The translations under genes and the position numbers were made by a program. Shown piece after piece: positions 1 through 33,165 of a DNA stretch of 33,165 nt. The DNA comes from Exiguobacterium sp. (GTDB lineage Bacteria > Bacillota > Bacilli > Exiguobacteriales > Exiguobacteriaceae), in NCBI RefSeq assembly GCF_020832205.1, contig NZ_JAFIFD010000004.1:1-33165 (forward strand), read 5' to 3'. Position 1 is the first letter of the stretch, and each line of letters begins with the position of its first letter. Below the pieces are notes generated by a model, which worked only from the letters and a program-made list of their open reading frames with translations, was not told the DNA's origin and searched no databases.

Positions 1-831
1 GTGGGCGAGTTCTGCGTTGTCTTTGGCGAGCTTGTCCATACGCGGGTCGAGCTCGATGCCGTAGATTTTATGCGGCTTGTCCCAATCGGCTTTTTCATTC
101 GCCTCGTTGATCGCCTCATACCAAGCCTTCTTCGGCACGCACGGCCAGTCTTGCGAGCAGAACTCACGGTTGAGACCAGGCGCGATGTTACGGCCGATGA
201 GCGCGGCTTCGATCGCGAGTGTGCCCGAGCCGGTAAAGACATCGTAGAACGGCATGTCCGGCTTCCAGTTCGTCAACTGGATCATGGCCGCGGCCATCGT
301 TTCTTTCAGCGGGGCTTGAGAATGAAGCTCGCGGTATCCGCGACGATGAAGCGCCTCGCCCGACGTATCGATCGTGATCGTCGCCACGTCTTTCAAGAGG
401 GCGACCTCAATCGGATAGAACGCCCCCGTCTTCGGCAACCATTCCCCCGGTTTGTTGTAGCCGCGTTGCATCGCGTCGACGATCGCCTTCTCGGTGATCT
501 TCTGACAGTCGCGAATTGAGAACAACTTCGACTTGACCGAGCGGCCGTCGACGATGAACCGAGCGTCCCACGGCATTAAATCCGTCCACGGAAGTTCGAC
601 GACCCCGTCGAACAGTTCGGTGAATGTCGTCGCCTTGAACTCGGCGACGACGAGCTTGACGCGGTCGGCCGTACGAAGCCACAGGTTGAGACGAGGAATA
701 TCCTCCATCTCGGCGTCGATATAGACGCGTCCGTTCTCGACTTCACATGTATAGCCGAGGTCGCGCACTTCTTTGGCGACGAGCGCCTCGATGCCCATCG
801 CGGCGGTAGCGATCAATTTTCGTTTTGCCAT
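1..831 (-). CDS. rlmL: THUMP-domain 23S rRNA (guanine-N2) methyltransferase, RlmL/YpsC-like (3' end cut by window)
   Basis: The frame is open from the ATG at 831 down to base 1, giving 277 codons that run off the window edge. The N-terminus (MAKRKLIATAAMGIEALVAK) is typical of the THUMP-domain rRNA methyltransferases represented by B. subtilis YpsC and E. coli RlmL. A SAM-binding motif of this class is visible around residues 195-205 (DVFTGSGTLAIEAALIGRN). The family methylates the exocyclic amine of a guanine in 23S rRNA; that activity is family knowledge. The gene lies just downstream of rnpB on the same strand, which is the conserved B. subtilis rnpB-ypsC order. A weak purine stretch (AAAGTAGGG) precedes the start. 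The Asn-Pro-Pro-Tyr-type catalytic motif must lie beyond the window. Confidence 0.88.
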   Translation of the reverse strand, partial: MAKRKLIATAAMGIEALVAKEVRDLGYTCEVENGRVYIDAEMEDIPRLNLWLRTADRVKLVVAEFKATTFTELFDGVVELPWTDLMPWDARFIVDGRSVKSKLFSIRDCQKITEKAIVDAMQRGYNKPGEWLPKTGAFYPIEVALLKDVATITIDTSGEALHRRGYRELHSQAPLKETMAAAMIQLTNWKPDMPFYDVFTGSGTLAIEAALIGRNIAPGLNREFCSQDWPCVPKKAWYEAINEANEKADWDKPHKIYGIELDPRMDKLAKDNAELAH

Positions 832-872
832 AGTATCCCTACTTTCTATTTGTTCGTCCTAAAATGGTCAAG

Positions 873-907
873 TAAAAAGGAGCTCAAGTAGGATTGCTTG
901 AACTCCT
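873..907 (-). terminator. Intrinsic terminator of rnpB
   Basis: Read on the minus strand, an 11-bp stem (AGGAGTTCAAG paired with CTTGAGCTCCT, one G-U pair) is followed by TTTTT. It lies about 20 bases past the 3' end of rnpB and before the methyltransferase gene. Confidence 0.85.
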
Positions 908-923
908 GGTCGATGTAAAATGA

Positions 924-1313
924 GAGACTATGCTGTCCTGTAAGCCATGTTCTGTACTCCGGTGCTCATAACGGTCTCCCTGGCACGATGGAGTGACAAT
1001 CATCTATCTGCGCCGTCTGGCGCCCTCCGTCCCGTTCGGTTCCGGTCAGGAAGTTCCCCTACCATAGTTTGGGTTTCTCGCTCGTGGGGTTTACCTCGTT
1101 CCACTCTGAACGTTTCCGGTCAGACTCCGTCACTGTGGCACTTTCAAGAAGCTTGCACCATATCCGAGGACTTAGGTGCTTCTTCTGCCGTCAACTTGCG
1201 TTGCCTACACTTATCTTTTCGTGTAGCACGATCACTACAGCCATCACAGGCTGTGCGAGCATGGACTTTCCTCAAGACTTGCGTCCCGCGATTGTCCAGA
1301 CCTCATAGTCACT
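924..1313 (-). ncRNA. rnpB: RNase P RNA, bacterial type B
   Basis: This is the catalytic RNA of RNase P, which matures tRNA 5' ends. On the minus strand the conserved elements appear in order: GAGGAAAGTCCATGCTCGCAC, then TGACGGCAGAAGAAG, CTTGAAAGTGCCACAGTGACG, GAGTGGAACGAGGTAAACCC, GAGCGAGAAACCCAAA with GGTAGGGGAA, AGATAGATGATTG, and finally ACAGAACATGGCTTACAG. These match the B. subtilis type B RNA as I remember it. The ends are set by helix P1 (GACTATG near the 5' end pairing with CATAGTC near the 3' end). The length of about 390 nt is close to the 401 nt of B. subtilis. A strong promoter precedes it and a terminator follows. Apparent reading frames across it are spurious. Confidence 0.96.
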
Positions 1314-1319
1314 TCACCC

Positions 1320-1348
1320 ATTGTAGCCGATAAACGTCACGTTGACAA
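1320..1348 (-). promoter_or_regulatory. SigA-type promoter of rnpB
   Basis: On the minus strand: -35 TTGTCA (1348-1343), 17-bp spacer, -10 TACAAT (1325-1320). The predicted start point near 1313 coincides with the 5' end of the RNase P RNA. Confidence 0.82.
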
Positions 1349-1362
1349 CCGACAAGCTGAAC

Positions 1363-1391
1363 TTGATTTTCACGGCGGTCAGCGCTAAAAT
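1363..1391 (+). promoter_or_regulatory. SigA-type promoter of the unknown gene at 1425
   Basis: On the plus strand: -35 TTGATT (1363-1368), 17-bp spacer, -10 TAAAAT (1386-1391). The predicted start near 1398 lies 27 bases before the coding start. It is divergent from the rnpB promoter; the two -35 boxes are only 14 bp apart. Confidence 0.6.
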
Positions 1392-1424
1392 AAGGCGTGT
1401 TCCATTGAACAAGGAGGGATTTTG

Positions 1425-1829
1425 ATGCGTCAAGATGCAAAGAACGGTTGGATTCAACGGCTGACCTATGTGATTGAAATCGATGACATTAAAGCGCTCC
1501 ACCCAAACAACGGCGTTTTCGCCTTCTATCGTAAAAATCGACTCGTCCAAGGGTTTGAGCCGTTCGACATTAAAGCACCGAACGAACTGTCAAAACGGCC
1601 TTACCATTTCGATCACCATAACTTGGCCCACCTGCATGAACGTTTTCCTGAATCGATCCCGCTTTTCGATGCATCGGTTCAGACGCGACGTGACTGGAGC
1701 GACCTCGTTCGTGTCGGCCTTTGTACCATCATTGCCGACGGGAAATTAAGTTTTGAACATATCGATGACAACGGGAACGTGCTAGAAGCGAGTATTCGTT
1801 GGACAGGTGAAGCGATCACCATCGACTGA
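1425..1829 (+). CDS. Hypothetical protein, 134 aa
   Basis: I do not recognise this protein. The ATG at 1425 follows an excellent Shine-Dalgarno AAGGAGG (1411-1417) at 7-base spacing, which beats the in-frame TTG one codon earlier. The product is a soluble acidic-to-neutral protein with no signal peptide or membrane segment. It starts MRQDAKNGWIQRLTYVIEID and is rich in short, alternating beta-like stretches (GVFAFYRKNRLVQGF; LVRVGLCTIIADGKLSF). No catalytic motif is apparent. It is a monocistronic unit: its own promoter lies between it and the divergent rnpB, and a 21-bp terminator hairpin follows. Gene reality is well supported by the start context, promoter and terminator; function is unknown. 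Confidence 0.8.
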   Translation: MRQDAKNGWIQRLTYVIEIDDIKALHPNNGVFAFYRKNRLVQGFEPFDIKAPNELSKRPYHFDHHNLAHLHERFPESIPLFDASVQTRRDWSDLVRVGLCTIIADGKLSFEHIDDNGNVLEASIRWTGEAITID

Positions 1830-1838
1830 CATATGAAA

Positions 1839-1894
1839 ACAACACCACCTCACCTGTTGACGGTCTCGTCAACAGGTGAGGTGGTGTTTTTCAT
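1839..1894. terminator. Bidirectional terminator, 21-bp perfect stem
   Basis: AACACCACCTCACCTGTTGAC (1841-1861) pairs perfectly with 1868-1888 across a 6-base loop. TTTTT follows on the plus strand, and on the minus strand the AAAAC at 1835-1839 reads as a U-rich tail. It ends both the gene at 1425 and the convergent protease gene, whose stop codon (1891-1893) abuts the stem. Confidence 0.9.
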
Positions 1895-3351
1895 GTCTCT
1901 TCGATCGTTTCGACCGGTTCTTCAACCGGTGGCGCGGCCGGCACGTATGTGTTTGAGACGACACGTTCCGAGATGTCGGTCGGCTTCAAGACGACCGTCA
2001 AGTTCGAGGCCGTGTCGCCGCGCACCGGGAACGTACCCGGAACGTGGAGCGCCTCATAAACGGTTTTCCCGGATGCATCGAGCACCGTGACGACCCCTTT
2101 CCGTGTCGTCGTCAACTCGAACGTCTGCGCATCGGCCGCTTTGACCGAGACGCTCGGTTTGACCGGGTTGACGTACGTGACGTTACGGCTAGAGGAACGC
2201 TTATACTTTCCGTCCGAGACGACGGCCGTGAGCCGATACTGTCCGCTCGGTAACCAGTCTCCGCCGGCATACATCGTGAAGGCGCCGCCGTTCGCCGGGA
2301 GCGTCTTCACTTTCCGCGTCCCTTGATAGAGAGTGTACGTCGTTTTCAAGTTCGGCCGATTCATGACGGAAAGTTTTGCCTCTTGGACGTACCGGTTCGT
2401 GAGCGTCGCCGGGGCCGAGATGGACACCGGGCGCGGCGTCGCGTCGAGCAACCGTTTCGTATTGAGCTCCGTGTACGCCTTCCCGCTCACGCGAGGCATT
2501 TTTTGTAGCAACCCATCGATGTCGGTCGGCGTCAAGAACGGATTCACTGATTTGACGAGTGCGATGCCTGACGTCACCATCGGCGCCGCCATCGACGTGC
2601 CGTCCATGAAGATGAAACTGTTCTTCAGCCCGAGCGACAAGACGTTGACACCAGGAGCCACCACTTTCACTTGGCTGTCCATGTTCGAGAACGCGGCGAC
2701 CCGATGCCGTGAATCGACCGCTCCGACGGCGATGACTTCTTTCATGTTCGCAGGGAACGATACTTTTGTCGCACCATCGTTGCCCGACGAGGCGACGATG
2801 ACGACGCCTTTCGCCCGCGCCCGTTTGATCGAGTCGGCGAGCACGCGATCATAGTCTTGACCTCCGAGCGATAAGTTGATGATCGTCGCCCCTTTCGCGA
2901 CCGCCGTGTCGACGGCTTTCGCGACCGTCCATGAATCCGTGAACTCTGAGTTCTTGCCATAAAAGACGTTATAAAAATGATAGCGGACGTTCGGGGCGAG
3001 CCCGGCGATCCCGTATTTATTATGCAGCCCAGACATGATGCCGGCCGTATGCGTGCCGTGATAATCGATACTGTATGGACCTTTCATCGAATTGACGACC
3101 CGCGGGACGTTCAACAACTCTTTGTGGGTCCGGTCGGCAGATGAATCAATCAACGCGACGACGATGTCGGCGGCGCCTCGAGTCGTGTTCCACGTCAAGT
3201 CGGTCCCGGTCTGTTTGATATAGTACTGGTTTCCGACACGCGGCTCTGCCACGACGTAGCCATGCTTCTCGAGAATCACTGGTTTTGACTCCGCCCCGGC
3301 CGTCGTCGGGACGAGTAACGTCAACGCCGTCAACAATAAGATTTTTTTCAT
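1891..3351 (-). CDS. Secreted S8 subtilisin-like serine protease, 486 aa
   Basis: A signal peptide (MKKILLLTALTLLVPTTAGA, about residues 1-20) predicts secretion. The catalytic residues appear in subtilase order: Asp69 (ALIDSSAD), His98 (YHGTHTAGI), oxyanion Asn191 (SSGNDG) and Ser253 (DGTSMAAPM). The Asp motif is DSS rather than the usual D-S/T-G. Only about 45 residues separate the signal peptide from the catalytic domain, so no full-size I9 propeptide is visible. Residues of about 310-470 form beta-rich, probably Ig-like segments (YTLYQGTRKVKTLP; VVTVLDASGKTVYE), and the C-terminus is an acidic Pro-Val-Glu tail. I prefer the ATG at 3351 because a GGAG lies 9 bases upstream; an in-frame ATG at 3366 has no ribosome binding site. 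Substrate is unknown. Confidence 0.9.
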   Translation of the reverse strand: MKKILLLTALTLLVPTTAGAESKPVILEKHGYVVAEPRVGNQYYIKQTGTDLTWNTTRGAADIVVALIDSSADRTHKELLNVPRVVNSMKGPYSIDYHGTHTAGIMSGLHNKYGIAGLAPNVRYHFYNVFYGKNSEFTDSWTVAKAVDTAVAKGATIINLSLGGQDYDRVLADSIKRARAKGVVIVASSGNDGATKVSFPANMKEVIAVGAVDSRHRVAAFSNMDSQVKVVAPGVNVLSLGLKNSFIFMDGTSMAAPMVTSGIALVKSVNPFLTPTDIDGLLQKMPRVSGKAYTELNTKRLLDATPRPVSISAPATLTNRYVQEAKLSVMNRPNLKTTYTLYQGTRKVKTLPANGGAFTMYAGGDWLPSGQYRLTAVVSDGKYKRSSSRNVTYVNPVKPSVSVKAADAQTFELTTTRKGVVTVLDASGKTVYEALHVPGTFPVRGDTASNLTVVLKPTDISERVVSNTYVPAAPPVEEPVETIEET

Positions 3352-3455
3352 CGCCTTACGCTCCATTCAACTTCATAAGATGGCTCTATTATCGCAAATT
3401 TCAGATTAGATTTCCCTTTTTTCTCAAAAAAAGAGTATGACATTTTTTCGACAGA

Positions 3456-3863
3456 TTACCAATAGTCCGGGATCTCCGCGTGTTCCATCTCAAAATCGAC
3501 GATCCTTCCGATCGTCAAATACGTGTAATAGCGGGCAAGTTCCGTCCGGTACGGGTCTGGTGTGAACCCATCCAAGTCCTCGCCGAGCGGCGAACCGTCA
3601 ATCGTCTCGAACTGTTGACAAAAAAACGACTCCGTCTCTTTGTTCCAGACGATCGTGTCTCCGATGTATCCGCTCCCGAAACGGATGTAATCGATGACGG
3701 AAGGGACGATTACCTCGGCCGGGAGCCGTTCACTCATGCGGCCGACGAGTTCATACCGATCACGCTCCGCAAAGACCGCTTCTTCGAGCGACGTGCACTT
3801 CAACACTTCTTTGTTGATTTCAATCAACACGATATAGTCCCCAGACTCAATCGACAGCTTCAT
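3456..3863 (-). CDS. Hypothetical protein, 135 aa
   Basis: I do not recognise this protein. The start MKLSIESGDYIVLIEINKEV is preceded by GAGGTG at suitable spacing, which favours 3863 over an in-frame ATG at 3884. The product is acidic, soluble, without signal or membrane segments, and ends EMEHAEIPDYW. It contains many Glu, Asp and aromatic residues and a single Cys pair is not conserved in spacing (one Cys near residue 22, one near 81). It sits between the protease (same strand, 104 bases downstream) and the divergent gene at 4035. No terminator is evident between it and the protease. Function unknown. Confidence 0.7.
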   Translation of the reverse strand: MKLSIESGDYIVLIEINKEVLKCTSLEEAVFAERDRYELVGRMSERLPAEVIVPSVIDYIRFGSGYIGDTIVWNKETESFFCQQFETIDGSPLGEDLDGFTPDPYRTELARYYTYLTIGRIVDFEMEHAEIPDYW

Positions 3864-4034
3864 CTCTTCACCTCGTCTCCACATCCCATTGTTAGCTCTA
3901 TCTTAACAAATATTCGGAGAAAAACACCGAAATCCTGTGAGCCTGTACAAATTTTCCATTCGGTCGATTCATACAACATGAAGAAATCGGTTTTTGCTAT
4001 ACTAAGGTATATGACCGTAGAGAGGAAGTGCAAC

Positions 4035-4922
4035 ATGGCCAAACGTCCTTTGACCCCTCGCGAGAGCGAGCTGATCGCGACCGCTTTGTTCGTTATCGGC
4101 ACCGTCCCATATAACGGGCACATCGACCGGCTCGAATCGCTCACGCTTCGCGACATCGCCGACGACTATTTGTCTGGGAAGCGCTCTGTCACCGAGGCGA
4201 TCGACGCCTTGGACCAATACATCCACGTCCGGCGCCATCGCTTCAAAAATGTCACACCCCACAACTTATGGACGCTCGACGACCGGACCGAGCAAGAGGC
4301 GCTCCGTTATATCGTGCGACGGCCCGAGTTGAAGAAAGGGCAGACGCTGAACAAGAAAGATCAACCGTACCAAGTCGGCCAAGACGTCGAGTTCAAAGTC
4401 GACAAACATGTCGACCGTGGACAGTTCCGCATCTATATCGGCAAACAGAACGGTTTCACGTTCAAGGCCCAGTCGAAAGACAAAGACAAGTTGAAGGCGG
4501 CGAGCGGCTGGATCACGCACATGGATTTGAAAGACCGTCTCGTCTTCGTCAACCTCACCGATTTCGGCCGGCAACCGATCGACCCGGAGATCAAACAGGC
4601 ACTTGAAGCGATGAGCGCCTCCCTCCTCGGCTGGTTCGCCACGGCGACGCTCCCGACCGAGGATGAGGCGAAGACGGCGAAACAAATGATCGCCACCTTG
4701 CAGCGCCGCGATCAACCTTATTGGTTCACGTTGACGACAGCGATGAACCATCCGAAACCCGAGCACGTGAAGCGCTGGGGGGCGTTCGTCAACTTGCTCG
4801 TGAAAGCGAGCACCGGGGACGCTTCGGCGATCGAGACGCTCGAGACACAAGAAGATAAATATTTCAAAGATGCCTTTTTGCGGGCGATGCGTGCCCTGCA
4901 CGGAGAACTGGCGCCCAAGTGA
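4035..4922 (+). CDS. Hypothetical protein, 295 aa
   Basis: I do not recognise a family. The start MAKRPLTPRESELIATALFV follows GAGGAAG; the frame stays open far upstream (to 3480), but that stretch overlaps the opposite-strand gene at 3456 and lacks a ribosome binding site. Residues 1-70 look helical with a small hydrophobic stretch (LIATALFVIGTVPY). Residues of about 95-180 are rich in Lys, Asp and beta-type patterns (GQDVEFKVDKHVDRGQFRIY), and the C-terminal third is helical. There is no clear catalytic motif, signal peptide or Cys cluster. A terminator follows at 4932. A TATACT near 4004-4009 could be a -10 box, but I find no convincing -35. Confidence 0.75.
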   Translation: MAKRPLTPRESELIATALFVIGTVPYNGHIDRLESLTLRDIADDYLSGKRSVTEAIDALDQYIHVRRHRFKNVTPHNLWTLDDRTEQEALRYIVRRPELKKGQTLNKKDQPYQVGQDVEFKVDKHVDRGQFRIYIGKQNGFTFKAQSKDKDKLKAASGWITHMDLKDRLVFVNLTDFGRQPIDPEIKQALEAMSASLLGWFATATLPTEDEAKTAKQMIATLQRRDQPYWFTLTTAMNHPKPEHVKRWGAFVNLLVKASTGDASAIETLETQEDKYFKDAFLRAMRALHGELAPK

Positions 4923-4931
4923 CTACGATTC

Positions 4932-4965
4932 AAGCGGTAACGGCCACAGCCTTTGCCGCTTTTTC
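4932..4965 (+). terminator. Intrinsic terminator after the 295-aa gene
   Basis: AAGCGGTAA (4932-4940) pairs with TTGCCGCTT (4953-4961), including one G-U pair, with an inner GGC/GCC extension, and is followed by TTTT. Only 24 bases then remain before the hssR start, so hssR must be read through or use a promoter upstream of or within this hairpin. Confidence 0.7.
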
Positions 4966-4988
4966 ACCGTTTAGAAAGGAAGGGTCCG

Positions 4989-5654
4989 ATGCACGTATTG
5001 ATTGTAGAAGATGATGAACACATTCTCCGCTTGCTCGACGACACCATGCAACGGGCCGGTCATTCGACGACGTTGACGACCGATCCGACCGTGGCCGAGA
5101 AGCTGTTCACCGAACGGCCGGCCGATGCCGCCGTCATCGATGTGTTGCTGCCGGGTATGGATGGACGCGAGCTATGCCGTCGACTGAAGATGCTGCTCGA
5201 CGTCCCGGTCATCTTGTTGACCGCACTCGGTGAATGGGACGATAAACGAAGCGGTTTTGAACACGGCGCCGACGATTACATGACGAAGCCGTTCATTCCC
5301 GATGAACTGTTGTTCCGGCTCCAAGCCGTCGCGAAACGGTATGAGCGGACGGCACAGACGATCGTCCAAGCCGGTCCGCTCACGCTCGATTTGCGTGACT
5401 ACCGCTTGAACGTCGATGGCGAGACGATGCACTTGCCGAAACGTGAATTCGAGTTGTTGTACCAGCTCGCCGCCTTCCCTTCTCGCGTCTTCAGCCGCGA
5501 TGAGCTGATTGAGAACGTCTGGGGCTTGGATTTTGACGGGGACGACCGCACCATCGACGTGCATATTAAGCGACTGAGAAGTCGTATCCGCCATGAACAA
5601 GTCGTGATCCGGACGGTGCGCGGGGTCGGCTACGCCCTCGAGGTGATGACATGA
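4989..5654 (+). CDS. hssR: OmpR-family response regulator, HssR-like
   Basis: The 221-residue protein has an N-terminal receiver domain (acidic Glu7-Asp8-Asp9, phosphoacceptor Asp51 in AVIDVLLPGMDG, Lys in DDYMTKPF) and a C-terminal winged-helix DNA-binding domain (LPKREFELLYQLAAFPSRVF; DDRTIDVHIKRLRSRI; VRGVGY). The string DFDGDDRTIDVHIKRLRSRI closely resembles the corresponding part of Staphylococcus HssR as I recall it (DYEGDERTVDVHIKRLRQRL). The start ATG follows AAGGAAGGG. It overlaps the kinase gene by 4 bases (ATGA) and is followed by heme-efflux-type hrtBA genes, so the likely role is activating hrtBA in response to excess heme. The receiver/wHTH class is certain; the HssR name rests on similarity and context. 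Confidence 0.88.
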   Translation: MHVLIVEDDEHILRLLDDTMQRAGHSTTLTTDPTVAEKLFTERPADAAVIDVLLPGMDGRELCRRLKMLLDVPVILLTALGEWDDKRSGFEHGADDYMTKPFIPDELLFRLQAVAKRYERTAQTIVQAGPLTLDLRDYRLNVDGETMHLPKREFELLYQLAAFPSRVFSRDELIENVWGLDFDGDDRTIDVHIKRLRSRIRHEQVVIRTVRGVGYALEVMT

Positions 5655-7006
5655 AGACACTCTATACGCGCATCGTCTTGACAGTGTTCTTCATTTTACT
5701 TGCCTCGGGCGCCATCGCCCTCCTCGTCAGCAACGTCGCCTATTACGTCTGGTGGCAACCGTCGTATAGTGAAAAGACCGAACGGACGGCGAGCACGGCC
5801 ATCGGCTATTTCGAGAACCATACCGACCAAGACGAGGCCGCCTATTACTCACTCCTCGCGAGGACGGGTTATCAGTTGCTCGTCGTCAAGGCGGACGGAC
5901 GCATCATGCGCTATGGGGGAGAGTTTCGCAACGAAACGATGGACGACGAAGTCATCCGCTCCGTCCGTGACGGAAACGTTTACGAAGGGATGCGCGACTA
6001 TCCGTTCCATCTCTTTCTGCTCGGGCTGTTCGACAACGAGGTCGTCAACACGTACGGCTTTCCGTTGACCGGCAGTGACGGGGTGGACGCGGTCTTCATG
6101 CGCCCCGATCTGTCCGCACAAATTCGTGAGCTCCACTTGTTCGTCGGTCTCTTTTTTGCCACGTTGACCGTTCTGGCGTTTCTGTTGATCGCGCTGGCGA
6201 CCCGAAATATCGTCCGGCCCGTCAAAGCGCTGACCTTTGCGACGGCCTCGGTCGCTTCGGGCACGAGACCACGCGACTTGCCGCTTGAACGGTCAGACGA
6301 GATCGGCGTGCTCGCGAGACGGTTCGATGACATGGCTGAGACGCTTGAAAAGTCTGAGGCAGAACGGAAGCGGTTCGTCTCGAACGTCTCCCATGAGTTC
6401 CGCTCCCCGCTCACGTCGCTTACCGGATATGCGACGAGACTCGTCGAAACGACCGACGGTGAGGCGAACGACTATGCGCGCATCATTCGAGACGAGACGG
6501 AACGGCTATCGGGGCTGACGACACAGTTGCTCTTGCTCGCCCGACTCGATGAAGCGGATATCACCCTAGAGACGGACATCGTCCTCGCCGATTCGATCGA
6601 GGACGTCATACGCGGCCTGTCTTTCCAACTCGACCAGACAGGCGTCGCCATATCGACCGACCTCGACGCGTCCATCATCATAAAAGGCGACCCGCTCCTG
6701 CTGTCACAAGTGTGGGCCAACTTACTCCAAAATGCCCTCCACGCCTCACCTGAAGGCGGGCTGATCCGTGTCCGTCTGGAACAACTCGAACGGCCGACCG
6801 TGACGATCACCGACGACGGCACCGGCATGGACGAAGCGACGAAAACACGCCTGTTCGAACGTTTCTTCCAAGGAGACGTTTCCCGGTCAACGACCGGGAC
6901 AGGACTCGGCCTGTCCATCGTCCACGATATCGTCGCCTTGCACCGTGGAACGATTCATGTCGATTCGACGCCTGGGCGCGGCACCGTGTTCACAATCACA
7001 TTGTAG
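5651..7006 (+). CDS. hssS: Membrane sensor histidine kinase, HssS-like
   Basis: The 451-residue kinase has membrane segments at about 7-29 and 160-184, an extracytoplasmic sensor domain between them, HAMP (to about 235), HisKA with phospho-His248 (SNVSHEFRSPLTSL), and HATPase_c with N box (LLQNALHAS), G1 (DDGTGMD) and G2 (GTGLGLSIV). Sensor features such as DYPFHLFLLGLFDNEV and AVFMRPD resemble S. aureus HssS (KPFALFVTGFFDN; AVFMRPD). HssS senses heme or heme-related membrane stress and phosphorylates HssR. The ATGA overlap implies translational coupling with hssR. It ends 64 bases before hrtB, and the HssR-like repeat starts 3 bases after its stop. Confidence 0.87.
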   Translation: MKTLYTRIVLTVFFILLASGAIALLVSNVAYYVWWQPSYSEKTERTASTAIGYFENHTDQDEAAYYSLLARTGYQLLVVKADGRIMRYGGEFRNETMDDEVIRSVRDGNVYEGMRDYPFHLFLLGLFDNEVVNTYGFPLTGSDGVDAVFMRPDLSAQIRELHLFVGLFFATLTVLAFLLIALATRNIVRPVKALTFATASVASGTRPRDLPLERSDEIGVLARRFDDMAETLEKSEAERKRFVSNVSHEFRSPLTSLTGYATRLVETTDGEANDYARIIRDETERLSGLTTQLLLLARLDEADITLETDIVLADSIEDVIRGLSFQLDQTGVAISTDLDASIIIKGDPLLLSQVWANLLQNALHASPEGGLIRVRLEQLERPTVTITDDGTGMDEATKTRLFERFFQGDVSRSTTGTGLGLSIVHDIVALHRGTIHVDSTPGRGTVFTITL

Positions 7007-7008
7007 CC

Positions 7009-7028
7009 GTTCATACTCCGTTCATATT
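7009..7028 (+). promoter_or_regulatory. Candidate HssR-binding direct repeat in the hrtB promoter
   Basis: GTTCATACT (7009-7017) and GTTCATATT (7020-7028) are separated by 2 bases. This equals the GTTCATATT-N2-GTTCATATT direct repeat I recall for HssR at the S. aureus hrtAB promoter, with one mismatch. A -10-like TATGCT follows at 7036-7041, so the repeat occupies the -35 zone, as expected for an OmpR-type activator. Confidence 0.8.
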
Positions 7029-7038
7029 CATCCGCTAT

Positions 7039-7070
7039 GCTTCCTTCATCGACATGAAGGAGGCTTTTTT
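7039..7070 (+). terminator. Terminator-like hairpin containing the hrtB ribosome binding site
   Basis: GCTTCCTTCAT (7039-7049) and ATGAAGGAGGC (7054-7064) form an 11-bp stem (one G-U) with a CGAC loop, followed by TTTTTT (7065-7070) and directly by the hrtB ATG. The 3' arm contains the whole AAGGAGG Shine-Dalgarno sequence. A transcript reading in from hssS would form the hairpin; one started at about 7048 from the -10 at 7036 would lack most of the 5' arm. Confidence 0.65.
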
Positions 7071-8075
7071 ATGCAATTAGGAATGAAAGAAATGTGGCGC
7101 CAGCGACGCCGCTACTCATTGATTTTCGTCATCACTCTCCTCATCGTGCTGTTGACGACGCTCATCACCGGACTCGCCGACGGGCTCGCCTATGACAACG
7201 GGGCGAGCATCCGCGAACTCGATGCCGAGACGTTCCATTTGACCGCCGACGCAGATGGACGACTGACGCGGTCGTTTATCGAACGAGCACCAACCGACAC
7301 GATGACCCCACTCGCTGTCAAACCGCTCACGTTCGGGAACGAGACGAAACAAGATGCGACCTTGTTCGCCATACCGGCCGCTTCTTCGGTCGGACCAACG
7401 CTCGACCTTGCCGTCGGCGAAGTGCTCGTCGATCCGAGTTTCCTAGGGACGTTAGCTGTCGGCGACACGGTCGACGATTTTGCGAGCGGTTATCGTTTCA
7501 CGATCGTCGGGACGACAGAAGGTCGCTTCAGCCACGCCCCGGTCGTCTGGACGACGATGGAGACATGGGACGCATACCAACAAGTCGCCGGCGGGCCCGT
7601 GTACGTCTCGGCTTGGCTCGGAGAAGGCGACACCCCCCTCTCGACGTTCACGAAGCAAGAAATCATCGAGGCCGTGCCGGGGTATTCGGCCGAACAAGGC
7701 ACGTTCACGATGATGCGCGGATTTCTCTTGGTCATCGGCGCATTCATCTTGACGGCGTTCTTCTACATGGTCACGCTGCAAAAATTGCCGGAACTCGGGA
7801 TATTAAAAGCGATCGGCATCCGGACGCGTACGATCGGCACCGCGCTCGTCAGCCAAGTGATGCTGACCGTCATCCTCGCGAGCGGTTTGGCGGCTCTCTT
7901 CACGGCATTCATGGCGGAAGTCGTACCGGCAGCCATTCCGTTTCAATTTGACGTGGCGAACGCGTTGCTCTACAGTACGCTGTTCTTCATCATCTCGCTC
8001 GCCGGGACACTGCTCCCGCTCTACACATTACGCCGGCTCGACGCCGCAGACGCATTAGGAGGTCGAATGAAATGA
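7071..8075 (+). CDS. hrtB: ABC transporter permease, HrtB-like heme efflux/regulator
   Basis: The 334-residue FtsX/MacB-fold permease has one N-terminal membrane segment (about 17-40), a large extracytoplasmic domain (about 45-215), and three C-terminal segments (about 222-250, 268-298, 305-328). The N-terminus (LGMKEMWRQRRRYSLIFVIT) resembles HrtB/DevC permeases. In the family, HrtB with HrtA extracts excess heme from the membrane. The ATG at 7071 follows AAGGAGG at 7-base spacing; the frame is open upstream to 6945, but that part overlaps hssS. It overlaps hrtA by 4 bases. Gene order here is hssR-hssS-hrtB-hrtA on one strand, unlike the divergent S. aureus arrangement. Confidence 0.85.
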   Translation: MQLGMKEMWRQRRRYSLIFVITLLIVLLTTLITGLADGLAYDNGASIRELDAETFHLTADADGRLTRSFIERAPTDTMTPLAVKPLTFGNETKQDATLFAIPAASSVGPTLDLAVGEVLVDPSFLGTLAVGDTVDDFASGYRFTIVGTTEGRFSHAPVVWTTMETWDAYQQVAGGPVYVSAWLGEGDTPLSTFTKQEIIEAVPGYSAEQGTFTMMRGFLLVIGAFILTAFFYMVTLQKLPELGILKAIGIRTRTIGTALVSQVMLTVILASGLAALFTAFMAEVVPAAIPFQFDVANALLYSTLFFIISLAGTLLPLYTLRRLDAADALGGRMK

Positions 8076-8707
8076 GACTGACAGCGATTCATCACGCCTA
8101 TGAACAACCGATCTTATCCGGGGTCAATTTGACCGTCTCGCCTGGCGAGTGCATCGCCATCGTCGGACCGAGCGGCAGCGGCAAGAGCACGCTGCTTCAA
8201 ATTCTCGGGTTGCTGAAACGTCCCGATGCGGGAACGTTACATCTCGGTCCGGTCGATGTGTTCACACTCGACGAAGAAGCGCGGCGAAAGTTACGCTTGA
8301 ACGAGATCGGTTTCGTGTTTCAAGACGCCCACCTCGTCCCATATTTGACGGTCATGGAACAACTCGAGCTCGTCCAAGCGGAGACGGGACTTGCTACCGA
8401 CTCGAGACGATTATTGACCGACCTCGGTCTCGGTCATCGGTTGAACGAACTGCCGAATCGGCTTTCCGGCGGCGAACGGCAACGGGTCGCCATCGCACGT
8501 GCCCTCGTCAACGACCCTTCTCTCATCTTGGCCGATGAGCCGACAGCGAGTCTTGACTACGTGAACGGGCGCCTCGTCATGGAACGTCTGGCCGCGGCCG
8601 CTCATGAAGACGGCAAACGAGTCATCGTCATCACACATGACGAGCGAATGCTCGACGTCTGCGACCGCGTGCTCCGCCTGCGCGATGGTCAGCTCGAGAC
8701 GTTGTAA
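8072..8707 (+). CDS. hrtA: ABC transporter ATPase, HrtA-like
   Basis: The 211-residue nucleotide-binding subunit shows Walker A (GPSGSGKST, residues 32-40), a Q-loop region ([19 protein letters not shown], much like S. aureus HrtA), signature [15 protein letters not shown], Walker [13 protein letters not shown] and the switch His in VITHDE. It belongs to the MacB/LolD-like group that pairs with FtsX-type permeases. It couples to hrtB through an ATGA overlap and is the last gene of the unit, followed by a bidirectional terminator. The protein has a short N-terminus: the first strand goes almost straight into the core, so it is about ten residues shorter than the S. aureus protein. Confidence 0.88.
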
Positions 8708-8740
8708 AAAGGGAGTGGCGCATGCCACTCCCTTGCTTTG
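8708..8740. terminator. Bidirectional terminator between hrtA and the convergent 139-aa gene
   Basis: GGGAGTGGC (8711-8719) pairs with GCCACTCCC (8724-8732) across a 4-base loop. AAAAA lies on the left flank (U-tract for the minus strand) and TTGCTTTG on the right. Confidence 0.85.
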
Positions 8741-9160
8741 TCAGCCGGCCTGATGCCGTCCGGGGTTACAGATGTCACCGAGGTGATGAGACAGCCAAGC
8801 GCTGAATGTGATTCGAACGGAAATCGTCCGCAACGCATCGATTTCCATCTGTTGAATCGTGAACAGTCGTTCCTCGATATAGTTCGAGACGAGGAAGATG
8901 TCCGAGAGCGCAAGCATCGCCTGAACCGCCTCGTCCGGTCGGACACCCGCATCGCCGGCGAGTTCGACGACTGCCACGTGAACGTCACGACCGCCCCCGC
9001 TCAAGTAACGCTCGATCAAGGCATCGAGCACAGGCGAAAGATCGCTGGATGTGTGCGTTCCCCGTCGGTAAAACGAGACTCCTTCTTCTGTCACATAGTC
9101 CACTCGTCCTCCGATGCAAGCTTGTATGAATCGATACATCGCCTCGCGCGTCACTTTCAT
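8741..9160 (-). CDS. Hypothetical protein, 139 aa
   Basis: I do not recognise this protein. The start MKVTREAMYRFIQACIGGRV follows a GAGGGTGG ribosome binding site. It is soluble, with alternating helical segments (LSPVLDALIERYL; PDEAVQAMLALSDIFLVSNY) and no signal peptide or catalytic motif. The C-terminus HHLGDICNPGRHQAG has a small His/Cys cluster that may or may not matter. The gene runs convergently into hrtA with a shared terminator, and divergently from the alpha/beta hydrolase across 173 bases. Function unknown. Confidence 0.65.
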   Translation of the reverse strand: MKVTREAMYRFIQACIGGRVDYVTEEGVSFYRRGTHTSSDLSPVLDALIERYLSGGGRDVHVAVVELAGDAGVRPDEAVQAMLALSDIFLVSNYIEERLFTIQQMEIDALRTISVRITFSAWLSHHLGDICNPGRHQAG

Positions 9161-9281
9161 CCACCCTCTCTTCGTCCTCTACCGTCTCAGTTTAACGGGA
9201 AGGGATGACCATGACGACCGCCGCTCTGTGAACGTTCCGTCGCACCTCGTCCTCACAGCTCGTGACGTTATAGGTTGGAAC

Positions 9282-9311
9282 GTGAACGCAACGAGTGTTT
9301 TCGGGTACAAT
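9282..9311 (+). promoter_or_regulatory. Possible promoter of the alpha/beta hydrolase gene
   Basis: A -10 TACAAT (9306-9311) with a weak -35 GTGAAC (9282-9287) at 18-bp spacing precedes the gene at 9334. The -35 is poor, so the call rests mainly on the -10. Confidence 0.4.
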
Positions 9312-9333
9312 AATGAGGAAAGGAGCGATGTTC

Positions 9334-10233
9334 ATGCAACGAAAATGGAAATACGGGCTCGCGACATTATTCACCGGCTATTACGCCGTCAGTTATTATG
9401 CGTTCAAACGAATGACACGGGGGAAACGTAAGACGCCAGAGATGTTGCTCGCGCCGTACACGACAGAGGACCAATCTTTTTACCACGACGTGCCGTTTGA
9501 ACACGTCTCGCTCCGTTCGAGAGACGACTATCGCCTATACGGCCGCGTGTATCGCAACGGCGACGCCCGGAAGTGGATCGTCTTCGTCCACGGCTACACG
9601 GCCTCGCATAGTTTCATGGCACCTCATTTGGCCATGTTCCATCGGCTCGGCTACAATTTGCTCGCCGTCGACTTGCGCTCGCACGGGGAATCAGAAGGTG
9701 TCTACGCCTCCTACGGTTACCACGAGAAGCATGACATCGTCGCCTGGGTCGATTGGCTGCGCGCCAATGAGACGGTGGAAGAAATCGGACTCCACGGTGT
9801 ATCGATGGGAGCCGCGACGATCCTTCAGGCGGGACCGCTCACAGACGTCGACTTCTTGATCGCCGAGTGCCCGTTCGACGATATGCGACAATTGATGCGC
9901 CATCAGTTGAACAACTTGCACCGGCTGCCGGGTGACTTGTTGTTACCGGGTATCGACTATTTCTTATGGAGCCGGGCCGGCTTTCGGATGAATCAAGTGC
10001 GGCCGAAACGAGATTTGGCGGAAACGACCGCACCGATTCTGTTCATTCACGGCACACGCGATGATTTCGTACCGACGTGGATGTCCGTCGAGATGAACGC
10101 CCTCAACCGTCAAAATGAGATCGCCCTCATCCACGGTGCCGAACATACGAACTGCATCTTAAAAGATCGTGACGCGTACGAAGACGCCGTCACACAGTTT
10201 TTGACTCGTCGACATGAATCGGTCCAGCGATGA
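9334..10233 (+). CDS. Membrane-anchored alpha/beta hydrolase, YqkD-like
   Basis: The 299-residue serine hydrolase has an N-terminal hydrophobic segment (about residues 8-24) likely to anchor it. The catalytic triad is visible: Ser157 in GVSMG, Asp243 in GTRDDFVP and His271 in GAEHT; VHGYTASH supplies the oxyanion region. Length and layout match the B. subtilis YqkD type, whose substrate is not known to me. The ATG at 9334 is 8 bases after AAAGGAG; the nearer ATG at 9328 is too close. Its 3' end overlaps the convergent CPBP protease gene by 44 bp, and no terminator separates them. Confidence 0.85.
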   Translation: MQRKWKYGLATLFTGYYAVSYYAFKRMTRGKRKTPEMLLAPYTTEDQSFYHDVPFEHVSLRSRDDYRLYGRVYRNGDARKWIVFVHGYTASHSFMAPHLAMFHRLGYNLLAVDLRSHGESEGVYASYGYHEKHDIVAWVDWLRANETVEEIGLHGVSMGAATILQAGPLTDVDFLIAECPFDDMRQLMRHQLNNLHRLPGDLLLPGIDYFLWSRAGFRMNQVRPKRDLAETTAPILFIHGTRDDFVPTWMSVEMNALNRQNEIALIHGAEHTNCILKDRDAYEDAVTQFLTRRHESVQR

Positions 10234-10888
10234 GGTCGAGCAACATGTGCAGCACCATGAGCGGCCAAAGGACATTCATCACCAAATACACGTAACCGAA
10301 CACCGCGCCGAGCAGTCCGGTCACGACGACGCCACGCCACCCTTGATACGCGTGGGCGAGACCGAACAAGATGCCACTTGCCAAGGCGAGCGAGACGTCA
10401 GAGAAGTCGACATATAAAGTGAGCGTATAAAGCAAGACTCCGCGGAAGATGAACTCTTCTGTGACGCCCGCTGTGAACGAGACAGCTTTCCATGCCTTCG
10501 CCTCCTCTGTTGTCCGCGGCAGGAGCACTTTCTCAATCTCAAGTTCATAGTGAGGGCGAAGCTTCTCTCGAAGGCTCGAGGAAGTCAACACGGATAAGTA
10601 AAACACGGAGAACCCGCCCATGAGGACGCAACAAAGGACGAAATAATTCCACGCCCGTTCATCGGCCGCATCCGGCATGAATCCGAGACCGACCGCCTCG
10701 GCGGGGACACCGAACAAGAAAACGAGCGCGACGAGAAGAAGCGTCAGTCCCCATGCCGACTTGATCGCTTCTTCATATACGCGACCCCGGCCGAGTGAGG
10801 TGATCATCGATTTCATCAAGCGGGCATTGAACAGTTGAATGATCAATAGATAGGCGAGAATGACGGTAAAGACGATTCGTTCGAGCAT
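10190..10888 (-). CDS. CPBP-family intramembrane metalloprotease
   Basis: The 232-residue, strongly hydrophobic protein has the CPBP (Abi) motifs: Glu-Glu pair with Arg in VTEEFIFRG, His in FGLAHAYQG, and a further His near the C-terminus (LMVLHMLLD). About six to seven membrane segments are apparent. These proteins are related to Rce1-type prenyl-protein proteases; in Gram-positives they act in bacteriocin immunity, signalling or unknown roles, and nothing here specifies which. The start ATG at 10888 follows CAGGAGTGG. The last 44 bases are antisense to the end of the hydrolase gene. There is no adjacent bacteriocin gene. Confidence 0.88.
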   Translation of the reverse strand: MLERIVFTVILAYLLIIQLFNARLMKSMITSLGRGRVYEEAIKSAWGLTLLLVALVFLFGVPAEAVGLGFMPDAADERAWNYFVLCCVLMGGFSVFYLSVLTSSSLREKLRPHYELEIEKVLLPRTTEEAKAWKAVSFTAGVTEEFIFRGVLLYTLTLYVDFSDVSLALASGILFGLAHAYQGWRGVVVTGLLGAVFGYVYLVMNVLWPLMVLHMLLDLIAGPIHVDESKTV

Positions 10889-10966
10889 CGATATCCACTC
10901 CTGTCCTTCCTGTTAGCTATATGCTACACTATTCGGGTATTGTCTAGAAAGCTAGGAGGCGGTATC

Positions 10967-11659
10967 TTGAAACGATTGATGCTGCGACTGGCCAGTATCA
11001 TGCTTGTGGCGCTGTTGTTCTTCGCCGCAATCGGCTGGTTCGGTCAACATGAAAAAGTGAACAACGCGCTTTACCGGACGTATTATGGGGACCACGGCGT
11101 CCCTGCCGACCACGTCGAGGTGTATGAGGATGCGGCCGAAACGTATGACGTCGATTGGCGATTGCTCGCCGCCGTCCATCGTGTCGAGACGATTTTCTCG
11201 CACAGCTCCTCGATGCGCTCTTCGGTCGGGGCGATCGGACCGTTCCAGTTCATGCCACGGACGTGGCTCGGCTGGCAGTATGACACGGACGATCAAAAAG
11301 GCGATGTCCCGGAAGACGAAGTCGATTTGACGAACTTGACGCTCATCGAGCAGTATGGCGGTCTCGGACGCGACGGTAACGGTGACGGACAAGCCGACCC
11401 GCATAGCCTAATCGATTCGGCCCATACGGCAGCTTACTATTTGAGCGAACACGGCGGGCGCACGAGTGATTCGAACGAGTCGATCCGAACAGCCATCTTC
11501 GAATATAATCGAAGTGAGCAGTACGTCGATAACGTCATGTCATTTTATGAGCAATACCAGGCCGAGGTCACTTTGCTACCAGGAGACGCGAAGACAACGA
11601 AACAACAAGTCGCGCGGTATACGATCCGCTATTTGGATTGGTTCGCCAAGTTGACGTGA
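10967..11659 (+). CDS. Lytic transglycosylase-like protein (SLT-type), membrane anchored
   Basis: The 230-residue protein has an N-terminal membrane anchor (about residues 5-24) followed by an extracellular soluble-lytic-transglycosylase-type domain. The catalytic Glu is probably Glu74 (AAVHRVETIF), and GAIGPFQFMPRTWLGW matches the conserved G-x-x-G-P-x-Q-F-M-P block of MltB/CwlT-like enzymes. An acidic Asp-Gly-Asn-Gly-Asp-Gly segment (about 137-144) could bind calcium. The family cleaves peptidoglycan between MurNAc and GlcNAc. I chose the TTG start at 10967 because AGGAGG lies 7 bases upstream; an ATG at 10979 is the alternative. It is probably co-transcribed with the next gene (33-base gap). 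Confidence 0.82.
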   Translation: MKRLMLRLASIMLVALLFFAAIGWFGQHEKVNNALYRTYYGDHGVPADHVEVYEDAAETYDVDWRLLAAVHRVETIFSHSSSMRSSVGAIGPFQFMPRTWLGWQYDTDDQKGDVPEDEVDLTNLTLIEQYGGLGRDGNGDGQADPHSLIDSAHTAAYYLSEHGGRTSDSNESIRTAIFEYNRSEQYVDNVMSFYEQYQAEVTLLPGDAKTTKQQVARYTIRYLDWFAKLT

Positions 11660-11692
11660 CAGTAAAATTACCATTTGAAGTGAGGAAACGAA

Positions 11693-12280
11693 ATGAACAC
11701 GCAAATCGAGGAAGTGACGATTCGAGTCAAGTCGATTTTCAACGAGGATAAGACGAAACGTTATATGCGCTCTTATGAGTTCACAGATGTCGTCGACGGC
11801 GTGATCTGTGCCGTCATCATCTATTCACCTCGGATGAGCGATGCGTTCTTGTCCGGAACGACGACACAACGCGCCTATATGCTCATGCGTAACCATTTGG
11901 ATCAGCCGATTCGGGAAGTGCGCGTCATCAGCCTCGTCCCGACGCTCGCCATCAATGACAACTTGCCGTACGTCGAGTCCCAACTTGACGAGGTGAACTA
12001 TCATTACGTCGAAGAGACGCTTGACGTCGTCGAGAAAAGCGGCGGGATGGTCATCGTCGGTTGGGGGTCTCCTGGTCGGCTCATGCATCACGCGACAGCG
12101 TATAAGACACTCTTTGCCGATCACGAGGCGAACATGTTCTGTATCGGTACGACGTCAAAAGGCGAGCCGCAACAAATTCGCATGGCCAACGAGAACACTG
12201 TCCTCGAGGCGTTCAACAACGAATCCGTGAAACCGAAGTTTCGGATCGTAAAAGAAACAAAACAAGATGACTCCGAGTGA
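11693..12280 (+). CDS. DUF1643-like protein, 195 aa
   Basis: The layout recalls the DUF1643 family: a nucleotide-like 'SPRMSDAFLSGTTTQRA' in place of the usual NPS-AD-D-T-R block, followed by VRVISLVPTLAINDNLP, then VIVGWGSPG and a C-terminal FCIGTTSKGEPQQIRM, which resembles the family's LG-T-x-G-P-HPL segment. The usual His in that last motif appears to be replaced. The family's biochemical role is unknown to me. The start ATG follows GTGAGGAA. It lies 33 bases after the transglycosylase gene and is followed by a strong terminator, so the two form a likely two-gene unit. Family assignment is moderate. Confidence 0.65.
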   Translation: MNTQIEEVTIRVKSIFNEDKTKRYMRSYEFTDVVDGVICAVIIYSPRMSDAFLSGTTTQRAYMLMRNHLDQPIREVRVISLVPTLAINDNLPYVESQLDEVNYHYVEETLDVVEKSGGMVIVGWGSPGRLMHHATAYKTLFADHEANMFCIGTTSKGEPQQIRMANENTVLEAFNNESVKPKFRIVKETKQDDSE

Positions 12281-12291
12281 GTCAGACGGGT

Positions 12292-12333
12292 GACGGACCA
12301 GATCGCATATTGTGATTTGGTCCGTCTTTTTTT
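12292..12333 (+). terminator. Intrinsic terminator of the 10967-12280 unit
   Basis: GACGGACCA (12292-12300) pairs with TGGTCCGTC (12318-12326), the stem continuing inward with AT pairs, and seven T residues follow. Confidence 0.9.
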
Positions 12334-12416
12334 GTTCGCAGCGCCTAAACCGGGCTGCGCGACATAAACTTGAAGAAAGCGATGGAGACGTTCATTCGGC
12401 CAACGAGTCCTCTCAA

Positions 12417-12454
12417 CAAGACAAACGGCCGTCAGATGACGACCGTTTGTCTTG
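12417..12454 (-). terminator. Terminator-like hairpin at the end of ykoFEDC
   Basis: CAAGACAAACGG (12417-12428) pairs with CCGTTTGTCTTG (12443-12454), with an inner CGTC/GACG stem around an AGAT loop. The one non-Watson-Crick position is a U-G pair only when read on the minus strand (a C-A clash on the plus strand), so selection fits a minus-strand RNA. The 3' arm is U-rich but there is no pure U-tract. It lies 57 bases past the ykoC stop. The rest of 12334-12510 shows nothing recognisable. Confidence 0.6.
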
Positions 12455-12510
12455 CCCGACCGATAGCGCAGAGATGGTGAACCATCATCATGCCTGCTCG
12501 TATACAAGCC

Positions 12511-13248
12511 TCACCGTACACCTGCCCACACACTCACTCCGAACAGCGCGACCAAAAGAGCCGCTAACAAAAAGTCGTTTCGGGTGACCGGGATCACCTC
12601 ATATGTGGAACGCCCTTCCCCCGTAAACCCTCGCGCCTCCATCGAGAACGCGATCCGCTCGGCTTGACGGATTGCCCCGGCAAGGAGAGGGATGAGCAGT
12701 TTCGGTGCGTGTCGGATGCGGTCGCGCCGAGTCTCAAGGGGCACCCCGCGTAGCGCATGCGTTTCGTACAGTTGCATGAGCTCATTCTTTAAAATCGGGA
12801 AAAAGCGAAATCCGACGAAGACGCTATAGGCAATTTTTGGCGATAACTTCCCTTGCTGCATCAAACTGTAAACGAACCGTTTCGGGTCCGTCGTCAGCGT
12901 GAAGAGGAGCGACAAGGCGGTGAATGCCAACACACGCAATGAGAGTGTCACTGCTAGCATCACGTTCTCCTCGGTAACATCATTGCCGAACAGCTTGAAC
13001 ATGACTTCACCGCTCGCCTCTTTGCCGAAGACGAGTGTCGTCCAAAGCGTCCCGACTGCGGTCAATAAGAACGGAATCATGAACAACCCCCACCGCTTCC
13101 AGCTCACGTCCGAGAAGATGAACTGAAGGGCGAGTGTGCCGAAGAAGACGCCGAGCGGAGTCCACGGGTTATACATGAACGCGAGACCGAACATGAGACA
13201 TGTCACGGTCAAAAACTTGATCGTCGGGTTCATCTCATGAAACGTCAT
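12511..13248 (-). CDS. ykoC: ECF transporter transmembrane (T) component, YkoC-like
   Basis: The 245-residue membrane protein belongs to the EcfT/CbiQ family, which couples ATPases to the substrate-binding S component. It has about five membrane segments (e.g. IKFLTVTCLMFGLAF, GLFMIPFLLTAVGTLW, VMLAVTLSLRVLAFTAL). Both coupling-helix signatures are present: an Ala-Leu-Arg-Gly (YETHALRGVP) and an Ala-Arg-Gly (MEARGFTGEG). The ATG at 13248 overlaps the ykoD stop (ATGA), indicating translational coupling; the ATG at 13254 sits against the GGAGGG and is less likely. It is the last gene of the TPP-controlled thiamine/HMP uptake operon. Confidence 0.88.
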   Translation of the reverse strand: MTFHEMNPTIKFLTVTCLMFGLAFMYNPWTPLGVFFGTLALQFIFSDVSWKRWGLFMIPFLLTAVGTLWTTLVFGKEASGEVMFKLFGNDVTEENVMLAVTLSLRVLAFTALSLLFTLTTDPKRFVYSLMQQGKLSPKIAYSVFVGFRFFPILKNELMQLYETHALRGVPLETRRDRIRHAPKLLIPLLAGAIRQAERIAFSMEARGFTGEGRSTYEVIPVTRNDFLLAALLVALFGVSVWAGVR

Positions 13249-14576
13249 CGCCATCCCTCCGTCAACAGCCCGTGGGATCGCAACAGGTCCGGGTCGTCCC
13301 ACAGTGAAGCGTCATATGGCCCGCTCAACTGTCCATCACGCATTAAATAATACGTGTTCGCAGCACGAGCAAAACTGAGGTCATGTGTCACGAACAGAAC
13401 CGTCTGCCCCGCTTGTACACGTTCAGCCATCAAGGCATAGAGCGCACGAAGCGACGCCTCGTCTTGTCCGGCCGTCGGTTCGTCAAACGCGATCAGTCGT
13501 TTCTTCGAGAGCATCATCACCCCGATGGCGAGTCGCCGTTTTTGACCGTGGCTGAGCGAGAGTGGATGGGCGGCTCGCATTCGTTCGAGTCCGATTCGTG
13601 TCAACATGTCTTCAATCGGCCGGTCGTGGCCGTAAGCGAGTTCACGCGCCACGTTATTTTCCACGAACAGATGCGCCGGGGATTGCGGCACGAGCCCGAC
13701 TTCACGATGATGGCGGGCGAGGCTCCTTAGCCATGTCGATTTGCCGCTGCCGTTTCGGCCGAGGACGGCGATCACATCGCCGCGCTCGACGCTAATTTTG
13801 CTCGCTGCCAGTTTGAACTTTTGTCGATTCACTTTCGGTATGTGAAATAAGTGTTTATCCCCTCGTCTCGTCTTCAGCGGCAGGAACGTATGGTCCGGTC
13901 CGGAGACGAACGGTCCGTCATAGCCGATGCGTCCGGCCACGAGTTCGATTTGGCGGTCGAAGAAGTCTCCCCATATGTAGGGACGATGCTCGATGACGAC
14001 GATGTTGACGTGCCGCGCGGACTCGTCAAGCCAACGGACGAAACGCTGTGCCGTCTCCGGGTCGAGGTGCGCGAGCGGCTCGTCGAGCAACAACCATTCC
14101 GGCCGGCCGATCAAGGCACAGGCGACGGCGATTTGCTGTTTTTCTCCCCCTGACAAGTCCTGGATGGTGCGATGGCGATACTCGGACAAGTGGAGCTCGT
14201 GCAATATCGCTGAGACCCGGTCCGATATGTCGCCGCGCTCGACCGCAAAGTTTTCGAGCGTGAAAATGAGTTCTTCCTCGACCGTCTGCATGACGAACTG
14301 ACTGTCCGGGTCTTGAAACACCGTCCCGACGCGGCGATTCACCTCGCCGGGCTCATACGTGTCATAAGACCGATCGAACAAGTTCAGTCGCCCCGTCACG
14401 ACCCCGTCACAGTTATCCGGATAGAGCCGATTGAACAAGGTGAACAAAGTCGACTTTCCCGACCCGCTCGCACCGGTGATGAGCGTCCTGCCGTCCGTGA
14501 GACGGAACGTGATGTCAGTCAGCACGTGCTCCGCATCCTGCGGATAACGAAACGCCAGACGCTCGGCCTCAACCAT
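13245..14576 (-). CDS. ykoD: Duplicated ECF ATPase, YkoD-like
   Basis: Two ABC ATPase domains are fused in one 443-residue chain. Domain 1 (about 1-220) has Walker A GASGSGKST, Q-loop FQDPDSQFV, signature LSGGEKQQIA, Walker B WLLLDEPLAHLD and His in VIEHRP. Domain 2 (about 235-443) has Walker A GRNGSGKST, Q-loop LVPQSPAHLF, a degenerate signature LSHGQKRRLA, Walker B LIAFDEPTAGQD and His in FVTHD. It energises uptake by the YkoE/YkoC membrane pair. The start at 14576 overlaps the ykoE end by 8 bases and follows AGGGGGG; the ATG at 14603 would overlap more. It appears some tens of residues shorter than B. subtilis YkoD as I remember it. Confidence 0.9.
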   Translation of the reverse strand: MVEAERLAFRYPQDAEHVLTDITFRLTDGRTLITGASGSGKSTLFTLFNRLYPDNCDGVVTGRLNLFDRSYDTYEPGEVNRRVGTVFQDPDSQFVMQTVEEELIFTLENFAVERGDISDRVSAILHELHLSEYRHRTIQDLSGGEKQQIAVACALIGRPEWLLLDEPLAHLDPETAQRFVRWLDESARHVNIVVIEHRPYIWGDFFDRQIELVAGRIGYDGPFVSGPDHTFLPLKTRRGDKHLFHIPKVNRQKFKLAASKISVERGDVIAVLGRNGSGKSTWLRSLARHHREVGLVPQSPAHLFVENNVARELAYGHDRPIEDMLTRIGLERMRAAHPLSLSHGQKRRLAIGVMMLSKKRLIAFDEPTAGQDEASLRALYALMAERVQAGQTVLFVTHDLSFARAANTYYLMRDGQLSGPYDASLWDDPDLLRSHGLLTEGWR

Positions 14577-15144
14577 GCGCCCCCCTGCGCCGGGCGACGG
14601 CATACCCTTCTAGCGCACCCGTCCGAAGCAACAAGTCACTTAATATCTTTCCACCTAGCCCCGCGATGAGCATCCCGCTCGTCGCCCGAAGTGCGAACAT
14701 CGTCGCGACGTAAGTCGGACTGAGCGCGCTGAGCCCGCCCATGACGTACGTATAAATAAAGCTCGTCACGGCGGCGCCGAACCCGGCGAGCATGAGCACC
14801 CACAGGTCATACCGTTTATATCCGGTGAGTGCGAACGCCGCCTCGGCCCCAAGCCCTTGAATGATGCCGACGAGAATGATGCGCGGTCCAATCGCGTTCC
14901 CAATCATCATCTCGATCGTCGCCGCGAGCACTTCCGATAAAAAAGCTGCGCCTGGCTTTCGAATGATGTAGGCGGCAATGATCGAGACGATAAACCAGAT
15001 GCCGAAGATCCATTCGTACGCGATCGGCCCGATCAGGCCGGCCCACAAATTCCCGACATGGACGAACGCCAAGTAGACGACGGCGAAGACGACCGATAAG
15101 ATGGACAACAAGACGATCTCTTTCAACTTCCACGACTTAAGCAT
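14569..15144 (-). CDS. ykoE: ECF substrate-binding membrane (S) component, YkoE-like
   Basis: The 191-residue membrane protein closely resembles B. subtilis YkoE as I recall it: the start MLKSWKLKEIVLLSILSVVF, then GPIAYEWIFGIWFIVSIIAAYIIRKPGAA and GIIQGLGAEAAFALT. It has about six membrane segments and should bind the thiamine-pathway substrate for the YkoCD engine. The start ATG overlaps the ykoF stop by 8 bases, so the four genes are tightly coupled. Substrate (thiamine or hydroxymethylpyrimidine) is inferred from the TPP riboswitch and the ykoF neighbour. Confidence 0.92.
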   Translation of the reverse strand: MLKSWKLKEIVLLSILSVVFAVVYLAFVHVGNLWAGLIGPIAYEWIFGIWFIVSIIAAYIIRKPGAAFLSEVLAATIEMMIGNAIGPRIILVGIIQGLGAEAAFALTGYKRYDLWVLMLAGFGAAVTSFIYTYVMGGLSALSPTYVATMFALRATSGMLIAGLGGKILSDLLLRTGALEGYAVARRRGAHG

Positions 15145-15730
15145 CGATTCGTCCCTCGTGCGATGGGCTGTTCACGCTGAACGTGACCGTCATGACGACA
15201 TGACTCGTTTTCTCGCGGACACGACTAAACGTCGCCTCGTAAAACGCGAACACCGGCTCGATATCCCCGTGAATCCCTGAGGCGTAGTGCATCGAGTCAT
15301 TGAAGACGCCGCGCGCTTTCGCAAAGTCGATCTCTTCATAGATGATGTCCATATACTGCGCGTCCCCGAGCGGATAGAGCGCGAACTGGGACGAGACGTA
15401 TTGTTCGTCGACTCGCCCGTTTACCGGCTCACTCGATACGTCGAGCAGATTGTCCCCTGCCGTGTCGCCCGGGCAACCGATCGAGAACGTCCCGCTCATC
15501 GAGACGTGCTCCCCTGTCTTCGTCGCATGCGACAATACGGACTTGGCCACATCGAACACATGCTCACTGCGGCCCCGGATGACCGTCGACACATCATCGG
15601 TGTGCCGCCATACGTTTCGTAAATCCGTCTCGTTCAATGCCCCTTTGATGACGCTCACGAAATCGGACGTCATCGGACTCAGTGTAAAGCGGAACCCGAC
15701 GATCGGGCTCGTTCCACATTGGTTGTTCAT
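15137..15730 (-). CDS. ykoF: Thiamine/HMP-binding protein YkoF
   Basis: The 197-residue protein is a clear YkoF homologue. MNNQCGTSPIVGFRFTLSPM, GTFSIGCPGDTAGD, QFALYPLGD, MHYASGIHGD and VTFSVNSPS all match B. subtilis YkoF (about 200 aa) in order. The family has two tandem ACT-like ferredoxin folds and binds thiamine, visible here as two related halves (RFTLSPM... and QFALYPLG...). It is cytoplasmic: no signal peptide. The start at 15730 follows GAGGGGG at 8-base spacing and aligns with the B. subtilis N-terminus. It is the first gene after the riboswitch attenuator. Confidence 0.95.
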   Translation of the reverse strand: MNNQCGTSPIVGFRFTLSPMTSDFVSVIKGALNETDLRNVWRHTDDVSTVIRGRSEHVFDVAKSVLSHATKTGEHVSMSGTFSIGCPGDTAGDNLLDVSSEPVNGRVDEQYVSSQFALYPLGDAQYMDIIYEEIDFAKARGVFNDSMHYASGIHGDIEPVFAFYEATFSRVREKTSHVVMTVTFSVNSPSHEGRIDA

Positions 15731-15758
15731 GTTCCATTCCCCCTCTATGTGTGTACAC

Positions 15759-15787
15759 AAAAAAAGCCGCATCCATGAGAATGCGGC
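15759..15787 (-). terminator. Attenuator terminator of the TPP riboswitch
   Basis: On the minus strand GCCGCAT (15787-15781) pairs with ATGCGGC (15772-15766), followed by seven T residues, between the aptamer and ykoF. This is the expression platform: TPP binding should favour termination. Confidence 0.88.
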
Positions 15788-15822
15788 CACTCGTCCAATT
15801 GAAATCCATTAGAAAAAGTGCC

Positions 15823-15906
15823 ACACTTCCTCACGCCGGTATTACCCGGATCGAGTCATAAGGGATCGGAGCCATGCTCACATCTCAGCCGAAGCACCCC
15901 TAGTGT
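15823..15906 (-). promoter_or_regulatory. TPP riboswitch (THI box)
   Basis: On the minus strand the conserved parts occur in order: GGGGTGC, CGGCTGAGAT, a variable arm, then ATCCCTTATGACTCGATCCG, GGGTAATACCGGCGT and GAGGAAGTG. Helix P1 forms between ACACT (15906-15902) and AGTGT (15827-15823). It controls the ykoFEDC importer by the downstream attenuator. Confidence 0.96.
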
Positions 15907-15940
15907 AGTCCAATGTATGCGGTTTGTTCATGCAAGGAAC

Positions 15941-15969
15941 AGTATAGACGACCGTTCTCGATTTGTAAA
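15941..15969 (-). promoter_or_regulatory. SigA-type promoter of ykoFEDC
   Basis: On the minus strand: -35 TTTACA (15969-15964), 17-bp spacer, -10 TATACT (15946-15941). The predicted start is about 28 bases before the aptamer. It lies directly after the yciC stop codon. Confidence 0.78.
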
Positions 15970-15973
15970 CGAT

Positions 15974-17167
15974 TTATGAGAAAGTGACAACGCCGTTCCC
16001 TGGAAGCGTGTCTTCGAGTGTCGCCCAATCGAGCGACATCTCGGTATCCGTCAACAGGCAGGCATCGAGCGCTGATTCAATGACCGCGCGTTCCATCCGT
16101 TGCCCAATCAAGACGAGCTCGGTCTGGCGGTCGCCGTACGGTTCGACATAGTCAGCGGCAAGTTCTGGTTCCTCGTCAAACATATGACGGCGTTCCGCTT
16201 CCAGTAGCGTCGCGAGCCAACGGCCGGCATGCTCGAGCGTCGAGGCGTATCCGGCTTGTGAGAACAAACAGGCGATGTCATTTCGCGAGGCGATCCAAAG
16301 GAATCCTTTCGCTCGGACGACTTCCTCTGGGAACTGCTCAATCCACTCATGGAGTCGCTCCGGGTGGAACGGGCGACGACGACGATACACGAATGAGCTG
16401 ATGCCGTACTCTTCTGTCTCCGGTGTATGCGTCTCTGCTTCAAGCTCTTGAATCCAACCTGCGGCGTGCATCGCCTGCTCGAAATCGAACAACTTGACGT
16501 CCAACAGCTCAGACAATTCCACGTTCGAATGAACGGATGTCAACAGTTTCGCTGACGGGTTGAGTGTCTTCAACAAACCGGCCATCTCGTTCAATTCAGT
16601 TGCCGATACACGGTCTGCCTTGTTCAAGACGATGATGTCGGCGAACTCGACTTGGTCGACGAGCAAATCGACGACTTCGCGCACGTCCGTCGCATCGACC
16701 GCTTGTCTGCGCTCATGAAGCGACTCCCCGGAATTGAAATCTTTTAAGAATCGATAGGCGTCGACGACCGTCACCATCGCATCGATATAGACGCGGCTCG
16801 TCAAGTCGATACCGAGCGCGTCATCGGCGTACGTGAACGTCTGGGCGACCGGGATCGGCTCTGAGATGCCCGAGGACTCGATGATGATTCCATCGAGATC
16901 ACGGTCGTTCGTGATGTCCTGCACCGCTTCGAGCAGATCCTCACGAAGCGTGCAGCAGATGCACCCGTTCGATAATTCGACTAGTTTCTCGTCCGTTCGT
17001 GAGAACCCACCCTGTTCGATCAACCGCTCATCGATATTCAACTCGCTCATATCGTTGACGATGACGGCATACTTCTTACCGTCCCGGTTATGTAAAATAT
17101 GGTTCAACAGTGTCGTCTTCCCGCTCCCTAAATAACCGGATAATACGGTAATTGGAATTCGTTTCAT
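15974..17167 (-). CDS. yciC: COG0523 GTPase, zinc-linked metallochaperone, YciC/ZagA-like
   Basis: The 397-residue G3E GTPase has the P-loop [10 protein letters not shown] (about 10-19), the COG0523 metal-binding motif Cys69-x-Cys71-Cys72 ([13 protein letters not shown]), SSGISEP, NKAD, and a C-terminal CobW_C domain ([19 protein letters not shown]). The length equals that of B. subtilis YciC (ZagA) as I recall it. Under zinc limitation such proteins supply zinc to essential enzymes. The start at 17167 follows AGGAGTGGG; the frame is open to 17227, but that part covers the promoter and operator. The Zur-like box just upstream supports the zinc role. No terminator follows before the ykoF promoter. 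Confidence 0.92.
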
Positions 17168-17180
17168 CTTACCCACTCCT

Positions 17181-17199
17181 AAATCGTAATCATTACTTT
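17181..17199 (-). promoter_or_regulatory. Zur-like operator of yciC
   Basis: On the plus strand, AAATCGTAATCATTACTTT contains TCGTAAT-C-ATTACTT, a near match to the Bacillus Zur box TCGTAAT-N-ATTACGA (last two bases differ). It overlaps the predicted start point of the yciC transcript and ends 13 bases before the coding start. Confidence 0.82.
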
Positions 17200-17203
17200 T
17201 TAG

Positions 17204-17232
17204 ATGATGACGGTTTTCTGAAGTCATGTCAA
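17204..17232 (-). promoter_or_regulatory. Probable promoter of yciC
   Basis: On the minus strand: perfect -35 TTGACA (17232-17227), 17-bp spacer, -10 CATCAT (17209-17204). The -10 is weak, but the downstream Zur box sits where a repressor would block initiation. Confidence 0.6.
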
Positions 17233-17262
17233 TAAAAAAACACGCCCATGCTTGAGCGTGTT
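17232..17262 (-). terminator. Terminator of the SMP-30/87-aa gene unit
   Basis: On the minus strand GAACACGC (17263-17256) pairs with GCGTGTT (17245-17239), followed by seven T residues (17240-17234). The U-tract abuts the -35 of yciC. Confidence 0.82.
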
Positions 17263-17273
17263 CAGTCCTCTGT

Positions 17274-17537
17274 CTATTCTTCTAGCGCTTTTCGCTCCGC
17301 TTCTGATCGCGGATAGGCGTTCGCCTGCCATTCGGCCCGGTAAATCGAGTCAAGCTGTGTCAGTCCGACTTCTTCCTCATCCTTGTCGGCGTCGACACTT
17401 GGTGCTTCATCCCACTTTGGGTCGAGGTACGAATGGTCTTTCGCATCGCGGTCGTCGAGAAACTTTTTAATCCCGACCCGAGCCACCGCCGCGAGCGCCA
17501 AACCGATCCCTGCTCGAACGAGCATTCGTTTCACCAT
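17274..17537 (-). CDS. Small protein with N-terminal membrane segment, 87 aa
   Basis: I do not recognise the family. The N-terminus is basic and hydrophobic ([20 protein letters not shown]), consistent with one membrane segment or a non-cleaved signal, followed by a strongly charged cytoplasmic-type tail rich in Asp and Glu. The ribosome binding site AAGGAGGG overlaps the stop codon of the SMP-30 gene, 12 bases upstream, so the two are translationally coupled. A terminator follows. Function unknown. Confidence 0.72.
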
Positions 17538-17549
17538 CGTTCTCCCTCC

Positions 17550-18431
17550 TTAACGTCCGAAACGATAAAGCGGCATCCCTTTCACTTGCGTGTCGATCTT
17601 GAACACAGACCCTGCGTCCGGATAGGCCGCGAGCGCTTCCTCATCCATTCCTTCTCGCGCCGTCGTGATGGCGAGTTGATTCAAGTCGTCGCCGATAAAG
17701 CAACACGACGTGACGTTCGGGGCCGGGACGGACACTTCAAGCACTTTCTCACCCGTGTCCGGATTCCATCTCGACACTTTCCCGCCGGCAAAGTGGGCAA
17801 TCCATAAGTGCCCGTCTTCATCAGAAGTCATACCGTCCGGAAAACCGTCCTCTTCTTTGAATTCGATCACGACCTCGCCCTCACCGAGCGTCCCCGTCTT
17901 CAAATCGAACGGGTAACGTCGGACCGTCTCGGTCGGCGTATCGATATGGTAGAACAATTGATGGTCCGGGGACCACGTTAAGCCGTTCGACAGCGTCAAG
18001 TTCGTCAGCATCTCTTCGGTCGTGCCGTCCCGGTTCAACCGGTAAAGTGTCGCCTGTTCGTCCTCGTCTTCCAGATGGAGCGTCCCGGCGAAGATCCGTC
18101 CATACGGGTCGGCTTTTCCATCGTTAAAACGAAGCACGCCTTCCGGGTCGTCGAGTTCGACGATTTTATCAAGCTCTTTCGTCGTCTCATCCCACTCATA
18201 TATGCCGTCTTTCAACCCGACGATGACCCCGTCGGTCACTTTCGGTACGGCGAATCCGATTTGTTGTCCCATATTGAACGACGAGATCTCGTCTTCTTTC
18301 TCGTCATACCACCAGAGCGTATGCCCCTCGATATCCACCCAATAAAACCGCTTCAGTTCGGCGTCCCAACAAGGTCCTTCCCCGAGCGTATTTCTGACTC
18401 GAATCCACAATGTCGCGTTCACGTTCTCCAT
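17550..18431 (-). CDS. SMP-30/gluconolactonase-family protein
   Basis: The 293-residue protein is a six-bladed beta-propeller of the SMP-30/regucalcin/gluconolactonase family. The metal-binding and catalytic positions are visible: Glu in TLGEGPCWD (about residue 18), Asn in LTLSNGLTWS (about 149) and Asp in EDGFPDGMTSD (about 199), plus FNDGKADPYGRIFAGT. The family hydrolyses sugar lactones or related esters with a divalent cation; the substrate here is not known. The start follows GTGGAGG at 7 bases. It has no signal peptide. It forms an operon with the 87-aa membrane protein. Confidence 0.9.
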   Translation of the reverse strand: MENVNATLWIRVRNTLGEGPCWDAELKRFYWVDIEGHTLWWYDEKEDEISSFNMGQQIGFAVPKVTDGVIVGLKDGIYEWDETTKELDKIVELDDPEGVLRFNDGKADPYGRIFAGTLHLEDEDEQATLYRLNRDGTTEEMLTNLTLSNGLTWSPDHQLFYHIDTPTETVRRYPFDLKTGTLGEGEVVIEFKEEDGFPDGMTSDEDGHLWIAHFAGGKVSRWNPDTGEKVLEVSVPAPNVTSCCFIGDDLNQLAITTAREGMDEEALAAYPDAGSVFKIDTQVKGMPLYRFGR

Positions 18432-18541
18432 TGAATAGCCTCCACTCTCTGCTTTGATGTCAAGAGACTATTCCCTTCGCCGGACCGGTCTATGCATGAA
18501 TCTGCAAATTGTTTCGCCCGATCTGCGGACGCGAGACACAT

Positions 18542-18574
18542 AAAAAGCTCTCTCACCGATTTAGGCGAGAGAGC
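18542..18574 (-). terminator. Terminator of rlmN
   Basis: On the minus strand GCTCTCTC (18574-18567) pairs with GAGAGAGC (18554-18547), followed by TTTTT, only a few bases after the rlmN stop. Confidence 0.88.
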
Positions 18575-18580
18575 ATGACG

Positions 18581-19642
18581 TTATTTTGCACCTTCGACGT
18601 TCATATGCTTACTGCGGAGCTGACCGCAGGCAGCATCGATATCCGTCCCGTGCTCGAGACGCACGCCCGTGTTAATGCCACGTTTCTTCAAGATGTCATA
18701 AAACGCCATAATATCTTCTGACGTACTCCGTTCATATTGGATATGTTCGTTGACCGGGTTGTATGGAATCAAGTTGACGTATGACTTGTCTTTAATGTCG
18801 TCGATCAAGTCCGCCAGCTCTTCAGCGTGTTCCGGTAAATCGTTCACTTTCGAGAGCAAGATGTACTCGAACGTGATCCGCTTGTTCGTCTTCTCGACGT
18901 AATAACGGATCGCTGGCATGAGCTTGTCGAGCGGGAACGCCCGGTTGATCTTCATGATCTGTGTCCGGAGCGCATCGTTCGGCGCGTGCAGCGACAGCGC
19001 CAAGTTGATGCGGAGATCGAGGTCGGCGAACTTGTAAATCTTATCGGCAAGCCCGCTCGTCGATACGTTGATTTTCCGCGGTGCGATCGCCAGGCCGCGC
19101 TCGTCTTTGACGACGCGGAGGAAATCCACCAAGTTATCGAAGTTATCGAACGGCTCCCCGATTCCCATGACGACGATATGGCTGACCCGGGCCCCTTCGC
19201 CGACTTCATCCAAGTAATGTTGCACGGTCATGATCTGCTCGACGACTTCGCCGGCCGTCAAGTCACGCGTCTTCTTCAAAAGACCGCTCGCACAGAAGCT
19301 GCAGCCGATATTGCAACCGACTTGCGTCGTCACACAGACCGATCGGCCATACTTGTGACGCATGAGAACCGTCTCGATATAGTGTCCGTCGTGTAGCTTA
19401 AGTAAAAATTTGACCGTCCCGTCACCCGCCTCTTGTTTGACGAATAACTCTTGCGTCGAGATGACGTATTCGGCCGCGAGTGCCTCACGCACCTCGGACC
19501 GTACGGTGATGTCTTCGATTTGTTTGACCCGGTCGATATAGAGCGAGTCCCAAATTTGTCTCGCGTGATACGCGCTGTATCCCCAGGCGACACAAGCGTC
19601 TGTGAGCTGATCGAACGTCAGCCCGTATATAGATGGTTTCAT
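18581..19642 (-). CDS. rlmN: Dual-specificity RNA methyltransferase RlmN
   Basis: The 353-residue radical-SAM enzyme methylates C2 of A2503 in 23S rRNA (and A37 of some tRNAs). The iron-sulfur motif Cys110-x3-Cys114-x2-Cys117 ([13 protein letters not shown]) is present, as are the base-positioning Glu90 (HYIETVLM) and the C-terminal mechanistic Cys339 (DAACGQLR). The GMGEPFDN-like block reads [13 protein letters not shown]. Nothing indicates Cfr rather than RlmN. The ATG at 19642 follows AAAGGA; the frame runs on to a TTG at 19663 inside the ribosome binding region. It has its own promoter and terminator. Confidence 0.95.
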
Positions 19643-19677
19643 TGCTATCTGTCCTTTCTTCAATCCGCATACGTACC

Positions 19678-19706
19678 ATTGTAGCGGACGTGGACGACGG
19701 GTGCAA
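19678..19706 (-). promoter_or_regulatory. SigA-type promoter of rlmN
   Basis: On the minus strand: -35 TTGCAC (19706-19701), 17-bp spacer, -10 TACAAT (19683-19678), about 36 bases before the rlmN start. Confidence 0.75.
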
Positions 19707-19711
19707 CGTTC

Positions 19712-21118
19712 TTACGCGTTCACTGGGAGCGGGCGGGTCACATGGCGTTCGAACGCAAAAGCAAGGCGAATCAAATCACGTTCGGAATAACTCGACCCGG
19801 TGAACGAGAGCCCGAACGGGGCGCCGCTCTGTTTGACGGTGTACGGGATCGTGATCGTCGGATGTCCCGCCTTGGCCGCCATGTCATAGTTGAAGTCATG
19901 CGGTAAGACGAGCCCGTGCAACTTCTGTTCCGAGAGCAGACGGTCGAGTCCGTCCGTCTTCGCGGATCGGACGTCATCTAACCGCCGCTTCAAATAAGCG
20001 GACTCGGTCAGACGGCCTGACAGCTGATTCGCTTTTTCAAACGTCACTTGGCCATGCGGGATCGTCTCGCTATGGGCGGTGTTCCACTCGATCAAGTCGG
20101 TGAGCGTCTTATACGGGAGCGACGTCGTGGCGAGATACGCCTCGACCCCGAGCTTGAACTCATGATATAAAATGTCACCTTGGTCGAGCGACGCGTCGTT
20201 CGGTATCTCTACTTCGATGAGTTCAATGCCACTTTCTTTCAGCAGCCCGAGCGCTTGATCGTAGAGCGTCTGCTCCTCGGCGGACAACTCGATTTTCACG
20301 TAACCGACGCGCATCCCGAGGGCCTGCCTTTCGTCAAGACACGTGCTGTACGGCGGTCCGGCAGGTATGTGTAGCGTCGCCGGGTCAGACGGGTCGGCCC
20401 CGCACATCGCTTCGAGCGCGAGTACCGCGTCCCGAAGCGTTCTCGCCATCGGTCCGGCCGTATCTTGCGACCGAGAGATCGGGATGATGCCGCTCCGGCT
20501 GATCAGCCCGACGGTCGGTTTGATGCCAACGATACTGTTGTGAACGCTCGGATGCACGATCGACCCGCTCGTCTCGCTGCCGACGGCGAGAAGCGTCAAG
20601 TTGGCGGCGACGGCGGAAGCCGAGCCCGAGCTCGAGCCGCCGACGTCTAGATTGTCTCCGTATGGATTTTTCGTCTGTCCACCGACAGCGCTCCATCCGT
20701 TCGGCATGTTCTCGGTCAAGAAGTTGGCCCACTCCGATAAGTTCGCTTTGCCGAGGATGACGGCGCCGTTTTCCCGCAAGCGCCGCACGAGTTCGGCGTC
20801 TCGACGTGCGAAATGATCCGACAAGGCCATCGCCCCGGCCGTCGTTTTCATTAATCCGTCTGTCTCGACGTTGTCTTTGATGAGCACGGGGATGCCGAGG
20901 AGCGGCAGGCGCACTCCTTTCCGGTAAGCGCGGTCGCATGCTTCCGCCTCGAACAACGCATCCGGATTCACTTGCAGGACCGCATGAAGCGTGTCGTTCC
21001 ACGCTGCGATACGGCTTAAGTAATATGCTGTCACGTCACGCGCCGTGAACGTTCCTTCTTTATAACCGCGATGGGCGGTCTCGATATCTAACTCTAACAA
21101 GTCGATCTGGTCTGTCAT
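19712..21118 (-). CDS. Amidase-signature family hydrolase
   Basis: The 468-residue protein belongs to the amidase signature family. The Ser-cis-Ser-Lys triad is visible: Lys81 (VLIKDNVET), a cis-Ser in the GGSSSGS stretch (about 160-166) and the nucleophile Ser186 (SETSGSIVHPS). The C-terminal part (FNYDMAAKAGHPTITIPYTV; PFGLSFTGSSYSE) resembles peptide amidases and other non-GatA members. It stands alone, with no gatC or gatB beside it, so it is unlikely to be GatA. Substrate unknown. The start at 21118 follows GAAGGAGGG. No signal peptide is visible. No terminator separates it from the rlmN promoter. Confidence 0.88.
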   Translation of the reverse strand: MTDQIDLLELDIETAHRGYKEGTFTARDVTAYYLSRIAAWNDTLHAVLQVNPDALFEAEACDRAYRKGVRLPLLGIPVLIKDNVETDGLMKTTAGAMALSDHFARRDAELVRRLRENGAVILGKANLSEWANFLTENMPNGWSAVGGQTKNPYGDNLDVGGSSSGSASAVAANLTLLAVGSETSGSIVHPSVHNSIVGIKPTVGLISRSGIIPISRSQDTAGPMARTLRDAVLALEAMCGADPSDPATLHIPAGPPYSTCLDERQALGMRVGYVKIELSAEEQTLYDQALGLLKESGIELIEVEIPNDASLDQGDILYHEFKLGVEAYLATTSLPYKTLTDLIEWNTAHSETIPHGQVTFEKANQLSGRLTESAYLKRRLDDVRSAKTDGLDRLLSEQKLHGLVLPHDFNYDMAAKAGHPTITIPYTVKQSGAPFGLSFTGSSYSERDLIRLAFAFERHVTRPLPVNA

Positions 21119-21234
21119 GTCAATCCCTCCTTCGGTCGATAGTCCGGTATTCGCCACTCGTGCCCGATTCCCTCTTTTTGTCGCCAAAGACCGAACGACT
21201 TGATACACTAAAAGAAACGATCACGGAGGTTCAC

Positions 21235-21396
21235 ATGTCTCGTTCCTATCTTTTCGTCTTACTGTCGGTTTTCGGGTTGTTCTTTTTGCAACTGTATGGA
21301 AGCGATGTCCCGTACGCAACGTTCATCTCTGTCGTGCTCCTTTGTTTCATCGTCGGTGCCACGCTCTATAAGCTGAAGCGACACCCAAACCGTTGA
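21235..21396 (+). CDS. Small membrane protein, 53 aa
   Basis: The protein MSRSYLFVLLSVFGLFFLQL onward has two hydrophobic segments (about 4-21 and 28-46) and a basic C-terminus (KLKRHPNR). The ATG follows CGGAGG at 6 bases. A TACACT (21204-21209) may be its -10. It is divergent from the amidase. Its stop codon lies inside the -35 of the msrA riboswitch promoter. Function unknown; the good ribosome binding site and two-helix topology support a real gene. Confidence 0.65.
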   Translation: MSRSYLFVLLSVFGLFFLQLYGSDVPYATFISVVLLCFIVGATLYKLKRHPNR

Positions 21397-21422
21397 CGCC
21401 GCTTGAAGCGGGATGGTATGAT
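21393..21422 (+). promoter_or_regulatory. SigA-type promoter of the SAM riboswitch-msrA transcript
   Basis: On the plus strand: -35 TTGACG (21393-21398), 18-bp spacer, -10 TATGAT (21417-21422). The predicted start, near 21429, is just before helix P1 of the riboswitch. Confidence 0.75.
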
Positions 21423-21436
21423 GCTGTCACCAACTA

Positions 21437-21540
21437 CATATCGATATCTTGAGTGAACGAGAGACCTGGCTCTATGACTTCACAGCAACCTGCTACGGCA
21501 AGGTGCTACTTCCAGCAAGGCGACTGCCTTGGACGATATG
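21437..21540 (+). promoter_or_regulatory. SAM-I riboswitch (S box) upstream of msrA
   Basis: The conserved S-box elements occur in order: CGAGAGACCTGGCTCTATGA, CAGCAACC, GCAAGGTGCTACTTCCAGCA. Helix P1 forms between CATATCG (21437-21443) and CGATATG (21534-21540). A terminator hairpin follows at once, so SAM binding should shut off msrA. Confidence 0.93.
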
Positions 21541-21546
21541 ACAAAA

Positions 21547-21578
21547 CGCTCATGTCGATGACATGGGCGCTTTTTTTT
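21547..21578 (+). terminator. Attenuator terminator of the SAM-I riboswitch
   Basis: CGCTCATGTC (21547-21556) pairs with GACATGGGCG (21560-21569) around a 3-base loop (one U-G pair), followed by eight T residues, 27 bases before msrA. Confidence 0.9.
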
Positions 21579-21605
21579 GGAATTCACGTTAGGGGGAATA
21601 AGCAT

Positions 21606-22130
21606 ATGGAAAAAGCAACATTCGCCGGCGGCTGTTTTTGGTGCATGGTGACACCGTTCGAGGAGCAACCCGGCATCGAATCAATCGTATCAGGCTACAC
21701 AGGAGGACATATCAAGAATCCGACGTATGAGCAAGTGAAGACCGGCACGACCGGCCACTACGAGGTCGTCGAGATCACGTTCGACCCGTCGCTGTTCGCT
21801 TATGAGCGCTTGCTCGAGCTGTATTGGATTCAAACCGACCCGACCGATGACGGCGGTCAGTTCCAAGACCGCGGCACGCAATATGCACCGGCTATCTTCT
21901 ATCACAGCGAGGCGCAACGTGTTGCGGCCGAAAAGAGCCGTGACGAGCTTGCGGCGAGCCGGCGTTTCAAGGATCCGATCGTCACGAAGATTTTGCCGGC
22001 TGATACGTTCTATCCGGCCGAAGAATATCATCAGGATTTTCATAAAAAGAATCCGAAACATTATAAGGAGGACCGGGCTATTTCCGGGCGTGATGCATTC
22101 ATTGATGTCGCGTGGGCAGAAAAGGTTTAA
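21606..22130 (+). CDS. msrA: Peptide methionine-S-sulfoxide reductase MsrA
   Basis: The 174-residue protein has the MsrA active site GGCFWCM (catalytic Cys10, second Cys13), [29 protein letters not shown] and [10 protein letters not shown]. It reduces the S epimer of methionine sulfoxide, free or in proteins. No MsrB domain is fused and no msrB follows. The start ATG lies after AGGGGGAATAAGCAT. Placement directly behind a SAM-I riboswitch ties its expression to methionine/SAM status. Confidence 0.95.
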
Positions 22131-22153
22131 CGTGTATATTTGGAATTGAACCG

Positions 22154-22185
22154 GCGCGTCCCTTTCGATGGGGTCGCGTCTTTTT
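22154..22185 (+). terminator. Probable terminator of msrA
   Basis: A GC-rich hairpin (GCGCGTCCC around 22154-22162 against GGGGTCGCGTC at 22170-22180, imperfect) is followed by TTTTT. Confidence 0.6.
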
Positions 22186-22316
22186 GACTGTTTGGGCATT
22201 ACTTGTACGAATTAAATGTAAATAATGAATACTCTAATCCCTAGTAGACTTTATTGGGCTTCAGACAAGATGAATGTAATAATAGAAATAATCTGGAGAA
22301 AAGAGGGAGAACCTTA

Positions 22317-22940
22317 ATGATCATTAACTATCAATTGACATACGAAGATATGATTGCACTACAAAAGGAGTATCTTAAAAAAACAAGGTCTCGTCGACAA
22401 AAAAAGACCACCATACTCATCGCAATAATTTTCTTTGTATATTGGATTGGGTTATTCTTTGCATCACTTCTATTCAAACCGACTTCATCGACAAGTGCAT
22501 TCTATGACATAATTTCTATCCTTGGAGCATTTGGAGGCGTTATATTTATCATCTTGATGATGCCCGCTATCAGCAAAATTTCCGATCTTGTAAGACTCTT
22601 AATTTATAGGTTCTTTTTAAAAAAAGACAATCGCTTTCCCCGAAATCTAATTTTGCACTTTCAAGAAACCGGAATAGAAATCCATTCAATTAATCATCAA
22701 ATTGAAAAAATCACTAAAGTTACTTGGGAATCTATTGAAAGATTGGGTAACGACGAGCATCGTCTTTTTTTATATTATCTTGATTCTAAAGAAGGCGTAA
22801 TCGTCCCTATTAGCGATTTTAGAATAAGTAAATCTGAGAAAGAAGAGCTTCGAAGCCTGCTCATTCAATACCTGCCCCCTGGCATAATCGCCGCAAACAG
22901 TGGGCGTAAACCATTCTTAGATTCATTTATTAACGAATAG
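22317..22940 (+). CDS. YcxB-like membrane protein, 207 aa, in AT-rich island
   Basis: The layout matches YcxB-like proteins: a cytoplasmic N-terminus (YQLTYEDMIALQKEYLKKTR), two membrane segments (about 32-54 and 66-90), and a C-terminal beta-rich domain (LILHFQETGIEIHSINHQIEKI; VTWESIERL; RLFLYYLDSKEGVIVPIS). Role unknown. The gene is clearly poorer in GC and richer in ATA, AAA and TTT codons than its neighbours, which points to recent acquisition. The start at 22317 follows a GAGGGAGA ribosome binding site; the in-frame extension to 22254 has none. The family call is moderate. Confidence 0.75.
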   Translation: MIINYQLTYEDMIALQKEYLKKTRSRRQKKTTILIAIIFFVYWIGLFFASLLFKPTSSTSAFYDIISILGAFGGVIFIILMMPAISKISDLVRLLIYRFFLKKDNRFPRNLILHFQETGIEIHSINHQIEKITKVTWESIERLGNDEHRLFLYYLDSKEGVIVPISDFRISKSEKEELRSLLIQYLPPGIIAANSGRKPFLDSFINE

Positions 22941-23048
22941 CAAACAATTAATGTGAAGCTATACTTTTTTGTTCATGTAATCAGGATCTAAAGATTTTGG
23001 ACATCCTATTAAGATTCGGGAGGCAACTACAAATAGCGGACAAAAGAT

Positions 23049-23220
23049 ATGGAAACCGGCTATGTTTCGTTTTGGGATGCTGAGTGGTACTATCATTTCA
23101 AACTTGGTGACTACAAGTACATAGAGTGGTTAGGAAATTAAAGCATACACCGAAGAACTACGAATAAATCTTATTGATCTACTCGAGAAAATTCATGTAC
23201 CTGGAAACAATCTCAGATGA
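23049..23220 (+). pseudogene. Decayed coding fragment in AT-rich island
   Basis: From 23049 a frame reads METGYVSFWDAEWYYHFKLG then DYKYIEWLGN and stops at 23141. Shifting by +1 at 23143 gives a coherent continuation, AYTEELRINLIDLLEKIHVP then GNNLR, stopping at 23220. Upstream, near 22995-23075, another frame reads DFGHPIKIREATTNSGQKIW, which also looks protein-like. I infer a gene broken by frameshifts; I cannot name it. The rest of 22941-23412 shows only stop-rich AT-rich sequence and a weak 62-codon frame at 23302-23490 that I reject. Confidence 0.4.
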
Positions 23221-23412
23221 CTTACACGTAACTTAGAATGAGCCGCTTACACTCTATTCCTCGATTCTTTTGATGCTACTTAAAAACAAAGGCGTTCGAG
23301 TGTGTTATCTGAAATGCTGATTCCCTTGCCTCTTCTTTTGTATATTCTCATTTACTTTTTCCCACTTTTTCTTTCGAATCACGACAAGTCACCGTCCATA
23401 TTCCAATTCAAC

Positions 23413-23446
23413 AAAAAAGAACCAAGTCGCATCAAGCAACTTGGTC
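23413..23446 (-). terminator. Terminator of the glucose uptake gene
   Basis: On the minus strand ACCAAGT (23445-23439) pairs with ACTTGGT (23427-23421), then TCTTTTTT. It lies about 20 bases past the stop at 23465. Confidence 0.85.
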
Positions 23447-23464
23447 CGTCTCAATCAAATTCAT

Positions 23465-24328
23465 TTAGCTTTTCGCGAAACCGAGCATGAAGCCCGCGAC
23501 GACGATGAGCCCGATACCCATGAAGACGAACACCCGCTCTTTCGTCGTTTTTTCTTCTTTCAACAAGTAGATTCCGCCGAGCGTCGCGACGACGACGTTC
23601 AATTGTGACAAGGCGAACGACGTGGCGACCCCGACTTCACCGCTCGAGACGAACAGCCCGAAGTTCCCGATTCCCCAGGCGATCCCGGCCAAGATGTTTT
23701 TGAACGTCTTCGGGTCGAACCGTTTGACGTCTTTCTCACGAAGACTAAAGAGCAATGCCGCGATGAACATCCCGACCGACTGCGGGACGATGGCGGTGAT
23801 GCCGTCGACCTCGAAATAGTTCGTCAAGACGGCGTACGTCACGTAACCGAAACTTGAGACGAGGAGGACGAGGAGTCCTTTCTTCAGAGCCCCGGTGCTG
23901 TCCGAGTCTTTCTTTTGTTGATACGAGGTCATCGTCGCCCCGATGATGATCAAGACGAGCGCCGAGAAGCCGAGCCAGAGCTCGGTCGACGTTTGCCAAT
24001 CGCCGAGGACGATGACACCGAACAACGACGTCCCGACGAGCTGCATACCGGTACTGATCGGCATCGCCTTCGACACGCTTAGAATCTGGAACGATTGGAA
24101 CTGTAAATATTGGCCGAGCGCCCAGAAGATCCCGGAAATGAATCCGGTCACGACGGCGACGGTCGTGAACTCGGGATTGAACACGAGGAAGATGACGAGC
24201 GCCATCACCATTGCCCCCATCGTCGTCCCGATCAATTGTTGGATCGGCTTGCCGCCGACTTTCGATACGATGAGCGGGATGCTCCCCCACATGAGCGCGG
24301 GAAGCAATGCCAATAAAATCATTCCCAT
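23465..24328 (-). CDS. glcU: GRP-family glucose/ribose uptake transporter, GlcU-like
   Basis: The 287-residue protein has ten hydrophobic segments typical of the glucose/ribose porter family, with the N-terminus MGMILLALLPALMWGSIPLI and internal repeat halves of about 145 residues. Its length equals B. subtilis GlcU. The family moves sugar with protons. The ATG at 24328 follows AGGTG; a GTG at 24337 lies inside that ribosome binding site. No glucose dehydrogenase (gdh) gene follows, unlike the B. subtilis glcU-gdh operon. RbsU-type ribose transport is the alternative. Confidence 0.85.
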   Translation of the reverse strand: MGMILLALLPALMWGSIPLIVSKVGGKPIQQLIGTTMGAMVMALVIFLVFNPEFTTVAVVTGFISGIFWALGQYLQFQSFQILSVSKAMPISTGMQLVGTSLFGVIVLGDWQTSTELWLGFSALVLIIIGATMTSYQQKKDSDSTGALKKGLLVLLVSSFGYVTYAVLTNYFEVDGITAIVPQSVGMFIAALLFSLREKDVKRFDPKTFKNILAGIAWGIGNFGLFVSSGEVGVATSFALSQLNVVVATLGGIYLLKEEKTTKERVFVFMGIGLIVVAGFMLGFAKS

Positions 24329-24419
24329 CAAAAACACCTGCTTTCGTAATATAACATCACCGTTGATTTTCCCATTGCGACAGCGATTTAAACTTTTGAA
24401 TCTTTTTTGAAAAAGGGCA

Positions 24420-24449
24420 TTGCCAAACGTTTTACTAGGATGATATAAT
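24420..24449 (+). promoter_or_regulatory. SigA-type promoter of tRNA-Ala
   Basis: -35 TTGCCA (24420-24425), 18-bp spacer, perfect -10 TATAAT (24444-24449), ending 11 bases before the mature tRNA. Confidence 0.85.
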
Positions 24450-24460
24450 AATTTTCGAAC

Positions 24461-24533
24461 GGGGCATTAGCTCAGCTGGGAGAGCGCCACGCTGGCAGCG
24501 TGGAGGTCAGCGGTTCGAGCCCGCTATGCTCCA
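24461..24533 (+). tRNA. tRNA-Ala (anticodon GGC)
   Basis: The 73-nt cloverleaf folds fully: acceptor GGGGCAT/ATGCTCC, D stem GCTC/GAGC, anticodon stem CCACG/CGTGG with loop CTGGCAG (anticodon GGC), T stem AGCGG/CCGCT with loop TTCGAGC, discriminator A73. The G3-U70 pair that identifies alanine tRNAs is present. The 3' CCA is not encoded. Confidence 0.97.
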
Positions 24534-24540
24534 TTAATCG

Positions 24541-24570
24541 GTCACTTCACTTTTGTGAAGTGGCTTTTTT
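24541..24570 (+). terminator. Terminator of tRNA-Ala
   Basis: CACTTCAC (24543-24550) pairs with GTGAAGTG (24555-24562) around TTTT, followed by GC and six T residues. Confidence 0.88.
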
Positions 24571-24606
24571 GTTATATCCGCGCGGTTTAAGCGATTCGGT
24601 ATCGGG

Positions 24607-24630
24607 TAATGATTTGAAGACACATCATTA
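24607..24630. promoter_or_regulatory. Inverted repeat upstream of the Cys-rich gene
   Basis: TAATGAT (24607-24613) and ATCATTA (24624-24630) form a 7-bp inverted repeat with a 10-bp centre, ending 5 bases before the AAGGGGG ribosome binding site at 24635. It may be an operator; I cannot assign a regulator. Confidence 0.35.
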
Positions 24631-24647
24631 TTTAAGGGGGACTTATC

Positions 24648-24980
24648 ATGGACCGTGCCTCGGTTGAAGAGACGATCACTGCAATCATTGACTGTATGCG
24701 AGCGAGCAACCATTGCTTCTCGAAAAGTTTACAAGAAGAAGACGTATTGATGGTGAAAGAATGCATCAGGTTGACGCGAGAATGCGCAGACATCTGCGCT
24801 CTCGCCTTGAACGCCCTCGAGACGGACTCGGCGTTCGCTAAACCGATCGGCGCGCTCTGTGCGCAAGTGTGCGACACGTGCGCCGTTGAATGCGGCCGTC
24901 ACCTCATGGACCACTGTCAGCGTTGCGCCGAAGCATGCCTCCGCTGTGCCGAGGCGTGCCGAAACCTCGCTGCCGCATAA
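24648..24980 (+). CDS. Four-helix-bundle Cys-rich protein, copper-storage (Csp3/YhjQ)-like
   Basis: The 110-residue protein contains 14 cysteines, spaced mostly by 3 or 4 residues on predicted helices: Cys16, 23, 39, 46, 50, 71, 75, 78, 82, 90, 93, 97, 100 and 104. This resembles the DUF326 family that includes cytosolic Csp3 copper storage proteins, where Cys residues line the inside of a four-helix bundle and bind many Cu(I) ions. There is no signal peptide, which fits the cytosolic type. Copper binding here is inferred from the family. It follows tRNA-Ala and precedes the exonuclease; no copper transporter is adjacent. The ATG follows AAGGGGG. Confidence 0.88.
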   Translation: MDRASVEETITAIIDCMRASNHCFSKSLQEEDVLMVKECIRLTRECADICALALNALETDSAFAKPIGALCAQVCDTCAVECGRHLMDHCQRCAEACLRCAEACRNLAAA

Positions 24981-25049
24981 TCGCTTTTCAGTCTAACGAT
25001 ATGTTAGACTTTTTTTATGTTGAAATACTGCTTGAAAAGAGGAACGATT

Positions 25050-25616
25050 ATGCCACATTCTATTTTAGCCATCGACGTCGAGACCGCCAACCGCGATAGC
25101 CGCAGCATCTGCTCGGTCGGCTGGAGTCTCCTTCGAGCCGGTGAAGTCGTCGAGACGAACCAACTGCTCGTCAATCCTGAAGAAGACTTCGACCAAGGGA
25201 ATATCCGCGTCCACGGGATTCGCCCGAGCGACGTCTGGGACGCCCCGACACTGCCCGAAGTGCTCGAACAGCTCTATCCGACGCTTGAAACCGTCGACCT
25301 TGTTATGGCGCATAACGCCGCTTTTGATATGGGTGCGTTAAGAAAAGCGATCGTCAAATACGACTTGTACACGTTCCCGACGATCGAATACGGCTGTACG
25401 GTCAAGTTGTCCCGTAAACTGTACCCCGGCCTCCCGAACCATAAGCTGAACACGATGGCCGAACATTTGAACGTCCCGTTTATCCATCACGATGCCGCAG
25501 AAGACGCACGTGTGTGTGCCTTGCTCGTCCGAGACATGATGCGAAAGACGGGCATTGCCGACCCACACGAGCTTCATCGCTATACGTCCGTGAAACTCGG
25601 CACACTCGCCTATTGA
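25050..25616 (+). CDS. DEDDh 3'-5' exonuclease (DnaQ-like)
   Basis: The 188-residue protein has all DnaQ-family exonuclease motifs: Asp9 and Glu11 (AIDVETA), Asp93 (AHNAAFDMGAL), His147 and Asp152 (IHHDAAEDA). It is a stand-alone proofreading-type exonuclease acting on DNA or RNA; the true substrate is unknown. The start at 25050 follows AGAGGAACG; an ATG at 25017 is possible but lies only 38 bases from the previous stop and has no ribosome binding site. A bidirectional terminator follows. Confidence 0.88.
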   Translation: MPHSILAIDVETANRDSRSICSVGWSLLRAGEVVETNQLLVNPEEDFDQGNIRVHGIRPSDVWDAPTLPEVLEQLYPTLETVDLVMAHNAAFDMGALRKAIVKYDLYTFPTIEYGCTVKLSRKLYPGLPNHKLNTMAEHLNVPFIHHDAAEDARVCALLVRDMMRKTGIADPHELHRYTSVKLGTLAY

Positions 25617-25618
25617 GG

Positions 25619-25645
25619 AAAGGCCCGACGCTGTCGGGCCTTTTA
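25619..25645. terminator. Bidirectional terminator
   Basis: GGCCCGAC (25622-25629) pairs with GTCGGGCC (25633-25640) around GCT, flanked by AAA on the left and TTTT on the right. It lies between the convergent exonuclease and glycosyltransferase genes; the latter's stop codon sits in the right flank. Confidence 0.88.
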
Positions 25646-26704
25646 GCGTTTGAAGATCCATCGTTTTTGAACGTAATAACTGACGACAAACAAAAAACTG
25701 TCGACGATCACTTTCAAAATGACTTCTCCATCGCGGAAGATAAAAAATAGTGCGTACACGAGTCCGGCCGAAAGCGCCATTTGCGCACCGACCAAACTGA
25801 AGTATTTGACCATCGCTCGCCTTGCTTTTGATTTAAAGACGATTTTTCGATTGACGTAATAGTTAAACAAGGAAGAGATGATGCGACCGATGACGGTGGC
25901 GACGATGACATGCGTCGTCTCAAACCACGGATTTAATATGAAGATTAATAACGCATACACACCGATGTCCATTAAAAACGAAGCGACCGATGATAAAGAA
26001 TAGGCCAAAAACATGCGGTAGATTAAAATCGAGTCGATGACAGGACGGAAATGTGACGAGGCGTTCTCGTCGACATACACGGTTTGAATCGGTGTCTGGT
26101 GAATAGGTACGTGGAGACGTTTCGTGAACGTCAGCATGTTCATCTCAAACTCATAGCGATTGCCCGGGACGTCGAGCAGCTGCTGCGCATAACGGATCGG
26201 AATGGCTCGTAGTCCGGTTTGCGTGTCTTTTAGCCGAAGCCCGCTCCCGATCGTCATGACGAGACGAGTCACTTGATTCCCAAATCGGCTGCGGAGCGGA
26301 ATCTCGTCCCCGGTGAAATCGCGACATCCCATGATGAGATGATGTGGCCAGAGGACACCTTGGTCATAGACGTGATGAACATCTTCTGGTAGATGTTGCC
26401 CGTCCGCGTCGACAGTGATGACGCCGGTCGTATCCGGGAACCGGTCGATAATAAAGCCGATCCCAGTCTTGAGCGCGGCACCTTTCCCTGCATTTTTCTC
26501 GTGCTCGAGCAACGCCGAAACATCGGGGCGCAACTCATCAAAAATCGTTCGGCACGTCTCGTCGCTCCCGTCGTTAACGACGACGACATGGACGAACCCT
26601 TCTCGTTTCAATGACTGGATCAATTCGACCAGTGCCCGATCGGGATTGTAGGCGGGAATCAGAATCACATATTCACTTAACCGCTCTACAGAATGCATTT
26701 GCAT
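25643..26704 (-). CDS. Family 2 glycosyltransferase fused to a GtrA-like membrane domain
   Basis: The 353-residue protein joins two modules. Residues 1 to about 225 form a DPM1/GtrB-like family 2 glycosyltransferase (LIPAYNPDRALVELI; VVVNDGSDE; VDADGQH with the metal-binding Asp-x-Asp; TQTGLRAIP). Residues of about 228-353 form a GtrA-like domain with four membrane segments (SVASFLMDIGVYALLIFI; FNYYVNRKIVF; YVQKRWIF). GtrA-type proteins help flip polyprenyl-linked sugars, so the fusion may make and flip a lipid-linked sugar for cell-surface decoration; this is inference. The ATG at 26704 is placed correctly after GGAGGGG. Confidence 0.9.
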   Translation of the reverse strand: MQMHSVERLSEYVILIPAYNPDRALVELIQSLKREGFVHVVVVNDGSDETCRTIFDELRPDVSALLEHEKNAGKGAALKTGIGFIIDRFPDTTGVITVDADGQHLPEDVHHVYDQGVLWPHHLIMGCRDFTGDEIPLRSRFGNQVTRLVMTIGSGLRLKDTQTGLRAIPIRYAQQLLDVPGNRYEFEMNMLTFTKRLHVPIHQTPIQTVYVDENASSHFRPVIDSILIYRMFLAYSLSSVASFLMDIGVYALLIFILNPWFETTHVIVATVIGRIISSLFNYYVNRKIVFKSKARRAMVKYFSLVGAQMALSAGLVYALFFIFRDGEVILKVIVDSFLFVVSYYVQKRWIFKR

Positions 26705-26762
26705 CGTCACCCCTCCTTCCTTCCTACTATACCCATCGCTTCAACCGCTGATACCTTCGTCC

Positions 26763-26794
26763 AAAAAAAAACACGATAGCAAACGCTATCGTGT
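26763..26794 (-). terminator. Terminator of the cation exchanger gene
   Basis: On the minus strand ACACGATAGC (26794-26785) pairs with GCTATCGTGT (26780-26771) around a 4-base loop, followed by a run of T residues. Confidence 0.9.
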
Positions 26795-26796
26795 GG

Positions 26797-27786
26797 TCAT
26801 CCGGTAAAGATCAAGTAAGACGAGACGAAGTAGACGAGAACGACGAGAACAGACGGTAACACGTACCGGACTTTCGACGTCACATCTTTACGAAGCACAC
26901 TGTACATGACGAGAATCGACAAGATCGTAATGCCGATGGCCGTCACTAAGTGGGACGCCGAGACGTCTGCCAAGATCGATCCGTTTTGGTAAAACACGTC
27001 CGACATGGCGATGATGACCATATTGAAGATGTTACTTCCTAAAATCGATCCGAACGCCAAGTTCACGTTGCGAAGTTTGAGGGCAACGAATACGGCAACC
27101 GCTTCCGGAAGCGACGTCGAAGCCGCGATCAAGAAACTTCCGACGAAACTCGATCCGAGTCCGGTCACGACGGCGATTCGGTCACCGGTGATCGAGAGCG
27201 CCGTACCAGCTGCCATGATGACGACGGCGGCGATGGCAAATCCGTAGACAGCCCGTTTGACGGAAATCGAACTAGTCGTGCTAGCGACAACTTCTTGTTC
27301 GACTTCTCTTGTTGCCGTCGGTTCTTTCGGCCGTTTCCCAATATAGTAGATCCCGATCCCGTACAAGGCGGCGATCAAGAGAGCATCGACCCCGATGCCG
27401 ATGAACGTCATGTCGACGCGTACGATTAAAGCGACCATCGTGAGCACAGTGAGCAACAAGCCGAGGCCGGCCGTATACAGATGGTCTCGGCTCGCCTCGT
27501 TGAACAGACGCTTCTGACGGAAGTACAAATCGAACATCGCGAGGATAAAGATGTTGAACAAGTTCGAGCCGAGCATGTTCCCGACAGCGATGTCCGGGTT
27601 GTTGATCATGACGGCCGAGATACTCGTCGTCACTTCCGGGAGCGACGTCGCACCCGCGAGCAAGACGGTCCCGACAAGGACGCCGCCCATCGATGACTTC
27701 TCACTGATGACGTCTGCATACGTCGACAGCTTGATGGCCGCATATACCGTGATGGCAGCCGCGAGTAAAAAATAAACAAATACCAT
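26797..27786 (-). CDS. CaCA-family cation exchanger (YrbG-like Ca2+/Na+ or Mn2+ antiporter)
   Basis: The 329-residue membrane protein has the two inverted alpha repeats of the cation/Ca2+ exchanger superfamily: repeat 1 with GATSLPEVTTS and NMLGSNLFNIF, repeat 2 with AASTSLPEAVAVFVAL and SILGSNIFNMV. About ten membrane segments, split by a charged loop (about 155-175). It likely exports Ca2+ or Mn2+ in exchange for Na+ or H+. The start at 27786 follows GGGGAG; the frame is open upstream to 27999 but crosses the riboswitch. Control by a yybP-ykoY riboswitch suggests Mn2+ as a physiological substrate. Confidence 0.9.
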   Translation of the reverse strand: MVFVYFLLAAAITVYAAIKLSTYADVISEKSSMGGVLVGTVLLAGATSLPEVTTSISAVMINNPDIAVGNMLGSNLFNIFILAMFDLYFRQKRLFNEASRDHLYTAGLGLLLTVLTMVALIVRVDMTFIGIGVDALLIAALYGIGIYYIGKRPKEPTATREVEQEVVASTTSSISVKRAVYGFAIAAVVIMAAGTALSITGDRIAVVTGLGSSFVGSFLIAASTSLPEAVAVFVALKLRNVNLAFGSILGSNIFNMVIIAMSDVFYQNGSILADVSASHLVTAIGITILSILVMYSVLRKDVTSKVRYVLPSVLVVLVYFVSSYLIFTG

Positions 27787-27817
27787 TACTAAAATCTCCC
27801 CTTTTCTCATAAACGTC

Positions 27818-27866
27818 AAAAAAGACCTTTTTACGGACGCCAAATAAGCATCCATAAAAAGGTCTT
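27818..27866 (-). terminator. Attenuator hairpin of the Mn2+ riboswitch
   Basis: On the minus strand AAGACCTTTTTA (27866-27855) pairs with TAAAAAGGTCTT (27833-27822), followed by TTTT. The 5' arm shares bases with the 3' side of the aptamer P1 helix, so ligand-bound aptamer would prevent the terminator (an ON switch). Confidence 0.85.
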
Positions 27867-27953
27867 GCGGACTAAAAGAAGCTCGATGGACCGAGTGCAT
27901 ATACACTGTAATGACGACCCATCGACCACAACTGTGGTCGCTACTCCCCTTCT
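27857..27953 (-). promoter_or_regulatory. yybP-ykoY riboswitch (Mn2+ sensing)
   Basis: On the minus strand the signature loops are present: AAGGGGAGTAGCGACC at the 5' side, GTCGTCATTACAGTG in the middle, and GTCCGCAAGACCTTTT at the 3' side; AAGG and CCTT close helix P1. These match the conserved yybP-ykoY loops as I recall them. The class binds Mn2+ and activates metal efflux genes. It precedes the CaCA exchanger. Confidence 0.85.
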
Positions 27954-27966
27954 TATGTTCACCCCG

Positions 27967-27995
27967 ACTATAGCACGGTTGATTCGTCTTGACAA
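27967..27995 (-). promoter_or_regulatory. SigA-type promoter of the Mn2+ riboswitch transcript
   Basis: On the minus strand: -35 TTGTCA (27995-27990), 17-bp spacer, -10 TATAGT (27972-27967). The leader would be about 175 nt. The -35 begins 5 bases after the stop of the HD-domain gene. Confidence 0.82.
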
Positions 27996-28000
27996 TCATT

Positions 28001-28849
28001 TCACTTCATCAAAGCGATGACGTCTTCGGTCGTGAGCGCCGCCCGATATGACAGCTCGTTCAAACCCGAAAGGACCGGTAGCGGGAAGTCGTCTCGGCGT
28101 CCGGCCTCACGCAACTGTTCGGCCAACGCCGTCACTTCTAACAAGTCGATCGGCGACTCTTGTCGATACCTTTCCCGCATCACGTTGTTCAATTCAAACG
28201 CGGTTTGACAAAGTGTCGGGGCTTCTTGTACCCAGTCCTCTTCTTCAAAGCCGTCTGTGACGACGGTAATCAATTTTTGCAGTTTTCTTTCCCGTTCTTC
28301 CTCCACCCCGTAAAACAGCAAGTTCAACTCCGTTTCAAACGCCTCAATCAGTCCTGTCGTCGAATGGAACGGTCGAAGCGCTTCGAGCAGCTCGTGATAA
28401 TACCAGGATTGATCGCGGAGCGGCCGTCGGAACCGCTCCCACACCCCTTTGCTGACTTGGTCGATGTCGAGCCGGATCGAGCGCAGGTTATGTAGCTTGT
28501 CCGCCGCGAACAACGCGACCTCATCATAACCGAGCGTGTGAACACGTTGGACCATCGCCCGTTTCCGTTCTTCCCACGACAGGCTTTTATCAGGCTCGGT
28601 GACCGCTTCGACGAGCCGGGCGACTTCTGGCCCGAACCGTTCGTTAATTTCTATTGTCGAGGTCAACGTGTCTTCAAGCAAATCATGTAATAGACCGGCA
28701 ACGACGACCGGCATCGATTGCCGATCTTCGGTTAAAAGCATGGCGACTGCGACCGGATGTGTCACGTAAGGGATATGTGTCCCTTTCCGGAACTGGCCGT
28801 CGTGACGGATCGCCGCAAAACGGAGCGCTTCTTCAACTAGTTGGTGCAT
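28001..28849 (-). CDS. HD-domain protein, RelA/SpoT hydrolase (MESH1/SAH)-like N-terminus
   Basis: The 282-residue protein has an N-terminal HD phosphohydrolase domain (about 1-150) with the pattern of (p)ppGpp hydrolases: AAIRHDGQFRKGTHIPYVTHP, His55-Asp56 in AGLLHDLLEDT, and ADKLHNLRSI. No synthetase domain is present. The C-terminal half (about 150-282) is helical and unfamiliar, making the protein longer than typical small alarmone hydrolases of about 180 residues. The likely role is hydrolysis of (p)ppGpp or a related nucleotide, by family. The start follows AAGGAGG. It is upstream of, and probably independent of, the exchanger. Confidence 0.82.
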   Translation of the reverse strand: MHQLVEEALRFAAIRHDGQFRKGTHIPYVTHPVAVAMLLTEDRQSMPVVVAGLLHDLLEDTLTSTIEINERFGPEVARLVEAVTEPDKSLSWEERKRAMVQRVHTLGYDEVALFAADKLHNLRSIRLDIDQVSKGVWERFRRPLRDQSWYYHELLEALRPFHSTTGLIEAFETELNLLFYGVEEERERKLQKLITVVTDGFEEEDWVQEAPTLCQTAFELNNVMRERYRQESPIDLLEVTALAEQLREAGRRDDFPLPVLSGLNELSYRAALTTEDVIALMK

Positions 28850-28956
28850 GACGGACCCTCCTTTATCATGTCAAACCGTACCCTCCTCCCTTTACCCTCC
28901 AGCAGGTCTAACCACTCAGATCACGGCTTAAAAGTTAAGTCAATGGTCCTATTCCG

Positions 28957-29661
28957 TCACGCCTCGTAGATCATCTTCTTCGTCATCCCGCCATCTACAA
29001 TCAAGTTATGGCCGTTCACGAAGTCGTTCGCGGGATCGATCAAATACGTGACGGCACGGACGATGTCTTTCGGTTCCCCGACACGTCCGGACGGGTGTTG
29101 AAGATGATCGACGTCCCGCAACGCTTCGTTCGACGTGTGGATCCACCCCGGACTGATCGCATTGACCGTGATCGGCCGGTTCGCGAGCGAGACGGCCATC
29201 GAGTGCGTGAGGGCGACGATCCCGCCTTTCGACGCGCCGTACGCTTCCCAATCGGGTTCGTTCTGCAGCGCCCGAGTCGAAGCGATGTTGATAACGCGGC
29301 CGTACTCGGCTGATTCGTTCAACGTTAAAAATGCCTTGGCGCAGGCAAACGTCCCGACGAGATTCACATCGATGACCCGTTTGAACGTCTCGACGTCTAA
29401 TGCCGTCATCGGTTTTTCAAGCGAGGCGATACCTCCATTGTTGATGAGCACATGAGCGCCTTCGAACCGCTCGGCGATTGCGGTGAACGTCTGCGCAATC
29501 GACTCGGGATCGCCTAAATCCACGTTAAAAAACGTCACGCCTTCAAGCTGCGGGTCTGTCTCGATGTCTAGTCCAATGACCTCATACGTTTCGGCGAAAT
29601 GGCTCGCGAGCGCGTATCCGATCCCTTGACTGACTCCGGTGATGATCATCGTCTGTTTCAT
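28957..29661 (-). CDS. Short-chain dehydrogenase/reductase (SDR)
   Basis: The 234-residue classical SDR has the cofactor motif TGVSQGIG (about 8-15), Asn-Asn-Gly-Gly (LINNGGIAS), catalytic Ser in NIASTRA and Tyr-x3-Lys in YGASKGG, and the C-terminal GHNLIVDGG. An Asp in LDIETD after strand 2 suggests NAD(H). Substrate unknown. The ATG follows AAGGAGGGG. It is 37 bases downstream of glpP on the same strand and probably in the same operon. Confidence 0.9.
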   Translation of the reverse strand: MKQTMIITGVSQGIGYALASHFAETYEVIGLDIETDPQLEGVTFFNVDLGDPESIAQTFTAIAERFEGAHVLINNGGIASLEKPMTALDVETFKRVIDVNLVGTFACAKAFLTLNESAEYGRVINIASTRALQNEPDWEAYGASKGGIVALTHSMAVSLANRPITVNAISPGWIHTSNEALRDVDHLQHPSGRVGEPKDIVRAVTYLIDPANDFVNGHNLIVDGGMTKKMIYEA

Positions 29662-29698
29662 AAGAATCCCCTCCTTCTTTCTTTTATACCCAAAACGT

Positions 29699-30259
29699 TC
29701 ACGACGAGACGTAGCGATCGTTCCAAAGGGTTCGATCGGACGTCGTCACGACGGTGGCGCCGGCAGCAAGCGCGGCATCGACTTCTGCCTCGGTCGAAAT
29801 GAGCCCTCCGGCGAACACCGGGATGCCGGTGCGCGCGTTCACTTCACGAATATATTTCGGGACGAGCCCAGGCAATACTTCAATATAATCCGGACGAGTC
29901 CGCTCGATCATGCGATAACTCTTCTCGAGCGAGCTCGAGTCGATCAGAAACAGCCGTTGGACGGTCTTCACCCGTTTTTGTTTCGCCCTCATAATGACGT
30001 TTCCTTTCGTCGAGATGATGCCGTAAGGCTCATACGTCTGGCAAATATATTCGGTCGCGTATTCATCGGCCTTCAACCCTTGAATCAAATCGAGATGGAT
30101 GAACACATTTTTATCGTGGGCGTTCAACATCCGGAAAACCGCGTCAAGCCTTGCCATATGCACTTCGAGCAGTACACCGACCTTATACGCGCTCGCCAAA
30201 AACACTTCAAGGTCACGCATATCGCGGATGGCCGGTAAGACCGACTGATGTTCAAACAT
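29699..30259 (-). CDS. glpP: Glycerol-3-phosphate-responsive antiterminator GlpP
   Basis: The 186-residue protein matches GlpP throughout: MFEHQSVLPAIRDMRDLEVF, VFIHLDLIQGLKADEYATEY, GIISTKGNVIMRAKQ, QRLFLIDSSSLEKS, YIEVLPGLVPKYIREV and PVFAGGLISTEAEV. The family is a TIM-barrel protein that binds glycerol-3-phosphate and prevents termination in glp leader RNAs. No glpF, glpK or glpD gene lies beside it, so it would act in trans. The start follows AAAGGAGGGG. It has its own promoter at 30289-30318. Confidence 0.94.
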   Translation of the reverse strand: MFEHQSVLPAIRDMRDLEVFLASAYKVGVLLEVHMARLDAVFRMLNAHDKNVFIHLDLIQGLKADEYATEYICQTYEPYGIISTKGNVIMRAKQKRVKTVQRLFLIDSSSLEKSYRMIERTRPDYIEVLPGLVPKYIREVNARTGIPVFAGGLISTEAEVDAALAAGATVVTTSDRTLWNDRYVSS

Positions 30260-30288
30260 CCAACCCCTCCTTTATATGTTACGGTCCC

Positions 30289-30318
30289 ATTATCTATAAC
30301 AACGACTCGCGAAATCAA
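30289..30318 (-). promoter_or_regulatory. Probable promoter of glpP
   Basis: On the minus strand: -35 TTGATT (30318-30313), 18-bp spacer, -10 GATAAT (30294-30289), about 30 bases before the glpP start. No terminator-like leader is present, so glpP itself does not appear to be attenuated. Confidence 0.6.
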
Positions 30319-30379
30319 GGTTTATTCAGTCAGTATATCGGGAAAATAATTTCATCTACTGTGGAAGGGGATTCAACTT

Positions 30380-30799
30380 ATGGTCAATCAAGTCGAAGTT
30401 CGCATTCAAACACCTTCGCCAAAAGAGCATCAACAACTTCGTGTCAAAGCCGGGATGCCGAAACGGTCCGATTCGGCGACGGAAAAAGGGCTCGCTCATA
30501 CGTTATTCGGCGTCTGTTTATATCGGGACGATGAAATGGTCGGGATGGGCCGTGTCGTCGGTGACGGCGGAATGGTGTTCCATCTCGTCGATATTGTCGT
30601 CGACCCCGACTGCCAAGGACTTGGGCTTGGGAAACTGATCATGGAGCACTTGATGGAGTGGATTTTAAACGAGGCGGATGAGACCGCCATCATCAGCTTG
30701 ATCGCCGATATCCCGGCCGACGGACTATATAAGCATTTTGGTTTCGACTACTCACGGCCTGAGTCAGTCGGGATGGAGTACCAATGGCCCAAAGCGTAA
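30380..30799 (+). CDS. GNAT-family N-acetyltransferase
   Basis: The 139-residue protein shows the GNAT fold: central strands (GMGRVVGDGGMVFHLVDIVV) and the acetyl-CoA pyrophosphate loop QGLGLGKLIM, followed by ISLIADIPADGLYKHFGFDY. It transfers an acetyl group to an unknown amine. The start ATG follows GGAAGGGG. It leads a three-gene row with the antiporter (37-base gap) and the ArsC-like gene, and is divergent from glpP. Confidence 0.88.
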   Translation: MVNQVEVRIQTPSPKEHQQLRVKAGMPKRSDSATEKGLAHTLFGVCLYRDDEMVGMGRVVGDGGMVFHLVDIVVDPDCQGLGLGKLIMEHLMEWILNEADETAIISLIADIPADGLYKHFGFDYSRPESVGMEYQWPKA

Positions 30800-30836
30800 A
30801 CCGGATACGACGATTCGTCCGTGTAGGAGGTGGCGT

Positions 30837-32015
30837 ATGAATCTCGATATCAACATCATCATCTTCCTCGGCGCGGCACTCGCCCTTATCTCTATCGTCA
30901 GCCTATTGATTGAACGTTTGTTTTTCCCGAGCATCTTGGCGTTCATCGGCATCGGGGTCATCGTCGGTTTCTTCTGGGACGGTAACGATGTGTTCAAAAT
31001 CGCCGGAGAGATCGGCATCATTTTGTTATTCTTCTTGCTTGGCTTGAAGTTCCCGATCAATGAGCTCGTCAAACGGATGCGTCAAGTTTGGAAAGCAGGC
31101 GTCCTCGACATCATCCTCGCGTTCGGCGTCTCGATGTTGATCGCGATGGCGTTCGGACTCGATTTTCCAAAAGCATTTTTAATCGGGGCGGTGTTGTACG
31201 CGACGAGTTCGTCCATTTCGGCTCGTCTTCTCGAACGTCATCAAGACAAACATGAGAACATTAAAGAGTTCGTGCTCGCCCTTTTAATTTTTGAGGATAT
31301 TTTCGCCCCGCTCTTATTGACGATCGCACCGTTCATCATTCAAGACGAGCCGATCGCCTTCAGCGATATCGGGAAAGTGTTCGTCGGATTCCTCGTGTTC
31401 GGTGTCCTCTTATTCGTCGGAATCAAGTTTGTGATGCGTCATCCACGCACCGTCAAACATTTGCTCCGTCAAGACGATGCGAGCATCGGGCTCATCGGCT
31501 TGATTCTCTTTTTCGCCGGCGTCGGTATGGTGTTCGGTCTCTCTGAAATACTCGGGGCCTTCATCGCCGGGATTATGCTCGCCGGGATCCATGACATCCG
31601 GCCGCTCAAGCGGTTGACCGTTCCGGTTCGCGATTTGTTCTTACCTATCTTTTTCATCTCGTTCGGGATTTCCATCAACCTCGAGCAAGGGGTCATCATC
31701 AATGCGCTGTTCTTCGTGTTGATCGTGTGGGGCGTGTTGTCGAAATGGATCGTCGGCCGAGTCGGCGGACGGATGTACGGCTTGACGCGCGTGCAGGCGA
31801 ACGAGGCCGGTTTCTCGCTTGCCCCTCGTGGCGAGTTCTCAATCTTGTTCACGGCGTTATCGAATGGCGCGATCAACTTGTTCGTCGGTCTCTACATCTT
31901 CGTCTCGGCCATCATCGGGATCGTCTTATTCCGCTTCTCCGAGAGTTTAGCGGAAAAGACGGAACAGACGTTGGAGAAAGTGTTACCTGAAGAGAAAAAT
32001 AAAAATCAGGATTGA
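30837..32015 (+). CDS. CPA2-family cation:proton antiporter, membrane domain only
   Basis: The 392-residue protein is a Kef/NapA-type monovalent cation:proton antiporter with about twelve membrane segments. Typical CPA2 stretches are visible: LPFLLLGLKFPINEL-like LLFFLLGLKFPINEL, the YATSSSISARLLE region, LALLIFEDIFAPLLL (with the conserved acidic residues) and ILGAFIAGIMLAG. The C-terminus has no RCK (TrkA-N) domain, only a short charged tail, so regulation must come from elsewhere; no KhtT-like partner is adjacent. It is probably K+/H+ or Na+/H+. The start at 30837 follows AGGAGG. It resembles B. subtilis KhtU in type. Confidence 0.88.
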   Translation: MNLDINIIIFLGAALALISIVSLLIERLFFPSILAFIGIGVIVGFFWDGNDVFKIAGEIGIILLFFLLGLKFPINELVKRMRQVWKAGVLDIILAFGVSMLIAMAFGLDFPKAFLIGAVLYATSSSISARLLERHQDKHENIKEFVLALLIFEDIFAPLLLTIAPFIIQDEPIAFSDIGKVFVGFLVFGVLLFVGIKFVMRHPRTVKHLLRQDDASIGLIGLILFFAGVGMVFGLSEILGAFIAGIMLAGIHDIRPLKRLTVPVRDLFLPIFFISFGISINLEQGVIINALFFVLIVWGVLSKWIVGRVGGRMYGLTRVQANEAGFSLAPRGEFSILFTALSNGAINLFVGLYIFVSAIIGIVLFRFSESLAEKTEQTLEKVLPEEKNKNQD

Positions 32016-32033
32016 CGAAAGGGGCAAGGATCA

Positions 32034-32444
32034 ATGGTAGAAGTAGCGTTCGTTTGTATTCACAACTCGTGCCGCTCACAAATGGCCGAGACGATCGGGA
32101 AAGATTTGCTCGGCGACATCGCCCGGGTCCATTCGGCCGGGACGGAAGATTATCCCGAAGTAAAACCGCTTGCTTTAGAAGCCGTACGCGAAATCGGTCT
32201 CGACCCGACCGGGCAGTCACCGAAACGTCTCGACGCCATCCCGCAACGGCTCGATTATTTGATCACGATGGGCTGCGGTGTCGAATGTCCTTACGTACCG
32301 ACAGCGTATCGCGAAGACTGGGGGCTCGACGACCCGTCCGGTCAGCCGCTCGAAGCGTTCCGGGAGACACGGGACGAGATCGTCGCGAAGATGCATCGCT
32401 TGCGTAAGCAAATTTTAGCGGACCATCCTGAATTGAAACGTTGA
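32034..32444 (+). CDS. ArsC-like low-molecular-weight phosphatase/arsenate reductase
   Basis: The 136-residue protein has the LMW-PTP P-loop Cys8-x5-Arg14-Ser15 (FVCIHNSCRSQ) and a catalytic Asp in EDWGLDDPSG. Two further Cys, 81 and 85 (MGCGVECPY), suit the disulfide relay of thioredoxin-coupled ArsC arsenate reductases. The redox pair spacing is 4 residues rather than the 7 of B. subtilis ArsC (Cys82 and Cys89). No arsR, arsB or acr3 gene is adjacent. It follows the antiporter by 18 bases and is the end of the unit. Confidence 0.85.
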   Translation: MVEVAFVCIHNSCRSQMAETIGKDLLGDIARVHSAGTEDYPEVKPLALEAVREIGLDPTGQSPKRLDAIPQRLDYLITMGCGVECPYVPTAYREDWGLDDPSGQPLEAFRETRDEIVAKMHRLRKQILADHPELKR

Positions 32445-32473
32445 ACGGGCCCTCTGACGAGGACCCGTTTTTT
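32444..32473 (+). terminator. Terminator of the GNAT-antiporter-ArsC unit
   Basis: AACGGG (32444-32449) pairs with CCCGTT (32464-32469), with an inner CC/GG extension, followed by a run of T residues. It lies between convergent genes. Confidence 0.8.
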
Positions 32474-32478
32474 CATCT

Positions 32479-33108
32479 TCAAAACGAAGAGGCGCGTTTT
32501 GATTTATTCTGTTTTCGTCGCTTCCGCCAAACGATATAGACGAGAAGTCCGATGGCGAGGAGAGCATAGATGACGTACGAATAGACGTCTAAATATCGAA
32601 GGATCGACTCCCAATTCTCTCCGACCCGAATCCCGACATAAATCAATATCGAATTCCAAATGAGTGTCCCGGCCGTACTCAACAATAAAAATTTGGCGAA
32701 CGGCATGTTCGACATGCCGGCTGGAAGTGAAATCAAGCTCCGGACGACAGGCATGAGCCGTCCGAAAAAGACCATCCATCCTCCGTAACGGTCGAACCAG
32801 GCGTCCGCCTTATGGACATCCTCGATATCAAGCCGCAGCCACTTCCCATATTTTTTCGTCCATTTCTCAATTTGTTCAACATCGAGATAAAGCCCGATTC
32901 CATATAGCAAAATCGCACCGGCGATCGCCCCGACCGTCGCCGCGACGATGACGAGCCAAATGATCAAATCCGTCTTGACGGCAAAGAATCCGCCGAATAA
33001 GAGGACGACTTCTGACGGGATCGGCGGGAACACGTTCTCGATAAAAATCATGAACGCGATGCCGAAATAACCGAACTGCTCGATGATTCCTATCATCCAT
33101 TCACGCAT
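32479..33108 (-). CDS. DedA-family membrane protein
   Basis: The 209-residue protein has the DedA signature: IENVFPPIPSEVVLLFGGFF with re-entrant Pro-Pro, and GRLMPVVRSLISLPAGMSNM with the conserved Arg residues. Five or six hydrophobic segments are apparent, and the C-terminus is strongly basic (KRRKQNKSKRASSF). DedA proteins (YqjA, UptA types) act in lipid scrambling or undecaprenyl phosphate recycling and membrane homeostasis. The ATG at 33108 follows GGAGGT at 7 bases; an ATG at 33123 lies upstream of that site. A TATACT (33135-33140 region, minus strand) may be a -10. Confidence 0.9.
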   Translation of the reverse strand: MREWMIGIIEQFGYFGIAFMIFIENVFPPIPSEVVLLFGGFFAVKTDLIIWLVIVAATVGAIAGAILLYGIGLYLDVEQIEKWTKKYGKWLRLDIEDVHKADAWFDRYGGWMVFFGRLMPVVRSLISLPAGMSNMPFAKFLLLSTAGTLIWNSILIYVGIRVGENWESILRYLDVYSYVIYALLAIGLLVYIVWRKRRKQNKSKRASSF

Positions 33109-33165
33109 ACGATCGACCTCCATTATATATTCGGTAGTATACCCCCGCGTCGATAACTGAAACCG

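Follow-up and report, generated by a model that had tools for sequence, protein, structure and literature searches.

A promoter-derived hairpin in the hrtB leader of Exiguobacterium as a candidate insulator against read-through from hssRS

The leader of hrtB in Exiguobacterium sp. is probably a read-through insulator that is built from the promoter itself and freed by a heme-induced start inside a hairpin. RNA running in from hssRS would include the sequence of the -10 element and start site, and its positions 7039-7049 would pair with 7054-7064; as this pairing covers the Shine-Dalgarno region, we propose that hrtB is left untranslated from such RNA. In the genus-level clade of the analysed strain (g1) the stem and its U run may also end the hssRS transcript. 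Once HssR is activated by heme, transcription would start near 7048, within the 5' arm, and the resulting RNA, devoid of that arm, would have an open ribosome site. The reading is based on sequence, predicted fold, conservation, promoter spacing and a statistical link with tandem gene order, from which we infer the start point, the translation block, termination and control by heme.

The stretch of DNA analysed as a whole (33,165 nucleotides, hereafter the window) encodes the elements of an HssRS-HrtBA module, namely an OmpR-type regulator, a kinase, an FtsX permease, an ABC ATPase and an HssR repeat in front of the hrt genes. All four genes lie on the plus strand: hssR (4989-5654; OmpR-family response regulator, Pfam Response_reg and Trans_reg_C), which owes its name to the gene order and the HssR-type box, hssS (5651-7006; sensor histidine kinase, Pfam HAMP, HisKA and HATPase_c), hrtB (7071-8075; FtsX-type permease, Pfam FtsX and orthologue search) and hrtA (8072-8707; ABC ATPase, Pfam ABC_tran). 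The proteins are of ordinary families. The NCBIfam scan gave only below-cutoff names for the regulator, the kinase and the ATPase and none for HrtB, and no family model specific for HssR, HssS or HrtB matched in Pfam or NCBIfam. Relatives with 70-81% HrtB identity include E. aurantiacum, E. alkaliphilum and E. chiriqhucha. The hssS stop at 7006 is 64 nt upstream of the hrtB ATG, and the hssS transcript would run into hrtB.

Elsewhere in the window, an ORF at 3480-4922 on the plus strand has no Pfam or NCBIfam match, but is well conserved from about codon 160-170 onward in all 12 genus relatives searched. The real gene start is therefore probably near 4035, where an ATG is preceded by a purine-rich stretch.

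The leader itself is compact. An HssR-type direct repeat, GTTCATACT-CC-GTTCATATT (7009-7028, plus strand; half-sites 7009-7017 and 7020-7028), begins just 3' of the hssS stop, with no ordinary terminator in between, and is followed by the -10 element TATGCT (7036-7041, plus), identified by its spacing from the box across hrtB loci. The 5' arm of the hairpin, GCTTCCTTCAT (7039-7049, plus), overlaps both this element and the predicted transcription start, an A at 7048 on the plus strand, 7 nt after the -10. The 3' arm, ATGAAGGAGGC (7054-7064, plus), holds the whole Shine-Dalgarno sequence AAGGAGG. The two arms form 11 pairs, five of them G-C and one G-U, around a CGAC loop, and a terminator-like run of six T (7065-7070, plus) links the hairpin to the start codon, the hrtB ATG following directly at 7071. 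The repeat, the TATGCT, the 11-bp hairpin with its enclosed Shine-Dalgarno and the six T, as reported in the preliminary description, are exact to the base on direct reading. Within the window the repeat is the sole match at one mismatch or fewer (0.22 expected by chance). The genome contains three exact-pattern matches, and only the one at hrtB has a TANNNT 7 nt after the 20-nt box; the other two (C7 and C45), having no such element at the right place, were rejected as a second HssR target.

The predicted folds differ between the two kinds of RNA. The stretch 7039-7070 folds at -16.1 kcal/mol (z -5.5), which none of 200 shuffles equalled, whereas in RNA 7048-7090 the same stem is absent and the energy (-4.0 kcal/mol, z -0.02) is like that of its shuffles. 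The wider 101-nt RNA 6990-7090 stands out only slightly by its total energy (z -1.8), which 10 of 200 shuffles equalled. With 75 nt of upstream RNA, opening the hrtB Shine-Dalgarno would cost 13.9 kcal/mol in the predicted fold, and this ranks first among the window's 33 candidate gene starts, an uncurated, script-picked set of ORFs of at least 120 amino acids with a Shine-Dalgarno sequence; the next value is 7.6. A simple terminator scan lists the hairpin site as a stem with a U-tract, and terminator-like sites in 4800-9400 are not in excess over shuffles (2 found, mean 4.0). A sigma-70 consensus scan did not list the hrtB promoter. A known riboswitch or cis-acting RNA was rejected, since Rfam models gave only isrL in 6800-7300, whose 13 bits fall short of the cutoff of 35. 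The Rfam scan of the whole window had no gathering-score match at the hrtB leader; it identified a class B RNase P RNA (936-1303, minus strand), a TPP riboswitch (15811-15911, minus), a SAM riboswitch (21441-21541, plus) and a tRNA (24461-24533, plus).

The position of the start point was addressed by comparison. In 209 of 211 hrtB loci, and in 65 of 67 cluster representatives, a distance of exactly 7 nt separates the 20-nt box from a TANNNT, and every other offset scanned accounts for at most 16 loci. The 211 loci, duplicates included, are those of 250 with at least 11 of 12 box matches (the 67 representatives are without duplicates), and the -10 was not used as a criterion when choosing them. 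Seven bases past the -10, 62 of 74 representatives have a purine, and 61 of the 74 have a pyrimidine one base earlier. Such a fixed spacing gives good support to transcription beginning near 7048, within the 5' arm, and we place the putative hrtB start at A7048; the preliminary description had put it in the same arm, in agreement with both the spacing and the pyrimidine-purine step. If transcription instead began upstream of 7039, the hairpin would belong to the normal heme-induced mRNA and would hold its translation down, either constantly or in a regulated way, comparable to the small hairpin at the ribosome-binding site of sigG that, according to PMC5942855, dampens expression 2-4-fold. This is improbable, as the -10 spacing and the pyrimidine-purine step put the start inside the arm and the pairing signal tracks the presence of hssS upstream.

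Conservation was examined in g1, where 18 of 19 genomes gave an HrtB match, and in its sister clade, g2, where all 19 did. The stem is preserved at every one of the 18 g1 loci, even where HrtB identity falls to 52%, and each locus has at least five T after it, while the spacer between box and -10 varies. In an alignment of 12 distinct leaders, which represent 17 of the 18 loci (L017 was left out), 131 of 132 cells are paired, a single leader having one mismatch, and the outer pair is G-C, A-U or G-U; slid controls pair at 39-62%. Formal covariation is thin because 8 of the 11 pairs never vary; one pair changes on both sides, a count that 372 of 500 shuffles reach.

In g2 the T-run is absent. 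Nine of the 19 loci have a seven-pair stem, TCCTGTA/TACAGGA, both arms of which differ from those of g1 and which encloses part of the Shine-Dalgarno, and in six others the stem is down to five or six pairs or otherwise weaker, L021 among them having almost no masking by energy. In L032-L034 the only stem lies beside or upstream of the Shine-Dalgarno, and L036 (E. flavidum) has no stem from the -10 onward. The comparison across related loci called for in the preliminary description upholds the hairpin throughout g1, and in g2 only in part (strong in 9 of 19 loci, with other arms).

Two of the collected loci are unusual. L017 (E. profundum, same genome as L064; about 2502-2545, minus strand) keeps the hairpin, has a longer T-run and is missing the hrtB start codon, possibly through natural inactivation or an assembly error. 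In L037 (G030:C1:1211996-1213017) hrtB matches as two separate pieces (residues 1-72 and 81-332), which suggests a broken gene.

For the wider comparison, loci were collected from several sources. A first search matched 73 of 151 genomes, from which g1 and g2 were taken completely together with 13 of the more distant matches; a second source contributed the best 80 of 426; a third matched 191 of 398 genomes, of which 60, mostly high-scoring, were taken, with L222 and L223 the only members of distant families. Further sources matched 102 of 197, 3 of 11 and 15 of 80 genomes and were used in part. Together these made 250 oriented leaders, with some genomes represented more than once. The script excluded 20 leaders: 19 with no recognisable box and L017 for its absent start codon. 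Removal of exact duplicates left 203 (155 tandem, 48 not), and removal by hand of L223, whose box is poor, gave 202. L054-L076, most of L134-L163 and most of the unused L224-L260 (repeats of genomes already included) are outside the leader set, as is L162, which is not a repeat genome. The 19 leaders set aside for their box include eight hrtB-like Listeria loci (L080, L088, L091, L096, L099, L120, L123 and L128), and no hssS was found in the 2.5 kb upstream of any of the eight.

Beyond Exiguobacterium the arms are made of other sequences. Many Paenibacillus leaders have, in the 7-nt spacer between box and -10, either CCTCC facing GGAGG or GCTTCC facing GGAAGC, the latter partner sitting just after the Shine-Dalgarno, and they keep the masking without a T-run. 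L132 (P. ferrarius), with no hssS upstream, has a spacer devoid of the GCTTCC arm, while its tandem relatives L108, L119 and L131 keep it. In some Bacillaceae-type leaders the arm facing the Shine-Dalgarno is the HssR box, and ten leaders were folded that show this pairing. Eight of these are tandem (L039, L044, L077, L083, L092, L097, L105 and L114), the folded stretch having a predicted energy of -24 kcal/mol or lower, and two are not (L112 and L133). Box-arm leaders also contain a ATGAATGGAGATGAAC-like sequence, approximately the reverse complement of the HssR box, which pairs with the box in the predicted fold; it may serve as an arm in the RNA or be an additional HssR site read from the opposite strand. 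Three clusters follow yet another route, as the folds of L041, L171 and L172 pair the -10/+1 promoter region with the start codon and codons 2-5; L168 and L173 are their cluster mates. In L111, L118 and L263 the -10 lies within a 10-11-bp stem that ends just before the Shine-Dalgarno, and this arrangement ranks at the bottom of the masking test. In the predicted folds the common feature is geometry and not sequence, i.e. an arm present solely in read-through RNA and paired with the initiation region.

These leaders bear on a rival explanation, in which the hairpin does no more than terminate hssRS transcription, lies next to hrtB by coincidence and masks the ribosome site incidentally. The 11-bp stem with its six T and the T-run of all 18 g1 loci are as expected of a terminator, and in 3 of 39 scanned tandem loci with a long hssS-hrtB gap (L040, L178 and L183) hssS is separated from the box by an ordinary terminator, which also fits insulation as the need. 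We nevertheless consider it unlikely, as g2 and Paenibacillus leaders mask without a T-run, the 3' arm is the Shine-Dalgarno itself and three clusters mask the start codon instead.

Masking was next tested against gene order. The 202 distinct leaders comprise 155 that directly follow an hssS gene of the same strand and 47 with a box but other genes upstream; tandem was defined as a tblastn HssS match on the same strand ending at most 400 nt from hrtB, with 1 to 2.6 kb of upstream sequence examined. The masking penalty is the cost of opening the initiation region in read-through RNA minus that in promoter-start RNA, and was compared between a leader's own promoter segment and those of other clusters. 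In this swap test the 51 tandem clusters had a median of 9.0 against 4.5 kcal/mol, with 22 in the top 5% (one-sided p=1.5e-9), and the 23 non-tandem clusters 6.3 against 5.7 kcal/mol, with 2 in the top 5% (p=0.25). The two groups differ (p=5e-7; p=2e-4 with coarser clusters, 32 and 14), but all p-values of the gene-order comparison are optimistic since clusters share ancestry. The raw penalty alone differs more weakly (p=0.012, and 0.16 with coarser clusters). When the promoter was shuffled outside the -10, 25 of 51 tandem and 3 of 23 non-tandem clusters were in the top 5% (difference p=0.0018), with a weak signal in the non-tandem group too (p=0.037). In the box-arm loci spacer shuffling does not weaken pairing, so the specificity there lies in the leader.

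The link is also seen within protein groups, here split by a crude N-terminal motif: the tandem difference has p=0.00022 in the HrtB group that includes 49 of the 51 tandem clusters (49 and 12 clusters), and p=0.026 in the remaining, small group (2 and 11 clusters). As a same-locus control, hrtB was compared with hssS in the 39 of 51 tandem representatives that could be scored, and in 31 of them hrtB was the more occluded gene. Swap-test ranks are 0.99 for the window's clade and 0.97 and 0.73 for the two halves of g2, the last value belonging to the weaker half (9 loci, representative L021). Exceptions occur on both sides: of the tandem loci, the L118 cluster (3 loci) and L272 rank lowest in the test, and of the non-tandem ones the L241 cluster (5 loci) and L243 keep the pairing. 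The measure was widened from the Shine-Dalgarno to the initiation region after the start-codon cases had been seen; by the Shine-Dalgarno-only measure 25 tandem clusters gave p=0.0007 and 7 others p=0.81 (difference p=0.013). L041, L168, L171, L172 and L173, which looked like masking failures by that narrower measure, were rejected as such, their promoter arm being paired with the start codon and codons 2-5.

Could the pairing be a matter of chance or composition, a pyrimidine-rich stretch from the -10 to the start pairing with any purine-rich Shine-Dalgarno and kept by descent? There are few changes within g1, any CCTCC-like stretch would pair, and the non-tandem group has its weak signal in the shuffle control. 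The outcome of the swap and shuffle controls, the different arms in different families and the first rank of hrtB occlusion among the gene starts of the window make this very improbable, the least probable of the explanations considered.

Two proposals of the preliminary description, that the ribosome site is masked in read-through RNA only and that this insulates hrtBA from hssRS, are both supported by the comparison across Bacillales, the second because masking tracks the hssS-hrtB tandem order. A broader rule can be formulated, to which we give an even chance: where a sensor operon lies directly upstream of its output operon, the regulated promoter (operator, spacer, -10 and start site) and the leader would be selected to fold, in RNA transcribed through them, into a hairpin covering the ribosome site or start codon of the output gene, recurrently and with various sequences across Bacillales, with the response-regulator box as an arm in some lineages, and more weakly where sensor genes are not upstream.

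The transposase genes of IS10 and IS50 are protected from read-through by an inverted repeat, which covers the start signal in RNA entering from outside but not in other RNA; unlike the hrtB leader, this repeat belongs to the end of a mobile element. A close likeness is B. subtilis sigG, which has a promoter of its own and is also transcribed from the spoIIG operon upstream; according to PMC5942855, a large hairpin has been proposed to keep the RNA arriving from spoIIG from being translated, and transcripts begun at the sigG promoter are unable to form it. That case concerns a sporulation sigma gene and a hairpin of 20 or more pairs, whereas here a short hairpin stands between a two-component system and its output operon, its arm consists of the -10 and start site, and one clade adds a T-run. 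Phage genes offer a second likeness: in T4 I-TevI, I-TevII, I-TevIII and segB and in mobE of phage Aeh1, early read-through RNA hides the ribosome site, and RNA from the local promoter is without the needed sequence (PMC2988022, as far as the available text goes, which also states sequestration of the ribosome-binding site for T4 soc and e). Those serve phage timing, and, unlike at hrtB, the same text names no two-component regulator or U-tract. As in sigG and the I-TevI type, the hrtB ribosome site is, in the predicted fold, within the 3' arm of a stable hairpin.

With these precedents the kind of arrangement is already known, and the preliminary view that it was undescribed does not hold. 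For hssRS-hrtBA itself we found no description of a read-through hairpin in the open-access literature. The direct-repeat box is needed for hrt induction (PMC6305404, PMC3968170), and in Listeria monocytogenes hssRS is upstream of hrtAB, whose start point has been mapped (PMC6305404); the available portions of these two accounts mention no leader hairpin, whereas one is predicted in the hrtB leader described here. The novelty seems to lie in where the device stands, between a two-component system and the operon that it controls, and in its repeated construction from different sequences in connection with gene order. We would also call new the Exiguobacterium hairpin made of -10, start site and Shine-Dalgarno followed by a U-tract, and the use of the operator itself as an arm in other lineages.

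Compact operons can place a regulated promoter right behind the genes of its own regulator with no terminator between them. The hrtB locus suggests that the leakage may be stopped at no cost in DNA, by reusing the promoter as an arm against the ribosome site. If true, this would offer an explanation for low basal expression of hrtBA in tandem loci and would provide many natural replicates along with a natural control, the non-tandem loci; the same device could insulate stacked genes in synthetic circuits.
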